In this document: piece after piece, positions 1 through 64,000 of the stretch
Layout: each line of letters starts with the position of its first letter
How positions within the stretch are numbered: position 1 is the stretch's first letter
NCBI GenBank assembly: GCA_022823725.1
Contig: JAJEHL010000049.1
Location: 372,001 to 436,000 of the forward strand
DNA: 64,000 bases
Source of the DNA: Candidatus Latescibacterota bacterium
GTDB lineage: Bacteria; Latescibacterota; UBA2968
Direction: 5' to 3'
Program-made: the position numbers and the translations under genes
The notes under the pieces: generated by a model
Told to the model about the DNA's origin: nothing
The model's database searches: none
Seen by the model: the letters and a program-made list of their open reading frames with translations, nothing else

Positions 1-1117
1 GACTTTGGGCGGCGTAATCAGCCACGGCTGTAGGGATTAAAATAATGATGCCAAACAGTACGATGTTTTTGGACGGGCGATAAAGGTCAGGACGATAAAA
101 TTTTAGAAATGCAAAAAATATGATTAGCGTCAACGCGCAAAGTGATAGTCCAGCGCCTCGTTGAATGAGGTCAATGAATGGGTCTTGCTGGCGGCGTTGG
201 TTGATATGTTCTGCCAGCGACCTGAGTTTATCTACGGCCTCAGATGTTACGCGGTCGTGTTTGTCAATAATGCGCTCGCCTTTGAGGACTGTCCCGGGCT
301 TGGCGCGTTGGACATTGCTGGCTGCTTCATCTCTGCGCCTCTGCGTTTCGGTAGCGTCATAGGCAATGTTGGGGGATAGATAGGCCAGGACCAGTTCACT
401 ACCCGCTCTCATTTCCATAGCGCTCGCTTTTGGCACTTGTTGTTCTATGGTTTGTTGAAGTCCCGAAGTAAAATTTTCTATATCGACCAGTTCTTCAAGG
501 CTAATTTGGCGTTCTGAGCCATTGTTGAGTAGTATAACCTCTGCGTACCCTTCTTCGACGGTATTTATTTCCTGGTCGAGAATTCCGTTCTGATAAGTGC
601 TTTGAAGAATTTTCTCGACTGCGGTGGTCAATTTACTGTGGCTGGATGATCGTCTCCGGGATACGGGTATGAGATATCTCAGAGTGGATTCCGACAGAGG
701 GCTAATCTCTGGGTGTGAAAGCCGCAACTCGTGTGAGAGAGATTCGCTTAGCCGGGAGCCTGTGTGCTTTTTTGTGTCGTTGAGAAATGTTTTAAATGCA
801 TCCAGTTTACTTTTCTCCACTGTGCTGTCATAGCGCAAAACCGGCAAAATTTGGAGGCGAGCTTCTGCGACTTCATTCTGGTATTCTTCCTCACTTTTAT
901 ACACGGTGAAAGATTCGGATGCAATGACTTCATCTGGCGCAATCGCGCCTTCGCGGAAGGCACTGTACTCGTACTGCTGTTGCGTGGGAAATAAGACGGT
1001 TAGTACGCCTAAGAGGGCGAGCATCAATGCAATGCGAAAGGCTTGCTTTCCTCGCTGTTTCCACTGTTGTTTTGTCCGGCGCGTGCGTTCGCGCTGACGT
1101 TTTCTAAAGAACATCAT
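1..1117 (-). CDS. 7TM-HD family phosphohydrolase (PgpH/YqfF-like), N-terminal extracellular part, truncated by window edge
   Basis: Open minus-strand frame from ATG at 1117 to the window edge (absent from the ORF track because it has no stop). Reads MMFFRKRQRERTRRTKQQWKQRGKQAFRIALMLALLGVLTVLFPTQQQYEYSAFREGAIAPDEVIA...; overlaps the phoH stop; the phoH-pgpH order is common. Confidence 0.8.
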   Translation of the reverse strand, partial: MMFFRKRQRERTRRTKQQWKQRGKQAFRIALMLALLGVLTVLFPTQQQYEYSAFREGAIAPDEVIASESFTVYKSEEEYQNEVAEARLQILPVLRYDSTVEKSKLDAFKTFLNDTKKHTGSRLSESLSHELRLSHPEISPLSESTLRYLIPVSRRRSSSHSKLTTAVEKILQSTYQNGILDQEINTVEEGYAEVILLNNGSERQISLEELVDIENFTSGLQQTIEQQVPKASAMEMRAGSELVLAYLSPNIAYDATETQRRRDEAASNVQRAKPGTVLKGERIIDKHDRVTSEAVDKLRSLAEHINQRRQQDPFIDLIQRGAGLSLCALTLIIFFAFLKFYRPDLYRPSKNIVLFGIIILIPTAVADYAAQS

Positions 1118-2097
1118 GGTTTTGGCAGGGCCTCTTCTACGTCTGGTTCACTGGAATGTTCGCTTTGTTCATAGGCTGTTATGATTTGTTGGACCAATGC
1201 GTGTCGTACGACATCTTTTTCTGAAAAACTGACAAATTTGATGGCTTCTATATGAGACAGGATGTGTTGGACGTGTATAAGTCCAGACTGAATACCCGGT
1301 GGCAGGTCTATTTGTGTTATATCACCCGTAATCACGGCCTTGGCATTGTTGCCCAGGCGGGTAAGAAACATCTTCATCTGGTTGACGGTGGTATTCTGAG
1401 CTTCGTCGAGAATGACAAAAGCGTTATTCAGGGTGCGTCCTCTCATAAATGCAAGCGGTGCAATTTCAAGTGTGCGCATTTCCATAAGGTGTTGCAATTG
1501 TGTATCGGGTAACATGTCGCGCAGTGCATCGTAGAGAGGGCGCAAATAGGGATCGACTTTATCCTGTATATCTCCCGGAAGAAATCCCAGAGTCTCACCA
1601 GCTTCCACGGCTGGCCGTGTCAGAATAATTCTGGAGATGTGTTTGTTTTTTAGTGCAGCAACAGCCGCTGCGACTGCCAGATAAGTTTTGCCCGTGCCCG
1701 CAGGCCCAATGCCAAAAACAATGTCGTGGTTTTCTATCGCTGCCGAGTAAGTGACCTGAGTCCGTGAGCGGGGGCGAATGAGAATTTTGGGTGTTGATAG
1801 AATGGGTTTTGCATATTCGCCAATTTCAGATTCACAATTTTCCGGCGGTGGCGCAAGCAGGTGCAGAGGGTCAAACTGATCGCCACGCCGAAGGCACGAA
1901 ATCATTTCTTCTAATAGACCAGAGACGTGTTGCACTTTGTGTGGTGGCCCCTGGACATTTAGCTGATCACCGCGGGCGGTTAAACGCACGCCATAGCGGT
2001 CTTCAAGGGCGAGCAAATTTGCATCGTTGTGACCATATAACGATAGGAGGTCAACACCGCGCAACGATAGTCTATGGGAGAGTTCTCTATTTTCCAC
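1114..2097 (-). CDS. PhoH family protein (PhoH-like ATPase)
   Basis: GIGPAGTGKTYLAVAAAV Walker A, VILDEAQNTT Walker B, N-terminal KH-like region; GTG start. Confidence 0.93.
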   Translation of the reverse strand: MENRELSHRLSLRGVDLLSLYGHNDANLLALEDRYGVRLTARGDQLNVQGPPHKVQHVSGLLEEMISCLRRGDQFDPLHLLAPPPENCESEIGEYAKPILSTPKILIRPRSRTQVTYSAAIENHDIVFGIGPAGTGKTYLAVAAAVAALKNKHISRIILTRPAVEAGETLGFLPGDIQDKVDPYLRPLYDALRDMLPDTQLQHLMEMRTLEIAPLAFMRGRTLNNAFVILDEAQNTTVNQMKMFLTRLGNNAKAVITGDITQIDLPPGIQSGLIHVQHILSHIEAIKFVSFSEKDVVRHALVQQIITAYEQSEHSSEPDVEEALPKP

Positions 2098-2117
2098 GAT
2101 TTGAATATTTAAAAAAG

Positions 2118-2163
2118 AAAACTCTCATTCCCAAACAGACTACGGGAATGAGAGTTCTATTTT
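2118..2163 (-). terminator. Rho-independent terminator downstream of the LysM gene
   Basis: 13-bp stem AACTCTCATTCCC/GGGAATGAGAGTT (2120-2132 / 2144-2156) followed on the minus strand by TTTCTTTTTT. Confidence 0.8.
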
Positions 2164-2238
2164 AGAGTTAAAGGTTTATAGATGAACCTTCCATTGGATT
2201 TATGAAAGATCCAAATTCAGGGATCGAAAAGGTTGAGG

Positions 2239-3081
2239 TCAGTTTGCCGGAATATCGAATACTTGAGCAGGGAAAATCATGCTCGGGTCAAAGATCTGTG
2301 TTTTGTTGGCCTGGTAGATCCGATTCCATTTGGTGACATCATTGTACACCTTGCCAGCAATGGACGAGAGGTTTTCGCCGCTCATTACGAGATGTTGATT
2401 GATATCGACGCCAAAAGGAATATTGAGAACCCATTTGGGATAAATTATATCGGGATGTTTAATTTTATCCCGGTTTTCAACATAAATACGGGGCCAGAGA
2501 TAAGGATCGCCGTAAATATCGTCTTTTTTGGCGATTTTCCAGAGATTATCACCTCTGACAACCGAATATTGTCGAATGCGCTTGCGAGGCATCCGCGCTT
2601 TAACTTGTTCAAGTAATTGATCAATACTCGCCAGTTTTTCCTGTGCGGCTGGAAAACAGGCTCTTTTGTCTGCTTTAAGCTCTGATACGCGGGCTTCTAT
2701 TTGATCAATTTCATCTCGAACTTCAAAAAGAGCATCTTCTGCCAGGCTGCGCAAGCCCATGAGGCGGCCTTCAATGCGGCCGAGTTCTTGAATATACTCA
2801 TTGACCCCTGCTTCATCGGACTCAACAAGACTATAGACTTGTTGTTTGATTTCACTGATCTGGGTATCTATACTCGAAATCTGGTTCGAAAGGTCATTAG
2901 ATGCTGTTTGACATTCAAGCAAAGACTTTTTGAGTTCTGCAAGCCGTTGCTCCTGTTCTGTAAGTTTCATTCTGTATTCATCATAGGTTATTTCCATTTG
3001 GGCAATTCCCTTTTGAGGGAAAACCAAAAGGGTGACTGTGCAACAAACGAGAAAGAACCCGAAAAGCTTCAAACCTGTCAT
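2239..3081 (-). CDS. Secreted coiled-coil protein with two C-terminal LysM domains
   Basis: Signal peptide MTGLKLFGFFLVCCTVTLLVFPQKGIAQ, long coiled coil, YSVVRGDNLWKIAKK...YLWPRIYVENRD and HLVMSGENLSSIAGKVY LysM motifs; the ORF extends to 3102. Confidence 0.85.
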   Translation of the reverse strand: MTGLKLFGFFLVCCTVTLLVFPQKGIAQMEITYDEYRMKLTEQEQRLAELKKSLLECQTASNDLSNQISSIDTQISEIKQQVYSLVESDEAGVNEYIQELGRIEGRLMGLRSLAEDALFEVRDEIDQIEARVSELKADKRACFPAAQEKLASIDQLLEQVKARMPRKRIRQYSVVRGDNLWKIAKKDDIYGDPYLWPRIYVENRDKIKHPDIIYPKWVLNIPFGVDINQHLVMSGENLSSIAGKVYNDVTKWNRIYQANKTQIFDPSMIFPAQVFDIPAN

Positions 3082-3120
3082 CCGACCAACTCCTTTCCAC
3101 ACACCAAAAAAATTACTGGC

Positions 3121-3366
3121 TCAAGACCTGTTGCACTGACTTAAGATATTTTGCCACTCGGACAGAACCTGTTTTTTCTGTGCCAATTGGCGTTCTAACT
3201 CGGCTCGGTGTTGCTTACAAGCTGCGAGGTCGGCTTCAGCCGATTCTGCGGCTTTACGCGCTTCTTCAAGCATTTGGAGTTGCGATCTTGAGGCCATTGG
3301 CGTGCAACATCCAGATAACAGAACGAGTAATAGACCACAACCTGCCGCTTTTTTGAGTCTTTTCAT
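3121..3366 (-). CDS. Small coiled-coil lipoprotein
   Basis: Lipobox VLLSGCC after basic/hydrophobic N-terminus, then heptad-rich region. Confidence 0.7.
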   Translation of the reverse strand: MKRLKKAAGCGLLLVLLSGCCTPMASRSQLQMLEEARKAAESAEADLAACKQHRAELERQLAQKKQVLSEWQNILSQCNRS

Positions 3367-3522
3367 AACCCAATTGCCTCCTCAGGGATATTGGCGTAAG
3401 TATTTAAATTATCAAGATGTAAAGTAAAAACAAAAAATCCAATAATAGAACTTTTAGACAAAGTACTACATAAAATACAGAAAGTCAAGAAAAAGTTTTG
3501 AATGTGTTATGACCCTCTGTGA

Positions 3523-5298
3523 TTACAATAATCGCAAACCGAGTTCGCGGAGTTGGGCGGAATCTACTAGAGATGGTGCACCATCCATGAGCGATGCCGC
3601 TGTATTGGTTTTTGGAAATGGAATGACATCGCGGATAAATGCTTTGCCAGCCATGAGGGCGACCAGGCGGTCGTATCCAAACGCGATACCGCCATGGGGA
3701 GGCGCACCGTATCGAAAGGCGTCGAGTAAGAAGCCAAATTTTTCTCGTGACTCACTTTCGGATATCCCCAACATGCGAAACACGCGCTCCTGGATTTCTC
3801 TGTGGTGGATACGGATACTTCCGCCAGCGATTTCGTTGCCATTGAGAACGAGATCATAAGCTCTGGCGCGAACATCACCCGGGGCTGTTTCAAGCTCATC
3901 GAGGTCTGCTTCCAGGGGGGACGTGAAGGGGTGGTGACAGGCAACGTAGCGTTTTTCAACGTCATCAAATTCGAGGAGAGGGAACTGAGTCACCCATAAA
4001 AAACTGAAGTCACCAGTCTCCATAAGGTCTTGTTTTCTCGCGAGTTCTAAGCGCAGATTGCCCAGGGCGTTTGCGACGACTGCGGGTTGGTCAGCGACAA
4101 ATAAAAGCAGGTCTCCGGTCTGGGCGTCGAGTGATTCCCTTAGCATTTGTTGGGCTTGATCGGGGAAGAACTTGACGATTGATGATTCGAGCCCCTGGTC
4201 GGTCACTTTGATCCAGGCGAGTCCCTTAGCACCGTGTTTTGCAACAAAAGCCGTGAGATCATCGATTTGTTTGCGCGAGTAGTTTGCACATCCTTTGGCA
4301 TTAATGGCGCGAACTTGCCCACCGGAATCAATTACAGATCTAAAGACCCGGAATTCCGAAGCGAGGGCAGCTTTTGCAATATCGACAATTTCGAGGCCAA
4401 AGCGCGTATCTGGACGATCGGTGCCAAAGCGATCAATCGCCTCTCGGTAGGTCATTTGTGGTATGGTAGAGGGGATATCAAAGCCTATGACATGCTCAAA
4501 CAAGTGCCGCGTAAGTCCTTCAGCGAGTTGCATGACATCAGCTTCTGTAACAAATGCCATTTCAATGTCAATTTGGGTAAACTCGGGCTGGCGGTCGCCC
4601 CGCAGGTCTTCATCGCGGAAGCAGCGCACGATTTGAAAGTAGCGATCATAACCGGCGATCATGAGCAACTGCTTGTAGGTTTGAGGCGACTGGGGCAAGG
4701 CATAGAAGCTGCCTCTTTGAACGCGAGAAGGAACGAGATAATCTCTTGCGCCTTCGGGCGTGCTTTTCATGAGAAAAGGGGTCTCAATTTCGAGAAAGCC
4801 CTGAGTGATTAAATATTTGCGCGTTTCCTGTGTGGCATTATGTCTGAGAAACAGGGCTTGTTGCATGTCGGGGCGGCGCAGGTCGAGGTAGCGATAGCGC
4901 AGGCGCAGTTCTTCGTTGACGTCAATGTCGGGTTCTATGGCAAATGGCGGGGTGTCCGCTTCGTTGAGAAGACGCAGATCTGAACATTCGATGTCGATGG
5001 CACCGGTGGGCAGTTTGGGATTTGTCATGCCTTCTGGGCGCGGTTCAACTCTGCCTTTTATAGCGAGGACAAATTCGTTGCGAATTTTTTCGGCAATGGC
5101 GTGTGTTTCTGCTTCGAGATCGGGACGAAAGACCACCTGGGTGATGCCGTAGCGGTCGCGCAAATCGACAAATATGACGCCTCCGTGGTCGCGTCTTTTG
5201 CCAACCCACCCCATCAGGCAGACTTCTTCGCCTACATTTTCGATGCGCAATTCGCCGCAGTTGTGCGTGCGTTTCCAGTCGCCGAGCGACTCTGACAT
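3523..5298 (-). CDS. aspS: Aspartyl-tRNA synthetase
   Basis: DHGGVIFVDLRDRYGITQVVF, YALPQSPQTYKQLLMIAGYDRYFQIVRCFRDEDLRGDRQPEFTQID, GIAFGYDRLVALMAG. Confidence 0.97.
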   Translation of the reverse strand: MSESLGDWKRTHNCGELRIENVGEEVCLMGWVGKRRDHGGVIFVDLRDRYGITQVVFRPDLEAETHAIAEKIRNEFVLAIKGRVEPRPEGMTNPKLPTGAIDIECSDLRLLNEADTPPFAIEPDIDVNEELRLRYRYLDLRRPDMQQALFLRHNATQETRKYLITQGFLEIETPFLMKSTPEGARDYLVPSRVQRGSFYALPQSPQTYKQLLMIAGYDRYFQIVRCFRDEDLRGDRQPEFTQIDIEMAFVTEADVMQLAEGLTRHLFEHVIGFDIPSTIPQMTYREAIDRFGTDRPDTRFGLEIVDIAKAALASEFRVFRSVIDSGGQVRAINAKGCANYSRKQIDDLTAFVAKHGAKGLAWIKVTDQGLESSIVKFFPDQAQQMLRESLDAQTGDLLLFVADQPAVVANALGNLRLELARKQDLMETGDFSFLWVTQFPLLEFDDVEKRYVACHHPFTSPLEADLDELETAPGDVRARAYDLVLNGNEIAGGSIRIHHREIQERVFRMLGISESESREKFGFLLDAFRYGAPPHGGIAFGYDRLVALMAGKAFIRDVIPFPKTNTAASLMDGAPSLVDSAQLRELGLRLL

Positions 5299-5307
5299 GG
5301 TTGTCTC

Positions 5308-6600
5308 CTACGCTTGGATAATTCCGTTTTTAAGCGTTGTTTTTATCGCGCACAGGTCGCTTTGTGAAAAAATTTGTTGCGCGCGCGCTTTGAGGTCTTT
5401 GATTACGATGGTATTTGCAGATGCCTCGTCTGGTCCGATAACCGCTGCAAAGGGTATATTTTGGCGATCTGCATATTTGAATTGTCTGTCGAGACGCTGT
5501 CCCGGAATGAGATGCAGTTCTGTTGCGATACCCTCCTGGCGCAGTTTTTCGGCAAAAGAAGACGATTGGGCGAGAAGATCTTCGGAGAATACTGTAACGA
5601 ATACGCGGGCACCGGGCGTTTCGAGTTGGGGATAAGTGTCAATTTCTTTGAGTAATTCGGTGATGGCCATATCGCCAACTGCAAATCCCACGCCAGGTAC
5701 CTGGCGTTTCCCGCCTACTTGACGTGTGAGATTGTCGTAACGACCACCTCCAAAGAGGGCGCGGCGCAGCGAGGTTTTGGCCCAGGCTTCAAATACCGTG
5801 CGCGTATAATAGTCAAAACCTCGCACGATTTTGAGGTCGAGCTCTACGAGGTCTATAACACCATTTTGGTCGAGGTGCTCAAAAATGTGCTGAAGATAGG
5901 GAGAAAATGTCAGGTCTGTCGTGTAGAGGATTTCGTAGAGGGTGTCGATTTGACTTGCACTGAGATTCAGATCATTGGCCAGATAGGTGCGGAATTTTTC
6001 CTCGGGAATTTTGTCTATGCGGTCAATGGCTCCAAAAACGGGTTTGATATCCTCGGGCGATAAGGTCAGTTTTTTGGCAATTAAAATTTCAAGGGCCTGT
6101 CGGTCGTTGATTTTGATGGTGGCGTGTTCGTTACTGAGACCGAGGTGTTTGAATAGCGTGCAAGCTATGGTGATTATTTCGGCATCAGCCAGATAGCTAT
6201 CGCTGCCGAGGGCGTCGATATTCCATTGAAAAAAGGAACGCCCGCGCCCGCGTTGGGGACGCTCGTAGCGAAAGAACCGGCCGTATGATTGCCAGCGAAT
6301 GGGGAAGGTGAGTTCGCCTTCTTTTTGGGCGACCATGCGCGCGAGTGTGGGCGTGAGTTCTGGGCGCATGACGAGTTGTTTGTCGTCTCGATCAGATAGC
6401 GTGAATGTCTGCTGGGTGACGATTTCTTCGCTGCTTTTGCCCAGATAGAGGGCCATGTATTCGAGTATTGTGCTTTCGTATTCTCTATATCCAAAGAGGT
6501 TGCCAACGCCGATAAATTTCTCGCAGAGCCACTTCTGGTAGGCCCAATCTTCGGGATAAAAATCGCGGGTGCCTTTTACCCTGGGGATTAACTGAGGCAT
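5308..6600 (-). CDS. hisS: Histidyl-tRNA synthetase
   Basis: KGTRDFYPEDW, MRPELTPTLARM, VRGFDYYTRTVFE, GGGRYDNL motifs. Confidence 0.97.
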   Translation of the reverse strand: MPQLIPRVKGTRDFYPEDWAYQKWLCEKFIGVGNLFGYREYESTILEYMALYLGKSSEEIVTQQTFTLSDRDDKQLVMRPELTPTLARMVAQKEGELTFPIRWQSYGRFFRYERPQRGRGRSFFQWNIDALGSDSYLADAEIITIACTLFKHLGLSNEHATIKINDRQALEILIAKKLTLSPEDIKPVFGAIDRIDKIPEEKFRTYLANDLNLSASQIDTLYEILYTTDLTFSPYLQHIFEHLDQNGVIDLVELDLKIVRGFDYYTRTVFEAWAKTSLRRALFGGGRYDNLTRQVGGKRQVPGVGFAVGDMAITELLKEIDTYPQLETPGARVFVTVFSEDLLAQSSSFAEKLRQEGIATELHLIPGQRLDRQFKYADRQNIPFAAVIGPDEASANTIVIKDLKARAQQIFSQSDLCAIKTTLKNGIIQA

Positions 6601-6693
6601 GGGTGTATATCCGTTGTAAATTATTTTTTATAACAGAAAACGAAGATAAAGGTAAGAGGTGGTATTGTCAAGGTTTTAGAGGTAAAATTGGCT

Positions 6694-7977
6694 CTAAGCC
6701 GTAAAAGCGTTTTCGTAGTGGCGGATGGCAGGGCGCGATTGTGTCAGGTCAATGGCGATGACATCAAATCGCGGTGCCGCGTGGTCGGGGTGTTGTCGCA
6801 GGTAGGCTTTTGCGACTTTGATGATTTGCGCTTGTTTGGCAGGTGTTACTCTGGTTTCTGGTTGTCCAAAATGTGGGGTGGTCGCGGTTTTGACTTCGAC
6901 GAAGACCAGGGCGTCGTTTTTCACCGCAATGAGGTCGATTTCACCGCCCAGGGCGCGAAATCCGCGCGCGCGAATGCTATATCCTTTTTGTTCTATAAAT
7001 TTTTCTGCCAATTGTTCGCCTTTGGGACCGGATTGTTGCAGGCGAGTGCGTTGTTTGCGAAATAGCAGGCGCAGGGCCTGGACCTCATCCTGTGGGATAT
7101 GTTTGCTGGCACTGGCAATGGTATTTCCTATGGCTTGAAGTTGGTCGAGGTTCATCGCCGCGCGAATGCCTTCGGCAAATATTTTAAAGTCTTCAGAACT
7201 CCTGGCTTCAAAGACACCCCGGAAAGATTGGCGGTGGATGGGACAGGGGCCGTGTTTTTGCAAGGCGGCGAGGTGATCGGCGCTGCCGTATCCCTTGTGA
7301 CTGGCAAAGCCGTAAGCGGGGTATTGCGCGTGGTAATCGATCATCAGACGATCGCGCGTTACTTTGGCGATGACAGACGCGGCGGCTATAGAAAGCGACT
7401 TCCGGTCACCGCCTATAACCGATTGTTCGGGAAATGGACTGCCCGGGAGGGCATTGCCGTCGATGAGTACGCGGTTGGGCGAGATGTTGAGGGCGGCGAG
7501 TGCCTCGCACATGGCATGGTGGGTGGCGTTGCGGATGTTGTATTTGTCTATTTCCTGTGGAGATGCTTGGCCTACACCAATGGCGAGGGCTGTATTGTGG
7601 ATGATTTCAAAAAGTTCTGCTCTGCGTTTTTCGGATAGTGCTTTGGAGTCGTTCAAGCCGGGGATGAGTGTATCTGGCGGGAGGATAACCGCTGCGGCGA
7701 CAACGGGACCCGCGAGGGGACCTCGTCCGGCTTCATCTACGCCTGCGATGTGCTGGATGCCCCGTTCTCTGAGTTTTTTTTCTATGGTGAGCATTTGTTC
7801 GAGGCGCGCTTTTTCACGTGCCTGTGCTTTTTGTTTTTTTCTCACCTGTTCTGCGATTGCGCGAACACCGGTGCGGGTGTCCTGTTCGAGGGCGAGGAGG
7901 TATGCTTCGTCAGGGCGATTGACAGATTTGATGTGGGCGCGAATTTGTGCGATGGTCATTGTGGAGAGATTTTTCAT
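6694..7977 (-). CDS. rnhB: Fusion protein: ribonuclease HII + YraN (UPF0102) nuclease-like domain
   Basis: RNase HII: IAGVDEAGRGPLAGPVVAAAV, GGDRKSLSIAAASVIAKVTRD. C-terminal: KGEQLAEKFIEQKGYSIRARGFRALGGEIDLIAVKNDALVFVEVKTA (YraN). One uninterrupted frame. Confidence 0.92.
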   Translation of the reverse strand: MKNLSTMTIAQIRAHIKSVNRPDEAYLLALEQDTRTGVRAIAEQVRKKQKAQAREKARLEQMLTIEKKLRERGIQHIAGVDEAGRGPLAGPVVAAAVILPPDTLIPGLNDSKALSEKRRAELFEIIHNTALAIGVGQASPQEIDKYNIRNATHHAMCEALAALNISPNRVLIDGNALPGSPFPEQSVIGGDRKSLSIAAASVIAKVTRDRLMIDYHAQYPAYGFASHKGYGSADHLAALQKHGPCPIHRQSFRGVFEARSSEDFKIFAEGIRAAMNLDQLQAIGNTIASASKHIPQDEVQALRLLFRKQRTRLQQSGPKGEQLAEKFIEQKGYSIRARGFRALGGEIDLIAVKNDALVFVEVKTATTPHFGQPETRVTPAKQAQIIKVAKAYLRQHPDHAAPRFDVIAIDLTQSRPAIRHYENAFTA

Positions 7978-8144
7978 GGTTGAAGATGCACACCTATCGG
8001 ATGAGAGGGGCTTGATTTAATTAAAAGGTGTCTTTATATTTTTATATCTATTCTTCAAATGTTATTTATGTTTACCCAAAGCCATCTAAATAAAGAAGCG
8101 TCGAGATTCAAAAATCTGCAACTTGTTTTTGAGATGAGAGCAAT

Positions 8145-9920
8145 ATGGCAGAAGAGAGCAATACTGACAAGCTGCGCAAGCTCGCGCATTTTGTCACCCC
8201 TTACAAATCGCGCTTGATTTTGCTGTTTTGTCTGACAGCGACAATGACGACATTGGGCATGCTGCCCCCTCTGGTGATGAAGTTCATTATCGATGATGTC
8301 ATTACCCTGGGCAACTGGCAGTTGCTGGAAATGCTTCTGTTTATATCGATTTGTCTGCCTATCACGTCCGCTGCAATGCGCGTTTGGGTCTCATTCACCA
8401 ATGCCTATGTGGGATGGGGCGTGACGACGTTTATGCGGAAGCACACGTATGAATATATGTTGAAATTGCCCATGCGCTTTTACGATGAGATGGGTACGGG
8501 CAAGATTATGTCGCGCATTATGTCTGATATTGCGAGTGTGCGCAGTATGGTGACGTCGCGCATGCTGGGCATTCTCGTTGATTTTGTGTCGTTCTGGGTG
8601 GCACTTGTGCTGTGTATGAGCTTGAATTGGAAGATGGGGTGTTTGCTGCTTTTGCTGATGCCCCTGTATTTTTTTAATTATTACGGGTGGCGCACGCCAA
8701 TGCGGGAGTCGTTCAGTCTCTGGCGCAGGAAGATGGACCAGGTGTCGGTTGGGCTACAAGAGCGGTTGGCCGGGGTGCAACTGGTGAAATCTTATGGAAG
8801 AGAGCGCAGAGAACACCGCTCTTTTGCGGAAGATACGCACCAGAGTTTGGATGCTGCGATGCAGACTGCTGTACATCGCGCTGGCTATATGGCGGGGTCT
8901 TGGGGGGTGTCGGGATTGCGCAATACGGTGATTTTTTGTTTGGGTTGTTATTATGTGATTGAAGGTGAGATGACTTATGGGGCTGTGATGGCCTTTTTTT
9001 CTTATTCCAGCCGAATGTTTCAGCCGATTCTCAATCTCACGCAAATTGCCATGCGCCTTCAAGCCGTGATGGTGTCTGTGGATCGCGTTTTGGAAATTTT
9101 AGATTTTCCCATAGAGATTGAGGACAAGGAGGATGCCGTTGATTTGCCGCCGATAAAAGGGCATATCAAATTTGAAGATGTGCATTTTGAGTACAAAGAG
9201 GATGAGCCGGTTTTGAAGGGGATCAACCTGGAGGTGCAGCCGGGGCAGATGGTGGCGTTGGTGGGGCATACGGGATGCGGCAAGACGACGTTGACGAGTT
9301 TGTTGATGCGCTTTTACGATGTGAAGAAAGGGCGTATTATCATTGATGGCCACGATATGCGAGATGTGAAGTTGCGTACCTTGCGCACGCAGATCGGACA
9401 GGTGTTGCAGGATTCAGTGATGCTGGATGGGACGATTCGGGAGAATTTGCTGTATGGGCGGGCAGATGCCACAGATGCCGAGTTGATCGAAGCAGCGCGG
9501 ATTGCCGAGATTCACGAATTTATTATGCGTACGCCCGAGGGATATGATTCGATGTTGGGGAAAGATGGCATTAAGCTGTCTGTGGGAGAGAAACAGCGCC
9601 TCGCCATTGCGAGAGCCGTGTTGACCAATCCGTCAGTTTTAATTCTCGATGAGGCGACTTCGTCGCTCGATTCCCTGTCGGAAGCTCTGATACAAAAAGC
9701 GATGACCAGGGTGTTAGAGGGGCGCACATCTTTTGCGATCGCACACCGATTATCGACGATCGTCAATGCGGATATTATTGTTGTGATGGATCAAGGCGAG
9801 ATTGTGGAACAGGGAACGCACAGCGAATTGTTGCAAATACCCGATGGAAGGTATCGCCAGCTTTACGAACAGCAGGCTGCGGGTTCTATTGAAGAGGCTG
9901 TAGAGGCGATGGCGAACTGA
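8145..9920 (+). CDS. ABC transporter, permease-ATPase half exporter (canonical Walker B, divergent signature)
   Basis: Walker A GHTGCGKTT; Walker B VLILDEATSSLDS; signature LSVGEKQR. Confidence 0.93.
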   Translation: MAEESNTDKLRKLAHFVTPYKSRLILLFCLTATMTTLGMLPPLVMKFIIDDVITLGNWQLLEMLLFISICLPITSAAMRVWVSFTNAYVGWGVTTFMRKHTYEYMLKLPMRFYDEMGTGKIMSRIMSDIASVRSMVTSRMLGILVDFVSFWVALVLCMSLNWKMGCLLLLLMPLYFFNYYGWRTPMRESFSLWRRKMDQVSVGLQERLAGVQLVKSYGRERREHRSFAEDTHQSLDAAMQTAVHRAGYMAGSWGVSGLRNTVIFCLGCYYVIEGEMTYGAVMAFFSYSSRMFQPILNLTQIAMRLQAVMVSVDRVLEILDFPIEIEDKEDAVDLPPIKGHIKFEDVHFEYKEDEPVLKGINLEVQPGQMVALVGHTGCGKTTLTSLLMRFYDVKKGRIIIDGHDMRDVKLRTLRTQIGQVLQDSVMLDGTIRENLLYGRADATDAELIEAARIAEIHEFIMRTPEGYDSMLGKDGIKLSVGEKQRLAIARAVLTNPSVLILDEATSSLDSLSEALIQKAMTRVLEGRTSFAIAHRLSTIVNADIIVVMDQGEIVEQGTHSELLQIPDGRYRQLYEQQAAGSIEEAVEAMAN

Positions 9921-9924
9921 GGCT

Positions 9925-11883
9925 ATGGACAATTTTAAGCGATTTGTAATTTTGTATATCAAGCCGTATTGGGGGCGTTTGTTACTGGTCATGGTGATGG
10001 CCAGTATTACGTCGTCCTATTCGTTTTTGCTCGGGTTTATTTCAAAAATTACGGTTGATGACGTTTTGCAACTCAAGCCCGCTGGTGAGGTTGTTTCAGA
10101 TGCGCGCATGCAGTCTTTGATTCAGGAGGAGACACGCCCGAAGCGCGATCCTCAGGCGACGATTCCCGGACTGGGCAAAGAAGGCGGGATAACGCGGCCC
10201 AAGACGCGTACGGAAAAGTTGGAATGGCTGGGGTGGATTTTCATTCTCTATCTGGTCGTGAGATCGTTTTTTGCCACGCTCAACTGGTTCTATACCTATA
10301 GTATCTCTTATGTGGGACAACGGATTGTTTACCGCATTCGTCTGGCACTGCACGAGAAGGTGCAGCAGTTGCAGATGACGTTTTTTGATCGGCAGCAGAC
10401 CGGACGGATTATGTCGCGTATTTTGGATGATGTGGGGTTGTTGCAGAGCGAAATTACGACGACATTTGTAGAGACGCTACGGCATGTTGCGCGCATTTTG
10501 ATGGGTACGGCGATTTTGTTTACGATTGATGTCAAACTTGCGCTTTTGGCTTTTGTGGCTCTGCCCGCTTATGTCGTGACCTATAAGGTGTTTCAGCGTC
10601 CGATCGCAAATGTTTTTATGCGGTTTCGAGAGGATTATGCCGAAGTTTCTGCCTTGCTGGAAGAGCGCGTAAAGGGGATTCGCCTCATTCTGTCTTATGC
10701 GCGGGAAAGACGAGAGTTTCGGGATTTTTTCAGGCGTCTGATCGCGTTGTATCGGCTGGGTGTCAAGCAGTCTGTTTTGAGTTCTGCTCTGGGATCCGTT
10801 AGTTCGGTGGTGGGGGGGGTTGCAATGGGGTTGATTTTTTATTTTGGCGCATTGCAGGTTCGCGGCGGTGTGATGACGGTTGGGGAGTTGATTTATTTCA
10901 ATATGTCGATGGGAAACCTTTTTTCGCCACTGGTTGCACTTGCCAGTGTGAATGCGACCTTACAACAGATGCTGGTGGTGATCAGCCGCGTGTTTGAGGT
11001 GCTGGATGAAGAGGTGATTATTCGGGATAGGGAAGATGCAAAGACCCTCGATAAAGTGCGCGGGCGCGTGTCGTTTCGCAATGTGTCATTTCGCTATACA
11101 GAGGCGGGTGATTACGTTCTTCGAGATCTCAATTTTGTCGTGCGACCGGGCACGACGGTGGCTGTGGTTGGGCCTTCGGGGTCGGGTAAGAGTACGCTGG
11201 TTAGTTTGTTGATGCGTCTTTATGAACCCACAGAGGGGAAGATTATTCTGGACGATTACGATATACAAGATGTCAAAATTTCTTCACTGCGCCAGCACAT
11301 CAGCATGGTACCTCAGGAACCCGTTCTGTTTTCCGGGACGATTGCCGAGAATATTCGCTACGGTCAGCCCGATACCACGCCCGAGCAGATAATGGCTGCG
11401 GGTAAGGCGGCTGAGTTGCACGATTTTATTATGACGCTGCCAGAGAAATACGAAGCGCCGGTCGAGGAGCGCGGTACCAATTTATCGGGCGGTCAAAAGC
11501 AGCGTCTGGCTTTTGCGATGGCCGTTGTCACCGATCCCAGTATTCTGATTTTGGACGATACGACTTCGGCACTGGATGCAAAGACAGAGGCGAAGATTCA
11601 GGAGACGCTGGATCACTTGATGGAGGGGCGCACGACTTTTGTGATTACGCACCGGATTTCTACGGCGATGCGGGCAGATCGCATTCTGGTGCTGGACAAT
11701 GGTCGCATGACGGGCTGGGGTGTTCACGGCGATTTGTTGGAAGAGTGCGAGGTCTATCGCTTGCTCTACGAACAGCAGCAAAAGCAGAAAGACGATATTG
11801 CAGATGAATTTATTGAGGGGATTATGACGGCGGTGGAAGAGGTTGAAAAGGGGAAGAAGGAATTGCATTCAAAATTGAGGTGA
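9925..11883 (+). CDS. ABC transporter, permease-ATPase half exporter (canonical signature, divergent Walker B)
   Basis: Walker A GPSGSGKST; signature LSGGQKQR; Walker B ILILDDTTSALDA (D in place of catalytic E). Confidence 0.93.
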   Translation: MDNFKRFVILYIKPYWGRLLLVMVMASITSSYSFLLGFISKITVDDVLQLKPAGEVVSDARMQSLIQEETRPKRDPQATIPGLGKEGGITRPKTRTEKLEWLGWIFILYLVVRSFFATLNWFYTYSISYVGQRIVYRIRLALHEKVQQLQMTFFDRQQTGRIMSRILDDVGLLQSEITTTFVETLRHVARILMGTAILFTIDVKLALLAFVALPAYVVTYKVFQRPIANVFMRFREDYAEVSALLEERVKGIRLILSYARERREFRDFFRRLIALYRLGVKQSVLSSALGSVSSVVGGVAMGLIFYFGALQVRGGVMTVGELIYFNMSMGNLFSPLVALASVNATLQQMLVVISRVFEVLDEEVIIRDREDAKTLDKVRGRVSFRNVSFRYTEAGDYVLRDLNFVVRPGTTVAVVGPSGSGKSTLVSLLMRLYEPTEGKIILDDYDIQDVKISSLRQHISMVPQEPVLFSGTIAENIRYGQPDTTPEQIMAAGKAAELHDFIMTLPEKYEAPVEERGTNLSGGQKQRLAFAMAVVTDPSILILDDTTSALDAKTEAKIQETLDHLMEGRTTFVITHRISTAMRADRILVLDNGRMTGWGVHGDLLEECEVYRLLYEQQQKQKDDIADEFIEGIMTAVEEVEKGKKELHSKLR

Positions 11884-11923
11884 GGTGCTCGCTCTGTATT
11901 TTTCCGAACTGTAAAATCGAGCT

Positions 11924-11968
11924 AAAAAATCCCCCATCGCGTATTTTTGCGATGGGGGATTGATTTTT
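11924..11968. terminator. Bidirectional rho-independent terminator between convergent genes
   Basis: AAAAAATCCCCCATCGC-gtattttt-GCGATGGGGGATTgATTTTT. Confidence 0.9.
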
Positions 11969-11991
11969 GGGGTTGATGACTGATCGCCTCC

Positions 11992-12771
11992 TCAAACTTT
12001 CCCTTGCTCGAGCAATTTGAGAAAGGTCTCATCTTCGCCCAGGTAGCGTTTGTTGCACAAATCGCAGTCGAGGCAGGAGCGTTCGTAGCAATTTTTGTGA
12101 ATGCGAATGGGGTATTGTTTTTGGAATGCTTCGTTGCATTTGCTGGAACAGAAGACATAGCGCATCTGGGTGGTGCCGAAGGCCGCATAGACAATGATAT
12201 TTTCATCACCATCATCTGCGAGCGATTTTTCGCACCAGCTGCATATCCCCGTTTCTTCTTTTGCGCGGGATTCGCGTTTGCGCTGGATTTCTTCGTCGGT
12301 CCAGGAAAATTCGATGTATTCGACATTTTCTTTTGGGACTTTGGCGCGAACAACACCGCTTGTGATGCCGAGTACAAAGTCGCCTTTGGTGTCAAATGTG
12401 GTGCCGCATTCGATGGTGCGCCCACTTTGCAGGTGGATGTGAGATTTGCCTTCTTCGGGTGAGATGAATGAAAACCAACCGCAACTGGAACACACAGTTG
12501 TAAAGAGAAATTGCCGCAGTGTTTTGTGGCCGCAGGATGGACAGTGGCCCTCTTGCATGAGTCTCAGGTCTCGGAGGGAGGCTCTGGCGGCTTCTCTTAC
12601 GGTTTCATTAACTTCATCAAGGGCTTCGTCGAGATCATCTTGATCCTCTTGTGCGAGGAGGTCCATGGCTTCCTGAACGTGCTCGTCTTGCCCTTCAATG
12701 TGGATTTGTCTTTCTTTTGTTGTACCATTGTCTGGTTCTTCGTCATTTTTACTAAAAAAGCGTTTCAGCAT
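11992..12771 (-). CDS. Multi-zinc-finger protein with TRASH-like motif, unknown function
   Basis: CPSCGHKTLRQFLFTTVCSSCGW zinc ribbon; CSWCEKS...YVFCSSKCNEAF...CLDCDLCNKRY. ORF track extends to 12972, but MLKRFFSKNDEEPDN at 12771 is the likelier start. Confidence 0.65.
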   Translation of the reverse strand: MLKRFFSKNDEEPDNGTTKERQIHIEGQDEHVQEAMDLLAQEDQDDLDEALDEVNETVREAARASLRDLRLMQEGHCPSCGHKTLRQFLFTTVCSSCGWFSFISPEEGKSHIHLQSGRTIECGTTFDTKGDFVLGITSGVVRAKVPKENVEYIEFSWTDEEIQRKRESRAKEETGICSWCEKSLADDGDENIIVYAAFGTTQMRYVFCSSKCNEAFQKQYPIRIHKNCYERSCLDCDLCNKRYLGEDETFLKLLEQGKV

Positions 12772-12895
12772 TTGAGTCCTCACTTGAAAGCGTAGAATTG
12801 CTGATGTTTTATGATTGTTTATAAGGTACGATATAAGAGAAAATATGTCAACCTCGTACCTCAAAAAATCAAAGGCCCAATTGGAGCGTGAACTA

Positions 12896-13663
12896 TCAAA
12901 GCCGGTGCATGTGAAATCCGCCGTCAACCGGGATTGCTGCGCCGGTTGTGAAGTCGAAATAGCCGAGTCCAATGGCGGCTACGGCTTTGCCGATGTCTTC
13001 GGGTTGTCCCCACCTGCGGATGGGTGTCAGGCCATCGGCTATGAGGTGGTCGTATTTTTCTTTTACGGGTCCTGTCATGTCGGTCTGGATGATGCCCGGC
13101 TGGATTTCATTGACGGGGATGCCGTGTTCTGCGAGCCGGTCGGCAAACAGGCGCGTCATCATGCTCAGGCCGGCTTTTGAGACGCAGTATTCGCCGCGCG
13201 CTGTTGAAGAGGTGTAGGCCGATATAGAAGTGATGACGACGATGCGTGGTGTTTGTATTTTTCCCTGTTTCTTGAGTGCGATCATGTGGTTTGCCGCGTA
13301 TTGGGTTAAAAAGTAGGGGCCTTTGAGGTTGGTGTTCATGACGTCTTCATAGCTTTCTGGCGTGGCTTCGAGTATGTCGGCGCGCACGCGGGGGGCAATG
13401 CCGGCGTTGTTGACGAGCATGTCGAGGCGGCCAAAGGCGTCGAGTGTGGTATCTACGAGGCGTTTGCCGTCTTCTATACGGGTTATGTCGCCCTGACATA
13501 TATGGACGTTTTGCCCGCGTGCTCGAATACCTGTTGCGGTTTCTTCTGCTGCTGCCTGGTTGCCCGCGTAGTTGACGAGGATGTCGTAGCCCGCGTCGGC
13601 AAGACAGAAAGCTATGCCTCTGCCTATGCCTCTGCTGGATCCGGTGACGAGTGCTGCTGGCAT
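12896..13663 (-). CDS. Short-chain dehydrogenase/reductase (3-oxoacyl-ACP reductase-like)
   Basis: TGSSRGIGRGIA, NNAGIAP, YCVSKAGLSMM (YxxxK), PVDGGFHMHRL. Confidence 0.93.
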   Translation of the reverse strand: MPAALVTGSSRGIGRGIAFCLADAGYDILVNYAGNQAAAEETATGIRARGQNVHICQGDITRIEDGKRLVDTTLDAFGRLDMLVNNAGIAPRVRADILEATPESYEDVMNTNLKGPYFLTQYAANHMIALKKQGKIQTPRIVVITSISAYTSSTARGEYCVSKAGLSMMTRLFADRLAEHGIPVNEIQPGIIQTDMTGPVKEKYDHLIADGLTPIRRWGQPEDIGKAVAAIGLGYFDFTTGAAIPVDGGFHMHRL

Positions 13664-13749
13664 GGTTCCTCCTATTTTTTGTTGTTTTGTTTGGGGATAA
13701 GATACGATATATAGGGGTAAGTGCGAAGTGCAAAGTTGGAGGTGTGAGT

Positions 13750-14607
13750 ATGGCGATTGTAGATTATAAGCAAAGTGGTGGTTGCGATGTGTGGGTTTTA
13801 TCTGCCGGGGCTGTGAGGATGGATGGCGGCGCGATGTTTGGGGTTGTGCCCCGTCCGCTGTGGGAAAGGTGTTATGCGCCCGATGAGCGCAATCGCATTG
13901 GGTTGACGATGAATTGTTTGCTTGTGAGAGGGCAAGGGGAGGTCGTACTGATTGAGACGGGGTTTGGGGGTAAGGTGACAGAGAAGATGCGGGAGATTTA
14001 CGCGCTCGATGAGTCGGATGGGCTTTTGGCGTCTCTTGAGGCGTTGCATATTGCGCCCGAGGAGATTACGCGGGTTGTGTTGACACATTTGCATCAGGAT
14101 CATGCCGGGGGTTGTACGGTGCAAGAGGATAGTGAATATGTGCCCGCTTTTCCAAATGCGGCTTATTATGTGCAAAAGGGGGAATGGGAGGATGCGGAGA
14201 ATGCCGATGGGCAGACGGTGAATGGGTATCGATACGATGAGGTGATGAGGCCATTGTCACCTGTGCTTTCGCTGTTGGAAGGGGATGAGAATATCTGTTC
14301 TTTTGTTGAGGTGGTGGTTACGCCAGGGCATACACGCAGGCATCAATCTGTGCTGGTGCATACGGGTGAGGATACGTTCTGTTTTGTGGGGGATTTGATT
14401 CCTACGACGCATCACGTAAAGCCGATTTATGTGATGGCGTACGATCTGTATCCGCGGCAGACCTATCTGGTTAAACAAGAGATTATGGAGAGAGCGGTTT
14501 CCGAGAACTGGGTTATGGTGTGGCCGCACGATCCGGATATTGCATGGGGGCGATTGCGGCGAGATGATGCAGGGGCTTATGAGGCCCTGTCCCTTTTCGC
14601 CGATTGA
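13750..14607 (+). CDS. MBL-fold metallo-hydrolase
   Basis: VVLTHLHQDHAGG, VTPGHTRRHQSV, FVGDLIPTTHH; internal start chosen at MAIVDYK. Confidence 0.9.
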   Translation: MAIVDYKQSGGCDVWVLSAGAVRMDGGAMFGVVPRPLWERCYAPDERNRIGLTMNCLLVRGQGEVVLIETGFGGKVTEKMREIYALDESDGLLASLEALHIAPEEITRVVLTHLHQDHAGGCTVQEDSEYVPAFPNAAYYVQKGEWEDAENADGQTVNGYRYDEVMRPLSPVLSLLEGDENICSFVEVVVTPGHTRRHQSVLVHTGEDTFCFVGDLIPTTHHVKPIYVMAYDLYPRQTYLVKQEIMERAVSENWVMVWPHDPDIAWGRLRRDDAGAYEALSLFAD

Positions 14608-14608
14608 G

Positions 14609-14637
14609 TTGACAAACGCAAGTTCTATGACTATACA
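14609..14637 (+). promoter_or_regulatory. Sigma70-like promoter
   Basis: TTGACA - 17 nt - TATACA upstream of the 14758 gene. Confidence 0.45.
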
Positions 14638-14757
14638 TGTGCCCCGCAGGATATCAACTTAATTTTGCGCTGGTAGGGATAATTGTGTTTAAATAGTTTG
14701 GTTTCGTGTAAAACTGCTATTGCAAGTGATGGCAGGTTCTTCAAGGAAGGAAAACGA

Positions 14758-15495
14758 ATGCCTCGTGGGCGGTGTCATTTTGCGCTGGTGCTCGGGTTGC
14801 AGGAACTGCTCGAGCGCGATTTGCCAGAAGTAGGTGCGTTGAGCAGGCGGTATTTGCCGGAGCTTGTGGCGGGTTCTATGGCGCCGGATGCGATGCGTCT
14901 GATAGGGAAGATGGGCAAGTACAGATCGCATTTTTACACGGAGGAGCAGCGCGATACGTGGGGCAAGTCCGTTTCGGGTATGTTTGAGGCGCATCCCCAT
15001 CTGGCGGATTATCGGAATATGGATCCGCGAGATCGCGTTTTGTTGATGGGGTATATCGCGCATTTGACGACGGATGAAGCGTTTCGGGATGAGGTGACAA
15101 TTCACGTCCACGGTGTTGAAGACTGGCGGCCCATTATTTACGGGTTGTGGTCCTATGTCGATGAATTACCCATTGTGTATCCAGGCGTCGCGGAGGTGCT
15201 GGATCGGTTTGATGGGCGTGGAGAGGTGGGATTTATCGATCGCGAAACAGTATCTCGATTTGTGATGCGCGCGCGTGGTTGGGCCGAGAATGCAGACCCC
15301 GTTGTTCTCGAGCGTATATTTCTCAAGATGATTGGTCGTCCCCCGTCCGATGATTTGGAAAAGCGTCTTGCTGAAAACAGAGGGCGGGCAGATGCGTTTT
15401 TTGATGAGGATATAAAAGCGCGTTTTGTCGATGAAGCTATTGCGCGGGGGCGAGATGAGATTGGGAAATTTGTAACTGGGGCATATAGTAGGTGA
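14758..15495 (+). CDS. Zinc-dependent phospholipase C-like hydrolase
   Basis: HFALVLGLQELLE..., AGSMAPDAMRLIGKMGKYRSHFY, GYIAHLTTDEAFRD - pattern of the zinc-dependent PLC family. Confidence 0.6.
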   Translation: MPRGRCHFALVLGLQELLERDLPEVGALSRRYLPELVAGSMAPDAMRLIGKMGKYRSHFYTEEQRDTWGKSVSGMFEAHPHLADYRNMDPRDRVLLMGYIAHLTTDEAFRDEVTIHVHGVEDWRPIIYGLWSYVDELPIVYPGVAEVLDRFDGRGEVGFIDRETVSRFVMRARGWAENADPVVLERIFLKMIGRPPSDDLEKRLAENRGRADAFFDEDIKARFVDEAIARGRDEIGKFVTGAYSR

Positions 15496-15497
15496 GG

Positions 15498-15632
15498 GTA
15501 TCCGCAGATGGACGCAGGCATGTCCCTGTGGGTGTAAGCAGGGATGGACGCAGATAAATACAGATGAGAAGGAATAATTTGCATTTAATCTGTGAAATCC
15601 CTGAATCCGCGAAAATTCGCGATTCAGACAGT
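15498..15632. repeat. Intergenic decayed repeat element (copy A), ATCCGCAGATGgACGCAG type
   Basis: tatccgcagatggacgcagg...gatggacgcagataaatacagatgag...aatctgtgaaatccctgaatccgcgaaaattcgcgattc; similar modules at 53954 and 56397. Confidence 0.5.
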
Positions 15633-15647
15633 TAGAGACGGTTCGTT

Positions 15648-17744
15648 ATGGGAATTAAAGTGTGGATTGCACTTATCGGTGTTTTTGCCAGTTTTGTGCT
15701 TCTGGTACAGGGGATGGGGTATGTCGCGTTTTACCTTTCGCCGCGCGATCCGGATGCGATACAACGGGCATCGGAATTTGAGGCTGTGATGGGTAGTATT
15801 GTGCGTGCGCCCGAGGATGGGGTTGTGCCTGTGGTGCAGGCAGATGGGAAGCGCGATCTCGAAGCTGTGATGGCGGATGTTGAGATTCCCAATCGCCATC
15901 CCGAGGCAACAGGGGCGGTGCATCGGGTGATGGAATGGTCGGGTGGGCGATTTGGCGAAGCACCTTTGCTCGCCCAGCGGGTGCGAGAAGGGGATCTGCC
16001 GCCCGTGTCGGAACGCTTGCCGGAAGATCCTCTGGTTATTGTACCGCCGCAACAGCATGGGCCTTATGGGGGAACGTGGACGCGGTTTGCCACGGGTCCC
16101 CGCGATGTGGGGATTGTCGAAGCCCGGTTTGCGTATGAGGGGCTGGTGCGGTGGGATGCGATGGCGCAAGAGGTGATCCCCAATCTGGCCGTGCGGTGGG
16201 AGATTGCCGAGGGAGGACGCAGTTTTGTATTTTATCTACGCAAGGGGGTCAGGTGGTCAGATGGGCATCCGTTTACGGTTGATGATCTCATTTTCTGGTA
16301 CGAGGATGTGTTGCAAAATGAAGAGATAACGCCTGTTGTGCCGCGCGATTTTAAGCGGGGTGGACAGGTGATGGGGTTGGAGAAGGTCGATGATTATACG
16401 GTGCGGTTCACGTTTTTGGAACCCAATGGGTTGTTTATTTTGAAGTTGGCGTCGGGGCGCGGTTATGAGATGTTGCGCTATCCGGCGCATTATATGAAGC
16501 AATTTCATCCGAAGTACACGTCTTTGGAAAAGCTCAATGCGATGAGCGAGGCTGCGGGTTTTGATTTGTGGAAGCAGCTTTTTGAAGATATGCGCGATTG
16601 GCGCAATCCGGATATCCCGCGTTTGTGGCCGTGGATTGTGGTTGCGCCGCCACCTGCGCGCCCGGCAGTGCTGGAGCGCAATCCCTTTTATTGGAAGGTC
16701 GATCCCGATGGGAATCAATTGCCGTACATCGACCGCATGACGTTTGAGATTTTTGATCCTGAGACCATTAATCTCAAGGCGATCAACGGGGAAATAGGCA
16801 TGCAGGGGCGGCATCTCCAGTTCCAGAATTATCCGCTGTTTATGGAGGGGAGAAAGAAGGGCGATTATCGGGTTGTGCATTGGATTAATGGCTCGGCTGG
16901 GTCAAATATCCTGGCGTTGAATTTGAATCACCGCGATCCGGAAATGAAGCGGATTATCGGGGATCACCGCTTTCGCAAAGCCCTATCGCTCGCGCTGAAA
17001 CGCGATGAATTAAATGAGGCGGATTATTTTGGGATTGGGAAGCCGAGGCAGGTTTGTCCGCCGCCATCGTCGCCGTTTTACGATGCGGATTACGAGCGCG
17101 CTTATGTCGAATACGATCCTGACCGCGCAAACGCATTGCTCGACGAGATGGGCCTGAAGCGCGGAAGAGATGGCATGCGATTGCGGGCAGATGGCGCACC
17201 GATTAAGCTCTATATTGAGACGACATCTCTGAATAATCGCATTCTGGAACTGGTGGCGAGTTATTGGACTGCGGTGGGGGTGCATTCAGAAGTGAAGGAA
17301 GAAGCGCGGCAGTTGTTTTACGAGCGCAAAAAGGGGTTGTTGCACGATGTTGGTGTGTGGGGTGGGTCAGATGAGCAGATCGCTGTTCTGGATCCGCGCT
17401 GGCTCGTGCCATTTAGCGATGAGTCTGTACACGCGGTGGATTATGCGCGCTGGTATCGCACGGAGAAAAAGCGCGGCGAGGTACCTCCCAGAGATATTCA
17501 GCGGTGTATTGAACTGTTTTGGGAGATTGAGAAGACCATTGACGAAGATGAACAGATCCGGCTTATGAAAGAAATTATCGATTTGAATCGAAAAAATCTG
17601 TGGGTTATCGGCACGGTGGGGGCATTGCCCTCGTTTTATCTGGTTAAAAACTCATTTCGCAATGTACCCGAAGTCGCGATGTCCGGCTGGGCATTTCGCA
17701 CGCCCGGGAATACGGCGGTTGAGTGTTATGCGATAGAGGAATAG
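15648..17744 (+). CDS. ABC transporter substrate-binding protein (peptide/oligosaccharide type, SBP family 5), membrane-anchored N-terminus
   Basis: YGGTWTRF, RWEIAEGGRSFVFYLRKGVRWSDGHPFTVDDLIFWYED, FRKALSLALKRDELNE. Confidence 0.92.
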   Translation: MGIKVWIALIGVFASFVLLVQGMGYVAFYLSPRDPDAIQRASEFEAVMGSIVRAPEDGVVPVVQADGKRDLEAVMADVEIPNRHPEATGAVHRVMEWSGGRFGEAPLLAQRVREGDLPPVSERLPEDPLVIVPPQQHGPYGGTWTRFATGPRDVGIVEARFAYEGLVRWDAMAQEVIPNLAVRWEIAEGGRSFVFYLRKGVRWSDGHPFTVDDLIFWYEDVLQNEEITPVVPRDFKRGGQVMGLEKVDDYTVRFTFLEPNGLFILKLASGRGYEMLRYPAHYMKQFHPKYTSLEKLNAMSEAAGFDLWKQLFEDMRDWRNPDIPRLWPWIVVAPPPARPAVLERNPFYWKVDPDGNQLPYIDRMTFEIFDPETINLKAINGEIGMQGRHLQFQNYPLFMEGRKKGDYRVVHWINGSAGSNILALNLNHRDPEMKRIIGDHRFRKALSLALKRDELNEADYFGIGKPRQVCPPPSSPFYDADYERAYVEYDPDRANALLDEMGLKRGRDGMRLRADGAPIKLYIETTSLNNRILELVASYWTAVGVHSEVKEEARQLFYERKKGLLHDVGVWGGSDEQIAVLDPRWLVPFSDESVHAVDYARWYRTEKKRGEVPPRDIQRCIELFWEIEKTIDEDEQIRLMKEIIDLNRKNLWVIGTVGALPSFYLVKNSFRNVPEVAMSGWAFRTPGNTAVECYAIEE

Positions 17745-17753
17745 GAAAGATAG

Positions 17754-18749
17754 ATGCTCATTCTCATTATCAAACGCCTATTATGGATGATACCCACCAT
17801 GGTGATCATCTCATTCATTTCATTCTCGATTATCCAGCTTCCGCCGGGGGATTATCTCACGTCGTATATTGCTGCGCTGGGGGAAACGGGAGAGACGGTG
17901 GATGAGGCGCAGGCTGCGGCACTGCGGGCGCGTTACAATCTCGACCAGCCTTTTATGGTGCAATACTGGCGGTGGTTGAAAGGCATGGTGCGGGGCGATT
18001 TGGGGATGTCGTTTGAGTGGAATCGGCCCGTGACAGAGCTGATTGGCGAACGCATTTTGTTGACGTCTATTATTTCGATTGTGACGCTGCTGGTGACGTG
18101 GGCACTGGCGATTCCGGTTGGGATTTATTCGGCTGTGAAACAGTATTCACTGCCGGATTATTGTTTTACGTTTTTGGGCTTTATCGGGCTTGCGACCCCC
18201 AATTTTTTACTCGCGCTCGTTTTTATGTACATCGGGTATTCCGTGTTTGGGGTGAGCGCGGGAGGGCTGTTTTCTCCGGAATATCAGAATGCGGTGTGGT
18301 CTTTTGGCAAATTTCTCGATTTGCTCGGGCATTTGTGGATTCCGGTGATTGTGATTGGCACGTCGGGTACGGCGGGATTGATACGGGTGATGCGGGGCAA
18401 TTTGCTGGATGAATTGCGGAAGCAATACGTGATGACTGCCCGCGCCAAAGGCGTGCGCTACTGGGTGTTGCTGATGCGGTATCCGGTGCGCGTTGCGCTC
18501 AATCCGCTCGTCAGTACTGTGGGATGGGTTTTGCCGGGCATTGTGTCTGGGGCGACGATTACGTCGGTGGTGTTGGGATTGCCGACAACGGGACCGCTGT
18601 TGTTGCGCGCGCTTATGAATCAGGATATGTATTTGGCGGGCAGTATGGTGATGATGTTGAGTCTTTTGACGCTTGTCGGTACGCTCATTTCAGACATTTT
18701 GTTGTTGTGGCTCGATCCGCGCATTCGCTATGAAGAGGGGGAGCATTAG
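17754..18749 (+). CDS. ABC transporter permease (DppB-like)
   Basis: MLILIIKRLLWMIPTMVIISFISFSIIQLPPGDYL; VMRGNLLDELRKQYVMTARAKGV EAA-loop. Confidence 0.93.
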   Translation: MLILIIKRLLWMIPTMVIISFISFSIIQLPPGDYLTSYIAALGETGETVDEAQAAALRARYNLDQPFMVQYWRWLKGMVRGDLGMSFEWNRPVTELIGERILLTSIISIVTLLVTWALAIPVGIYSAVKQYSLPDYCFTFLGFIGLATPNFLLALVFMYIGYSVFGVSAGGLFSPEYQNAVWSFGKFLDLLGHLWIPVIVIGTSGTAGLIRVMRGNLLDELRKQYVMTARAKGVRYWVLLMRYPVRVALNPLVSTVGWVLPGIVSGATITSVVLGLPTTGPLLLRALMNQDMYLAGSMVMMLSLLTLVGTLISDILLLWLDPRIRYEEGEH

Positions 18750-19886
18750 ATGGCTGTGCCTAGACGTGAAGAGGTGGTTGAGCAAGATGTGCAGACCGGG
18801 GAAACGGAGGCTTATGCCGCGTCTCAGTGGCAGTTGATGTGGTGGAAGTTTCGCAAGCACCACCTGGCAATGGCTGCGGGGATGGTTATTGTCGCGCTTT
18901 ATGTGGTGGCTGTATTTTGCGAGTTTTTGGCGCCTTATACGCTCAATCATCGGCAGGTTGCCTACGCGTTTGCTCCGCCTCAGCGTTTGCAATTTGTGTC
19001 GGATGAGGGGGTGCATTTCTGGCCGTTTGTGTATGGGATTAAGGGCGTGCGGCATCCGGAAACGCTTCGGAAATTCTACATAGAAGATCGCTCGCAACGA
19101 TATGCCGTGCGCTTGTTTGTGCGGGGCGCGCCCTATCGGTTCTGGGGCTTGTTTGAGACGGATGTCCATCTTTTTGGCGTTGATGAAGGGGGCACACTTT
19201 TTTTGTTGGGGACGGATCATCTCGGGCGGGATTTGCTTTCGCGGATTATTTACGGTTCGCGCATTTCGCTGACGATAGGGCTGGTGGGGGTGACACTGAG
19301 TTTTGTGTTTGGTCTGGTGATCGGCGTGGTGTCCGGGTACTACGGGGGTTGGATCGACAATCTCATTCAGCGCGGGATTGAGATTCTCAGGTCGTTTCCG
19401 TCTATTCCGCTGTGGATGGCTCTGGCTGCGGCACTGCCTTCGTCGTGGTCGCCTTTGCAGATCTATATGGGTATTACAGTTGTGTTGTCTTTTATTGGGT
19501 GGACGGGTTTGGCGCGGCAGGTGCGCGGGAAAATTTTGTCGTTGCGCGAAGAGGATTTTGCTACTGCTGCGCTGCTCGCTGGCGCGAGTCGCTGGCGGAT
19601 TATGACGCGGCATCTGTTGCCTTCGTTTATGAGCCATATTATCGTGAGTTTGACGCTCGCTGTGCCGGGCATGATATTGGGCGAGACATCGCTGAGTTTT
19701 CTCGGTCTTGGGTTGCGTCCTCCGGTGACGAGTTGGGGCGTGTTGCTCAAAGAGGCGCAAAATGTTCAGGCTGTGGCTTTTCAGCCGTGGCTTTTGACGC
19801 CTGTGATCTTTGTAATTATTACTGTACTCGCATTTAATTTTATCGGCGACGGTCTGCGCGACGCTGCCGATCCTTATTCACGTTAG
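18750..19886 (+). CDS. ABC transporter permease (DppC-like)
   Basis: GTDHLGRDLLSRIIYGSRISL; ATAALLAGASRWRIMTRHLLPS; GDGLRDAADPYSR. Confidence 0.93.
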   Translation: MAVPRREEVVEQDVQTGETEAYAASQWQLMWWKFRKHHLAMAAGMVIVALYVVAVFCEFLAPYTLNHRQVAYAFAPPQRLQFVSDEGVHFWPFVYGIKGVRHPETLRKFYIEDRSQRYAVRLFVRGAPYRFWGLFETDVHLFGVDEGGTLFLLGTDHLGRDLLSRIIYGSRISLTIGLVGVTLSFVFGLVIGVVSGYYGGWIDNLIQRGIEILRSFPSIPLWMALAAALPSSWSPLQIYMGITVVLSFIGWTGLARQVRGKILSLREEDFATAALLAGASRWRIMTRHLLPSFMSHIIVSLTLAVPGMILGETSLSFLGLGLRPPVTSWGVLLKEAQNVQAVAFQPWLLTPVIFVIITVLAFNFIGDGLRDAADPYSR

Positions 19887-19898
19887 GGGATTAGACTT

Positions 19899-20651
19899 AT
19901 GGAACTTCGACAGAATCGGGTGAAACACAAGTTGCGACGCGGCGAACAGGTGTATGTCGCCAGTGGATTTACGCACGCGGATGATATCGACGCATTTGGG
20001 CCTGCGGGTTTTGATGGGATATGGATTGAGGGTGAGCACGGTCCTATGGTTTTTGACGAGTTGGGCAATCTCACGCGCGCCTGTGATTTGTGGGGCATGA
20101 CGTCGATTGTGCGCGTGAATCGCAACGATCAGACGCTTATTTATCGCACGCTGGACAGGGGGGCGCAGGGTATTGTGGTGCCGCATGTGAATACGCGCGA
20201 AGAAGCGGAAAATGTCGTGGGGGGCGGGCGGTTTGCGCCTATTGGTCAGCGCGGTATGTTCACGAGCCGGCAGGGGTATGGGGTTGCGGATTATTTTGCG
20301 AAGGCGAATGACGAGGTGTTGCTCACCATTTTGATTGAAGATATCGTCGCGGTGGAGAATTTGGATGAAATTCTGACTGTGGATCAGATCGATGTATTTT
20401 TTGTCGCGCCTTCAGATCTGGGGGCGTCGATGGGATATATTGACGATTTGGAAAATAAAGTGGTGCAAAAGACGATTGATGACGCGCTTGCAAAGATTAC
20501 CGCATCGGGGCGCGTAGCGGGTACGATGACTTCTCCGGACAATGTTGGAAAATTTTCCGCTGCCGGGGTGCAGATGATGCTGGTGAATAGCACCGGGTGG
20601 CTACAAGAGGGTGCAAAGGCGTTTATGGCGCGTGCAAAAGAGGCCGTGTGA
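19899..20651 (+). CDS. HpcH/HpaI family aldolase
   Basis: GFDGIWIEGEHGPM, RGAQGIVVPHVNTREEAE, IDVFFVAPSDLGASMG. Confidence 0.92.
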   Translation: MELRQNRVKHKLRRGEQVYVASGFTHADDIDAFGPAGFDGIWIEGEHGPMVFDELGNLTRACDLWGMTSIVRVNRNDQTLIYRTLDRGAQGIVVPHVNTREEAENVVGGGRFAPIGQRGMFTSRQGYGVADYFAKANDEVLLTILIEDIVAVENLDEILTVDQIDVFFVAPSDLGASMGYIDDLENKVVQKTIDDALAKITASGRVAGTMTSPDNVGKFSAAGVQMMLVNSTGWLQEGAKAFMARAKEAV

Positions 20652-20652
20652 T

Positions 20653-21660
20653 TTGGACAAGGTGTTGACCATAAATAATTTGAAGACGCACTTTTTTCTC
20701 GATGAGGGAACGGTGCGCGCTGTGGATGGCGTGACAATGGATATTCCCCGGGGAAAGACGGTGGGGATTGTGGGGGAGAGTGGGTGCGGGAAGAGTGTGA
20801 CGGCTTTTTCGGCATTGCGCCTGGTGTCATCGCCCGGGCGGATTGTGGCGGGGGAGATTGTTTTGCACCGTCCAGACCGCGAGATCTATTTGACGGACCT
20901 GGACGAGGAGGGCGAGGATATTCGCGCGATCCGCGGGCACGAAATTGCGATGATTTTTCAGGAGCCGATGACGTCGCTGAGTCCGGTGCATACGGTGGGT
21001 TTTCAAATTGTTGAGGCGATTCGGTTACACCTCAATTTGCGGGGCGAAGAAGCGCGGTCAATCGCTGTAAATATGCTGGATCGGGTTGGGATTCCAGATG
21101 CGGATCGGCGGTTTGCACAATATCCGCACGAGATGAGCGGCGGGATGCGACAGCGCGTGATGATTGCGATGGCGCTTTCGTGCCGTCCGGCACTGTTGAT
21201 TGCCGATGAACCCACGACGGCATTAGATGTCACTATTCAAGCGCAGATACTGGACTTGATGCGCGATTTGCAAGATGAATTTCAGATGTCGATTATGCTG
21301 ATTACACACGATTTGGGTGTGGTCGCAGAGATGTCAGATGAGGTTGCTGTGATGTATATGGGGCGCATTGTGGAGCACGCGGCGACAGAAGAGATTTTTG
21401 AAAATCCCAAACATCCCTATACGCAGGCGCTGATGGAATCTATCCCGGGAATGAGCAGGCAGAGAAAGACGCGGTTGCAGACGATCAGGGGGTCCGTGCC
21501 CGATCCCTATACGCAATTGCAGGGGTGTCCTTTTTATCCGCGATGTGAAGTGGCGCAGGACGGGGTGTGCAATACGGGCGATAGGCCGGAATTGCTCGCT
21601 GTTGGGGATGGACATGAGGCTGCGTGTGTGATGTATGGAGAGGATCTGCGCGATGCGTGA
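20653..21660 (+). CDS. Peptide-type ABC transporter ATP-binding protein (DppD-like)
   Basis: [45 protein letters not shown]-terminal Cys-rich oligopeptide motif; likely TTG start. Confidence 0.93.
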
Positions 21661-22666
21661 ACAGAACGCCCTGTTGCGGGTGCGCGATTTGAGAAAGCAC
21701 TTTCCCATTACGCGCGGTTTTTTTAATACGGTTGTCGGGCAGGTCAAAGCCGTAGATGGCGTAAGTTTTGATTTGTTTGAGGGCGAGTGTCTGGGGCTGG
21801 TTGGGGAAAGTGGATCGGGCAAAACAACGGTTGGACGCACGATTTTGCGGGCGATAGCGCCCACGGATGGCGAGGTGTGGTTTCGCAAGGATAGCGAGGA
21901 GGTCGATGTTGCACGGGCACCCCACGATGTGCTCAAGTCGCTGCGCCGGGATATGCAGATGATTTTTCAAGATCCCTACGCTTCTTTGAATCCGCGTATG
22001 ACAGTGCTCGATATTATTGGTGAACCGCTGCTGGTCAATGGGGTCGCAGAGCGCCGCGAACGGGAGACGCGGGTGCGGGAATTACTCGCTCAGGTGGGGT
22101 TGAATCCCCATTTTTTGCGGCGGTATCCACACGCTTTTAGTGGAGGGCAGCGGCAGCGTATTGGCATTGCGAGGGCACTGGCATTGCATCCCAGGTTGAT
22201 TGTGGCGGATGAACCCGTTTCCGCGCTGGATGTCTCTGTGCAGGCGCAGGTGCTGAATCTGCTTCAAGAATTGCAAGAAAAATTTGGGTTGACCTATTTG
22301 TTTGTCGCACACGATTTGAGTGTGGTGCGCCATATTTCCGATCGCGTGGCGGTGATGTATGTGGGTAAGATTGTGGAATTGGCATCGGTTGATCAGCTTT
22401 TTCACAGTCCGGCGCATCCCTATACCGAGGCACTTTTATCGGCGGTGCCCAATCCAAATCCCAAACGCAAGAAGAAGCGCGTTTTGTTGTCTGGCGAGGT
22501 GGCGGATCCCGGGAATACGCCTCCGGGATGCGCGTTTCATCCGCGCTGTCCTTATGCTGAGGATCAATGTAAGGAGGAAGTTCCCGAATTGCGCGAGATC
22601 GCGCCAGGGCATGCGGTGCGCTGTCATTTGAGCGATGTATTGCAGTTGGAAGGTATGACGGGTTAG
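21653..22666 (+). CDS. Peptide-type ABC transporter ATP-binding protein (DppF-like)
   Basis: [58 protein letters not shown]. Confidence 0.93.
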
Positions 22667-22711
22667 GGCAGACCCGTGAATCTGCTCATCATTAGTAATA
22701 AGGAGAAAGAG

Positions 22712-23098
22712 ATGAAGATTGAACACATTGCTTTTGTGGTTGATGATCCCGATGTGGTGGCAAAGTGGTATTGCGATAACCTGGGCATGCGCATTGTGCG
22801 CCAGGGACCACCGCCTATTAAGATGACGTTTGTGGCGGATTCGGAGGGTGAGACGATGTACGAGCTTTATCATCAGCCAGAAGTGGAGACGCCGGATTAT
22901 GCTTCAATGCACCATCTGGCACTGCATTTTGCTTATGCGACCGAGGATATCGAGGCCGATTTTGCGCGTTTGAAAGCCGCGGGTGCAACGGTTGTGCAGG
23001 AACCCACGCCTACGGATGCGGGTGATACGCTGGCGATGCTGCGCGATCCCTGGGGCGTTTGTGTACAACTGGTGCATCGCAAAGAGAAGATGCTCTAA
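22712..23098 (+). CDS. VOC (glyoxalase/dioxygenase) superfamily protein
   Basis: MKIEHIAFVVDDPDVVAKWYCDNLGM...LRDPWGVCVQLVHR. Confidence 0.9.
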   Translation: MKIEHIAFVVDDPDVVAKWYCDNLGMRIVRQGPPPIKMTFVADSEGETMYELYHQPEVETPDYASMHHLALHFAYATEDIEADFARLKAAGATVVQEPTPTDAGDTLAMLRDPWGVCVQLVHRKEKML

Positions 23099-23134
23099 AG
23101 GTCGTGGATCGGAAGACAAGGAGAAGCTGGGGAC

Positions 23135-23165
23135 AAGCCTCCGTATTTTACGGAGGTTTTGTTTT
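23135..23165. terminator. Terminator between convergent genes
   Basis: aagCCTCCGTAttttACGGAGGttttgtttt hairpin plus T-tract. Confidence 0.75.
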
Positions 23166-23166
23166 A

Positions 23167-24501
23167 TCATTTATTTGCCCCGACTTTGACCACTGCGGCC
23201 CAGTAGCCTTTTTTTTGCGGGGTCATCAGTCGCAGGTCGTGGGTAGGTGTGACGATTTCTTCGTCCAGCCACACGCTCTGGCGAATGTCCAGCCAGTGTA
23301 TGTGGAGTTTTTTTCTTTTTGCCGCTTCCACATTCAGCAGGACATTGCCGCCATTGGGAAAAAAGAGGGCGTACTCGACGCCGGGGTTGGCCGTGCAGTA
23401 GGCTTCGTTGGGGTCGCATTCGCCGAGTAGATCATTATGGGGCGTGCAGGTGAAAATATCTATCTCGGCGGCGAGGCTGCGCAGGGAACGGATATGGGCC
23501 TGGGCGATTGCTCCCAGCCCCAGCCCGGAAGGTGGGCGGTGGAAGCGCGCGGAGGCCAGGCCACCAAAGATGTTGCGCCAGAAGCGTTCTTGACCATCGC
23601 GATCGCTGCCGTAGGGACCGCTACTGGCGCCGTAAACCTTGACGCTGTTCATCGGGCGGGGCTGACCAGAGGCGATGATCTGCTGGCGGATGTATTGCGC
23701 GTTTTCCCAGTGCTCGCTGCCGGCGCGATGGTTGTTTTGCGAGAGGTCGCAAAAGCTGTACAGTTCCGGGTGATCAAGGGTGTGGCGGTGCTGCTCGGAT
23801 TGCAGGTCCCAGGCGTCCCACATCTCGGTGGTCTGGACGCTGAGGTCACCGGCTTGATCCTTTATATAGAGTGCCCAGTACCGACCCCATTCAGGCGACT
23901 CATTGGTCTCGTTGTCCATGCAGTAGATTACGTTGGGATAGGGGAGGGTGCGGGCGAGCAATTCACGGACTTGGGCGTGCTGGTATTTGAGTAATAGTGC
24001 GTTGTTTTTTAGGGCGGGGACGGTGCGGAAGAAGGCGCTTTCCCGACGTCCGGGATGGGAATCAATCTTTTCCTTCAAGTCAGACTCTTCGGCGGTGTAA
24101 TTGCGGTTGTTTTTGGGGTTGTAGGGATTGTCCTGCCAGGGGTCACGGGCGTAGTCGAAGCGGTCCCACAGTTCGATCTGGAGGATGATATCGCGCTCGG
24201 CGCACAGCGCGAGGAAGTGTTCGAAGCGGTTCCAGTAAATCTGACCGGGTTGCGCCAGGTCGTAGAGACCCGTCCCGGCGTCGCGCTCGAAGGGCCAGAC
24301 ATCGCCTTCGTCGCGGCTGGACATGGTGCAGCGGACATAATTTCCCCCAACTGTGTGCAGGAGGTCGAGATGAGCTTCTATTTCGGCAATCTGAAAGAGA
24401 TTGTCTTCGACGCTGCCGCCTAAAAGCAGGATGGGCCTGCCCTTATATTGCCAGTAGAAGGGGTTGCTCTGATAGGGTTGGATGCGGTCGGAAGTGGTCA
24501 T
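23167..24501 (-). CDS. Putative TIM-barrel glycoside hydrolase-like protein
   Basis: NPFYWQYKGRPILLLGGSVEDNLFQ, GGNYVRCTMSSRDEGDVWPF, LCAERDIILQIELWDRFDY, YPNVIYCMDNETNESPEWGRYWA. Confidence 0.6.
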   Translation of the reverse strand: MTTSDRIQPYQSNPFYWQYKGRPILLLGGSVEDNLFQIAEIEAHLDLLHTVGGNYVRCTMSSRDEGDVWPFERDAGTGLYDLAQPGQIYWNRFEHFLALCAERDIILQIELWDRFDYARDPWQDNPYNPKNNRNYTAEESDLKEKIDSHPGRRESAFFRTVPALKNNALLLKYQHAQVRELLARTLPYPNVIYCMDNETNESPEWGRYWALYIKDQAGDLSVQTTEMWDAWDLQSEQHRHTLDHPELYSFCDLSQNNHRAGSEHWENAQYIRQQIIASGQPRPMNSVKVYGASSGPYGSDRDGQERFWRNIFGGLASARFHRPPSGLGLGAIAQAHIRSLRSLAAEIDIFTCTPHNDLLGECDPNEAYCTANPGVEYALFFPNGGNVLLNVEAAKRKKLHIHWLDIRQSVWLDEEIVTPTHDLRLMTPQKKGYWAAVVKVGANK

Positions 24502-24633
24502 GGTCGTTGATCTGGTATTGGGGATTGGTTGAACGGTGAATGAGAACTATTTAAAACGATTTTCCAGAGTTCTGTCAAGTTGTAATATTTTTCCCTCTGT
24601 GCTCCTATCTCTGCTTGTTTTGCCGATTTTACA

Positions 24634-24662
24634 TTGACCATCATGCCAGTTGCGTGTAGATT
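24634..24662 (+). promoter_or_regulatory. Sigma70-like promoter
   Basis: TTGACC - 17 nt - TAGATT just upstream of the 24698 gene. Confidence 0.35.
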
Positions 24663-24697
24663 ATGGCCCGTTCACAATTTGGTGAGGAGGGTGTAGT

Positions 24698-25768
24698 ATG
24701 CCTGTTTTGGATGTTGAAAGGCTCGAAGGGGCCTGTACACAGGTGTTTGAAGGCGCGGGACTGGGCGCGGAAGAAGCGCGCCAGATCGCGCATTCGCTGG
24801 TGTTGTCCAATTTGATGGGGCACGATTCTCACGGCGTGATTCGCGTTGTGCAATACGTTCAGGCTCTCAGAGAAGGGCGGGTGAGTGCCGGGCAAGAGAT
24901 CGCGGTTGTGCGCGAGGCCGATGCTTCGGCGGTTGTCGATGGTGGTTGGGGGTTTGGACAAACTGTTTGCCATCAGGCTATGGTGCTGGCAATGGAGAAG
25001 GCAAAACAGCGGTCGGTTGCCGTGGTCGAGCTTTTCAATAGCGGGCATATTGGGCGTTTGGGTGAATATGTGGAGGTCGCTGCTGAGGCCGAGATGATCG
25101 GTATTGTGATGTGCAATAATCACGGCGGGGGATTGCTTCAGCATCCGTTTGGGGGCATTGACGCGCGCATGTCGCCCAATCCCATTGCCGTGGGTATTCC
25201 CACGGGGGGCGATTTTCCGATTGTCGTGGATTTGACCACGAGTGTTGTCGCGGAGGGGAAGATTCGGGTGAAGCGCAATTTGGGTGAATCGCTACCCGAA
25301 GGCTGGGTTATCGATGCAGAGGGCGATTCGACGACGGATCCGGCAAAGTTTTACGGTCCGCCCAGAGGGGCTATTTTGCCTTTTGGCGGGATTTCAGCGC
25401 ATAAGGGCTACGCGCTTTCTGTGGTGGTCGATGTTTTGTCTGGCGCACTCGGTGGCGGTGGTTGTAGTCGCGAGGGCGGGTTTTCTGGTGGCAATGGGGT
25501 GTTTATCATGGCGCTGGATATTGGGGCTTTTGTCGGACGCGATCAATTTAGCGATGAGATGCAATCCTTTGTACAATTTTTGAAGAGTGCCCGGCTCGCG
25601 CCCGGGTTTGATGAAATTTTGATGCCGGGTGAGATGGAAACGCGCATGCGGCGTGAGAAAGAAGCCCATGGTGTGGATATAGATGATGAGACCTGGCGAC
25701 AGATTTGCGAAACAGGACAGGCAGTTGGTATAACTTTAGCACAAGGAGGGTGGTTTGCCGAAGGATGA
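24698..25768 (+). CDS. Ldh family (malate/L-lactate dehydrogenase type) oxidoreductase
   Basis: SNLMGHDSHGVIRVVQYV, NSGHIGRLGEYVEVAAE, MCNNHGGG...SPNPIAVGIPTG, SAHKGYALSVVVDVLSGAL. Confidence 0.92.
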   Translation: MPVLDVERLEGACTQVFEGAGLGAEEARQIAHSLVLSNLMGHDSHGVIRVVQYVQALREGRVSAGQEIAVVREADASAVVDGGWGFGQTVCHQAMVLAMEKAKQRSVAVVELFNSGHIGRLGEYVEVAAEAEMIGIVMCNNHGGGLLQHPFGGIDARMSPNPIAVGIPTGGDFPIVVDLTTSVVAEGKIRVKRNLGESLPEGWVIDAEGDSTTDPAKFYGPPRGAILPFGGISAHKGYALSVVVDVLSGALGGGGCSREGGFSGGNGVFIMALDIGAFVGRDQFSDEMQSFVQFLKSARLAPGFDEILMPGEMETRMRREKEAHGVDIDDETWRQICETGQAVGITLAQGGWFAEG

Positions 25769-26573
25769 ACTCAATGCCGTTGTGACACAGCGCCTCGAAG
25801 TGACCCCAGATTTGATTATTCTTCGCGTTGTGCCCGACGGCTGGGAATTGCCAGCTTTTGAGGCTGGGCAATTTGGCGTGATCGGATTGCCTCCCGAAGC
25901 ACCCCGCACAGAGTATTCAGATCCTACCGAAGATTACGAGAAGCCGCAGAGAGGCTTGATCCGACGGGCGTATTCGATTGCATCTTCTTCGGTGGCAACA
26001 GAGTACCTCGAGTTTTATATTACTCTGGTGAGATCGGGGGCGTTGACGCCCAGGTTATTCGCGCTGGAAATCGGTGACCGTCTCTGGTTGGGCCCCAAAA
26101 TTACGGGCATGTTTACGCTGCAAGATGTTCCGCCGAATAAAAATGTCGTGATGGTGGCGACGGGCACGGGATTGGCGCCTTATATGAGTATGCTTCGGAC
26201 TTATTTGAAAGAAAACACTGAGCGGCGCTTTGTGGTGCTGCACGGGGCGCGACATTCATGGGATTTGGGATATCGATCTGAATTGGAAGTGATGCAAGAT
26301 TTATGCGATAATTTTATTTATATCCCCCAGATTAGCCGTCCGGCAAATGAGCATGTGGAATGGAGCGGATATACGGGCTATGTGCAAAATTTGTGGACAG
26401 ATGGCCCGCTCGATGAGGTCTGGGGGGGACATCCAACGCCGGAAGACACGCATGTGTTTGTATGTGGTAATCCCTATATGTGCGATGATGTGACAGAAAT
26501 TTTGATTTCAGAGGGTTTTAAGGAGCACAAGCGGAGAGATCCCGGGCAGATACATATAGAACGCTACTGGTGA
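25755..26573 (+). CDS. Ferredoxin/flavodoxin--NADP(+) reductase
   Basis: RRAYSIASS FAD motif; VMVATGTGLAPYMSML; HVFVCGNPYMCDDVTEIL. Overlaps Ldh 3' end; TTG start. Confidence 0.9.
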   Translation: MPKDELNAVVTQRLEVTPDLIILRVVPDGWELPAFEAGQFGVIGLPPEAPRTEYSDPTEDYEKPQRGLIRRAYSIASSSVATEYLEFYITLVRSGALTPRLFALEIGDRLWLGPKITGMFTLQDVPPNKNVVMVATGTGLAPYMSMLRTYLKENTERRFVVLHGARHSWDLGYRSELEVMQDLCDNFIYIPQISRPANEHVEWSGYTGYVQNLWTDGPLDEVWGGHPTPEDTHVFVCGNPYMCDDVTEILISEGFKEHKRRDPGQIHIERYW

Positions 26574-26576
26574 GAT

Positions 26577-28184
26577 ATGGGAGAGGATAAAAGCTTTGAT
26601 GCGATTGTGCTGGGTGCCGGGCACAATGGCCTCATTTTGCAGGCGTATTTGTGTCGCGCAGGACTCAGTGTGGTTTGCCTGGAGCGATCGGATAAACCCG
26701 GAGGCGGGCTGGCGACTGTTGAAGACCCCCGTTATCCGGGTTTTTTGCACAATACGCATTCTTTTTTTCATCGTGCTATCACGCAAATGCCGTGGTTTGG
26801 CGATTTGCACCTGGAAAGGTATGGCGCGCGCTATATTGAACCCGAACTGAATGTGGCTCTTGTGCTGAGAAATGGCGATGTGCTGAAATGGTACACGGAT
26901 TTTGAACGCACGGAAGATAGTTTTGCGCGGTTTAGCAAGAGGGATGCACAGACACTTCGGCGATGGCGCGATGCATTTGATCCCGTTGTACGAAATATTC
27001 TGTCTGTAGAGGCGCAGGCGCCGCCTTTGCCGCAGGATTTGAGGCAAGAGATTTTGTCGCAGACCCAAGAGGGAAAGATGCTGCTCGAAGTCAGCGCGCT
27101 TTCTCCGCTCGAGTTTGTGAATCGGGAATTTGAACACCCGGTCATCCGAGCCGGGTTGTTGTTTTTTAATGGGCTGCGCGAAGTGGATTTGCGCGCCAGA
27201 GGGTTTGGGCATCATATACCGGCGTTGCTGGCGAGCAAGGGGAAAGCGCAGATGTGTGTGGGCGGGGCAGCGGGGTTGGCGCGCGCGCTGGTTGCTGCGA
27301 TTTCTGATATGGGCGGCGAGATCTGGTTGCAAACCGAGCCTGGGCGCATTGTTGTGGAGGATAATCGCGTTAGAGGTGTTGAGACGGCGGATGGGAAGTA
27401 CATCAAAGCGCCTGTGGTGGTGTCCAGTTTGAATCCCCATCAGACGTTTTTCGATTTAATTGACCGCGAGGTGTTGCCCGGGACGTGGCAAAACCGGGTC
27501 GAACAATTTCAGTACAATGTGCTGGCTCCGCTGTTCGCGCTCCATTTGAATTTGAGTGAAGCACCGCGTTATCGCGCTGTGGAAAAACATCCGGAAGTGG
27601 CGGACGCGCTGATGGTTATTCTGGGCCTAGAACACGCGGATCAATATGGGGATATTGTTGCTCATCACGAAAAGGGAACGATTCCGCCGCCTGTGATGTG
27701 GGGCGCGTGTCCGACGCATTTTGATTCTACACAGGCTCCTTTGGAAAAACACACGGCGTTTATGTGGCAGAAGTTGCCGTTTCACCTGTATGGGGATTCT
27801 GTAAATTGGGATCGCCAGCGGGATGCGGTTGGCCGCGATATGCTGGATATGTGGTCTGAATATGCGCCCAATTTGAGGGATTGCGTGATCGATTCTTTTG
27901 TTCGCAGTCCGCTGGATGTCGAGCGCGCATTGCCCAATATGCGGGATGGTGATTTGCTCGTTGGTGCGTTTACAAATGGGCAGACGGGTTATAATCGGCC
28001 TTTTCCCGGTGCGGGGCATTATCGGGGGTGTTTTGAAGGGTTATATCTTTGCGGGTCGTGCTGTCATCCCGGTGGCAATGTGACGGGTTTGCCAGGGTAT
28101 AATGCTGCACAGGTTATTCACAGCGATCTGGGCATTACTGGTTCATGGATACCTGATCCTGTGGATGTACGATTGGGGGGATAG
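26577..28184 (+). CDS. FAD-dependent oxidoreductase, phytoene desaturase/carotenoid isomerase-like
   Basis: AIVLGAGHNGLILQAYLCRAGLSVVCLERSDKPGGGLAT dinucleotide-binding motif; C-terminal LYLCGSCCHPGGNVTGLPGYNAAQVI. Confidence 0.9.
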   Translation: MGEDKSFDAIVLGAGHNGLILQAYLCRAGLSVVCLERSDKPGGGLATVEDPRYPGFLHNTHSFFHRAITQMPWFGDLHLERYGARYIEPELNVALVLRNGDVLKWYTDFERTEDSFARFSKRDAQTLRRWRDAFDPVVRNILSVEAQAPPLPQDLRQEILSQTQEGKMLLEVSALSPLEFVNREFEHPVIRAGLLFFNGLREVDLRARGFGHHIPALLASKGKAQMCVGGAAGLARALVAAISDMGGEIWLQTEPGRIVVEDNRVRGVETADGKYIKAPVVVSSLNPHQTFFDLIDREVLPGTWQNRVEQFQYNVLAPLFALHLNLSEAPRYRAVEKHPEVADALMVILGLEHADQYGDIVAHHEKGTIPPPVMWGACPTHFDSTQAPLEKHTAFMWQKLPFHLYGDSVNWDRQRDAVGRDMLDMWSEYAPNLRDCVIDSFVRSPLDVERALPNMRDGDLLVGAFTNGQTGYNRPFPGAGHYRGCFEGLYLCGSCCHPGGNVTGLPGYNAAQVIHSDLGITGSWIPDPVDVRLGG

Positions 28185-28191
28185 GCTCGCG

Positions 28192-29017
28192 TCAGGACAG
28201 GAGGAGTGGGAAGTATTCTAAAATTGAGAGGATAAAACCGAGGACGGTGAGCAAAAGACAGAGCAGGGCTATGAGAATGGTGATGCGTCCTTCGCGGTAT
28301 TCTGCACTTGAAACGAGGATTTGCGCTGCGATCCAGCCGCCGATAAAACCGCCCAGATGCGCCCAGTTGTTGACGCCGCTCATGAGAAAGCCCATGACAA
28401 ATAACAGGATGGCCCATTGCCACATCTGCCGCGTCATGAGTGACATCATCTGCGTTTTGTGGTTGCGGCCGTACACGATGATGGCGGCAAAAAGTCCAAA
28501 AATAGCCCCTGAAGCACCTACGGTGGGGTAGCCTGAGATCAGATTGGAGAGGATAAAGCCGATAGCCCCTGCGACGGTGTAGATGATAAAATAGCGCGCG
28601 GGTCCAAAGAACTGGCCGACCTCGGGACCGAGTTGCCGGATCCACAGGACGTTGAACAGGATGTGGAGGAGGCTGCCGTGGAGATATGTCGCGGTGAGTA
28701 CTGTCCACCAGGGGGCTTCGCCGTGGGTCATACCGAGAACGATCAGCGGGATATTACCGGGGCTTAGCATGCCAAAAAGCCCACCGCCCATCGACAGTGC
28801 GGCGCGGAGGTCGAGCAAGAGACTGACTGCGTAGAGGGCAATACACGCGGTGGGTATCAGGGTGAGGACATCAATGCGACCGCCAAAAAGTCGGTTCAGC
28901 GCGGGACCGATACCCCAGAGGTTGGGATTATAAGCACCGCAATGGGGACATCGTTTCTCGTCGGTATTTATGAGGGTGCCACAGCCTGGGCAGATCATTG
29001 AGGTGGGGTTTGGCATG
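28192..29017 (-). CDS. Rhomboid family intramembrane serine protease with N-terminal zinc ribbon
   Basis: CPGCG...CPHCG; HGSLLHILFNVLWI; GASGAIFGLF (Ser); NWAHLGGFIGGW (His). Longer ORF in the track reads into the neighbour. Confidence 0.88.
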
Positions 29018-29020
29018 GGA

Positions 29021-30163
29021 TTACTCGAATTTTGACCAGTTGTTGAGGATGAGCGAGAGGCCCTTGAGTACGCGCCGCATATCGCATTCTGATGTGTGGC
29101 CCATAGCCGCAATACGAAAAGCTTTGTCTCTGGTATCGCCATAGCCCGGGGCGAGTTGAACATTGAGCAATTTTTTTGCGCGATTGACGAAATCGGAACC
29201 CGAGATGTGGTCTGGCAAGAGGATGGCATTTACGGTCAGGCTCTCGTATCCCGGTTTGGCGATGAGGCTCAGACTGTGTTTTTTTGCCCATTCGCGTTGC
29301 ATGTGGGCGAGGCTCTGGTGGCGTTTGAAGCGCTGGTCGCCTTCTCGTTTCATTTCTTCGAGGCGAGCACTCAGGCATTGTAAGGTCAGGTCGGCTACAG
29401 TCATCGGGGTTTGGGCTGTTTCTGCGCGCGTTCGCCATTCGATTAAGTCGAGGACATAACCGCGGTTTGGCGTATTGGCTGCGATGTCAAACGCGCGGTC
29501 TGATACGATCATGACAGAGCCGATGGTGGGGCACGCAAAATCTTTTTGCAGGCTCCAGAGGTAGTAGTCGGGGCGCAGGGTTTTTATTGGTGTGTCCGAT
29601 GCGCCCGCAATGCTTACTGCGTCGATGGCAATCAGGGTTTTGGGAGATGTGTTGCAGACGGTGTCACACATTTCCTGTACGGGCAGCATAACACCGGTAG
29701 ATGTTTCGTTGTGGGTCAAAAGGGCAAGGTCGTAGTTTTTGGCAATGGCGTTAGACCAGGTCCGAGCGCATAAGCCGTCGCCCCAGTCGGCTTTTAAGAT
29801 GTTGATGCTGCGCCCGTGACTTGTGAAGACCTGTGCCCATTTTTTGGAAAAAGCACCGATGTCCATGCCCAGTGTCGCACTATTACAGGGCGTATTGGTG
29901 ACGACCATTTCCCAGTTGTAGCTGCCGGTGTGGCCGAAGATGAGTGGCGTAAATCCGCGCGGAATCTGAAAGACCTCGCGCAGCAAATCCACAGTTTTTT
30001 GGTAGCAGGCTTGAAATTCAGTGGATCGGTGAGAATAGGTCGCCTGATATGTTTGCAAAACCCTGCGGACCGCTGGGGTGAGCATGTGCGGCCCGGGTGC
30101 CCAAAGGGCAAGCGCAGGCAGACGCAGGTTGGCTATTTCTCGGGCAAAGGCTGACAACAAGCG
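29021..30163 (-). CDS. Class V aminotransferase (serine/alanine-glyoxylate aminotransferase-like)
   Basis: LWAPGPHMLTPAVRRVLQTYQATYSHRS, HNETSTGVMLPV, DAVSIAGASD, SLQKDFACP. ORF-track start lies in the tRNA; true start is probably a non-ATG codon near 30.16 kb (approximate). Confidence 0.85.
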   Translation of the reverse strand, partial: RLLSAFAREIANLRLPALALWAPGPHMLTPAVRRVLQTYQATYSHRSTEFQACYQKTVDLLREVFQIPRGFTPLIFGHTGSYNWEMVVTNTPCNSATLGMDIGAFSKKWAQVFTSHGRSINILKADWGDGLCARTWSNAIAKNYDLALLTHNETSTGVMLPVQEMCDTVCNTSPKTLIAIDAVSIAGASDTPIKTLRPDYYLWSLQKDFACPTIGSVMIVSDRAFDIAANTPNRGYVLDLIEWRTRAETAQTPMTVADLTLQCLSARLEEMKREGDQRFKRHQSLAHMQREWAKKHSLSLIAKPGYESLTVNAILLPDHISGSDFVNRAKKLLNVQLAPGYGDTRDKAFRIAAMGHTSECDMRRVLKGLSLILNNWSKFE

Positions 30164-30173
30164 GTTTGCTCCA

Positions 30174-30202
30174 CAAAAAAAACCCGTTAAATTAACGGGT
30201 TG
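30174..30202 (-). terminator. Rho-independent terminator downstream of tRNA-Gly
   Basis: Minus strand AACCCGTTAAtTTAACGGGTT followed by an 8-nt T tract. Confidence 0.85.
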
Positions 30203-30211
30203 AGTTAATGG

Positions 30212-30285
30212 AGCGGGAAACGGGATTCGAACCCGCGACCTTCTGCATGGCAAGCAGATGCTCTAGCCAGCTGAGCTATTCCCGC
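30212..30285 (-). tRNA. tRNA-Gly (GCC)
   Basis: GCGGGAATAGCTCAGCTGGCTAGAGCATCTGCTTGCCATGCAGAAGGTCGCGGGTTCGAATCCCGTTTCCCGCT; complete cloverleaf, anticodon GCC, no encoded CCA. Confidence 0.97.
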
Positions 30286-30370
30286 TCATTATGAGGAATC
30301 AAAAATTACAAAAAGGATCATGGCTTGTCAAGGTCAATTTTAGAAATTAAAAATTAACAAGGAGATTAGG

Positions 30371-32446
30371 GTGAGTGAGGAGGCATACACGCTTGCAATA
30401 GATATCGGCGGTACGTTTACAGATGTTGTGTTGAGAGATCACGCTTCGGGTATTTTGTCTGTAGCGAAGGTGTTGACGCAGTCTCCAGATCCTTCGGTCA
30501 GTGTGCTGAAAGGCGTGAAAGAGGTGCTCAATGGGGTATCGCCCGGTGCGATTGTCCGAGCGGTTCACGGCACGACGCTGGTGACGAATGCCCTGATTGA
30601 GCGCAGGGGGGCTAAGACCGGGCTGATTGCGACAGCGGGTTTTCGAGACGCGCTGGAAATAGGGCGGGAGGGGCGTTACGATATCTATGATTTGTTTTTG
30701 AAATTGCCCGAACCACTCGTTGAAAGGCGGTTGCGCGTTGAAGTGCGGGAGCGGCTGTACGCGCGTGGCGAGGTGATGACGCCATTAAATGAAGATGATG
30801 TGGTCAAAGCCTGCGAGGTGTTGCGCGAAGGCGGGGTGGATGCGGTCGCTATTGCATTTTTGCACGCTTATGTCAATCCCGATCACGAGCGTCGAGCAGA
30901 GGAAATTGTGCGTTCTCTTATGCCCGATGTAGGTATTTCGGTTTCGCACAGGGTTGCCGCCGAACTTCGAGAATTTGAGCGCACTTCCACGACTGTGGCA
31001 AATGCTTATGTGCAGCCTATGGTGGAAAAATATCTCGCGCGTTTGGAGGATGGATTGAAGGTGCTGGGGATTTTGGCACCGCTGCATATTATGCTTTCAA
31101 ACGGCGGGTCTTGTTCTGTGCAGACCGCGGTGCGTTTTCCCGTACGCCTCGTGGAATCCGGTCCATGCGGCGGCGCGCTTGCCGCGGCGCATTATGGCAA
31201 TCGGTCGGGGTATCGACAAATTCTCGCATTTGATATGGGGGGCACGACGGCAAAGGCCATTTTGAGCGAAAATGGATCGTTTCCAATTACGACTGAATCA
31301 GAGGTCGCACGGGTTTATCGCTTCAAGCGCGGTAGTGGGTTGCCCTTGCTCGTGCCCGTGCTCGATATGATCGAGATTGGAGCAGGTGGGGGCAGTATCG
31401 CGCATGCGAGTGAATTGGGTTTGCCCACGGTGGGACCGCAAAGTGCGGGGGCAGATCCCGGTCCTGCCTGTTATGCGCGTGGGGGGCAGTTGCCTACGGT
31501 GACGGATGCCGATCTCTTATTGGGCTATTTGAATGCCGGGTATTTTTTGGGCGGACAAATGGAGCTAAGTGTAGATTGCGCTGCGGATGCAGTTGATGAA
31601 TTTGCGCGATTTACCGGGCTGGACCGCGTGCGTGCCGCACAGGGGATTCACGATTTGGTGAATGAAAATATGGCCAATGCCGCGCGGGTTCACGCTGCAG
31701 AGCGCGGGATCGATTTGAATGGGTACGCGCTTGTTGCAACGGGGGGAGCTGGGCCTGTACACGCATGCGGCGTTGCGATGCGTTTGGGGATTGATCGGGT
31801 GATTGTGCCGCCAGCTGCGGGTGTTGGGTCGGCTTTTGGTTTGATGCTCGCGCCTATTGCTTTCGATTATGTGCGGAGTCTTGTGTCGCGGATTGCCGCG
31901 CTGGATCGCGAGGTTGTCAATAAGCTTTATGGAGAGATGGAAGACGAGGGACGCGCGCTCGTGCGAGAGGCTGGGATTGATGATTCTGAGATTCGCGTGG
32001 TACGCACGGCTGATATGCGATATGTGGGGCAGGGGCACGAGATAAGCGTTCCCGTGCCTTTGGGAAAACTCACTGAAAGTTCCGATGGCACGCTTCAAGC
32101 AGCTTTTGATGCGTCTTATAAAAAATTATACGGACGTCTGTGTGAGGGGGTTCCCGTTGAGGCCATTCACTGGCGGGTGACAGTTTCGGGTCCAGAGCCG
32201 GAAATTTGCGATGTTGCATCTGTTGGAGACGCAGGCGGTCAGGGGGTTGAGGGACAACGCGAAGTTCTTTTTTCGGAAGGGAAATACGGGACTGCGGTTT
32301 ACAGGCGAGACAAGCTCGGAAAGGGGGCTGTTTTGCAAGGTCCCGCTATTGTCGAGGAAGTTGAATCTACCACGGTATTGCCACCCGGATGGGTGTTGCA
32401 TGTCGATGATACGGGTAATCTGATTCTCATCAGGGAGGATGCATGA
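30371..32446 (+). CDS. Hydantoinase/oxoprolinase family protein, A subunit
   Basis: AIDIGGTFTDVVLRD, HGTTLVTNALIERRG, SGPCGGALAAAHYG, DMGGTTAKA; GTG start. Confidence 0.94.
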   Translation: MSEEAYTLAIDIGGTFTDVVLRDHASGILSVAKVLTQSPDPSVSVLKGVKEVLNGVSPGAIVRAVHGTTLVTNALIERRGAKTGLIATAGFRDALEIGREGRYDIYDLFLKLPEPLVERRLRVEVRERLYARGEVMTPLNEDDVVKACEVLREGGVDAVAIAFLHAYVNPDHERRAEEIVRSLMPDVGISVSHRVAAELREFERTSTTVANAYVQPMVEKYLARLEDGLKVLGILAPLHIMLSNGGSCSVQTAVRFPVRLVESGPCGGALAAAHYGNRSGYRQILAFDMGGTTAKAILSENGSFPITTESEVARVYRFKRGSGLPLLVPVLDMIEIGAGGGSIAHASELGLPTVGPQSAGADPGPACYARGGQLPTVTDADLLLGYLNAGYFLGGQMELSVDCAADAVDEFARFTGLDRVRAAQGIHDLVNENMANAARVHAAERGIDLNGYALVATGGAGPVHACGVAMRLGIDRVIVPPAAGVGSAFGLMLAPIAFDYVRSLVSRIAALDREVVNKLYGEMEDEGRALVREAGIDDSEIRVVRTADMRYVGQGHEISVPVPLGKLTESSDGTLQAAFDASYKKLYGRLCEGVPVEAIHWRVTVSGPEPEICDVASVGDAGGQGVEGQREVLFSEGKYGTAVYRRDKLGKGAVLQGPAIVEEVESTTVLPPGWVLHVDDTGNLILIREDA

Positions 32447-34146
32447 CGGGGCGCGAGATTGATGCTGTCGAATTAGAAGTTCTGTGGAATCGCCTCATTT
32501 CTATTGTGAATGAGCAGGCAGCAGCACTGATGCACGCTTCTTTTACAACGGTGGTGCGCGAGGCTGGCGATTTGTCTGCGGGGGTGTTTGACCGCGCGGG
32601 CAATATGCTGGCGCAAGCAGTGACGGGAACGCCGGGACATATCAATACAATGGCGAATTGCGTGCGGCATTTTGTGAAGGCGTATCCGATTGATACGCTG
32701 AAATCCGGCGATAGTTTGCTCACCAATGATCCGTGGCTGGGGTCGGGGCATTTGCACGATATTACAGTTGTTACGCCGGTTTTTTTTCGGGGCAGGGGTG
32801 TGGGGTGGTTTGCCAATACCTGCCATGCAATGGATATTGGTGGTCGCACGCTGGGAGCCGGTGCGCGTCAGGTGTATGAAGAGGGCCTGAATATCCCGAT
32901 TATGAAATTGTTTAGCGAAGGGGAGATCAATCGCGATTTGATCGCCATTGTGCGGGCAAATGTGCGCGAGCCTGATCAGGTCGTCGGCGATTTGTACGCG
33001 CAGCAGGCGGGGAATGATGTGGGAGCTGTCAAGTTGCTTCAGGCGCTGGAACATTACGATCTTGTGGATATCGAAGGGTTATCGACGCTGATTTTGGACC
33101 GGTCAGAAGCGGCGACCCGAGAGGCGATTTCGGAGATTGCAAATGGCGTTTATGAGGATGAGGTAAAACTCGATGGATACGACAAGCCGCTGGTTATTCG
33201 CGCAAAAGTTATTGTCGAAGATCGCAGTTTAATTGTCGATTATACGGGCACGTCGCCACAGGTGGATCGCGGGATCAATGTGGTGTACAATTATACGCAT
33301 GCCTATACGACTTATCCCTTGAAATGCGCCATTAGTCCGCATATTCCAAATAATGAGGGTAGTTTTCGGCCCATAACAGTTACGGCACCCGAGGGATGTA
33401 TCTTAAATGCGCAATTTCCGTGTGCTGTGGGCGCGCGGCATCTGGTTGGGCATTTTCTTTCGCAACCGCTGTTCGGTGCGCTTTCTCAGGCGATTCCCGA
33501 TCGCGTGATTGCCGATGGATCGGCTGGGCTTTGGAATACGCAGTTGGAGGGGATAGGTCGCACGGGTGAACGCTTTGCGTATATCTTCTTTTCCGCAGGG
33601 GGTATGGGCGCGCGTCCCGGCGATGATGGGATTTCGGCGACGGCTTTTCCCAGTGGGATTAAGGGCGTGCCCGCCGAAGCGATTGAGTCCGTATCGCCAG
33701 TGATTATGCATAGGCGCGCGTTGATTCCCGATTCTGGCGGTGCGGGTACTTTTCGAGGTGGCCTGGGGCAGGAGATGGTGTTGTCTGTTGACTCTGATTA
33801 TCCCGCGCTGCATTCGTGTATGTACGATCGCACGCGCTATGCGCCGCGCGGTTTTTTGGGGGGGCGCGATGGCAGGTGTGGCGAACTTTTTTTGTCGGAT
33901 GGTACTGTTCTGCCGCCAAAGGGGCGCTATGATCTCCAACCCGGGCAGTCGGTGACGTTGCGTATTCCGGGTGGTGGGGGCTATGGGTCGCCTTTTGAAC
34001 GCGATCCCAAAAGGGTGCTGGAGGATGTCGTACAGGAGCGGCTATCGATTGAAGCTGCGCGAGACGCTTATGGCGTGGCAATTACGGTTGATTTCGAGGT
34101 GGATGTTGAGGAGACCGCTGTTTTGAGGCAAAAAATAAATGAATAA
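32443..34146 (+). CDS. Hydantoinase B/oxoprolinase family protein
   Basis: NRLISIVNEQAAALMHASFTTVVREAGDLSAGVFD, TNDPWLGSGHLHDI, GGGGYGSPFERDP. Confidence 0.94.
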   Translation: MTGREIDAVELEVLWNRLISIVNEQAAALMHASFTTVVREAGDLSAGVFDRAGNMLAQAVTGTPGHINTMANCVRHFVKAYPIDTLKSGDSLLTNDPWLGSGHLHDITVVTPVFFRGRGVGWFANTCHAMDIGGRTLGAGARQVYEEGLNIPIMKLFSEGEINRDLIAIVRANVREPDQVVGDLYAQQAGNDVGAVKLLQALEHYDLVDIEGLSTLILDRSEAATREAISEIANGVYEDEVKLDGYDKPLVIRAKVIVEDRSLIVDYTGTSPQVDRGINVVYNYTHAYTTYPLKCAISPHIPNNEGSFRPITVTAPEGCILNAQFPCAVGARHLVGHFLSQPLFGALSQAIPDRVIADGSAGLWNTQLEGIGRTGERFAYIFFSAGGMGARPGDDGISATAFPSGIKGVPAEAIESVSPVIMHRRALIPDSGGAGTFRGGLGQEMVLSVDSDYPALHSCMYDRTRYAPRGFLGGRDGRCGELFLSDGTVLPPKGRYDLQPGQSVTLRIPGGGGYGSPFERDPKRVLEDVVQERLSIEAARDAYGVAITVDFEVDVEETAVLRQKINE

Positions 34147-35923
34147 AGAAAAGAACCAAACATATTCTCCCGTGGCATTGTGGCTGGCGTGGAAGCGCAT
34201 TTTTGTTTTTGCCCGGCCATACTTGTTGCGGCTCGTTCTGGGGCTGGTGTTTACCGCGTTTTCCACAGGTGTTTGGCTGCTGATTCCACTGGGCTTGCGG
34301 TCACTTTTGGACTCTGTGTTTGAGCAGGGCGACCGACACCAGTTGGATTTGCTGGCGCTTGGCATGCTGGTGCTGTTTGTGCTACAGTCGCTTTTGCATG
34401 TGGGCAGTCATTACTGGATTTCCTGGGTGGGTGAGCGCGTGGTGACGGATCTGAGGAAGAAGGTTTACGCGCATTTGCACCTTTTGGGACTTCGCTTTTA
34501 TGCCGATCACAGGTTGGGCGAACTCATGTCGCGGTTGACCAATGATGTGGGGGCTATCAGAAATGCCGCGACGGGTGCTGTTTCGCAGGTTTTGATGACG
34601 GGGATTATGACGGTTGGTTCTGTGGGGGCTATGGTTGTTCTCAATTGGCGATTGAGTCTGGTGGTGTTTGCCGCTGTGCCAGTTGCCGCTGTGGGCGCGC
34701 GCTATTTTGGACAGCGCATCCGCGAGTTGTCTCGTAAGGTGCAGGATCGGTTGGGCGATACGACTGCGATTGCCGAAGAAGCCCTATCGGCTGTGCGGGT
34801 TGTCAAGGCGTTTGCACGCGAAGTTTTTGAGGTGAATCGGTTTGGCGAGGCGAACGAAGATTTGTTTCGTACGTCGCGCTATCGCGTGATTATGGAAGCG
34901 GTTTTTTCGGCTTGTATCGCATTTCTTTTTATGCTGGCGCTGGTGGTGATTTTCTGGTATGGGGGCACAGAGGTGCTGGCCGGGCGCTTGTCGGCGGGCG
35001 ATCTGGTGGCGTTTATTTTTTACGCGATGAATATTGCCCGGTCTGTTATGGGGATTACGCGCCTTTATGCGTCCCTAAATTCTGCTGTGGGGGCGTCAGA
35101 ACACATTTTTGAGTTGCTGGAGACGCGACCGGAGATTGCCGATAGCGAGGGTGTATTTCCGATTGCGGATGTTCGCGGCGCCGTGGCGTTTGATGATGTG
35201 TGGTTTGGATACCAGTCCGACCGACCGGTGCTCAAAGGGATTTCGTTTGAGACCTTGCCCGGGCAGACGATAGCACTTGTGGGGGCGAGTGGCGCGGGCA
35301 AGACGACGCTGATGAATCTGATTCCGAGATTTTACGATGCGACCTCTGGGGTTGTGCGCGTGGATGGCGTGGATGTGCGCGATGTGCAGATTGTATCGCT
35401 ACGCGAACAGATCGCGCTGGTATCACAGGACGTGGATTTGTTCGGTACTTCCATTGGTGAAAATATCCGATACGGGCGATTGGATGCGACGGATGATGAG
35501 GTCGAACAGGCAGCCCGAGATGCGAATGCCCATGATTTTATTGTGGAATTGCCCGATGGATACGGCGCGCTGGTTGGGGAAAAGGGCGTGAAATTGAGCG
35601 GGGGACAGCGGCAGAGGGTTGCGATTGCGCGTGCTCTGTTGAGAGACGCACGCATTTTGTTGCTGGATGAGGCCACTTCATCGCTGGATTCGGCTTCTGA
35701 GGTACAGGTGCAACAGGCATTGGAACGATTGATGGCGGGGCGCACGACGTTTATTATTGCGCATCGGTTGTCAACAGTGCAACATGCGGATTGCATTCTG
35801 GTGCTGGACCAGGGTGAGATCGCTCAGCGCGGAACGCATGAGGCGTTGTTTGATAGGGGTGGACTTTATCGCGAGTTGTGCGATTTGCAATTTCGGAATA
35901 TGGAAAAAAACAAGGTTATCTGA
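34139..35923 (+). CDS. ABC transporter, permease-ATPase (canonical, probably homodimeric exporter)
   Basis: GASGAGKTT, LSGGQRQRVAIARAL, ILLLDEATSSLDS. Confidence 0.94.
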   Translation: MNKEKNQTYSPVALWLAWKRIFVFARPYLLRLVLGLVFTAFSTGVWLLIPLGLRSLLDSVFEQGDRHQLDLLALGMLVLFVLQSLLHVGSHYWISWVGERVVTDLRKKVYAHLHLLGLRFYADHRLGELMSRLTNDVGAIRNAATGAVSQVLMTGIMTVGSVGAMVVLNWRLSLVVFAAVPVAAVGARYFGQRIRELSRKVQDRLGDTTAIAEEALSAVRVVKAFAREVFEVNRFGEANEDLFRTSRYRVIMEAVFSACIAFLFMLALVVIFWYGGTEVLAGRLSAGDLVAFIFYAMNIARSVMGITRLYASLNSAVGASEHIFELLETRPEIADSEGVFPIADVRGAVAFDDVWFGYQSDRPVLKGISFETLPGQTIALVGASGAGKTTLMNLIPRFYDATSGVVRVDGVDVRDVQIVSLREQIALVSQDVDLFGTSIGENIRYGRLDATDDEVEQAARDANAHDFIVELPDGYGALVGEKGVKLSGGQRQRVAIARALLRDARILLLDEATSSLDSASEVQVQQALERLMAGRTTFIIAHRLSTVQHADCILVLDQGEIAQRGTHEALFDRGGLYRELCDLQFRNMEKNKVI

Positions 35924-37463
35924 TCGTTGTTATCTGGATCTGGTCAATCTGCTGGTGCAGGTCTTGCACTGTCGGATAAATTTGCTTGTGTACGCGGTTG
36001 TAAATTGTGTTGTAGAGCGCGACCTGATCGGGGATGGGGTGAACGGTCTGCATAGGGATGTCAAGCGTGTGCAGGGCATCGGCGACGTTCGCGTAAACAC
36101 CTGTGCCCAATCCCGCGAGCACTGCCGCTCCCAGAGCCGTTGCTTCATCCATTTCGGCCAGAGCGATGGGTCGGTTCAGAACGGTGGCTTTGATTTGCAT
36201 GAGGAGTCGATTGCGGATGCCGCCGCCGATTGCGACAACATTTTTTGTTTCGGGCACGCCGGGATGAGATTTGGACGCGTCGATGATGTGGCGCATTTCC
36301 ATAGATAGACCTTCGAGGATTGCGCGAAAGAGCGTGCCGCGATTGACATCGGGGGTCAGGCCAATAAATGTCCCGCGCGCTATGGCTTCTGCATGGGGTG
36401 GGTTGGTAAAGCGCAGTTGTGGGAGAAAGCCGACACCCAGACTGCCGGGGGGCGATTCGCTGGCTTCGGAAATTAAGGTTTTATAGTCTGCGCCTTCGCC
36501 AAATAAACTGCGGAACCACTCAATGCTCGCACCACTTGTGAATAATCCGCCGAGGAAATAATATTGGTCGGGTGCGACATGTGCGCCTATGGTGAAGTTC
36601 TGGCGGCCTATTTGCGGGTCTGTAAGCGGTTGGGAAATGGGCAGGCAAATGGCTTCTGCAGTGCCCAAAGAATTGAGCATTGTTCCCGGCTCGGTAACGC
36701 CAACGCCAAGTGCGCCGCAAATGTGGTCGTGTCCTCCAGCGCATATTCGCGTGTGCAAGGGCAGGCCGATTTCGCGTGCGATATCGGGAAGGATGGGACC
36801 CAGGTCTGTTCCAGCAGTGCAAAGTGGCGCGAAGATATTTGGAGAAAGATGGAGTTCGTTGAGGATATCGTCTGCCCATTGCCATCTGTGTAGGTCAAAG
36901 GCAAGGGTGCGAGAGGCGAGGGAATAGTCGGTGGCGGGTGTGCCCGATAGTCGGAAGGCAATATAATCGGCGGTGTTGAGCCAGGTCTCGGTTCGCGCAA
37001 AGGCTTCGGGCTGATGTTCGCGTATCCAGAGGATTTTGCACAGGCCAGAAATAGGTTGTAGTGGAAGCCCTGTAAGCGAGAAGAGTTTGTCTCGATCAAA
37101 GGTTTTTTGTAATTGTTCGCATTGCGGGCGGGTACGCTGGTCAAACCACGCAATTGCATGGCCAGTTGGATTTCCGCGTTTGTCGATTGGGACGCCTGTT
37201 TCTCCAATGCTCGCGGCGGCTATGCCGGTGATGTTGGTGGGGTTGTCGATTTGTGCAACAGTATCTTTCAGGACGCCGCACACGGTTTCCCAGAGTTCAT
37301 CGGGTTTGTAATACGCCCATTCTGGCTGTGGATGGTGCGTGGGCGTTTTGGCCTGTGCGCGGGCGATTTCGCGACCTCGAGGGTCGAAGATCAAGGCTTT
37401 GATGTTGGTGGTTCCAACATCGATGCCGATGAGTAAAGGGTCGGAGGATGATTTTGTGTTCAT
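35916..37463 (-). CDS. FGGY-family carbohydrate kinase (xylulokinase-like)
   Basis: LIGIDVGTTNIKALIFD, AIAWFDQRT, ICAGGHDHICGALGVG, VVAIGGGIRNRLLMQIKA. Confidence 0.92.
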   Translation of the reverse strand: MNTKSSSDPLLIGIDVGTTNIKALIFDPRGREIARAQAKTPTHHPQPEWAYYKPDELWETVCGVLKDTVAQIDNPTNITGIAAASIGETGVPIDKRGNPTGHAIAWFDQRTRPQCEQLQKTFDRDKLFSLTGLPLQPISGLCKILWIREHQPEAFARTETWLNTADYIAFRLSGTPATDYSLASRTLAFDLHRWQWADDILNELHLSPNIFAPLCTAGTDLGPILPDIAREIGLPLHTRICAGGHDHICGALGVGVTEPGTMLNSLGTAEAICLPISQPLTDPQIGRQNFTIGAHVAPDQYYFLGGLFTSGASIEWFRSLFGEGADYKTLISEASESPPGSLGVGFLPQLRFTNPPHAEAIARGTFIGLTPDVNRGTLFRAILEGLSMEMRHIIDASKSHPGVPETKNVVAIGGGIRNRLLMQIKATVLNRPIALAEMDEATALGAAVLAGLGTGVYANVADALHTLDIPMQTVHPIPDQVALYNTIYNRVHKQIYPTVQDLHQQIDQIQITTIR

Positions 37464-37568
37464 GGCTGGCTCTTTTTTCTGATGGTAGGGTGAGTTGACG
37501 TTATATTATACTGAAGCATTTCAGTTGTCAAAGACAAATAGATGGTTTACCAGAGGAGGAGTGGTGAG

Positions 37569-38468
37569 ATGGATAAAATTGGATTTGTCGGTTTGGGGAT
37601 TATGGGCAAGCCTATGTGCCACAATCTATTGAAGGCTGGTTTTGATGTGACGTTTTATGCGCGGCGGGACGAGATTGTGGCCGAGATGGAGGGTGCGGGG
37701 GCGACTTTTGTGCCTTCGTCACAGGCGGTGGGCGAGGCAGCGGATATTATTGTTACGATTGTGACGGCTGATCCCGAGGTGCGCGAGGTCATTTTGGGCG
37801 ATGAGGGCGTTTTGGCCGGGGCGTCTGATGGCGATCTCATTGTGGATATGAGCACGATTTCGCCGTTGACGATTCAAGATGTGGCAGAACAGGCATCGCA
37901 AAAAGGGGTTCGCGTGATGGATGCGCCGGTAAGCGGTGGCGATATTGGGGCGATTAACGGTACGCTGACTATTATTGCGGGCGGGGCAAAGGCCGATTTT
38001 GATCGTTGTGAGGGGATTTTTGATGCGATGGGTAATAGTGAGAATATTTTTCATGTGGGGGATGTTGGCGTGGGGCAAACGGTTAAAATTGTCAATCAGT
38101 TGCTCGGCGGTATTACGATGGCGGCGATTGCAGAGGGGCTTACATTGGGTGTTAAAGCGGGTGCTGATCCCGAGGTGATGCGGCAGGTGATTAGCGTGAG
38201 TTCGGGCAATTCGTCGGCTTTTCAGGCGCGCGTCGCGGATTTTGTGTTTAAGGATGAGTACGCACCGGGGTTTATGCTCGATTTGATGAAGAAGGATATC
38301 GGTATCGGCGTGGAGATGGGGCGCGCGATGAATGTGCCCGTGCCCCTGGGAGCCGTGGCTTATCAAATGTATGCGGCCGCCAGTAGCCTGGGTGCTGGCG
38401 CACTCGATTTTTCAGCCGTGACAAAGACTATTGAGACGCTGTCTGGTATCAAGATCAGCGATGCATGA
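37569..38468 (+). CDS. NAD(P)-dependent beta-hydroxyacid dehydrogenase (2-hydroxy-3-oxopropionate reductase-like)
   Basis: IGFVGLGIMGKPMCHNLLKAGF, DAPVSGGDIGAINGTLTIIAGG, VKIVNQLLGG. Confidence 0.93.
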   Translation: MDKIGFVGLGIMGKPMCHNLLKAGFDVTFYARRDEIVAEMEGAGATFVPSSQAVGEAADIIVTIVTADPEVREVILGDEGVLAGASDGDLIVDMSTISPLTIQDVAEQASQKGVRVMDAPVSGGDIGAINGTLTIIAGGAKADFDRCEGIFDAMGNSENIFHVGDVGVGQTVKIVNQLLGGITMAAIAEGLTLGVKAGADPEVMRQVISVSSGNSSAFQARVADFVFKDEYAPGFMLDLMKKDIGIGVEMGRAMNVPVPLGAVAYQMYAAASSLGAGALDFSAVTKTIETLSGIKISDA

Positions 38469-38577
38469 GTGATTACTCCCAACGATAGAGCATTTGGGAC
38501 TTACGGGCTATTTAAAGACTGGACAGGAGGCACTGTCTTAATTATTTTTTTCAAATAAGAGAGAAGAGCTTTGGTAA

Positions 38578-38865
38578 ATGAAACGATATGAAATCCCTTA
38601 TCCGGTTTCTGCTTATACCTTTCCTCACGAAGCCCTTATTCATCAGGTGCGTTTTGATGATGTGTATATTCATATCGAATTAACGGATGGGCGTATTCTT
38701 TCGGTGCCTCTGAAATGGATTCCGACGCTTTATCACGCATCGTCCGATGAACGCGAAAAGTATGAGATCTCTCCAGGCCGCACAGAACTCTTATGGGATC
38801 CAGATAAGTGTGCTATTAACGATGAACTCCGTATTGTGGACTATCTCGGTTCTGGTAGAGAATGA
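38578..38865 (+). CDS. DUF2442-like small protein
   Basis: VRFDDVYIHIELTDGRILSVPLKWIPTLYHASSDEREKYEISPGRTELLWDPDKCAINDELRIVDYL. Confidence 0.65.
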   Translation: MKRYEIPYPVSAYTFPHEALIHQVRFDDVYIHIELTDGRILSVPLKWIPTLYHASSDEREKYEISPGRTELLWDPDKCAINDELRIVDYLGSGRE

Positions 38866-38883
38866 AAGTGAAGAGAGGGTGTT

Positions 38884-39834
38884 TTGCGTAGATTCATACA
38901 GGCTGTTTCAGAACGCAGCCAAAGGGCATTTGTCTTTCTTGTAGAAGAAGTTGGCATGTCCCGGTATATTGCGTTCTTCGCTGGTGTGGTCATCGTCTTT
39001 GGACTTTTGTACAGGTACCTTACTCCTCAAGGTAACGGTATCGGACAAAATTCCACACCGCTTTCCGATGTTACATTTCTTGAAAGCATATATTTCAGTA
39101 TCATCACTATCTCCTCTTTGGGATACGGCGACATGCATCCGATGGGATACTCAAAAGCATTCGCCTGTATAGAAGTCCTTATGGGACTTGCGATGATAGG
39201 CATCATGATCGCTAAAGTGACTTCGCGCCGCCTGTCATATTATGTTTCGCGTCTTTTCAGTTTCGATGCCCAAAAACGTCTTGACGATATCGCCGCAAAA
39301 TTCGATGTTTCTTATGGCGATTTTGAAGAAATAATGGCCTATCAGACGCCTGCAGAAGATAAGAGCACATCTATCCCCCGCTTTCGGGAAATTATCAATG
39401 CATTCCAATTAAGATGTGCCGCATTGTGTGATTACTTTTCAGACGAAATGGCGCAAAGCAACTACTTCCATATTGCGCCAGTCGGCGCAGTCCTGGGAGT
39501 TGGTAATGCCGTTGACCGCGCATTTTTTCGACTTGCCCAACTCATCACGGGATTGTCTGGACAAGCGAGAGATGAAATACTTGATGGACGTACCAGACAA
39601 AGAATTTCTGATGCAATTGACTCACAAAAAAAGGTTTGCGACCTGGTTCGGAAAAATGCGAATGATCAGGGCACGTTAGCTATATTCGAGCGCATTAAGG
39701 AGATCTGTGAAAATCTACCAGAAAGTTATTACGAGATTCCCGAAGAAGAAGAACAGCCCAACCAAGTCCTACAAGGCTCTGACGAACCACAAGAATTTTC
39801 GGAGGTAGAAAATGAGCATACCGATTCCCCCTAA
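38884..39834 (+). CDS. 2-TM potassium-type ion channel with alpha-helical C-terminal cytoplasmic domain
   Basis: TM1 YIAFFAGVVIVFGLLYRYL; pore TFLESIYFSIITISSLGYGDMHPMGY; TM2 VLMGLAMIGIMIAKV; about 200-aa C-terminus without a visible RCK Rossmann motif. TTG start. Confidence 0.82.
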   Translation: MRRFIQAVSERSQRAFVFLVEEVGMSRYIAFFAGVVIVFGLLYRYLTPQGNGIGQNSTPLSDVTFLESIYFSIITISSLGYGDMHPMGYSKAFACIEVLMGLAMIGIMIAKVTSRRLSYYVSRLFSFDAQKRLDDIAAKFDVSYGDFEEIMAYQTPAEDKSTSIPRFREIINAFQLRCAALCDYFSDEMAQSNYFHIAPVGAVLGVGNAVDRAFFRLAQLITGLSGQARDEILDGRTRQRISDAIDSQKKVCDLVRKNANDQGTLAIFERIKEICENLPESYYEIPEEEEQPNQVLQGSDEPQEFSEVENEHTDSP

Positions 39835-40195
39835 GGAGGCACTATCATTGCACCTGAACTGGACAAGGTGTGAAGGCAATGTCTGGTGCACGCTGAATTC
39901 TGTAAACTTGGAACACAAGCATTTCAATAATATGCAGGGCGTTTATATAATTTGGCATGGAGGTACTAAACCTTGGGCGGTGTACATTGGTCAAGGAGAT
40001 ATTAAAGAACGCATAGCCGCACATCGAAAAGATCTAGGTATTCAGAAATATGAACATATGGGACTTTATGTAACTTGGGCAACAGTACAGGAGGATTTCC
40101 GCGATGGTGTGGAGGCATATTTGGCGGATATATGGACTCCGAAAGTCGGCAACCATCCTCAAGTTCCTCGTATAGAAGTGAACTCGCCATGGTAG
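39812..40195 (+). CDS. GIY-YIG nuclease-like protein (divergent)
   Basis: GVYIIWHGGTKPWAVYIGQGDIKERIAAHRKD (GIY...YIG...R) and VEAYLADIWTPKVGN (Glu...Asn); RBS GGAGG 5 nt upstream of the ATG inside the channel gene. Confidence 0.7.
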   Translation: MSIPIPPKEALSLHLNWTRCEGNVWCTLNSVNLEHKHFNNMQGVYIIWHGGTKPWAVYIGQGDIKERIAAHRKDLGIQKYEHMGLYVTWATVQEDFRDGVEAYLADIWTPKVGNHPQVPRIEVNSPW

Positions 40196-40326
40196 TTATT
40201 GCAAACGAGTGCTTGAGTAGATTTGGGCAGGAGTAATGTGATCTGACCGTATGCCCGTTCACTAAATACAGGCAGTAGAAAGTAAGTATTTGACCAAAGT
40301 TGATTTTAATGCGTTAGAGGAGTAGT

Positions 40327-40440
40327 ATGAGATCATTTTTTATTATGACCGGCATAGCTTTGATCGTGGTTTTGGCTGGCTTTCTTTATAGTGCCATTGC
40401 ATCTCGTCGTCTTAAGCGAAAATATAAAGATAGCGAATAG
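40327..40440 (+). CDS. 37-aa single-TM small membrane protein (below ORF-track cutoff)
   Basis: gaggagtagtATG; MRSFFIMTGIALIVVLAGFLYSAIASRRLKRKYKDSE*: one hydrophobic helix followed by a basic tail. Confidence 0.5.
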   Translation: MRSFFIMTGIALIVVLAGFLYSAIASRRLKRKYKDSE

Positions 40441-40541
40441 GCAGGAGGTTAATCTGCATAATCTCGCTCGTCTATAATCGTTTTGTCATTTTTTGTTAAT
40501 GTGGTAAGTCTGTATTCACCCGTTTATTCAGGAGAAATAGT

Positions 40542-41717
40542 ATGTCTGAGAATAAGTCTTCGGATGATTCCCAATTTGAACCCGATTTTGAAGCTTACGA
40601 AAAAGCGTATGATGAAGCTTTTACGAACGAAAGCAAAAAGTTCGAGGAAATCAAGAAGCAAAAATTAATTATGGCAATGTATGGTAGCGTGAATAGCGGC
40701 AAGTCTACCACTATCAATGCACTGACTGGTCGCAAACTGGCCGATGTAAAGGCTGTAGCAGGTTACACAAAAGAAATCCAGCTATATTCATTTAGCAAAG
40801 ATGTCTATATCACCGACACGCCAGGATTGGAGGACATTAACGAAGAGAACAGTGCCCGAGCAAAAGAATTTGTTGAAAAAGATACCGACATAATCCTTTT
40901 CTTTTTAAATGCAGGTGTCGGTGCGTCAAAGCCTACGGTTGATGCATATAATGAATTACAAGACTTAGGTAAACCAATCATTGCTGTGCTCAATAAGATC
41001 GACATTCTCACCCTTGATGAACAAGAAGAAATGGAACAGGATATAAAAGACAAGATGGGAGTTAAGGTTGTGCCTATCTCCGCTCGTAACAATACCGGCA
41101 TTGATGTTTTGCAACGAAATATAGTGGAGATTTTAGAGTCTGTGGGAAAGGAATTGCTATATTTAAAAGTTTCAAAATATAAAGACGAACAAGTAGATAA
41201 ATGGATAACAGGCGCAGCAATTAGCGCTGCGGGGCTTGGTGCAATTCCCATACCCGGTGCGGATATGATCCCATTAACTGCACTGCAAGTTGGTCTTGCA
41301 ATGAAAATAGCGTTTATCTATGAATGCGAAGTGACCAAAAAGGATGTGATGCAATTGGTTGCCGCTACAGTAACGGGAACGATTGGACGACAAATCTATC
41401 GTTGGGGCATTCAAGGCTTGAAGGCGGCGGGATTGCTTGGCGGGCCTATCAGTGAAGTTCCTGTTATGGCCGTAGCCGCCGCCGTTGCGGCATCGGTTAC
41501 CTATGGATTTGGTCATGCGTGCAAAGAATATTACAAAAGTGGAATGACGCTTGATCTGGATGGAGTAGGTGAGATATTCCGCAATATGGCAAAGCAGTAT
41601 CACAGCCAAACATCATCAGAAGATTCGCCACAGGACTCGCCACTAAAGCGGCTTGGGAACTGGTGGCAGAGGAAGGATCATGGAGCGACAACCAAAGAAC
41701 CCATTTCATCCGGGTGA
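40542..41717 (+). CDS. Era-like GTPase with C-terminal hydrophobic DUF697-like domain
   Basis: G1 GSVNSGKST, G3 DTPGLED, G4 NKID; C-terminal ITGAAISAAGLGAIPIPGADMIPLTALQVGLAMKIAFIYECEVTKKDVMQLVAATVTGTIG. Confidence 0.87.
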   Translation: MSENKSSDDSQFEPDFEAYEKAYDEAFTNESKKFEEIKKQKLIMAMYGSVNSGKSTTINALTGRKLADVKAVAGYTKEIQLYSFSKDVYITDTPGLEDINEENSARAKEFVEKDTDIILFFLNAGVGASKPTVDAYNELQDLGKPIIAVLNKIDILTLDEQEEMEQDIKDKMGVKVVPISARNNTGIDVLQRNIVEILESVGKELLYLKVSKYKDEQVDKWITGAAISAAGLGAIPIPGADMIPLTALQVGLAMKIAFIYECEVTKKDVMQLVAATVTGTIGRQIYRWGIQGLKAAGLLGGPISEVPVMAVAAAVAASVTYGFGHACKEYYKSGMTLDLDGVGEIFRNMAKQYHSQTSSEDSPQDSPLKRLGNWWQRKDHGATTKEPISSG

Positions 41718-41949
41718 AATGCTTCTCGAAGAATTTCTCGAACCTATGGGTATGAGCCAGACGGCGTTTGCAGAGAAAATCGGTTGGACCCGAGCGCGAC
41801 TCAGCGCGCTTATTCGAGGCGAGCGAGGCGTAACTGCTGATGTAGCACTCGATCTTGCCGAGACTTTGGGAACTTCGGCCAGGCTTTGGATGAATATGCA
41901 AGCGACTTATGATCTGGACAAAGCCGCGAAGGCAAGACATGTCGCTTAG
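41680..41949 (+). CDS. HigA-family addiction module antitoxin-like HTH protein
   Basis: NPFHPGEMLLEEFLEPMGMSQTAFAEKIGWTRARLSALIRGERGVTADVALDLAETLGTSARLWMNMQATYDL; overlaps the GTPase 3' end by 38 bp. Confidence 0.9.
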   Translation: MERQPKNPFHPGEMLLEEFLEPMGMSQTAFAEKIGWTRARLSALIRGERGVTADVALDLAETLGTSARLWMNMQATYDLDKAAKARHVA

Positions 41950-42014
41950 TTGTTTTGATGACAAATTTTGAAAAATGTATTTCTGATAAAAACAAACCAT
42001 TACAGGAGGAATAA

Positions 42015-44315
42015 ATGGCGATTTCACAGGAAGATTATCTGGGTATTACGGATTACAAGGTCGTGGGGACGCGGCCCGTGCGGCACGATGGTGCAGATAA
42101 GGTGACGGGCAGGGCGATTTATGGTACGGATCTCAATTTGCCCGATATGTTGCATGCCAGAGTTTTGCGAAGCCCGCATGCACACGCCCGGGTTAAGTCG
42201 ATTGATACGGGCAAGGCCGAAGCGCTTGAAGGTGTGCGCGCAGTGGTTACGGGGCAGGATTTGGCACTCAATGCCGAGGAGCAGTTGGCCGATTTGGGCG
42301 AAGAGGTGGTGCGGGTTAAGGATATGTGTGCTGCAGTGCTGGCACGCGAAAAGGTGCTCTATCAGGGGTATCCCGTGGCGGCGGTGGCGGCGACCAATAT
42401 CCATATTGCCGAAGAAGCCTTGGATCTGATTGAGGTGGAATACGAGGTGTTGCCCCATGTGCTGGATGTGCGGGAGGCGATGAAGGATGGTGCGCCTCTG
42501 GTGCATGAAGATCAGAGAACCAATTCGATGGGTGAGAGGAGCGAAAATTTCAGCAATATAGCGTCGCATTTTCGCACGGAATTGGGCGATATTGAGCAGG
42601 GATTTTCCGAGTCGGATGTGGTTGTCGAGCGCGAGTTTCTCACGGATATGGTGCATCAGGGCTATATCGAACCGCAAAATGCCACGGTGTTGTGGAATGC
42701 CGATGACGTGGTGACGATCTGGTGTAGCAATCAGGGCGCGTTTGGCGTGCGGGATCAGACCGCGAGGATTTTGGGTATTCCCGTGTCGCAAATTAAGGTT
42801 GTACCCCTGGAGATCGGCGGGGGATTTGGCGGGAAGATCAAAGCGTATTTGGAACCGATTGCCGCGCTGTTGTCGAGGAAGACCGGGCATCCGGTGAAAA
42901 TGATTATGACCCGCACCGAGGTCTTGCAGGCGACCGGCCCGACGTCGGGATCGTGGATTCGAGTGAAGATGGGCGCGACCAATGACGGCAAGCTCGTCGC
43001 TGCAGAGAGCGAATTGGTTTATGAAGCCGGGGCTTTTTCCGGCAGTCCCGTGGGCGCAGGGGCGCGCAATATGCTGGCGCCTTATGTTATTCCGCATGTT
43101 CTGGTCGATGGTTATGATGTGGTGAACAACAAGCCTTCCTCTTCGGCCTATCGCGCGCCGGGCACGACGAATGCGGCTTTTGCCGTTGAAACCGTGGTGG
43201 ATGAACTCGCCGAAAAATTGGGGGTTGATCCGCTGGAGTTTCGGTTGAACAATTCTGCAAAAGAAGGCACGCGCCGCGCAGATGGTCCCGTGAATAAGCG
43301 CATTGGACACGAGGAATGCGTTCGCGCTGCGGTCTCTTCTGACCACTATCAGGCGGCACTTGATGGGAAATATCGCGGTCGCGGTGTGGCGTCTGGTTTC
43401 TGGGGCAATGGTGGCGGTGTTTCGAGTGCTGCTGCGAGTGTGAATGACGATGGGACGATCAATCTGGTGGAAGGTTCGACAGATATTGGCGGCACGCGCA
43501 CATCGGTTGCGATGCAGATGGCCGAGGTGCTGGGTATTTCAGAACAGGAGATCCGCCCGCAGGTGGGCGATACGGATTCGATTGGCTATACGGGCGTGAC
43601 GGGTGGTTCTCGCACGACATTTGCGACGGGTTGGGCGGCTTATAAGTGCGCGCAGGATATCAAAGAGCAGATGATGGCGCGTGCGGCGATCCTGTGGGAG
43701 ATTTCTGAGGATGATGTCGAGTTCGATCAGGGGGTTTTCCAATCGAAGTCCGATCCATCGAAGTCGATTACGTTTAAGGATTTGGCTGCCAAGCTCGATT
43801 CAACGGGCGGACCGGTGATGGGACGCGCCACGGCAAAACCCACAGGTGTTGGCGGTGCTTATGCGGTGGCGATTGTGGATGTGGAGGTCGATCCCGATAC
43901 GGGCAAGGTCGATATTTTGCGCGCATCTATTTTCCAGGATGCGGGGAAAGCGATTTATCCGCCTTATGTGGAGGGGCAGATGCAAGGTGGCGTGGCGCAG
44001 GCGATTGGTTGGGCGCTCAACGAAGAGTATGTGTACGATGAAGATGGCATTTTGCGGAATAGCAGTTTGTTGGATTATCGGATGCCGACGTGTTTGGATT
44101 TGCCGATGATTGATGCGCATATTGTCGAGGTTCCCAATCCGGGGCATCCCTATGGTGTACGCGGGGTGGGTGAGGTGCCGATTGTACCGCCCACGGCAGC
44201 GGTTGCCAATGCGATTTACGATGCGATTGGTCTGCGTCTGACCGAGTTGCCCATGTCGCCTCCGCGGGTATTGGAAGCATGGTGGGATAAAAATGGTGGG
44301 AACGGCTCGGCCTGA
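42015..44315 (+). CDS. Xanthine dehydrogenase/CO dehydrogenase-type molybdopterin-binding large subunit
   Basis: GGGFGGKIKAYLEPIAALLSRKTGHPVKM, AYRAPGTTNAAFAVETVVDELAEKLGVDPLEFRLNN, YGVRGVGEVPIVPP (putative catalytic Glu). Confidence 0.94.
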   Translation: MAISQEDYLGITDYKVVGTRPVRHDGADKVTGRAIYGTDLNLPDMLHARVLRSPHAHARVKSIDTGKAEALEGVRAVVTGQDLALNAEEQLADLGEEVVRVKDMCAAVLAREKVLYQGYPVAAVAATNIHIAEEALDLIEVEYEVLPHVLDVREAMKDGAPLVHEDQRTNSMGERSENFSNIASHFRTELGDIEQGFSESDVVVEREFLTDMVHQGYIEPQNATVLWNADDVVTIWCSNQGAFGVRDQTARILGIPVSQIKVVPLEIGGGFGGKIKAYLEPIAALLSRKTGHPVKMIMTRTEVLQATGPTSGSWIRVKMGATNDGKLVAAESELVYEAGAFSGSPVGAGARNMLAPYVIPHVLVDGYDVVNNKPSSSAYRAPGTTNAAFAVETVVDELAEKLGVDPLEFRLNNSAKEGTRRADGPVNKRIGHEECVRAAVSSDHYQAALDGKYRGRGVASGFWGNGGGVSSAAASVNDDGTINLVEGSTDIGGTRTSVAMQMAEVLGISEQEIRPQVGDTDSIGYTGVTGGSRTTFATGWAAYKCAQDIKEQMMARAAILWEISEDDVEFDQGVFQSKSDPSKSITFKDLAAKLDSTGGPVMGRATAKPTGVGGAYAVAIVDVEVDPDTGKVDILRASIFQDAGKAIYPPYVEGQMQGGVAQAIGWALNEEYVYDEDGILRNSSLLDYRMPTCLDLPMIDAHIVEVPNPGHPYGVRGVGEVPIVPPTAAVANAIYDAIGLRLTELPMSPPRVLEAWWDKNGGNGSA

Positions 44316-44341
44316 GATGACCAGAGAAATAGGAGTATGAA

Positions 44342-44608
44342 ATGCCTGAAGTGTGGATTCCTTCGCTGATGCGCAAATTGACTGATGGCCAGGAGAAGGT
44401 GGTCGTTGGTGGCAATACCCTCCGCGAGGTGATCGAAAATCTGGATGCACAATTTCCCGGTATTAAAGATCGGGTGGTGTACGAGGATTATCGGATTGCA
44501 CCGGGACTGGCTGTTGCGATTGATGGCGTTGTCACCGAAGAAGGGTTGCGGACACAGATACCCCCCGATAGCGAGGTTCATTTTGTGACTTCAATTGCGG
44601 GTGGGTAG
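44342..44608 (+). CDS. MoaD/ThiS family sulfur-carrier-like protein
   Basis: IPSLMRKLTDGQEKVVVGGNTLREVIENLDAQFPGIKDRV...VHFVTSIAGG; terminal GG. Confidence 0.88.
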   Translation: MPEVWIPSLMRKLTDGQEKVVVGGNTLREVIENLDAQFPGIKDRVVYEDYRIAPGLAVAIDGVVTEEGLRTQIPPDSEVHFVTSIAGG

Positions 44609-44634
44609 GGATTTGCGACAGTCCGATTACACAT

Positions 44635-44674
44635 GAAAAAGCCCCATGGTCGAGAGATCATGGGGCTTTTTTTA
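44635..44674. terminator. Rho-independent terminator, bidirectional
   Basis: AAAAAGCCCCATG...CATGGGGCTTTTTTT. Confidence 0.9.
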
Positions 44675-44688
44675 TGGAAGGAAGATCA

Positions 44689-45801
44689 CTAACTACAAAA
44701 CCGCCGCACCATTTCTGAGAAGGTATCTACAGCTTGATGGAGTTGTTCGATTTCGATCCATTCGTCAATGGTGTGTGCCTGCTGGATATTGCCGGGACCG
44801 AGTACGACGAGTTCCATGGTTTTGCCGAAGATCATGCCGTCGGTGCCGTAGGCTACGGTTTTGGGTTCGCTCTTATTTGTGACAGAGAGGGCTTCTTGCA
44901 CGATGCGGGATTCCACTGGTGTGTGGAGTGGGGCGAGGCCGTCGTATATGTCAACGTGTACTCCACGTTCTTCGGCGAGTGTTCTGATTTTATCGAGCAG
45001 AGGCGCGAAGTCTTGTCCTGGCATGGGGCGCATGTTGAGGGTTGCGCCGCTTTCTGGTGTGGTGATGTTCGATGCTTGTTCGCCCCCGTGTATGACGGTG
45101 TTGAGGGTGGCGTGTGGGGGTGTGAAGGCATGGTTGAGGTATTTTTCGTCGGTTTGGAGTTCGCGGTCTATGGCGAGCATGTCGTTGAGGAAGGGGATGA
45201 GTTTGTGATTGGCGTTGATGCCTGTCCCCGTGCTGCTGTGCGTGGCTTTGCCTGTGGCTGTGACGCTGATTTTGACCGAGCCTTTGTGGGCGTGTACCAC
45301 GTCGAGCAGGGTCGGTTCGCCAATAATGCCATAGCGCACGTTGGATTCTTTTAATACTTTGGATTTTTTGGCGACGACATCGGCACCTCCGCAGTTGATT
45401 TCTTCATCTCCGGTGACGACCACGTAGATGGGGTGCTTGAGTTCGTCGGTGGAGAAACGGCTTGCTGTGGCAATCATGCAGGCGACCGAACCTTTCATGT
45501 CGGCTACGCCACGTCCGTAGATGCGAGATCCCTTTTCGACGACTTCATAGGGGTCCCACGCCCACCCTTCGGCGGGCACGACGTCGTTGTGTCCCATCAG
45601 GGCGAGTCCCCCGGTGCCATTTCCTTTTTTGCCGACGAGGTTCAGTTTGGGAACGCCGTTGGGATCTGTGTAGGGGATGCGTTCAACCGCGAGGCCGGCT
45701 TCGCTCATTCTTTCTGCCATGGCATTTGAGCAATCGACGTTGGGCAAGTAGCTGGTTGAGTTGAAGGATACAAATTCGCGTGTGAGTTGTACGGGGTCCA
45801 T
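44689..45801 (-). CDS. M20 family peptidase, acetylornithine deacetylase (ArgE)-like
   Basis: LMGHNDVVPAEGWAWDPYEVVEKGSRIYGRGVADMKGSVACMI; TGDEEINCGGA; YGTDGMIFG. Confidence 0.9.
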   Translation of the reverse strand: MDPVQLTREFVSFNSTSYLPNVDCSNAMAERMSEAGLAVERIPYTDPNGVPKLNLVGKKGNGTGGLALMGHNDVVPAEGWAWDPYEVVEKGSRIYGRGVADMKGSVACMIATASRFSTDELKHPIYVVVTGDEEINCGGADVVAKKSKVLKESNVRYGIIGEPTLLDVVHAHKGSVKISVTATGKATHSSTGTGINANHKLIPFLNDMLAIDRELQTDEKYLNHAFTPPHATLNTVIHGGEQASNITTPESGATLNMRPMPGQDFAPLLDKIRTLAEERGVHVDIYDGLAPLHTPVESRIVQEALSVTNKSEPKTVAYGTDGMIFGKTMELVVLGPGNIQQAHTIDEWIEIEQLHQAVDTFSEMVRRFCS

Positions 45802-46004
45802 AGGGTTTCTTTCTCAAATTTGATTCATACTGTGGATGTATGTGATAGCGGATGGGGCAATATACGTTGGTGAAGGGAATGGAGCAATAGATTCTCCATT
45901 AGCTGTGACTCTACGGTTGCCATTTTTTTTTTCCGGACGTAGATTATACCGATTTTAATTCGGCATATTTTAGTGTAAAAATCAAAATTCTCAGGAGCAG
46001 TTCT

Positions 46005-47630
46005 ATGGCTTTTCCAGCACATGGTGTGACACATAGACCAACGGTTACGGGTACGCGCGGTATGGTTGCGTGTGCACATCCGCAGGCTGCGCTATCTGGC
46101 GCGCGGATGTTGCTTGAAGGAGGCAATGCGTTTGATGCTGCGGTGGCGGTTGCTGCCGCGCTCAATGTTGTGGAACCCTATATGTCTGGTATTGCGGGGG
46201 TGGGGTATGCGATTGTATATGATGCAAAAAACGACCACAGGCGCGTCCTGGATTATTGTGGGCGAACACCGCATCAGGCGCGTGCCGAGTTGTTTGATGG
46301 ACTGGCGGATAAAGATGCTGGGCCGCGTTCGTGTTTGACGCCGGGAGCTTGTGGCGGCTGGTTGGAATTGTTGGAACGCTATGGCACGATGACGCCAGCA
46401 GATGTATTTGCGCCTGCGATTGATCTGGCGGAGAACGGGTATGCTGTGACGGTGAGAAATAGCCAATCGATGAATAGTGGTGGGAAGATGAACGACAGGG
46501 CTGTAAGCGTTATTCTGTCGCGTGGGCGTGGGCCTTTGCCGGGTGAAATTCTGATTCAAAAGGATTTGGCGCGAACATTTCGGCGGGTTGTTGAAGGGGG
46601 TACAGAGGTTTTTTATCGCGGCGATCTCGCGCGCGAAATGGCGGGATATATTCAGGCGGAAGGCGGCTGGTTATCCGAGCGCGATCTGGCGGATTTTGAA
46701 CCCGAATGGGTTGATCCAATAGCGACGACCTATCGCGGTTATGAGGTGTTTTGCCCACCGCCGCCGAGTGCGGGATTTCAGATTTTGGAAACGCTCAATA
46801 TGCTGGAAGGGTATGATCTGGAGGAGATGGAACACCACTCGGAGCAGGCGGTACACCTGTTCATCGAAGCTGTGAAGTTGGGCAATGCGGATCGGATAGA
46901 ATACGCGGCTGCTCCGCAGGCACCGATTGAAGGATTGCTGGCGAAGGGCTATGCGGCAGAACGCCGAAAGCTGATTGGAAATCGCGCGGGGGTGCATCGG
47001 GGCGAGTGGTATCCGGCGACGAAGTTGCCGGGCGAGATTGAACCGGGCGATCCAGCGGCATGGCGCAATGAATGCACGACGCATTTCGATGTGGTCGATG
47101 GCGATGGCAATGCCGTGGCTATAACTCAGAGTTTGGGATCGGGTTTTGGGTCGGGGGTGATGATGGGCGATACGGGTATGTTTTTGAACAATTTTATTCG
47201 GTGGGGCGATCTGGTGCCCGATAGCCCAAATTGTATTGCGCCCCACAAAAAGGTGGATATGTGCCTGTCGCCTATGCTGGTATTTCGAGATGGCGCACTT
47301 TTTTCTGCGCTGGGTACGCCGGGAAGCTGGGGGATTCAACAAACGTCGGTGCAATTTTTGACCAATGTGCTGGATTACGGCATGAATATACAGGCGGCGA
47401 TTGAAGCGCCTCGGTTCCGCATTGAGACTGCGGGTACACAGGTGTCTATTGAAAGGCGGATGTCGAAGTCTGTTCGGCGCGCACTGAAAGCACGTGGGCA
47501 CGATGTGAAGGTGTTGCCCGATTATTCCCCTGTTTGCGGGGGCGCGCAGGGTATTGTGGTGGATGCAGAATCCGGCGCGCTGATGGGTGGCGCAGATCCG
47601 AGGCGCGATGGATATGCGATAGGAGTTTAG
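46005..47630 (+). CDS. Gamma-glutamyltransferase family protein
   Basis: GMVACAHPQAALSGARMLLEGGNAFDAAVAVAAALNVVEP; ECTTHFDVVDGDGNAVAITQSLGSGFGSG (catalytic Thr region). Confidence 0.93.
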   Translation: MAFPAHGVTHRPTVTGTRGMVACAHPQAALSGARMLLEGGNAFDAAVAVAAALNVVEPYMSGIAGVGYAIVYDAKNDHRRVLDYCGRTPHQARAELFDGLADKDAGPRSCLTPGACGGWLELLERYGTMTPADVFAPAIDLAENGYAVTVRNSQSMNSGGKMNDRAVSVILSRGRGPLPGEILIQKDLARTFRRVVEGGTEVFYRGDLAREMAGYIQAEGGWLSERDLADFEPEWVDPIATTYRGYEVFCPPPPSAGFQILETLNMLEGYDLEEMEHHSEQAVHLFIEAVKLGNADRIEYAAAPQAPIEGLLAKGYAAERRKLIGNRAGVHRGEWYPATKLPGEIEPGDPAAWRNECTTHFDVVDGDGNAVAITQSLGSGFGSGVMMGDTGMFLNNFIRWGDLVPDSPNCIAPHKKVDMCLSPMLVFRDGALFSALGTPGSWGIQQTSVQFLTNVLDYGMNIQAAIEAPRFRIETAGTQVSIERRMSKSVRRALKARGHDVKVLPDYSPVCGGAQGIVVDAESGALMGGADPRRDGYAIGV

Positions 47631-47656
47631 GCCGTAACATACACAAGGAGAATAAA

Positions 47657-48835
47657 TTGTCGGATTCATTTGAGCTTGAGGTAGAGCAGATCACGTATGG
47701 TCCCAAACATCACTTTTTTGGGTATATCGGTCAATCGCAGACCATTCCCTGGAACCAGAGTGGTCGTTATATCGTCGCGTTGCGGAATGATTTTCAGGAT
47801 CACATGCCCGGACCTGGCGAGGCAGCGGATGTGATTTTGATCGATACTGAGAATGAGCAGGCGATCCAGGTGGTTGACCAGTCGCAGGGGTGGAATCCGC
47901 AGCAGGGTACGATGTTTTATTGGAATCCCGAATCGCCGGAGACGCAGTTTTTCTTTAATGATCGCGATCCGGAGACGCAGAAGGTTTTCACGGTTTTGTT
48001 CGATATTTCCAAAGGGAAAAGGATCCGCGAATATCGCTATGAAGATACGCCGTTTGGCAATAGCGGCGTGGCGCAAAATGGCGGCTATTTTTTGGGATTA
48101 AATTACGCGCGTATGGCGCGTCTGCGGTTGGTGACGGGGTATCTCGGCGCTGCGGACTGGACTGAAGGGGTTGTACATCCCGAGGACGATGGGATTTTTA
48201 AGGTTGATGTGAATACGGGAGAGAAAGATCTGATTGTATCTTTTGCCCAGTTGGGAGATGCGTTGCGGGATTACCATCCGGGAGTTGAGAGCAAGGAGAT
48301 GTTTATCAATCATACGCTGTGGAACAGAGATGATGATCGGATTTATTTTTATGCGCGGGGCAAGTTCAATAAGCGCGACGCACGGCTCAATGTGCCTTTT
48401 ACCGTGAATCCCGATGGGAGTGGTTTGACCATCCAGAAGGTTTTTATTGGCGGCCATCCCGAATGGTTGGAAGGGCATGAGATTCTCGGTCACAGTGCAG
48501 ATGATCTGGTGGTGTACGATACCGATGAGCAAAAAATTGTACGGACTCTGGGAGATCAGTCCGTTTTTCCAGAACCTGGTGGGGACAATGCATTTTCCCC
48601 AGATGGGAAGTGGATCATCAATGGTTCGGGGCCAAAGCGCGGTACGGTGTATGTGATGTATCGCATGGCTGACGGGGCATGGGCGCGAACTGAACGATAC
48701 GATCAAGGGGAGTGGATATCAGGCGATTTGAGGAGCGATCCCGCGCCCTGCTGGAATCGCACGAGTGATCAGGTGCTTTTCCCATCGATTTCGAGAGATG
48801 GGACGCGCCAGTTGTTTGTGATTACCCGAAGATAG
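47657..48835 (+). CDS. WD40-like/oligogalacturonate lyase-like beta-propeller protein
   Basis: MSDSFELEVEQITYGPKHHFFGYIGQSQTIPWNQSGRYIVALR...FSPDGKWIINGSG...LFPSISRDGTRQLFV; TTG start after an AAGGAG RBS. Confidence 0.65.
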   Translation: MSDSFELEVEQITYGPKHHFFGYIGQSQTIPWNQSGRYIVALRNDFQDHMPGPGEAADVILIDTENEQAIQVVDQSQGWNPQQGTMFYWNPESPETQFFFNDRDPETQKVFTVLFDISKGKRIREYRYEDTPFGNSGVAQNGGYFLGLNYARMARLRLVTGYLGAADWTEGVVHPEDDGIFKVDVNTGEKDLIVSFAQLGDALRDYHPGVESKEMFINHTLWNRDDDRIYFYARGKFNKRDARLNVPFTVNPDGSGLTIQKVFIGGHPEWLEGHEILGHSADDLVVYDTDEQKIVRTLGDQSVFPEPGGDNAFSPDGKWIINGSGPKRGTVYVMYRMADGAWARTERYDQGEWISGDLRSDPAPCWNRTSDQVLFPSISRDGTRQLFVITRR

Positions 48836-48845
48836 GAATGGGGTT

Positions 48846-49868
48846 ATGAGAGAGAGCGATACGCGCTGTTTTGCGGGGTTGGACATCGGTGGGACGAGTG
48901 TAAAATCCATTCTCGTCGATGCTTCTGGCAATTTATTGGGCGATATGGTGGAGGTGCCCAGTCGCGTCAAAGAAGGGTATGAGGCTACGTTTGTACAGCT
49001 TGAGGAAGCACTTAAGTTATTGACGGATCGCGTGGGGAGGCGTCAATCGGATATCGCGGGTATTGGGCTGGATGTGCCTGCGCCGAGTAGCAGTGGGGTG
49101 ATTCGGGTGCAGGCCAATCTGGGTGCGGATTGGGTGGGGACGAATATTCGCGGCGAGTTTTCCGCGCGTGCGGGTGTGCCCGTGTATATGACGAATGATG
49201 GCAATGCAGCGGCGGCTGGTGAATACGCGGCGCGTCCGGATTCCGATGCGGGCCTTCTGCTTATCGCACCGGGAACGGGTTTGGGGGGTGGGTTGGTTTT
49301 GTCAGGCGGGCAGATTTACGAGGGAGCAAATGGTCTCGCGCTGGAAGTGGGGCATGCTTCGGTTCCGTTTCGGGAGGTGGATGGGGAGTTGCCAGATTGT
49401 TCGTGTGGGCTGACGGGGTGTGCGGAGGCCTGGGTGTCGCTTATGGCATTGAGACGCAGGCTTGGGATTGAATTGGCGGGGGAGAAATGGAAGGATCACG
49501 CGCTGAATGCGTCTGATGCGTCGATTGAGGAAAAGGCGTATCAACTTCGCGATTACGCGGAAAAAGACGATCCGCTCGCGGTGGCGCTTTTTAAGGAGCA
49601 GGCATTTATTCTGGGTTATGCAATAGCGAATTGGGTGCGGTTATTCGATCCGGGGCTTGTGGTGATCGGTGGAGGGCTTTCAGAAGCGTCTTTTCGCGAT
49701 CAGTATATGGCATGGGTGATTGAAGGATTTGAGGATGGGTCGTGGCCGATCTATCTCGAAAATCCCTTTGATGCTCAGGCTGTGTCAACGCAATTTGAAT
49801 GGGCGCGCGGTGGCGATTCTGCCGCTGCACTGGGTATGGCTTTTGTCGCGAGTGATGTGTTTGGGTAG
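48846..49868 (+). CDS. ROK family protein (sugar kinase/regulator)
   Basis: FAGLDIGGTSVKSILVDASG; LLIAPGTGLGGGLVLSGGQIYEGANGLALEVGHASV; CSCGLTGCAEAWVS. Confidence 0.93.
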   Translation: MRESDTRCFAGLDIGGTSVKSILVDASGNLLGDMVEVPSRVKEGYEATFVQLEEALKLLTDRVGRRQSDIAGIGLDVPAPSSSGVIRVQANLGADWVGTNIRGEFSARAGVPVYMTNDGNAAAAGEYAARPDSDAGLLLIAPGTGLGGGLVLSGGQIYEGANGLALEVGHASVPFREVDGELPDCSCGLTGCAEAWVSLMALRRRLGIELAGEKWKDHALNASDASIEEKAYQLRDYAEKDDPLAVALFKEQAFILGYAIANWVRLFDPGLVVIGGGLSEASFRDQYMAWVIEGFEDGSWPIYLENPFDAQAVSTQFEWARGGDSAAALGMAFVASDVFG

Positions 49869-49911
49869 GTATAAAGAAGACGGTTGTACACCACATCAGA
49901 AAGGGTATTAT

Positions 49912-52578
49912 ATGTTTTTCAGGCGTTTTGGAAAAACTAAATATATGTTGATTTGCCACTTGCTGGCTATCGCTGTCGGCATGGCAATGGGGAAAGGTGA
50001 CGCGCAAGCCGCTAAAAATGCTGAGCAAGAGTTGGGAAGCGATGAACAAACGCTCTATGAACAACTCCACAACAGGCAGTTCCACCCTATGGTCAACAGT
50101 CTTCAGAACGACGTTTTAGATTCCTACAACTTGACCGCCCGCTTTCGCTCAAAAGGCGTTCACCTTTCTGCCACTGATGGCTCTATTGATCCGTTTGTGC
50201 AACAAGCCAAACTGACGGATTTGGACGGCGTAGTGACCCGATTGTCCGATACTCTGGGGTATTCAGTATCCGTAGATGGAAATATTGCTGTCGTGGGTGC
50301 TGATGGAGATGAGAACAACAGAGGCTCGGTGTATGTGTTCACGCATGATGGGGATGTGTGGACAGAAACGGCCAAGTTGGTCCCCACTGATGGCAAAGCC
50401 AATAACTTTTTCGGGCATACTGTGGATGTAGATGGAAACACCATCGTTGTGGGTAGCATCTACCAGGCGTATGTGTTCACGCATGATGGAGAGACCTGGA
50501 CAGAAACAGCCAGACTGTCCCTTGATATCAAACCAGATACCAATATTTGGACTGGTTTGGCATCTGTGTCTGTTTCAGATAGCACTATTGTTGTGAGTAC
50601 TTTTGGGGAGGACGATGATAGAGGCTCGGTGTATGTGTTTACGTATGATGGCGAGAAGTGGGCAGAAACGGTCGAGTTGGTCGCTTTCGATGGCGAAGCT
50701 CATGACCTCTTTGGTTATTCTGTCTCTGTGGATGGTCGCACCATTGTCGTGGGTGCTCAAGGGGATGATAGGCGCAGAGGCTCGGTGTATGTGTTTACGT
50801 ATGATGGTGAGAGGTGGGCAGAAACGGTCAAACTGGTCGCTTCCGATGGCGAAGCCTATGATCTCTTCGGGCAGTCTGTGTCCATTTCAGATGGCACCGT
50901 TGTCGTGGGTGCTCCAAGAGATGGCGACAAAGGCAGGGCCTCTGGTTCGGTATATGTGTTCACGTATGATGGCGGGATGTGGACAGAAACGGCCAAATTG
51001 ACTCCTAATGATGGTGAAGCCTATGATTATTTTGGGCATTCTATATCTGTGGATGGTCGCACCATTGCCGTGGGTACTGATAGGGATGGCGACAGCGGCA
51101 GGCTTTCTGGCTCTGCGTATGTGTTTACGTATGATGGTGGGGTGTGGGCAGAAACGATTAAGCTGACCGCTTCCGATGGCGAGGCCTATGACTTTTTGGG
51201 GCATTCTATATCTGTTTCAGAGGGTACCATTATTGTAGGTGCTTTTGGGGATGAGAATTATAGAGGGGCGGCGTATGTGTTTACGCAGGATGGTCAGATG
51301 TGGGGAGAAACGGCCAAGCTGATTGCCGCTGATAGTAATGGTTATTTTAGTAATGACTTCGGACATTCTTTGTTTGTGGATGGTCGCACCATTGTCGTGG
51401 GTGCTGATAGAGATAACGAAGGAAGAGGCTCTGCGTATGTGTTCACGTATGATGGCGAGACGTGGGTAGAAACGGCCACGCTGACGGCTTCCGATGGCGA
51501 GGCTCGTGACAATTTCGGGCATTCTATATCTGTGGATGATCGCACTATGGTAGTGAGTGCTCCAAGGGATGACGATGATAGAGGCTCTGCGTATGTGTTT
51601 ACGTATGATGGCGAGATGTGGACAGAAACGGCCAAGCTGACGGCTTCCGATGGCGAAGCCGATGACCATTTCGGGATTTCTGTATCTGTTTCAGGTAACA
51701 CCATTGTCGCAGGTGCTCAAGGGGATGATAGGCGGAGAGGTGCGGTGTATGTGTTTACGTATGATGGTGGGGTGTGGGCAGAAACGATCAAGTTGACGGC
51801 TTCCGATGGCGAGGCTCGTGACAGCTTTGGGAGGGCTGTTTCTATTTCAGGTAACACCATTGTCGCGGGTGCTCAAGGGGATGATAGGCGTAGAGGTGCG
51901 GTGTATGTATTCACGTATGATGGAGGGATGTGGACAGAAACGGCCAAGCTGACTGCCGCTGATGGTGAAGCCTATGACTTTTTTGGGCATTCTGTATCTG
52001 TGGATGGACGCACTGTTGTCGTGGGTACTGATAGGGACGCCGGCGTTGTCAGATTCTCTGGCTCTGCGTATGTGTTCACGTATGATGGTGAGATGTGGAC
52101 AGAAACGGCCAAGCTGATCGCAGCCGATGGCGAAGACCATGACCTTTTCGGGCATTCTGTGGATGTGTCTGGCCGCACCATTGTCATAGGTGCTTTTGGG
52201 GACTCCGACAATGGCGGGTTTTCTGGCTCTGCGTATGTGTTCACGTATGATGGTGAGATGTGGACAGAAACGGCCAAGCTAACCGCTGCCGATGGGATTG
52301 CCAATGACTTCTTCGGAGAGGCTGTGTCTGTGGATAGAGGCGTCGTAGTGGTTGGAGCACCCGGGGGCGACAATCGCATAGGCTCCGCGTATGTGTATCG
52401 CGTGCCACTGGTCGAGCGTGCGGATGTCGATGGCGATGGGGTTATTGGTATGTCAGATTTTCGTACATTTGCCGAGGCTTATGGAACGACTGATCTTCGG
52501 TTTGATTTTGATGAAGACGGAACAGTTGGTTTCTCTGATTTTCTGGTCTTTGTCAGCCTCTACAGTGAGTCTGCCTGA
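49912..52578 (+). CDS. Secreted FG-GAP-type tandem repeat protein with C-terminal dockerin-like double EF-hand
   Basis: About 14 repeats of xVSVDGxTIVVGAxxDxxxxGSxYVFTYDGxxWxETAKLxAxDGEAxDxFGH; end ADVDGDGVIGMSDFRTFAEAYG...DFDEDGTVGFSDFLVFVSLYS. Start taken at MFFRRFGK. Confidence 0.92.
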   Translation: MFFRRFGKTKYMLICHLLAIAVGMAMGKGDAQAAKNAEQELGSDEQTLYEQLHNRQFHPMVNSLQNDVLDSYNLTARFRSKGVHLSATDGSIDPFVQQAKLTDLDGVVTRLSDTLGYSVSVDGNIAVVGADGDENNRGSVYVFTHDGDVWTETAKLVPTDGKANNFFGHTVDVDGNTIVVGSIYQAYVFTHDGETWTETARLSLDIKPDTNIWTGLASVSVSDSTIVVSTFGEDDDRGSVYVFTYDGEKWAETVELVAFDGEAHDLFGYSVSVDGRTIVVGAQGDDRRRGSVYVFTYDGERWAETVKLVASDGEAYDLFGQSVSISDGTVVVGAPRDGDKGRASGSVYVFTYDGGMWTETAKLTPNDGEAYDYFGHSISVDGRTIAVGTDRDGDSGRLSGSAYVFTYDGGVWAETIKLTASDGEAYDFLGHSISVSEGTIIVGAFGDENYRGAAYVFTQDGQMWGETAKLIAADSNGYFSNDFGHSLFVDGRTIVVGADRDNEGRGSAYVFTYDGETWVETATLTASDGEARDNFGHSISVDDRTMVVSAPRDDDDRGSAYVFTYDGEMWTETAKLTASDGEADDHFGISVSVSGNTIVAGAQGDDRRRGAVYVFTYDGGVWAETIKLTASDGEARDSFGRAVSISGNTIVAGAQGDDRRRGAVYVFTYDGGMWTETAKLTAADGEAYDFFGHSVSVDGRTVVVGTDRDAGVVRFSGSAYVFTYDGEMWTETAKLIAADGEDHDLFGHSVDVSGRTIVIGAFGDSDNGGFSGSAYVFTYDGEMWTETAKLTAADGIANDFFGEAVSVDRGVVVVGAPGGDNRIGSAYVYRVPLVERADVDGDGVIGMSDFRTFAEAYGTTDLRFDFDEDGTVGFSDFLVFVSLYSESA
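50240..52410 (+). repeat. In-frame coding tandem repeat array, about 14 units of roughly 150-165 bp
   Basis: Recurring TATGTGTTTACGTATGATGGyGrGATGTGGACAGAAACGGCCAAGCTG at roughly one-blade spacing. Confidence 0.92.
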
Positions 52579-52592
52579 TGCAGGTAGTTCTT

Positions 52593-52627
52593 AAAAAGCC
52601 TCGTTGGCAGAACCAACGAGGCTTTTC
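52593..52627. terminator. Rho-independent terminator
   Basis: AAAAAGCCTCGTTGGcagaaCCAACGAGGCTTTT. Confidence 0.9.
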
Positions 52628-52659
52628 CCATGCATGCTTCAATACTAAAAGCTGATCGC

Positions 52660-53205
52660 TCAAAAGAAGAATTTGAGGCCCGCATAGATCCGGTCCATGT
52701 CGGTGATGCTGTTGTCAGTAAAGATGAAGTCGTGTTTGTAGTCGAGTCCGATACGCACCCTTTTGTGGAGGACGATGTCTATGCCAGCGCCGGGTGCCAG
52801 ACCAAAGTTGCGACTGCCTTCATTGGGCGCATATAGACCGGCGTTGAGTGAGACGTGGTACACAAAGGGGTCAAAGGCGTAGGCGAAACGCGAGCCGAGG
52901 CTGAAGATGGACATGTCGCGGTCGGAAAGATAATTATAGCCCGCCTGAATGCCGATCCACTGGTCCATTTCAACGCCGAGTTCAAGTCCGTAGAGAAAAC
53001 CCGTACGCGTTTTACTGGCGTCCGTCAGGTCAAAAAATCCAGAGCCAAAGGCTGTGTTGAGATAGACGCGATGGCTCGGGCCACCAAAAGGGTATCCCCC
53101 TTTGCCAAATTCGCTTTCTTCTGCCCCATCAGTTCGCCCCGTTTGCGCGCTGGCACTGCTCCCCAAAAGTAAGGCGATTGCGAGTGTGAATAACAGGTGT
53201 TTCAT
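52660..53205 (-). CDS. Outer-membrane beta-barrel protein
   Basis: Signal peptide MKHLLFTLAIALLLGSSASAQ; alternating-strand C-terminus ending RIYAGLKFFF (terminal aromatic). Confidence 0.8.
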   Translation of the reverse strand: MKHLLFTLAIALLLGSSASAQTGRTDGAEESEFGKGGYPFGGPSHRVYLNTAFGSGFFDLTDASKTRTGFLYGLELGVEMDQWIGIQAGYNYLSDRDMSIFSLGSRFAYAFDPFVYHVSLNAGLYAPNEGSRNFGLAPGAGIDIVLHKRVRIGLDYKHDFIFTDNSITDMDRIYAGLKFFF

Positions 53206-53339
53206 GGTTTTGCTCCTTTCTCGATCAGGATTAAAGGATGGAAGGATGTGCAGGATACCCAACCGCCCAACCCTTAATTTTTACTGCTCAATTCCCAATC
53301 CGTAATCCCCAACCTAATAATCTCAGGTCTCCAGCGCAA

Positions 53340-53927
53340 TTACAATCCTATGCTGCGCTTTTTGTAGGCTTTGCGGATTTCTTTTTCGTCTGTCCATATA
53401 ATTTCTGATGAGACCAGGTCCGTCAGTTGGAAGGTGGCTTTGTAGTAGATGAGTTTGTCTTTGCCAACTTCCTGTACATTCGCGCTGAGTGTGCCCGTGA
53501 GGATCAGGTCTGATCCGGTCTGTTTGCCCGGTGCTTTGGCCTGTGTGGGATCGACGTAGCCCGATTGTTGATATTCGTATTCTGTGGCGATGTCTTTGCG
53601 GTTGGTGACATCGACAAAGCGCACTTTGCCGCTCTGGATCAATGCGGTTTTGATTTTATCAGAGAGAGCTACCATGTCGATGTGTTCGGTGGTGCGATTG
53701 CGCATTTTGCCGAGCATGATGGCGGGTTCGGGCCTGTTCAATGGTGCTTTGAGGATTGAATCGACGACTTTTTTAGCGATGAGTTGCATGTCGTTTTCGT
53801 TAAAGCGGTCGTCGAGCAAGGCGATGGTTTTGGGGTCTTCATACGTCCCTTTTGTAAAGGCTCTGGGACCAGCGCATCCGGTCGTGAGACCGATCAGGGC
53901 GATTGCTGCATAGGTGATGAGTTTCAT
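53340..53927 (-). CDS. LpoB-like (penicillin-binding protein activator) lipoprotein
   Basis: Lipobox IGLTTGCAG; NENDMQLIAKKVVDSIL, IMLGKMRNRTTEHIDM, LILTGTLSANVQEV, YYKATFQLTDLVSSEIIWTDEKEIRK. Confidence 0.85.
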   Translation of the reverse strand: MKLITYAAIALIGLTTGCAGPRAFTKGTYEDPKTIALLDDRFNENDMQLIAKKVVDSILKAPLNRPEPAIMLGKMRNRTTEHIDMVALSDKIKTALIQSGKVRFVDVTNRKDIATEYEYQQSGYVDPTQAKAPGKQTGSDLILTGTLSANVQEVGKDKLIYYKATFQLTDLVSSEIIWTDEKEIRKAYKKRSIGL

Positions 53928-53953
53928 GGCTTAGCTCCTTAGTTGAGAGGTGA

Positions 53954-54026
53954 AAGTATCCGCAGATGAACGCAGATGAACGCAGAAAAAACGCGAGTAA
54001 TTTGAGCGTTTTACACAGATGAAAGG
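53954..54026. repeat. Intergenic decayed repeat element (copy B)
   Basis: tatccgcagatgaacgcagatgaacgcagaaaaaacgcgag...cacagatgaaagg. Confidence 0.5.
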
Positions 54027-54032
54027 TGTGTC

Positions 54033-54845
54033 TTATCGCCATTCGCATTCCATGCGCGTGTCAATCATGTGCCATTTATCTGGCAAAACTACATCCTGTT
54101 TGTAGCGAATGTAGGCGCGGCAGTCTTGAATGGGTGAACTGACCGGGTAGTCCATTTGATATGTTTGAACCCGCGAGAGGTCTATCGTCGGTATCTCGTC
54201 GATTTGATGGATGCCCGGGCGCGAGGATGTAAATATCCGAACGGTTTTGCTGCCGTGTGTTTTGAGTGGGATTGTTCCCGAGAAGGTGACGCGCCGAATT
54301 TTTCGCGGGAGCAACGGGTCTGTGGCGTCGATCAGGGTGTCTCTTTTCCACTGTCCGGCGAGCACGGTGTTTAAGTCCGCAGTGAAGACGCGCTGGATCT
54401 CTCCATCGGGAATGATGACGTAGAGAAAGCGATGGCGCGCTGTTTTGGAAACGCCGTCAAAGGTCAGGTAAATGGTGAGGTTGAGCGATTGGTTGGGCGC
54501 GAGCGCGTGTTTGGAGATGGCCTGTATCACGACGGACTCGATACCGTCTTTTTTGAGTGCGATCAGTCCTTCGGCAGATGCATCGCCCGCATATCGCCGC
54601 TCGGAAATCATCTGTGCGATTTGGTCGGGTTTAAAGTCACTTTGTACCAATTGCAACAGGTCCTCACGGGTGAAGGGGAGTTGATCTGTGCGTTCATAAA
54701 CCGCGGGTAGTTCTCCGCCGTCCCATTCGACGAGGTTGACGACGATGCCCCGCGTGGGCGGCAGGTCTGATTTTGTCGCGTTTGCCGTTGAAACCAGCAG
54801 GCTGAGAACGATGAACAACAGAAGGCTTCGGTTTGAAATTTTCAT
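54033..54845 (-). CDS. Secreted hypothetical protein between LpoB-like and COG3014-like genes
   Basis: Signal peptide MKISNRSLLLFIVLSLLVSTANA; same orientation and tight spacing with both neighbours. Confidence 0.7.
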   Translation of the reverse strand: MKISNRSLLLFIVLSLLVSTANATKSDLPPTRGIVVNLVEWDGGELPAVYERTDQLPFTREDLLQLVQSDFKPDQIAQMISERRYAGDASAEGLIALKKDGIESVVIQAISKHALAPNQSLNLTIYLTFDGVSKTARHRFLYVIIPDGEIQRVFTADLNTVLAGQWKRDTLIDATDPLLPRKIRRVTFSGTIPLKTHGSKTVRIFTSSRPGIHQIDEIPTIDLSRVQTYQMDYPVSSPIQDCRAYIRYKQDVVLPDKWHMIDTRMECEWR

Positions 54846-54864
54846 TGTGTTCCTCCTTGTGGAA

Positions 54865-56223
54865 TTATTGATAAACTCTGTGATTCAAGAACGTGCGTTG
54901 ACCGGGTTTGATTTCGATATTGGTAAATGTTTCGGTTTCGATAATGCGGCCGTTGGCGTCGAGTGCTTCGAGTGTGATGGTGTGGGTGCCTGGTGGCAGT
55001 TCGAGGCGGCCGATTTGAATATTGTGGGGCAAGGAGACCCAACTGCGCGTATCGGCGATTTCGGTTGAGATGTTGAACAGGTTGACGAAGAAACCGAGGA
55101 TTTCATTTTCATCTTTGGCCTCTCGGTGGGCTATGTATTTCACAAGCCCGCGTGCAATTGTTCTGATCATAATCCTCGGGTAGTGATCCTGGAGCGATGT
55201 TTTTGCTATCGCGGCGTAATTTTGGGCGATCTGTGTCTGAATGGTGCGGTTTCCTGCGCGTATGAGAATGCGCTTTGTGCGGGGGGCGATGGCTTCGTAC
55301 TTGGGGAGGACGACGCGCAACCAGTATTCGACGTCGCGAATGGGATATACGCGGTGGCGGCGGTATGAGATTTCGGTGGCGATAGAAGATACTTTGTCGC
55401 CTTTGCTGTGTTTGATGTCTTCTTCGTAAATGGGGAGATCAATTTCCTCTTGCACTTTGCGGGGGATAAAACCGATTTCAGTAAAGATCACGAGTTCGCC
55501 ATTGCCCACAGGCGGTACAAAGGGCAGGATGTTGAGCGAGGCAAAGCGCATGTCGGTGCCCTCACCGTTGAGAATGTCATCTACCTGTTTGAGGTCTTTG
55601 GCGATGGTTTGAGGTGGGGCAGTGTGGAACTTTTTTTCGTAGTATGAATAGGCGTCTTGGGCGTGTCGATAGGAGACGCGGGCGTCGTTGAATTCGCCGG
55701 TGGCTTCGTAGAACAGGCCGGTGATGTAGTGAATGAAGGCGTCGTTTTTGTAACTCGTCTGTCCATTGTGAATGGCGTATTGGTCGAGTTTCAAATTGGC
55801 TTTTCGACATTCGACAAGGGCGTCTTCAGGGAGGCCCAGATACCAGTAGTTCAACGCGCGATAGTAGTGGACGGCAACCATTTCAAAGCTATCGCCGCGG
55901 TAGTTGCGTATGGCGTCGTTGGTCAAAAATGCGGCGGTTTCTCGGGAAACCGAGCGGGTATAGAGTCGATCTGATAGCCGCTCGGCTTCTGCAAAATAGC
56001 GGTTAGATGTTTCGTAGTGGCCCTGGTAGTGGGTGAGGAGACCATTTTCAAGGAGATAGAGCAATTGGTTGCCTCTTTTTCTCGACTTTTTGATTTTTGC
56101 ACGGGCATCTTCGTAATTGCGCGCGCGCAAGCTCGTGCGAAAGTCACCCGAAAAGTGCGAATAGGTGGCACAGCCGTGTAACGAGATCGCTATCAGAAGC
56201 ACTATGTAGTAAATTGATTTCAC
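54865..56223 (-). CDS. COG3014-like TPR-containing lipoprotein
   Basis: Lipobox ISLHGCAT; YEDARAKIKKSRKRGNQLLYLLENGLLTHYQGHYETSNRYFAEAERLSDRLYTRS; VHYYRALNYWYLGLPEDALVECRKANLKL. Confidence 0.8.
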   Translation of the reverse strand: MKSIYYIVLLIAISLHGCATYSHFSGDFRTSLRARNYEDARAKIKKSRKRGNQLLYLLENGLLTHYQGHYETSNRYFAEAERLSDRLYTRSVSRETAAFLTNDAIRNYRGDSFEMVAVHYYRALNYWYLGLPEDALVECRKANLKLDQYAIHNGQTSYKNDAFIHYITGLFYEATGEFNDARVSYRHAQDAYSYYEKKFHTAPPQTIAKDLKQVDDILNGEGTDMRFASLNILPFVPPVGNGELVIFTEIGFIPRKVQEEIDLPIYEEDIKHSKGDKVSSIATEISYRRHRVYPIRDVEYWLRVVLPKYEAIAPRTKRILIRAGNRTIQTQIAQNYAAIAKTSLQDHYPRIMIRTIARGLVKYIAHREAKDENEILGFFVNLFNISTEIADTRSWVSLPHNIQIGRLELPPGTHTITLEALDANGRIIETETFTNIEIKPGQRTFLNHRVYQ

Positions 56224-56396
56224 CGCACTTTTCTCCGTTGAGGTTTTTGCGTGCGGTAAAAGTGTTCTGCAAATAGCGTGCCAATCGGGGTGAATTATTT
56301 TAAGTTATTTAATTACAATAAGATATGGAAATGGGGAAAAGGAGAGATATGTAGCGCAATGGCACAGGTGTGAATTTTTGCAACAGTTTGGAAGGC

Positions 56397-56455
56397 AATC
56401 CGCAGATGACGCAGATGAAAGGCGAGCGTGGATTAAACGGATTTAAGGGGCGTGC
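56397..56455. repeat. Intergenic decayed repeat element (copy C)
   Basis: aatccgcagatgacgcagatgaaagg...ggattaaacggattt. Confidence 0.45.
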
Positions 56456-56530
56456 GAATGAGATAGAACATAGGGGCGACCCGTTGTAAACCGCTCTTGG
56501 TCACCCAACCAGTCCCTTGTATTCTATCCA

Positions 56531-58672
56531 TCAGTGTCCATCGGTGGTTACAATTTTCAGTTGCTTAATCGTTGTTTCTACAGGTACAAGAGAGGCGGAT
56601 ATATCAGGGAGATTCTCTATTTGGACTGAAACGCGCTGGTCTTTTAGGAGGAAAAAAAAGGCGTCCATTTGAGCGAAGTGCTCTGTTGGGATGAATATTT
56701 GTTGTGTTAAGAGTGCCTGGTCCGCAAAGATTGAAACCCTGATACTCGCATGTTCGCGGAATGCGCTCAGGCGTTTTACTGTGATTCTCGTTTCGTATTC
56801 TCCAAAGGCAAAGCTTTGTGATCGCTCTGGTGTCGCAGGTTTTTTTGCTTGAAATGTGAACAGGTATTTTCCGGGTTTCAGGTCATAAGTCGGGGTTGTT
56901 ATGACGCCTTCGCGAAGTGTTGCGGTATTGCGGATGTTGATTTGTACGCCTGTGGGAGATAGCTTGCAGGTGTCAAATGCAATAGTGCCGGGGTGCAACG
57001 GTTCGTGCGGTATCTGATTTGCGATGATCAGCGAGGGACTTGTGGAAAATACATCGAGCATGGTTGCGGCATTTTGTTTGATGTAACCTTTTCCAATATT
57101 TTGTTCGATATAATTGTTCTCGATGTATTGCAGAATATGCTCGTCGGAGATTTTGTCGATGATTGCCTGTTTTGTCTGTATTTCCTCATTGTGATAAGTG
57201 TAAATTTGAGATACTTCGGCTGGCAAGACATAGTGTGTGCGGTCTCGATTTTGTTCCGCGCTCATTATTTCAATGGGTTGTATCGCATAGTCGTATTTTA
57301 ATCTGTCGAGGTCTTGTTCGTGAATACGCAGTTCTCTGGCAAAGACGATTTTTTGCACATCTTCCATCGCGTTGAGCGTATCTATGACTGCGCTTCTGGT
57401 ATCTCTGGTGTTGTGCAATACCCAGCCCGTTTGATAGGCGTCATAGGCGTGCGGTAGTAAAATGAGCGAGGCTGCGAGACATATAATCGGAATTGATTTT
57501 TTGAGCTTTGGATAAAAGTGTACCAATGCCACATGCAGATTGTGAAAAGCAACACCTGCAAAAACGGCGATAAATGGGTACACCTGTATAAAATTGCGGT
57601 GGAAATTGACGGTCATGTCGCTCATAAATAAAAGATAGATCACGGGAAATAATATGATCAGGAGCAATATCGGTCGGGAAATTGTCCCCGCCAGACCGAT
57701 TGCAAACAGGATGGTGCCGGTTAGTCCGATGTTCTGGTAAAATTCTCGTATTTGAAACGCAAAATAATCCCATCCAGGGCTGATTGTGGCGCCTGGGTGT
57801 CCCGTAGTTTTGTAGTATGTAATTTGATGTAAAATGTCTTTGATAAAAGTTGGGAAGTCGAGAATTGCATAGGGCATGATGAGGAAGAAAGTCACCGTGG
57901 GTAGGCAGGGGATCGCGAGCCAGTAAAATTTTTGGCGTGGAATTTTATCCCGATAGGACATCCAGGTCAGCGATGCAATGGGGAGCAAAATTGCGAGGCC
58001 CGAATTGTATTTTGTCGCTGTGGCAAATCCTACGCATATTAAGCTAAAGATGAAATAGATGATTTTTTTTTGGTCGATGAACAAAATGGAGAATAGGGCG
58101 GCAAGCGAGACAAATAGGGCGACTGGTGCGTCCATTGTTACAAAACCCGAATGAACTATGTGGATCGATAGAACAGATAAAAAAAGGGCCGATATGATGC
58201 CCGTCCATCTGTTGCATATCGTCTTGCTGATTAAATAGGTGATAAATACTGTTGCGGTACCCATTGTGGCAGTCAAAAGACGATTCCAAAAATAAAAGTT
58301 CGGATGAGATATCGTCCAGTGCCAGCCAGTATCGGCTGCAATGCGTATGTTTGCTAAGCTTGACAAATTGCCTGTGAATGAGAGATAAATACGGTATAAC
58401 TGATCAACTAACAGATTTAAATAAATCATCAGAGAACCGTACTTAAAAAAATGGGGGTTGTAATCCCCCGTTTTCATTATCTGAAGCGCGTTGCTGGCCG
58501 TAAGTGGTTCATCCCAAAAATACAAATAGGGCAAACCGATGTTTAATTGGAAATATCGAAAGATAAATGCAAAGAAGATGACGAGGAGGATGATAGATGT
58601 GAAATAGTGCTTCACTATCGCAGGGAGGATAACGGGAAAATTGGCTTTAACGGACGCGAGAAAATCACCCAT
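56531..58672 (-). CDS. Glycosyltransferase family 39-like multi-pass membrane protein
   Basis: YFWDEPLTASNALQIMKTGDYNPHFFKYGSLMIYLN (catalytic D/E loop-like) and many TM helices. Confidence 0.85.
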   Translation of the reverse strand: MGDFLASVKANFPVILPAIVKHYFTSIILLVIFFAFIFRYFQLNIGLPYLYFWDEPLTASNALQIMKTGDYNPHFFKYGSLMIYLNLLVDQLYRIYLSFTGNLSSLANIRIAADTGWHWTISHPNFYFWNRLLTATMGTATVFITYLISKTICNRWTGIISALFLSVLSIHIVHSGFVTMDAPVALFVSLAALFSILFIDQKKIIYFIFSLICVGFATATKYNSGLAILLPIASLTWMSYRDKIPRQKFYWLAIPCLPTVTFFLIMPYAILDFPTFIKDILHQITYYKTTGHPGATISPGWDYFAFQIREFYQNIGLTGTILFAIGLAGTISRPILLLIILFPVIYLLFMSDMTVNFHRNFIQVYPFIAVFAGVAFHNLHVALVHFYPKLKKSIPIICLAASLILLPHAYDAYQTGWVLHNTRDTRSAVIDTLNAMEDVQKIVFARELRIHEQDLDRLKYDYAIQPIEIMSAEQNRDRTHYVLPAEVSQIYTYHNEEIQTKQAIIDKISDEHILQYIENNYIEQNIGKGYIKQNAATMLDVFSTSPSLIIANQIPHEPLHPGTIAFDTCKLSPTGVQINIRNTATLREGVITTPTYDLKPGKYLFTFQAKKPATPERSQSFAFGEYETRITVKRLSAFREHASIRVSIFADQALLTQQIFIPTEHFAQMDAFFFLLKDQRVSVQIENLPDISASLVPVETTIKQLKIVTTDGH

Positions 58673-60269
58673 TAGATAAATCCTCTGCGCGCTTTTGTGC
58701 GATGAGTAGAAAATTCCACGCCTCGCTCTCCACGCGGTGCAAGCGATCTAAAAATAGAGCACCGAGTTGGACGACAAAAAATCCAACGCGCACAAAGGGG
58801 ATTAGAGGACCGCGCTCAAAACGCGCCAGATAATAACAGAATCGCGTCCCGGCTGTGACCCAAAATCCCGCAAGTGCTCGCGTTGCATGGACGGTCAGGC
58901 CCGATTGCTCAGCGAGATAGCGCAATCCATAAGGCGTAAATCGAAAATAATCGTGGGGGACTTCGTGCAAACCCCAAATATGGGGTGCGGTGAGAATCAA
59001 GTAGCCATTCGGTCGCAATACGCGTGCCATTTCGTCAATCGCCAATTGGGGATGCGGCACATGTTCCAGAACCTGATTGCACAACACGGTATCGCAGGTC
59101 CCATCTCGAAAGGGGAGGGCCAATACATCGCCCCACACGTCGGCGTGCTCATATCGCGTGCGTCCTTTTTCCAGGCCGATGTATTGTTGTACGCGCGACC
59201 CAAAAATGCCGACATAAGGCTTATTGCCACACCCTGCATCCAGCAATTTTCCACTTACAAATCCTTTTACTTCGTCCATTGTCTGACGCATTGTGCGGTG
59301 GATCAACCAGTTTTTGCCAAATAGGCCAACCGGGCGTCCATCGCATCCATCGCGTTCCATATCCACGCGCGACAATCCCTTCCACGCACCAATGGCGAGA
59401 CACGCAACACCAACCAGACTGATCCAGTTTCCCAGGGCGAACACGAGGGCCAGACCACCCAAAACAATGCCTGTCAGCCACATCAGAGCGACTGCTGCAC
59501 GCACTGGTAGTCCCCATTGTATCAATCGCTGTGCGACGTGGTCTCGGCTGGGTCGGACAATGGATCGACCTTTGGCAAATCGGATCGCACTGATAAATAC
59601 TGCTTCAAATATGGGTAGGCCCAGGGCGACCAAAGGTCCGATGACGCCCATAAGGCCGCCAATATGATTTGCGACAGAAACAGCCATACTACTCAGCAAA
59701 AAGCCAATTAACAGGCTTCCGGTGTCGCCCATCAGGATGCGGGCGGGGTGAAAATTGTGTACTAAATATCCCGTGAGTGCGCCCGCTGTTACGAGTGCCC
59801 AATCACCAGCACTTATCAACCACAAACTCAGCGAAGCAATGGTTCCACTGCCCGCCGAAAGGCCGTCTTCCATGTCCAGAACATTGAACGCATGGCACAT
59901 CCAGACCATCCACAACGCGGTCAGTGTGGCGTCTATCCAGATAATATTTGTGAGATGGATACGCGGGCCAAGCCAGGCGGCAATGCCCGCAACTGCAAGG
60001 GTCAATGCAAATTTGTGTAGCGGCGCAAAAGGCTTCCGGTCGTCTAATATGCCGATAAATGCCATTCCTACAGCACCGATAACGAGGCCTAATGGAAGGG
60101 ATTGAGGCAAGAACCAGAAGCCACAAAAAAGAGCGGCCAGCAAAGCTGTACCGCCCAGAGTTGAAACAGGCGCGTCGGGCGCATCAAAACGGCGTGCTAT
60201 CAGGCGCGCAACCGCCGTGAATAAAGCCGATAGAATTGCGGTAATACCAAATAAGATAACGGGCGTCAA
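58665..60269 (-). CDS. Fusion: WecA/MraY-like polyprenyl-phosphate sugar-phosphate transferase + class I SAM methyltransferase
   Basis: GILDDRK, AFNVLDMEDGLSAGSG, GDTGSLLIGF; then LLDAGCGNKPYVGIFG...ALPFRDGTCDTVLCNQVLEHVPHPQLAIDEMARVLRPNGYLIL. Likely TTG start at 60269. Confidence 0.88.
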   Translation of the reverse strand: MTPVILFGITAILSALFTAVARLIARRFDAPDAPVSTLGGTALLAALFCGFWFLPQSLPLGLVIGAVGMAFIGILDDRKPFAPLHKFALTLAVAGIAAWLGPRIHLTNIIWIDATLTALWMVWMCHAFNVLDMEDGLSAGSGTIASLSLWLISAGDWALVTAGALTGYLVHNFHPARILMGDTGSLLIGFLLSSMAVSVANHIGGLMGVIGPLVALGLPIFEAVFISAIRFAKGRSIVRPSRDHVAQRLIQWGLPVRAAVALMWLTGIVLGGLALVFALGNWISLVGVACLAIGAWKGLSRVDMERDGCDGRPVGLFGKNWLIHRTMRQTMDEVKGFVSGKLLDAGCGNKPYVGIFGSRVQQYIGLEKGRTRYEHADVWGDVLALPFRDGTCDTVLCNQVLEHVPHPQLAIDEMARVLRPNGYLILTAPHIWGLHEVPHDYFRFTPYGLRYLAEQSGLTVHATRALAGFWVTAGTRFCYYLARFERGPLIPFVRVGFFVVQLGALFLDRLHRVESEAWNFLLIAQKRAEDLSNG

Positions 60270-60277
60270 AACATACC

Positions 60278-61384
60278 TTAGGGTTGAAAGTCGCGCACGG
60301 CTGCGATGACTTGTCCAATTTCGTTTTCGGTCATGCTTGGGAACAAGGGCAGCGTGACCAGATCGCGCCACACAGCATCGGTGACAGGCAAGTCTGTGCG
60401 ATAGGGTTTGTACACTTCAAATAAATGGCAGGGTTTGTAGTGTACGCCCGCGTCGATATTGTGCTGCACCAGATGATCTATCAATTCATCGCGTTGGGAC
60501 ACGCGTGCCACATAAGCGTGCATTGCACTGCGAACATGGGGTTTTTCTACGGGTGTTTGTATCCAGTCGAAGGCGGCAAAAGCACGTCCATATTCCAAAA
60601 AAATCTCTCGGCGTTGTGCATTGGCTGACTCCAATTTACCCAATTGCACCAGCCCAATTGCCGCATTGAGATCGTTCATATAGCATTTATAGCCGAGTTC
60701 GCCTACTTCGTATTCCCATCGGCGCTCTGCGCCATTTTTTCGAAAACGATCATAAGTGCCGCGCGAAATGCCCATCCAGCGCAATTTTCGCGCGCGTTCG
60801 GCGAGGTCTGAATTATTGGTGGTCAACATTCCACCGTCACAGGTTGACAAATTTTTGCGCGCATCAAAACTAAAACACGTCACTGTGCCCACACCGCCGA
60901 TCATCCGATCTTTGTAACGCGCGCCACTGGCGTGTGCGGCGTCTTCCACAACTGGAATCCCATTTGCAATGGATAGAATCTCATCCATGTCGCAGGGGTG
61001 CCCGGCAAAATGCACGACCATTATCGCCCGGGTGCGCGGCGTGATCTTAGCGGCAATTGCTTTTGGATCGATATTGAGTGTTTCGGGATCTATGTCGCAA
61101 AAAACCGGTGTGGCTCCATTTTGCAAAATTGCGTGATTGGTTGAGACAAAGGTCAGCGGTGTGGTAATGACCTCGCCTCCTTCGATATCCAGTATTTTTA
61201 GAGCCAACAGAAGTGCTGCAGAGCACGAGTTGACAGATACGGCGTGTTGTGCCCCCACATAATGGGCAAATCGCGCTTCGAGTTCTTCGACTTTTTCCCC
61301 GGGCCCAACCCAACCGGACATCAATACCTCGCGGACAGCTTCGACTTCTGCGTCGTCAAACCAGGGACGAAAAATGGGAATCAT
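60278..61384 (-). CDS. DegT/DnrJ/EryC1/StrS aminotransferase
   Basis: GWVGPGEKVEELEARFAHYVGAQHAVSVNSCSAALLLAL, VVEDAAHASGARYKDRMIGGVGTVTCFSFDARKNLSTCDGGML, ATG at 61384. Confidence 0.95.
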   Translation of the reverse strand: MIPIFRPWFDDAEVEAVREVLMSGWVGPGEKVEELEARFAHYVGAQHAVSVNSCSAALLLALKILDIEGGEVITTPLTFVSTNHAILQNGATPVFCDIDPETLNIDPKAIAAKITPRTRAIMVVHFAGHPCDMDEILSIANGIPVVEDAAHASGARYKDRMIGGVGTVTCFSFDARKNLSTCDGGMLTTNNSDLAERARKLRWMGISRGTYDRFRKNGAERRWEYEVGELGYKCYMNDLNAAIGLVQLGKLESANAQRREIFLEYGRAFAAFDWIQTPVEKPHVRSAMHAYVARVSQRDELIDHLVQHNIDAGVHYKPCHLFEVYKPYRTDLPVTDAVWRDLVTLPLFPSMTENEIGQVIAAVRDFQP

Positions 61385-62304
61385 GGACCTTCCTCCACAG
61401 CACCGTGAGTTAGTATAAACCAGTAAGCCCGCAAACGCGCTTGTGCTTCTGTGCGATGCCTGCGTGCAAATAAAAACACACTTCCCCAGAGTAATGTGCG
61501 CAATGTCATTTCTATAGGACGCAGGAGCCTGAGTAAGCGTGTGGCCCATTGTCCCAGGTGTTTGGAAATAAAATAGGTATAAGATGCTTCGCTGACCACG
61601 AGCATCCGCGTCAATGCCTGTTTGGAACTTTCGCCCCCAATGTGTATGCCTTCAGCGTCGGGCAAATATATAACCTGCCAACCCGCTCGGTTGATGCACA
61701 GGCCGAGATCTACATCTTCGTAGTACATAAAAATGGCCTCGTCCAACCCGTTGACAGCATCCAGCACGCGGCGACGAACCGCGAAACACGCCCCGGTCAC
61801 CCAGGCTACAGCTTCGGGTTTGGAGGGCTTTCGCCGCCGAAATTTAAGCAATGGAAATATTAGATGCAATAAGAATTTACGACAGATTTCGTCTCTGAGT
61901 CTGGGTGCTTCACCGCACGAGGCGAGCACCTGCCCATCCGCGTCTTTTAGTTTCGGACCCACCATGCCCACATTGGGGTGTGTGTTCAAAAATTCGACCA
62001 TTGTATTCACTGCATCTGGTCGCAACACGACATCGGGATTCATGGCTACGACAATCGCGCTTTGTGAAACAGCAACACCGCGGTTCACTGCGCTCCCGAA
62101 GCCCAGATTTTCTCCGGTTTGAACCACGCGCACGCGATCGCCATAAGTTTCCAATGCCTCCAGGCTGTTGTCAGACGATGCGTTATCCACTACGATCACA
62201 TCGAGATCTATTCCACGCTGATTGAGTAATGCGACAATGCACTGCGCCAGATTTTCTCCGGCATTCCAATTGACCACTATTGCTGTGACGCGCTCAGACA
62301 TCAT
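61381..62304 (-). CDS. Glycosyltransferase family 2
   Basis: AIVVNWNAGENLAQCIVALLNQRGIDLDVIVVDNASSDNS, ATGACFAVRRRVLDAVNGLDEAIFMYYEDVDL-type motif. Confidence 0.95.
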   Translation of the reverse strand: MMSERVTAIVVNWNAGENLAQCIVALLNQRGIDLDVIVVDNASSDNSLEALETYGDRVRVVQTGENLGFGSAVNRGVAVSQSAIVVAMNPDVVLRPDAVNTMVEFLNTHPNVGMVGPKLKDADGQVLASCGEAPRLRDEICRKFLLHLIFPLLKFRRRKPSKPEAVAWVTGACFAVRRRVLDAVNGLDEAIFMYYEDVDLGLCINRAGWQVIYLPDAEGIHIGGESSKQALTRMLVVSEASYTYFISKHLGQWATRLLRLLRPIEMTLRTLLWGSVFLFARRHRTEAQARLRAYWFILTHGAVEEGP

Positions 62305-63688
62305 TTTTTTCCTTTGCTACCAGCCGCGCAATAAGTCCCAAAAATGTCGCATGAATAAAGATCAACCGATTGGCAAAGAGGGTTGCATCTGCCATGCCAT
62401 AGACGAGGAGTGCAGCGTAGATGGCGATAAATGCCGCACAAAACAGACGTACGCGCGCATCGGAACTTCGTTGGAATAATAGATACGCACGCCAGAGAGC
62501 AAAACCAAAGACCCATAAAAACGCCGCGACGCCGACCAGCCCCATTCGCATCCCAATTGTCAAATAAACATTGTCAACTGCACCTACTGTCAATATCTGT
62601 GGCGGTGGCGGAAATGTCACCAAAGACGTCACGGTTTCACCGTGTCCGCCGCCGAGCAGAGGCCGTTGACGAATTTTTTCCAGTGCATTGCCATAAGATA
62701 TCAATCGTCCACTTACGGCTTCGACGCTACGCGTCACGCGGTCCAATGCTATGTCGCTCACGGCAGCGCGGGTTTGTTGCTGAAAAATATAACCCATCGC
62801 CAGCAGCAGCAGGGGGACCAGCGCTACGACAAAAAGACGCGACAGGCGTTGAGGTGCAGCCTGCTTATCCAAGAAGGTCAACGCGGCCAGGCTGCCCAGC
62901 CCGACGAATAGGGAAATCCACATGCCCCGCCCCATTGTCAAAACCAGGGCCAGCCCGATAGGCAATATCGCGCCCCACGCCCATGCTCGTCTATATGCCC
63001 GTGCTTCAAATAACAAAATGGCGGCGATGATGAGCATGCCCATTGGCAACACAATGCCTTCGAGCCGTGCGACTCGAACGAAACCACCCGCAATGTCCGT
63101 ATCCACTTGTAAAAGGAATTCAAACAAATACTCGATGCCGACAATTGCGGCGATGAGCAAAAATAAATGCAGGAATGTGGAGAATCGCCGCACATCCAAA
63201 AACCATGTTACCACAAAGAACAACGTGTAGTACAATGGATAGCGCACGTCGCGTAACATTTGCGAGATCGATTGTCCGTAGATCAATCCCAATAAGCAGG
63301 AAAATACGACCAGCCCCAGGAATACGCACATCGGCCGATCCAAAAACGTATGCCGTCGCCAATTCCATCGGCCTTCCAACAAGTAGTTGAGATAGGCAAT
63401 ACCCATTACCACGACGAGAAGACCTTCATAGAATTTGAAGTCCAGAGGCAAGAGCAGATAGTCTTCATAGAACCAGGAAGGCACAACCGCGGCGGTGAAA
63501 CACAAATAGAGCACTGACAGCGTGAGAGAGCCAAAAAGTGCGATTGCCGACAACAAGCTCAAGACGAGAATCGCCGCAAGCGCGTCATTTACTAAAAACG
63601 GCAGTGCAATTAACAGGACCTGCCCTAAACACACCAGAACCAGCAGGTGAGGTTTTGCAGGGTCAAAAAAATCTGTTCGGAGTATCAC
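62294..63688 (-). CDS. O-antigen ligase/polymerase family protein
   Basis: Multi-TM; RQRPLLGGGHGETVTSLV...VDNVYLTIGMRMGLVGVAAFLWVF ligase-type motif. Confidence 0.88.
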   Translation of the reverse strand: MILRTDFFDPAKPHLLVLVCLGQVLLIALPFLVNDALAAILVLSLLSAIALFGSLTLSVLYLCFTAAVVPSWFYEDYLLLPLDFKFYEGLLVVVMGIAYLNYLLEGRWNWRRHTFLDRPMCVFLGLVVFSCLLGLIYGQSISQMLRDVRYPLYYTLFFVVTWFLDVRRFSTFLHLFLLIAAIVGIEYLFEFLLQVDTDIAGGFVRVARLEGIVLPMGMLIIAAILLFEARAYRRAWAWGAILPIGLALVLTMGRGMWISLFVGLGSLAALTFLDKQAAPQRLSRLFVVALVPLLLLAMGYIFQQQTRAAVSDIALDRVTRSVEAVSGRLISYGNALEKIRQRPLLGGGHGETVTSLVTFPPPPQILTVGAVDNVYLTIGMRMGLVGVAAFLWVFGFALWRAYLLFQRSSDARVRLFCAAFIAIYAALLVYGMADATLFANRLIFIHATFLGLIARLVAKEKNDV

Positions 63689-64000
63689 GGCCTCCGTCCT
63701 ATTCGGTTAATCCACTGTACGCATATCCACGCAGCAGGCGCACACAAAACCGCATCAATAGGTAGCCGAAAGCGTGTGTGAGCAAAGAATACCATGTGCA
63801 ATAGTGACATGCAAATTATCAGTAGAATAAGCGCCAGGCCTTCGGGCCTGTGGCGTTGGAGAAATGTGCCGGCAAGTCCCAGGGTTAGCAATGGGGTACA
63901 GGAAAGCGCGGCAAGGGCGTTGTACAATGGCGGTTCTCCCGGAATCCAGGAGCACCAAAAATAGAACAGTTTGTCAATGCTCAAACTCAGATAGTGCAGT
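63685..64000 (-). CDS. C-terminal part of multi-pass membrane protein, probably a GT39-like glycosyltransferase (truncated)
   Basis: Frame open to window edge; LLIICMSLLHMVFFAHTRFRLPIDAVLCAPAAWICVQWINR. Confidence 0.6.
   Translation of the reverse strand, partial: LHYLSLSIDKLFYFWCSWIPGEPPLYNALAALSCTPLLTLGLAGTFLQRHRPEGLALILLIICMSLLHMVFFAHTRFRLPIDAVLCAPAAWICVQWINRIGRRP

Follow-up and report, generated by a model that had tools for sequence, protein, structure and literature searches.

Six genes read from the same strand lie between two metabolic genes of a Latescibacterota genome (5.34 Mb, 98% complete), and the question raised by this locus is whether they form one system or are separate genes sharing a site. 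A sequence-only reading of the window (the whole stretch of 64,000 nucleotides analysed here) had proposed the former, namely an accessory module of a DUF2442 protein, a K+ channel, a GIY-YIG protein, a mini membrane peptide, a GTPase with a DUF697 domain and a HigA regulator, in which the GTPase would gate the channel under HigA control. All six ORFs are indeed present on the plus strand, between a NAD-binding 3-hydroxyisobutyrate-dehydrogenase-type gene (37542-38468) on the left and a molybdopterin-binding xanthine-dehydrogenase-type gene (42015-44315) on the right, and the assignments of DUF2442, the K+ channel, GTPase/DUF697 and HigA correspond to real domain matches in Pfam and NCBIfam. 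The accessory insert spans 38552..41999 (+), its approximate junctions being based on five sister genomes in which the site is empty. Its A/T-richness relative to the flanks, noticed by eye, was borne out: the 3.39-kb island has a GC content of 0.440, whereas the window averages 0.516 (sd 0.027), and it ranks second lowest among 122 stretches of this length; GC3 is 0.34-0.42 in the first five island genes and 0.48 in higA, the mean being 0.56; the insert is therefore compositionally foreign. Another compositional outlier, a low-GC (0.434) gene at 56531-58672 (-), encodes a 713-aa protein that by eye looks like a multi-TM glycosyltransferase.

The interval between the two metabolic genes was compared in 11 Latescibacterota genomes of one genus (G000-G010), i.e., the window genome and its ten genus mates, all ten of which possess the orthologous right-hand gene. 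The site is empty in five of the 11 (G001, G003, G004, G005 and G010), with about 85-104 nt between the metabolic genes, which agrees with the earlier view of the locus as accessory; it is an A/T-rich, laterally acquired insert of conflict-type genes. The full gene set is present in G000 and G002, and in two other genomes (G006 and G009) the DUF4160-DUF2442 pair stands alone at the site; since the 3' tail of higA (GTCGCTTAG...) is still present there, these two seem to have arisen from a larger island by deletion. In G007 the island is decayed, the channel (hereafter Kch) having lost its N-terminal part and the GTPase being cut down to its C-terminal end. The remaining genome, G008, has the order DUF2442 stub, Kch, the GIY-YIG-like protein (hereafter GIY), a DarT-macrodomain fusion (PF14487, 3.7e-41), which occupies the slot of the GTPase, and HigA. 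One site in one genus thus shows gain, swap and loss of conflict genes. DarT and DarG are usually encoded by separate genes; in G008 (L014:9386-10546) DarT and a DarG-type macrodomain are joined in a single 386-aa protein. The GIY gene of G007 (L080:5133-5651) is broken by an insert of ~130 bp that contains a stop codon and is bordered on either side by CTAG; it may be a small mobile repeat.

Were all six genes one system, with a membrane GTPase gating the channel and the nuclease under HigA control, this would account for the full set in G000 and G002 and its remnant in G007, as well as for contig L009, where the same components occur in a different order (GTPase-HigA-Kch-GIY-DUF4160). However, the latter contig is only 2.7 kb long, and its bin and taxonomy are therefore uncertain; Kch and GIY occur without the GTPase at four other loci (G008, L010, L011 and L012), in G001 the peptide and the GTPase are encoded on another contig, with neither the channel nor HigA, and DUF2442 is pseudogenised. 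Since the GTPase is separable from Kch-GIY, and HigA has no HigB, gating of the channel by the GTPase under HigA control is unlikely, and a single six-gene system is highly improbable. As to the co-occurrence of the genes, it holds for the channel and GIY, adjacent at all eight of their loci, but not for the GTPase, the peptide and DUF2442. Judging by gene content across the genus, the six genes are a patchwork inserted between two metabolic genes, not one machine. The locus is best explained as an accessory site of the chromosome in which separable conflict-type genes have gathered, with a mobile two-gene Kch-GIY cassette as its core and with the GTPase, the small peptide, HigA and DUF2442 as neighbours of this cassette and not its required parts.

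The first of these neighbours, the DUF2442 gene (38578..38865, +; PF10387, 1.6e-12), is an orphan DhiA-like antitoxin relic. DUF4160 and DUF2442 constitute the validated toxin-antitoxin system DhiTA (PMC8198452), and intact pairs occupy the same site in G006 and G009, whereas in the window no DUF4160 toxin gene adjoins DUF2442; by its domain content and context, the latter is the leftover antitoxin half of such a pair. It has an internal stop in G002, owing to which its dN/dS of 0.80 (G000 v G002) is not interpretable, and is reduced to stubs in G007 and G008. The 37-aa single-TM peptide with a basic tail (40327..40440, +) is kept upstream of the GTPase in three genomes (G000, G002 and G001), and, in line with the sequence-only reading, is probably a real gene, because it has three homologues and a dN/dS of about 0.10 (G000 v G002). 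The GTPase itself (40542..41717, +) is Era/Der-like, with a membrane DUF697 domain (PF01926, 3.5e-18; PF05128, 5.7e-10) and intact G1/G3/G4 motifs; it has no match in plasmid or phage collections and no relative in viral contigs. The peptide and GTPase/DUF697 travel independently of Kch-GIY. On contig C24 of G001 (L082:9053-10327) a DUF1232 protein, a HEPN-like protein and an IS3-type transposase are encoded near them. A LeoABC/dynamin-like defence GTPase was considered and rejected, as the LeoA profile aligned only over 45-191 of 559 and the NCBIfam score was 34 bits against a cut-off of 325. The last gene encodes a solitary HigA-type regulator (41680..41949, +; TIGR02607, 1.5e-29) and overlaps the GTPase gene by 38 nt, in G002 too. 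A HigBA toxin-antitoxin system was likewise rejected: HigA overlaps the GTPase instead of adjoining a HigB, and none of the nine HigB-like matches in the genome (eight above the cut-off) lies on its contig, C46.

As for the core of the locus, Kch and GIY adjoin at all eight loci holding this channel family, one of them decayed. These are G000, G002, G008, G007 (decayed) and a second Latescibacterota genus (L010 = G061), and, outside Latescibacterota, a Phycisphaerae MAG (L011), a Nitrospira MAG (L012) and a Gammaproteobacteria MAG (L009); within its own family, the channel was never found apart from GIY. The pair is rare (few matches in 85,462 species genomes), which limits the evolutionary tests. 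The distance matrices of Kch and GIY are correlated (Mantel r 0.82, p 0.0014; 7 pairs, all 5040 permutations), and on the strength of these comparisons the two are co-inherited and move as a unit. Between G000 and G002, dS reaches 0.80 for Kch and 0.70 for GIY, in comparison with 0.16-0.35 for the flanks and the other island genes, with dN/dS of 0.28 and 0.25, respectively, as is characteristic of purifying selection; the high dS combined with low dN/dS implies that a divergent functional allele of Kch-GIY was swapped in as a unit. Diversifying selection was ruled out, dS being also high and dN/dS about 0.25-0.28.

In L010, Kch-GIY is the entire insert and is flanked on both sides by the beginning of a lipoprotein gene, the first 98 nt of which are duplicated with 97% identity; in sister genomes this 5' end is single copy at this place. 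The duplicated stretches are at 7766-7909 and 9332-9429, and the family of this lipoprotein gene reaches about a dozen members in a single genome. An MNT-HEPN pair (PF05168, 1.6e-19) is located directly upstream of Kch-GIY in L010, and the other conflict-type genes near the cassette are DarT-DarG (G008), DUF4160-DUF2442 and HigA; in L011 and L012 it is surrounded by ordinary genes. No transposase, terminal repeats or common target sequence were found at the Kch-GIY insertion sites, and a transposon or homing-endonuclease origin was rejected for want of these and of an insertion sequence in common. That the pair inserts at unrelated sites without any transposase, and that lone GIY relatives occur in viral contigs, could be taken to mean that GIY is a homing-type endonuclease moving the cassette with the channel as cargo. 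Yet GIY is a bare 115-aa domain devoid of the DNA-binding part carried by homing enzymes, there is no intron or intein, the insertion sites have no sequence in common, and the phage relatives of GIY have no channel, all of which makes such a role very unlikely.

Kch (38884..39834, +; Ion_trans_2, PF07885, 5e-14, above the cut-off) is a two-TM potassium channel with the filter SLGYGD. It consists of an N-terminal amphipathic helix, TM1, a pore helix, the SLGYGDMHP filter, which is invariant in the family alignment, TM2, a helical cytosolic domain (about residues 120-277) continuing from TM2, and a disordered tail. In its structure model, which is of modest confidence (pLDDT 74, 7 sequences), only the pore clearly matches PDB entries, namely KirBac and KcsA. 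With these channels Kch shares the 2TM pore with a GYG filter; it differs from them in that the Ig-like domain of Kir or the bundle of KcsA is replaced by the helical cytosolic domain, which has no clear PDB match and appears to be new. The conserved C-terminal tail (QPNQVLQGSDEPQ in the window) is disordered in the model and contains the motif QP[ND]QxLQx[ST]DEPQ in most members; its conservation with synonymous codon changes suggests a docking peptide. In L010 the tail is lost through an early stop. The channel has no match in the plasmid collection and no relative among viral contigs. A canonical K+ filter, the ordinary neighbours of some cassettes and the mere commonness of K+ channels, other Ion_trans_2-type matches being present in many relatives, would also suit an ordinary channel of K+ homeostasis or osmotic function that moves together with a GIY-YIG gene of unrelated function. 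However, the adjacency to GIY, fixed at all loci, the rarity of the pair among species genomes, its patchy presence with empty sites and its decay in G007 make us consider such an ordinary channel unlikely.

The GIY-YIG assignment of the second protein was upheld by its fold, but not by its sequence profile, which is below the Pfam cut-off (best sequence match E 0.046). In the AlphaFold model (pLDDT 90) the best fold matches are UvrC GIY-YIG domains (probability 0.93-1.0; TM 0.65 on target for UvrC), followed by CMoRE/PD-T4-3. The GVY motif, Arg67, His71 and Asn124 are kept in 13/13 GIY relatives, the conserved residues also include Y45, and the catalytic Glu101 is kept in 12 of the 13, being replaced by Gly in G008; with the motif, Arg/Glu/Asn and the predicted alpha/beta fold, the protein can be placed in the GIY-YIG superfamily. 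The second (YIG) Tyr is replaced by Arg in 4/13 relatives, and this substitution, along with that of Glu in G008, indicates that nuclease activity may be dispensable. The gene (39848..40195, +; 115 aa) most likely starts at TTG 39848, although its ORF reaches up to ATG 39812: in most relatives GIY starts at an ATG directly before [Q/A/G]LNW, the window equivalent of which is this TTG, and a Shine-Dalgarno sequence AAGGAGG with the right spacing for it overlaps the channel stop codon. Thus, of the two gene overlaps proposed earlier, that of the GTPase and HigA is real, but that of the channel and GIY is probably a start-codon artefact; translational coupling of the latter two genes is likely. 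No match to GIY was found in phage or plasmid collections; relatives at 43-51% without the channel are present in viral contigs and other bacteria. In 398 Phycisphaerae-class, 295 Nitrospirota and 369 Gammaproteobacteria-class genomes the GIY profile was very rare, and its additional matches, where inspected, had no Kch. The channel association is therefore specific to one GIY subfamily, and the GIY domain is not always in need of a channel. In G059 (L087:1510-2244) the gene after that of a more distant GIY relative encodes a 119-aa protein that by eye is two-TM and differs from a K+ channel; this may be another pairing of a GIY with a membrane protein.

The anatomy of Kch-GIY is thus well supported, and from it we infer how the pair might act. 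GIY would dock on the channel, perhaps at the conserved tail QPDQxLQxTDEPQ, and sense, close to the membrane, nucleic acid that is foreign or abnormal; it could then open the channel, and the resulting collapse of K+ and membrane potential would abort the infection, or else it could be released or activated as a nuclease. The pair has the look of a bipartite defence or self-poisoning device not described before, and it is possible, though doubtful, that GIY, as a nucleic-acid sensor or nuclease, and a K+-selective channel are coupled physically into a new anti-phage or addiction system. Two small coupled genes, mobile, co-inherited and found amid toxin-antitoxin genes, might also be a toxin-antitoxin pair persisting through addiction, in which GIY would be the antidote or repressor that binds a toxic, K+-leaking channel, or in which, the other way round, a toxic GIY nuclease would be sequestered by the channel; reversed roles of the latter kind have a precedent in Butters gp30/gp31, where the membrane partner sequesters its toxic partner (PMC12894663). 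But the channel gene comes before the GIY gene, the pair has no DNA-binding regulator, and the catalytic residues of GIY are mostly kept, which is odd for a pure antidote, so that we regard a toxin-antitoxin pair as rather unlikely.

Scans with PADLOC, PHROGs and NCBIfam gave no system matching the Kch-GIY pair, none of the PDB entries searched describes a channel with a GIY-YIG protein, and no such pair was found by a literature search for channel and GIY-YIG defence; the pairing appears to be new, the component folds being already known. With UvrC and CMoRE (PD-T4-3), GIY shares the fold and most catalytic positions (PMC12923530), while being a stand-alone, Trp-rich 115-aa domain with no fused sensing domain and, as compared with UvrC, with His at the position of Tyr43. 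SNIPE (PD-lambda-1) cleaves phage DNA while it is being injected, by means of a GIY-YIG nuclease domain tied to the inner membrane (PMC13190303), as GIY would be through the channel; however, SNIPE unites this domain with one TM helix and DUF4041 in the same polypeptide, whereas Kch and GIY are two proteins encoded by separate genes, with a K+ pore and without a DUF4041 match in either. RexAB consists of two genes, one for a cytosolic protein that binds nucleic acid and one for an ion-channel effector in the membrane, and its DNA-binding sensor opens the channel (PMC12894663). Like RexAB of lambda and of P. putida P1, Kch-GIY combines a soluble protein with a membrane channel in two genes; it differs in having a true K+ channel and a GIY-YIG domain as the soluble partner, and neither protein showed homology to RexA or RexB in Pfam, PADLOC and NCBIfam scans. 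By analogy with these systems, we lean, tentatively, towards Kch-GIY being a RexAB-like device with a SNIPE-like partner, a mobile membrane conflict module. If this is true, the pair links DNA recognition at the membrane directly to the loss of K+ and membrane potential, and a mobile K+ channel with a DNA-type enzyme would be a compact model of how nucleic-acid sensing is connected to membrane depolarisation, as has been suggested for RexAB, where this connection is still poorly understood.
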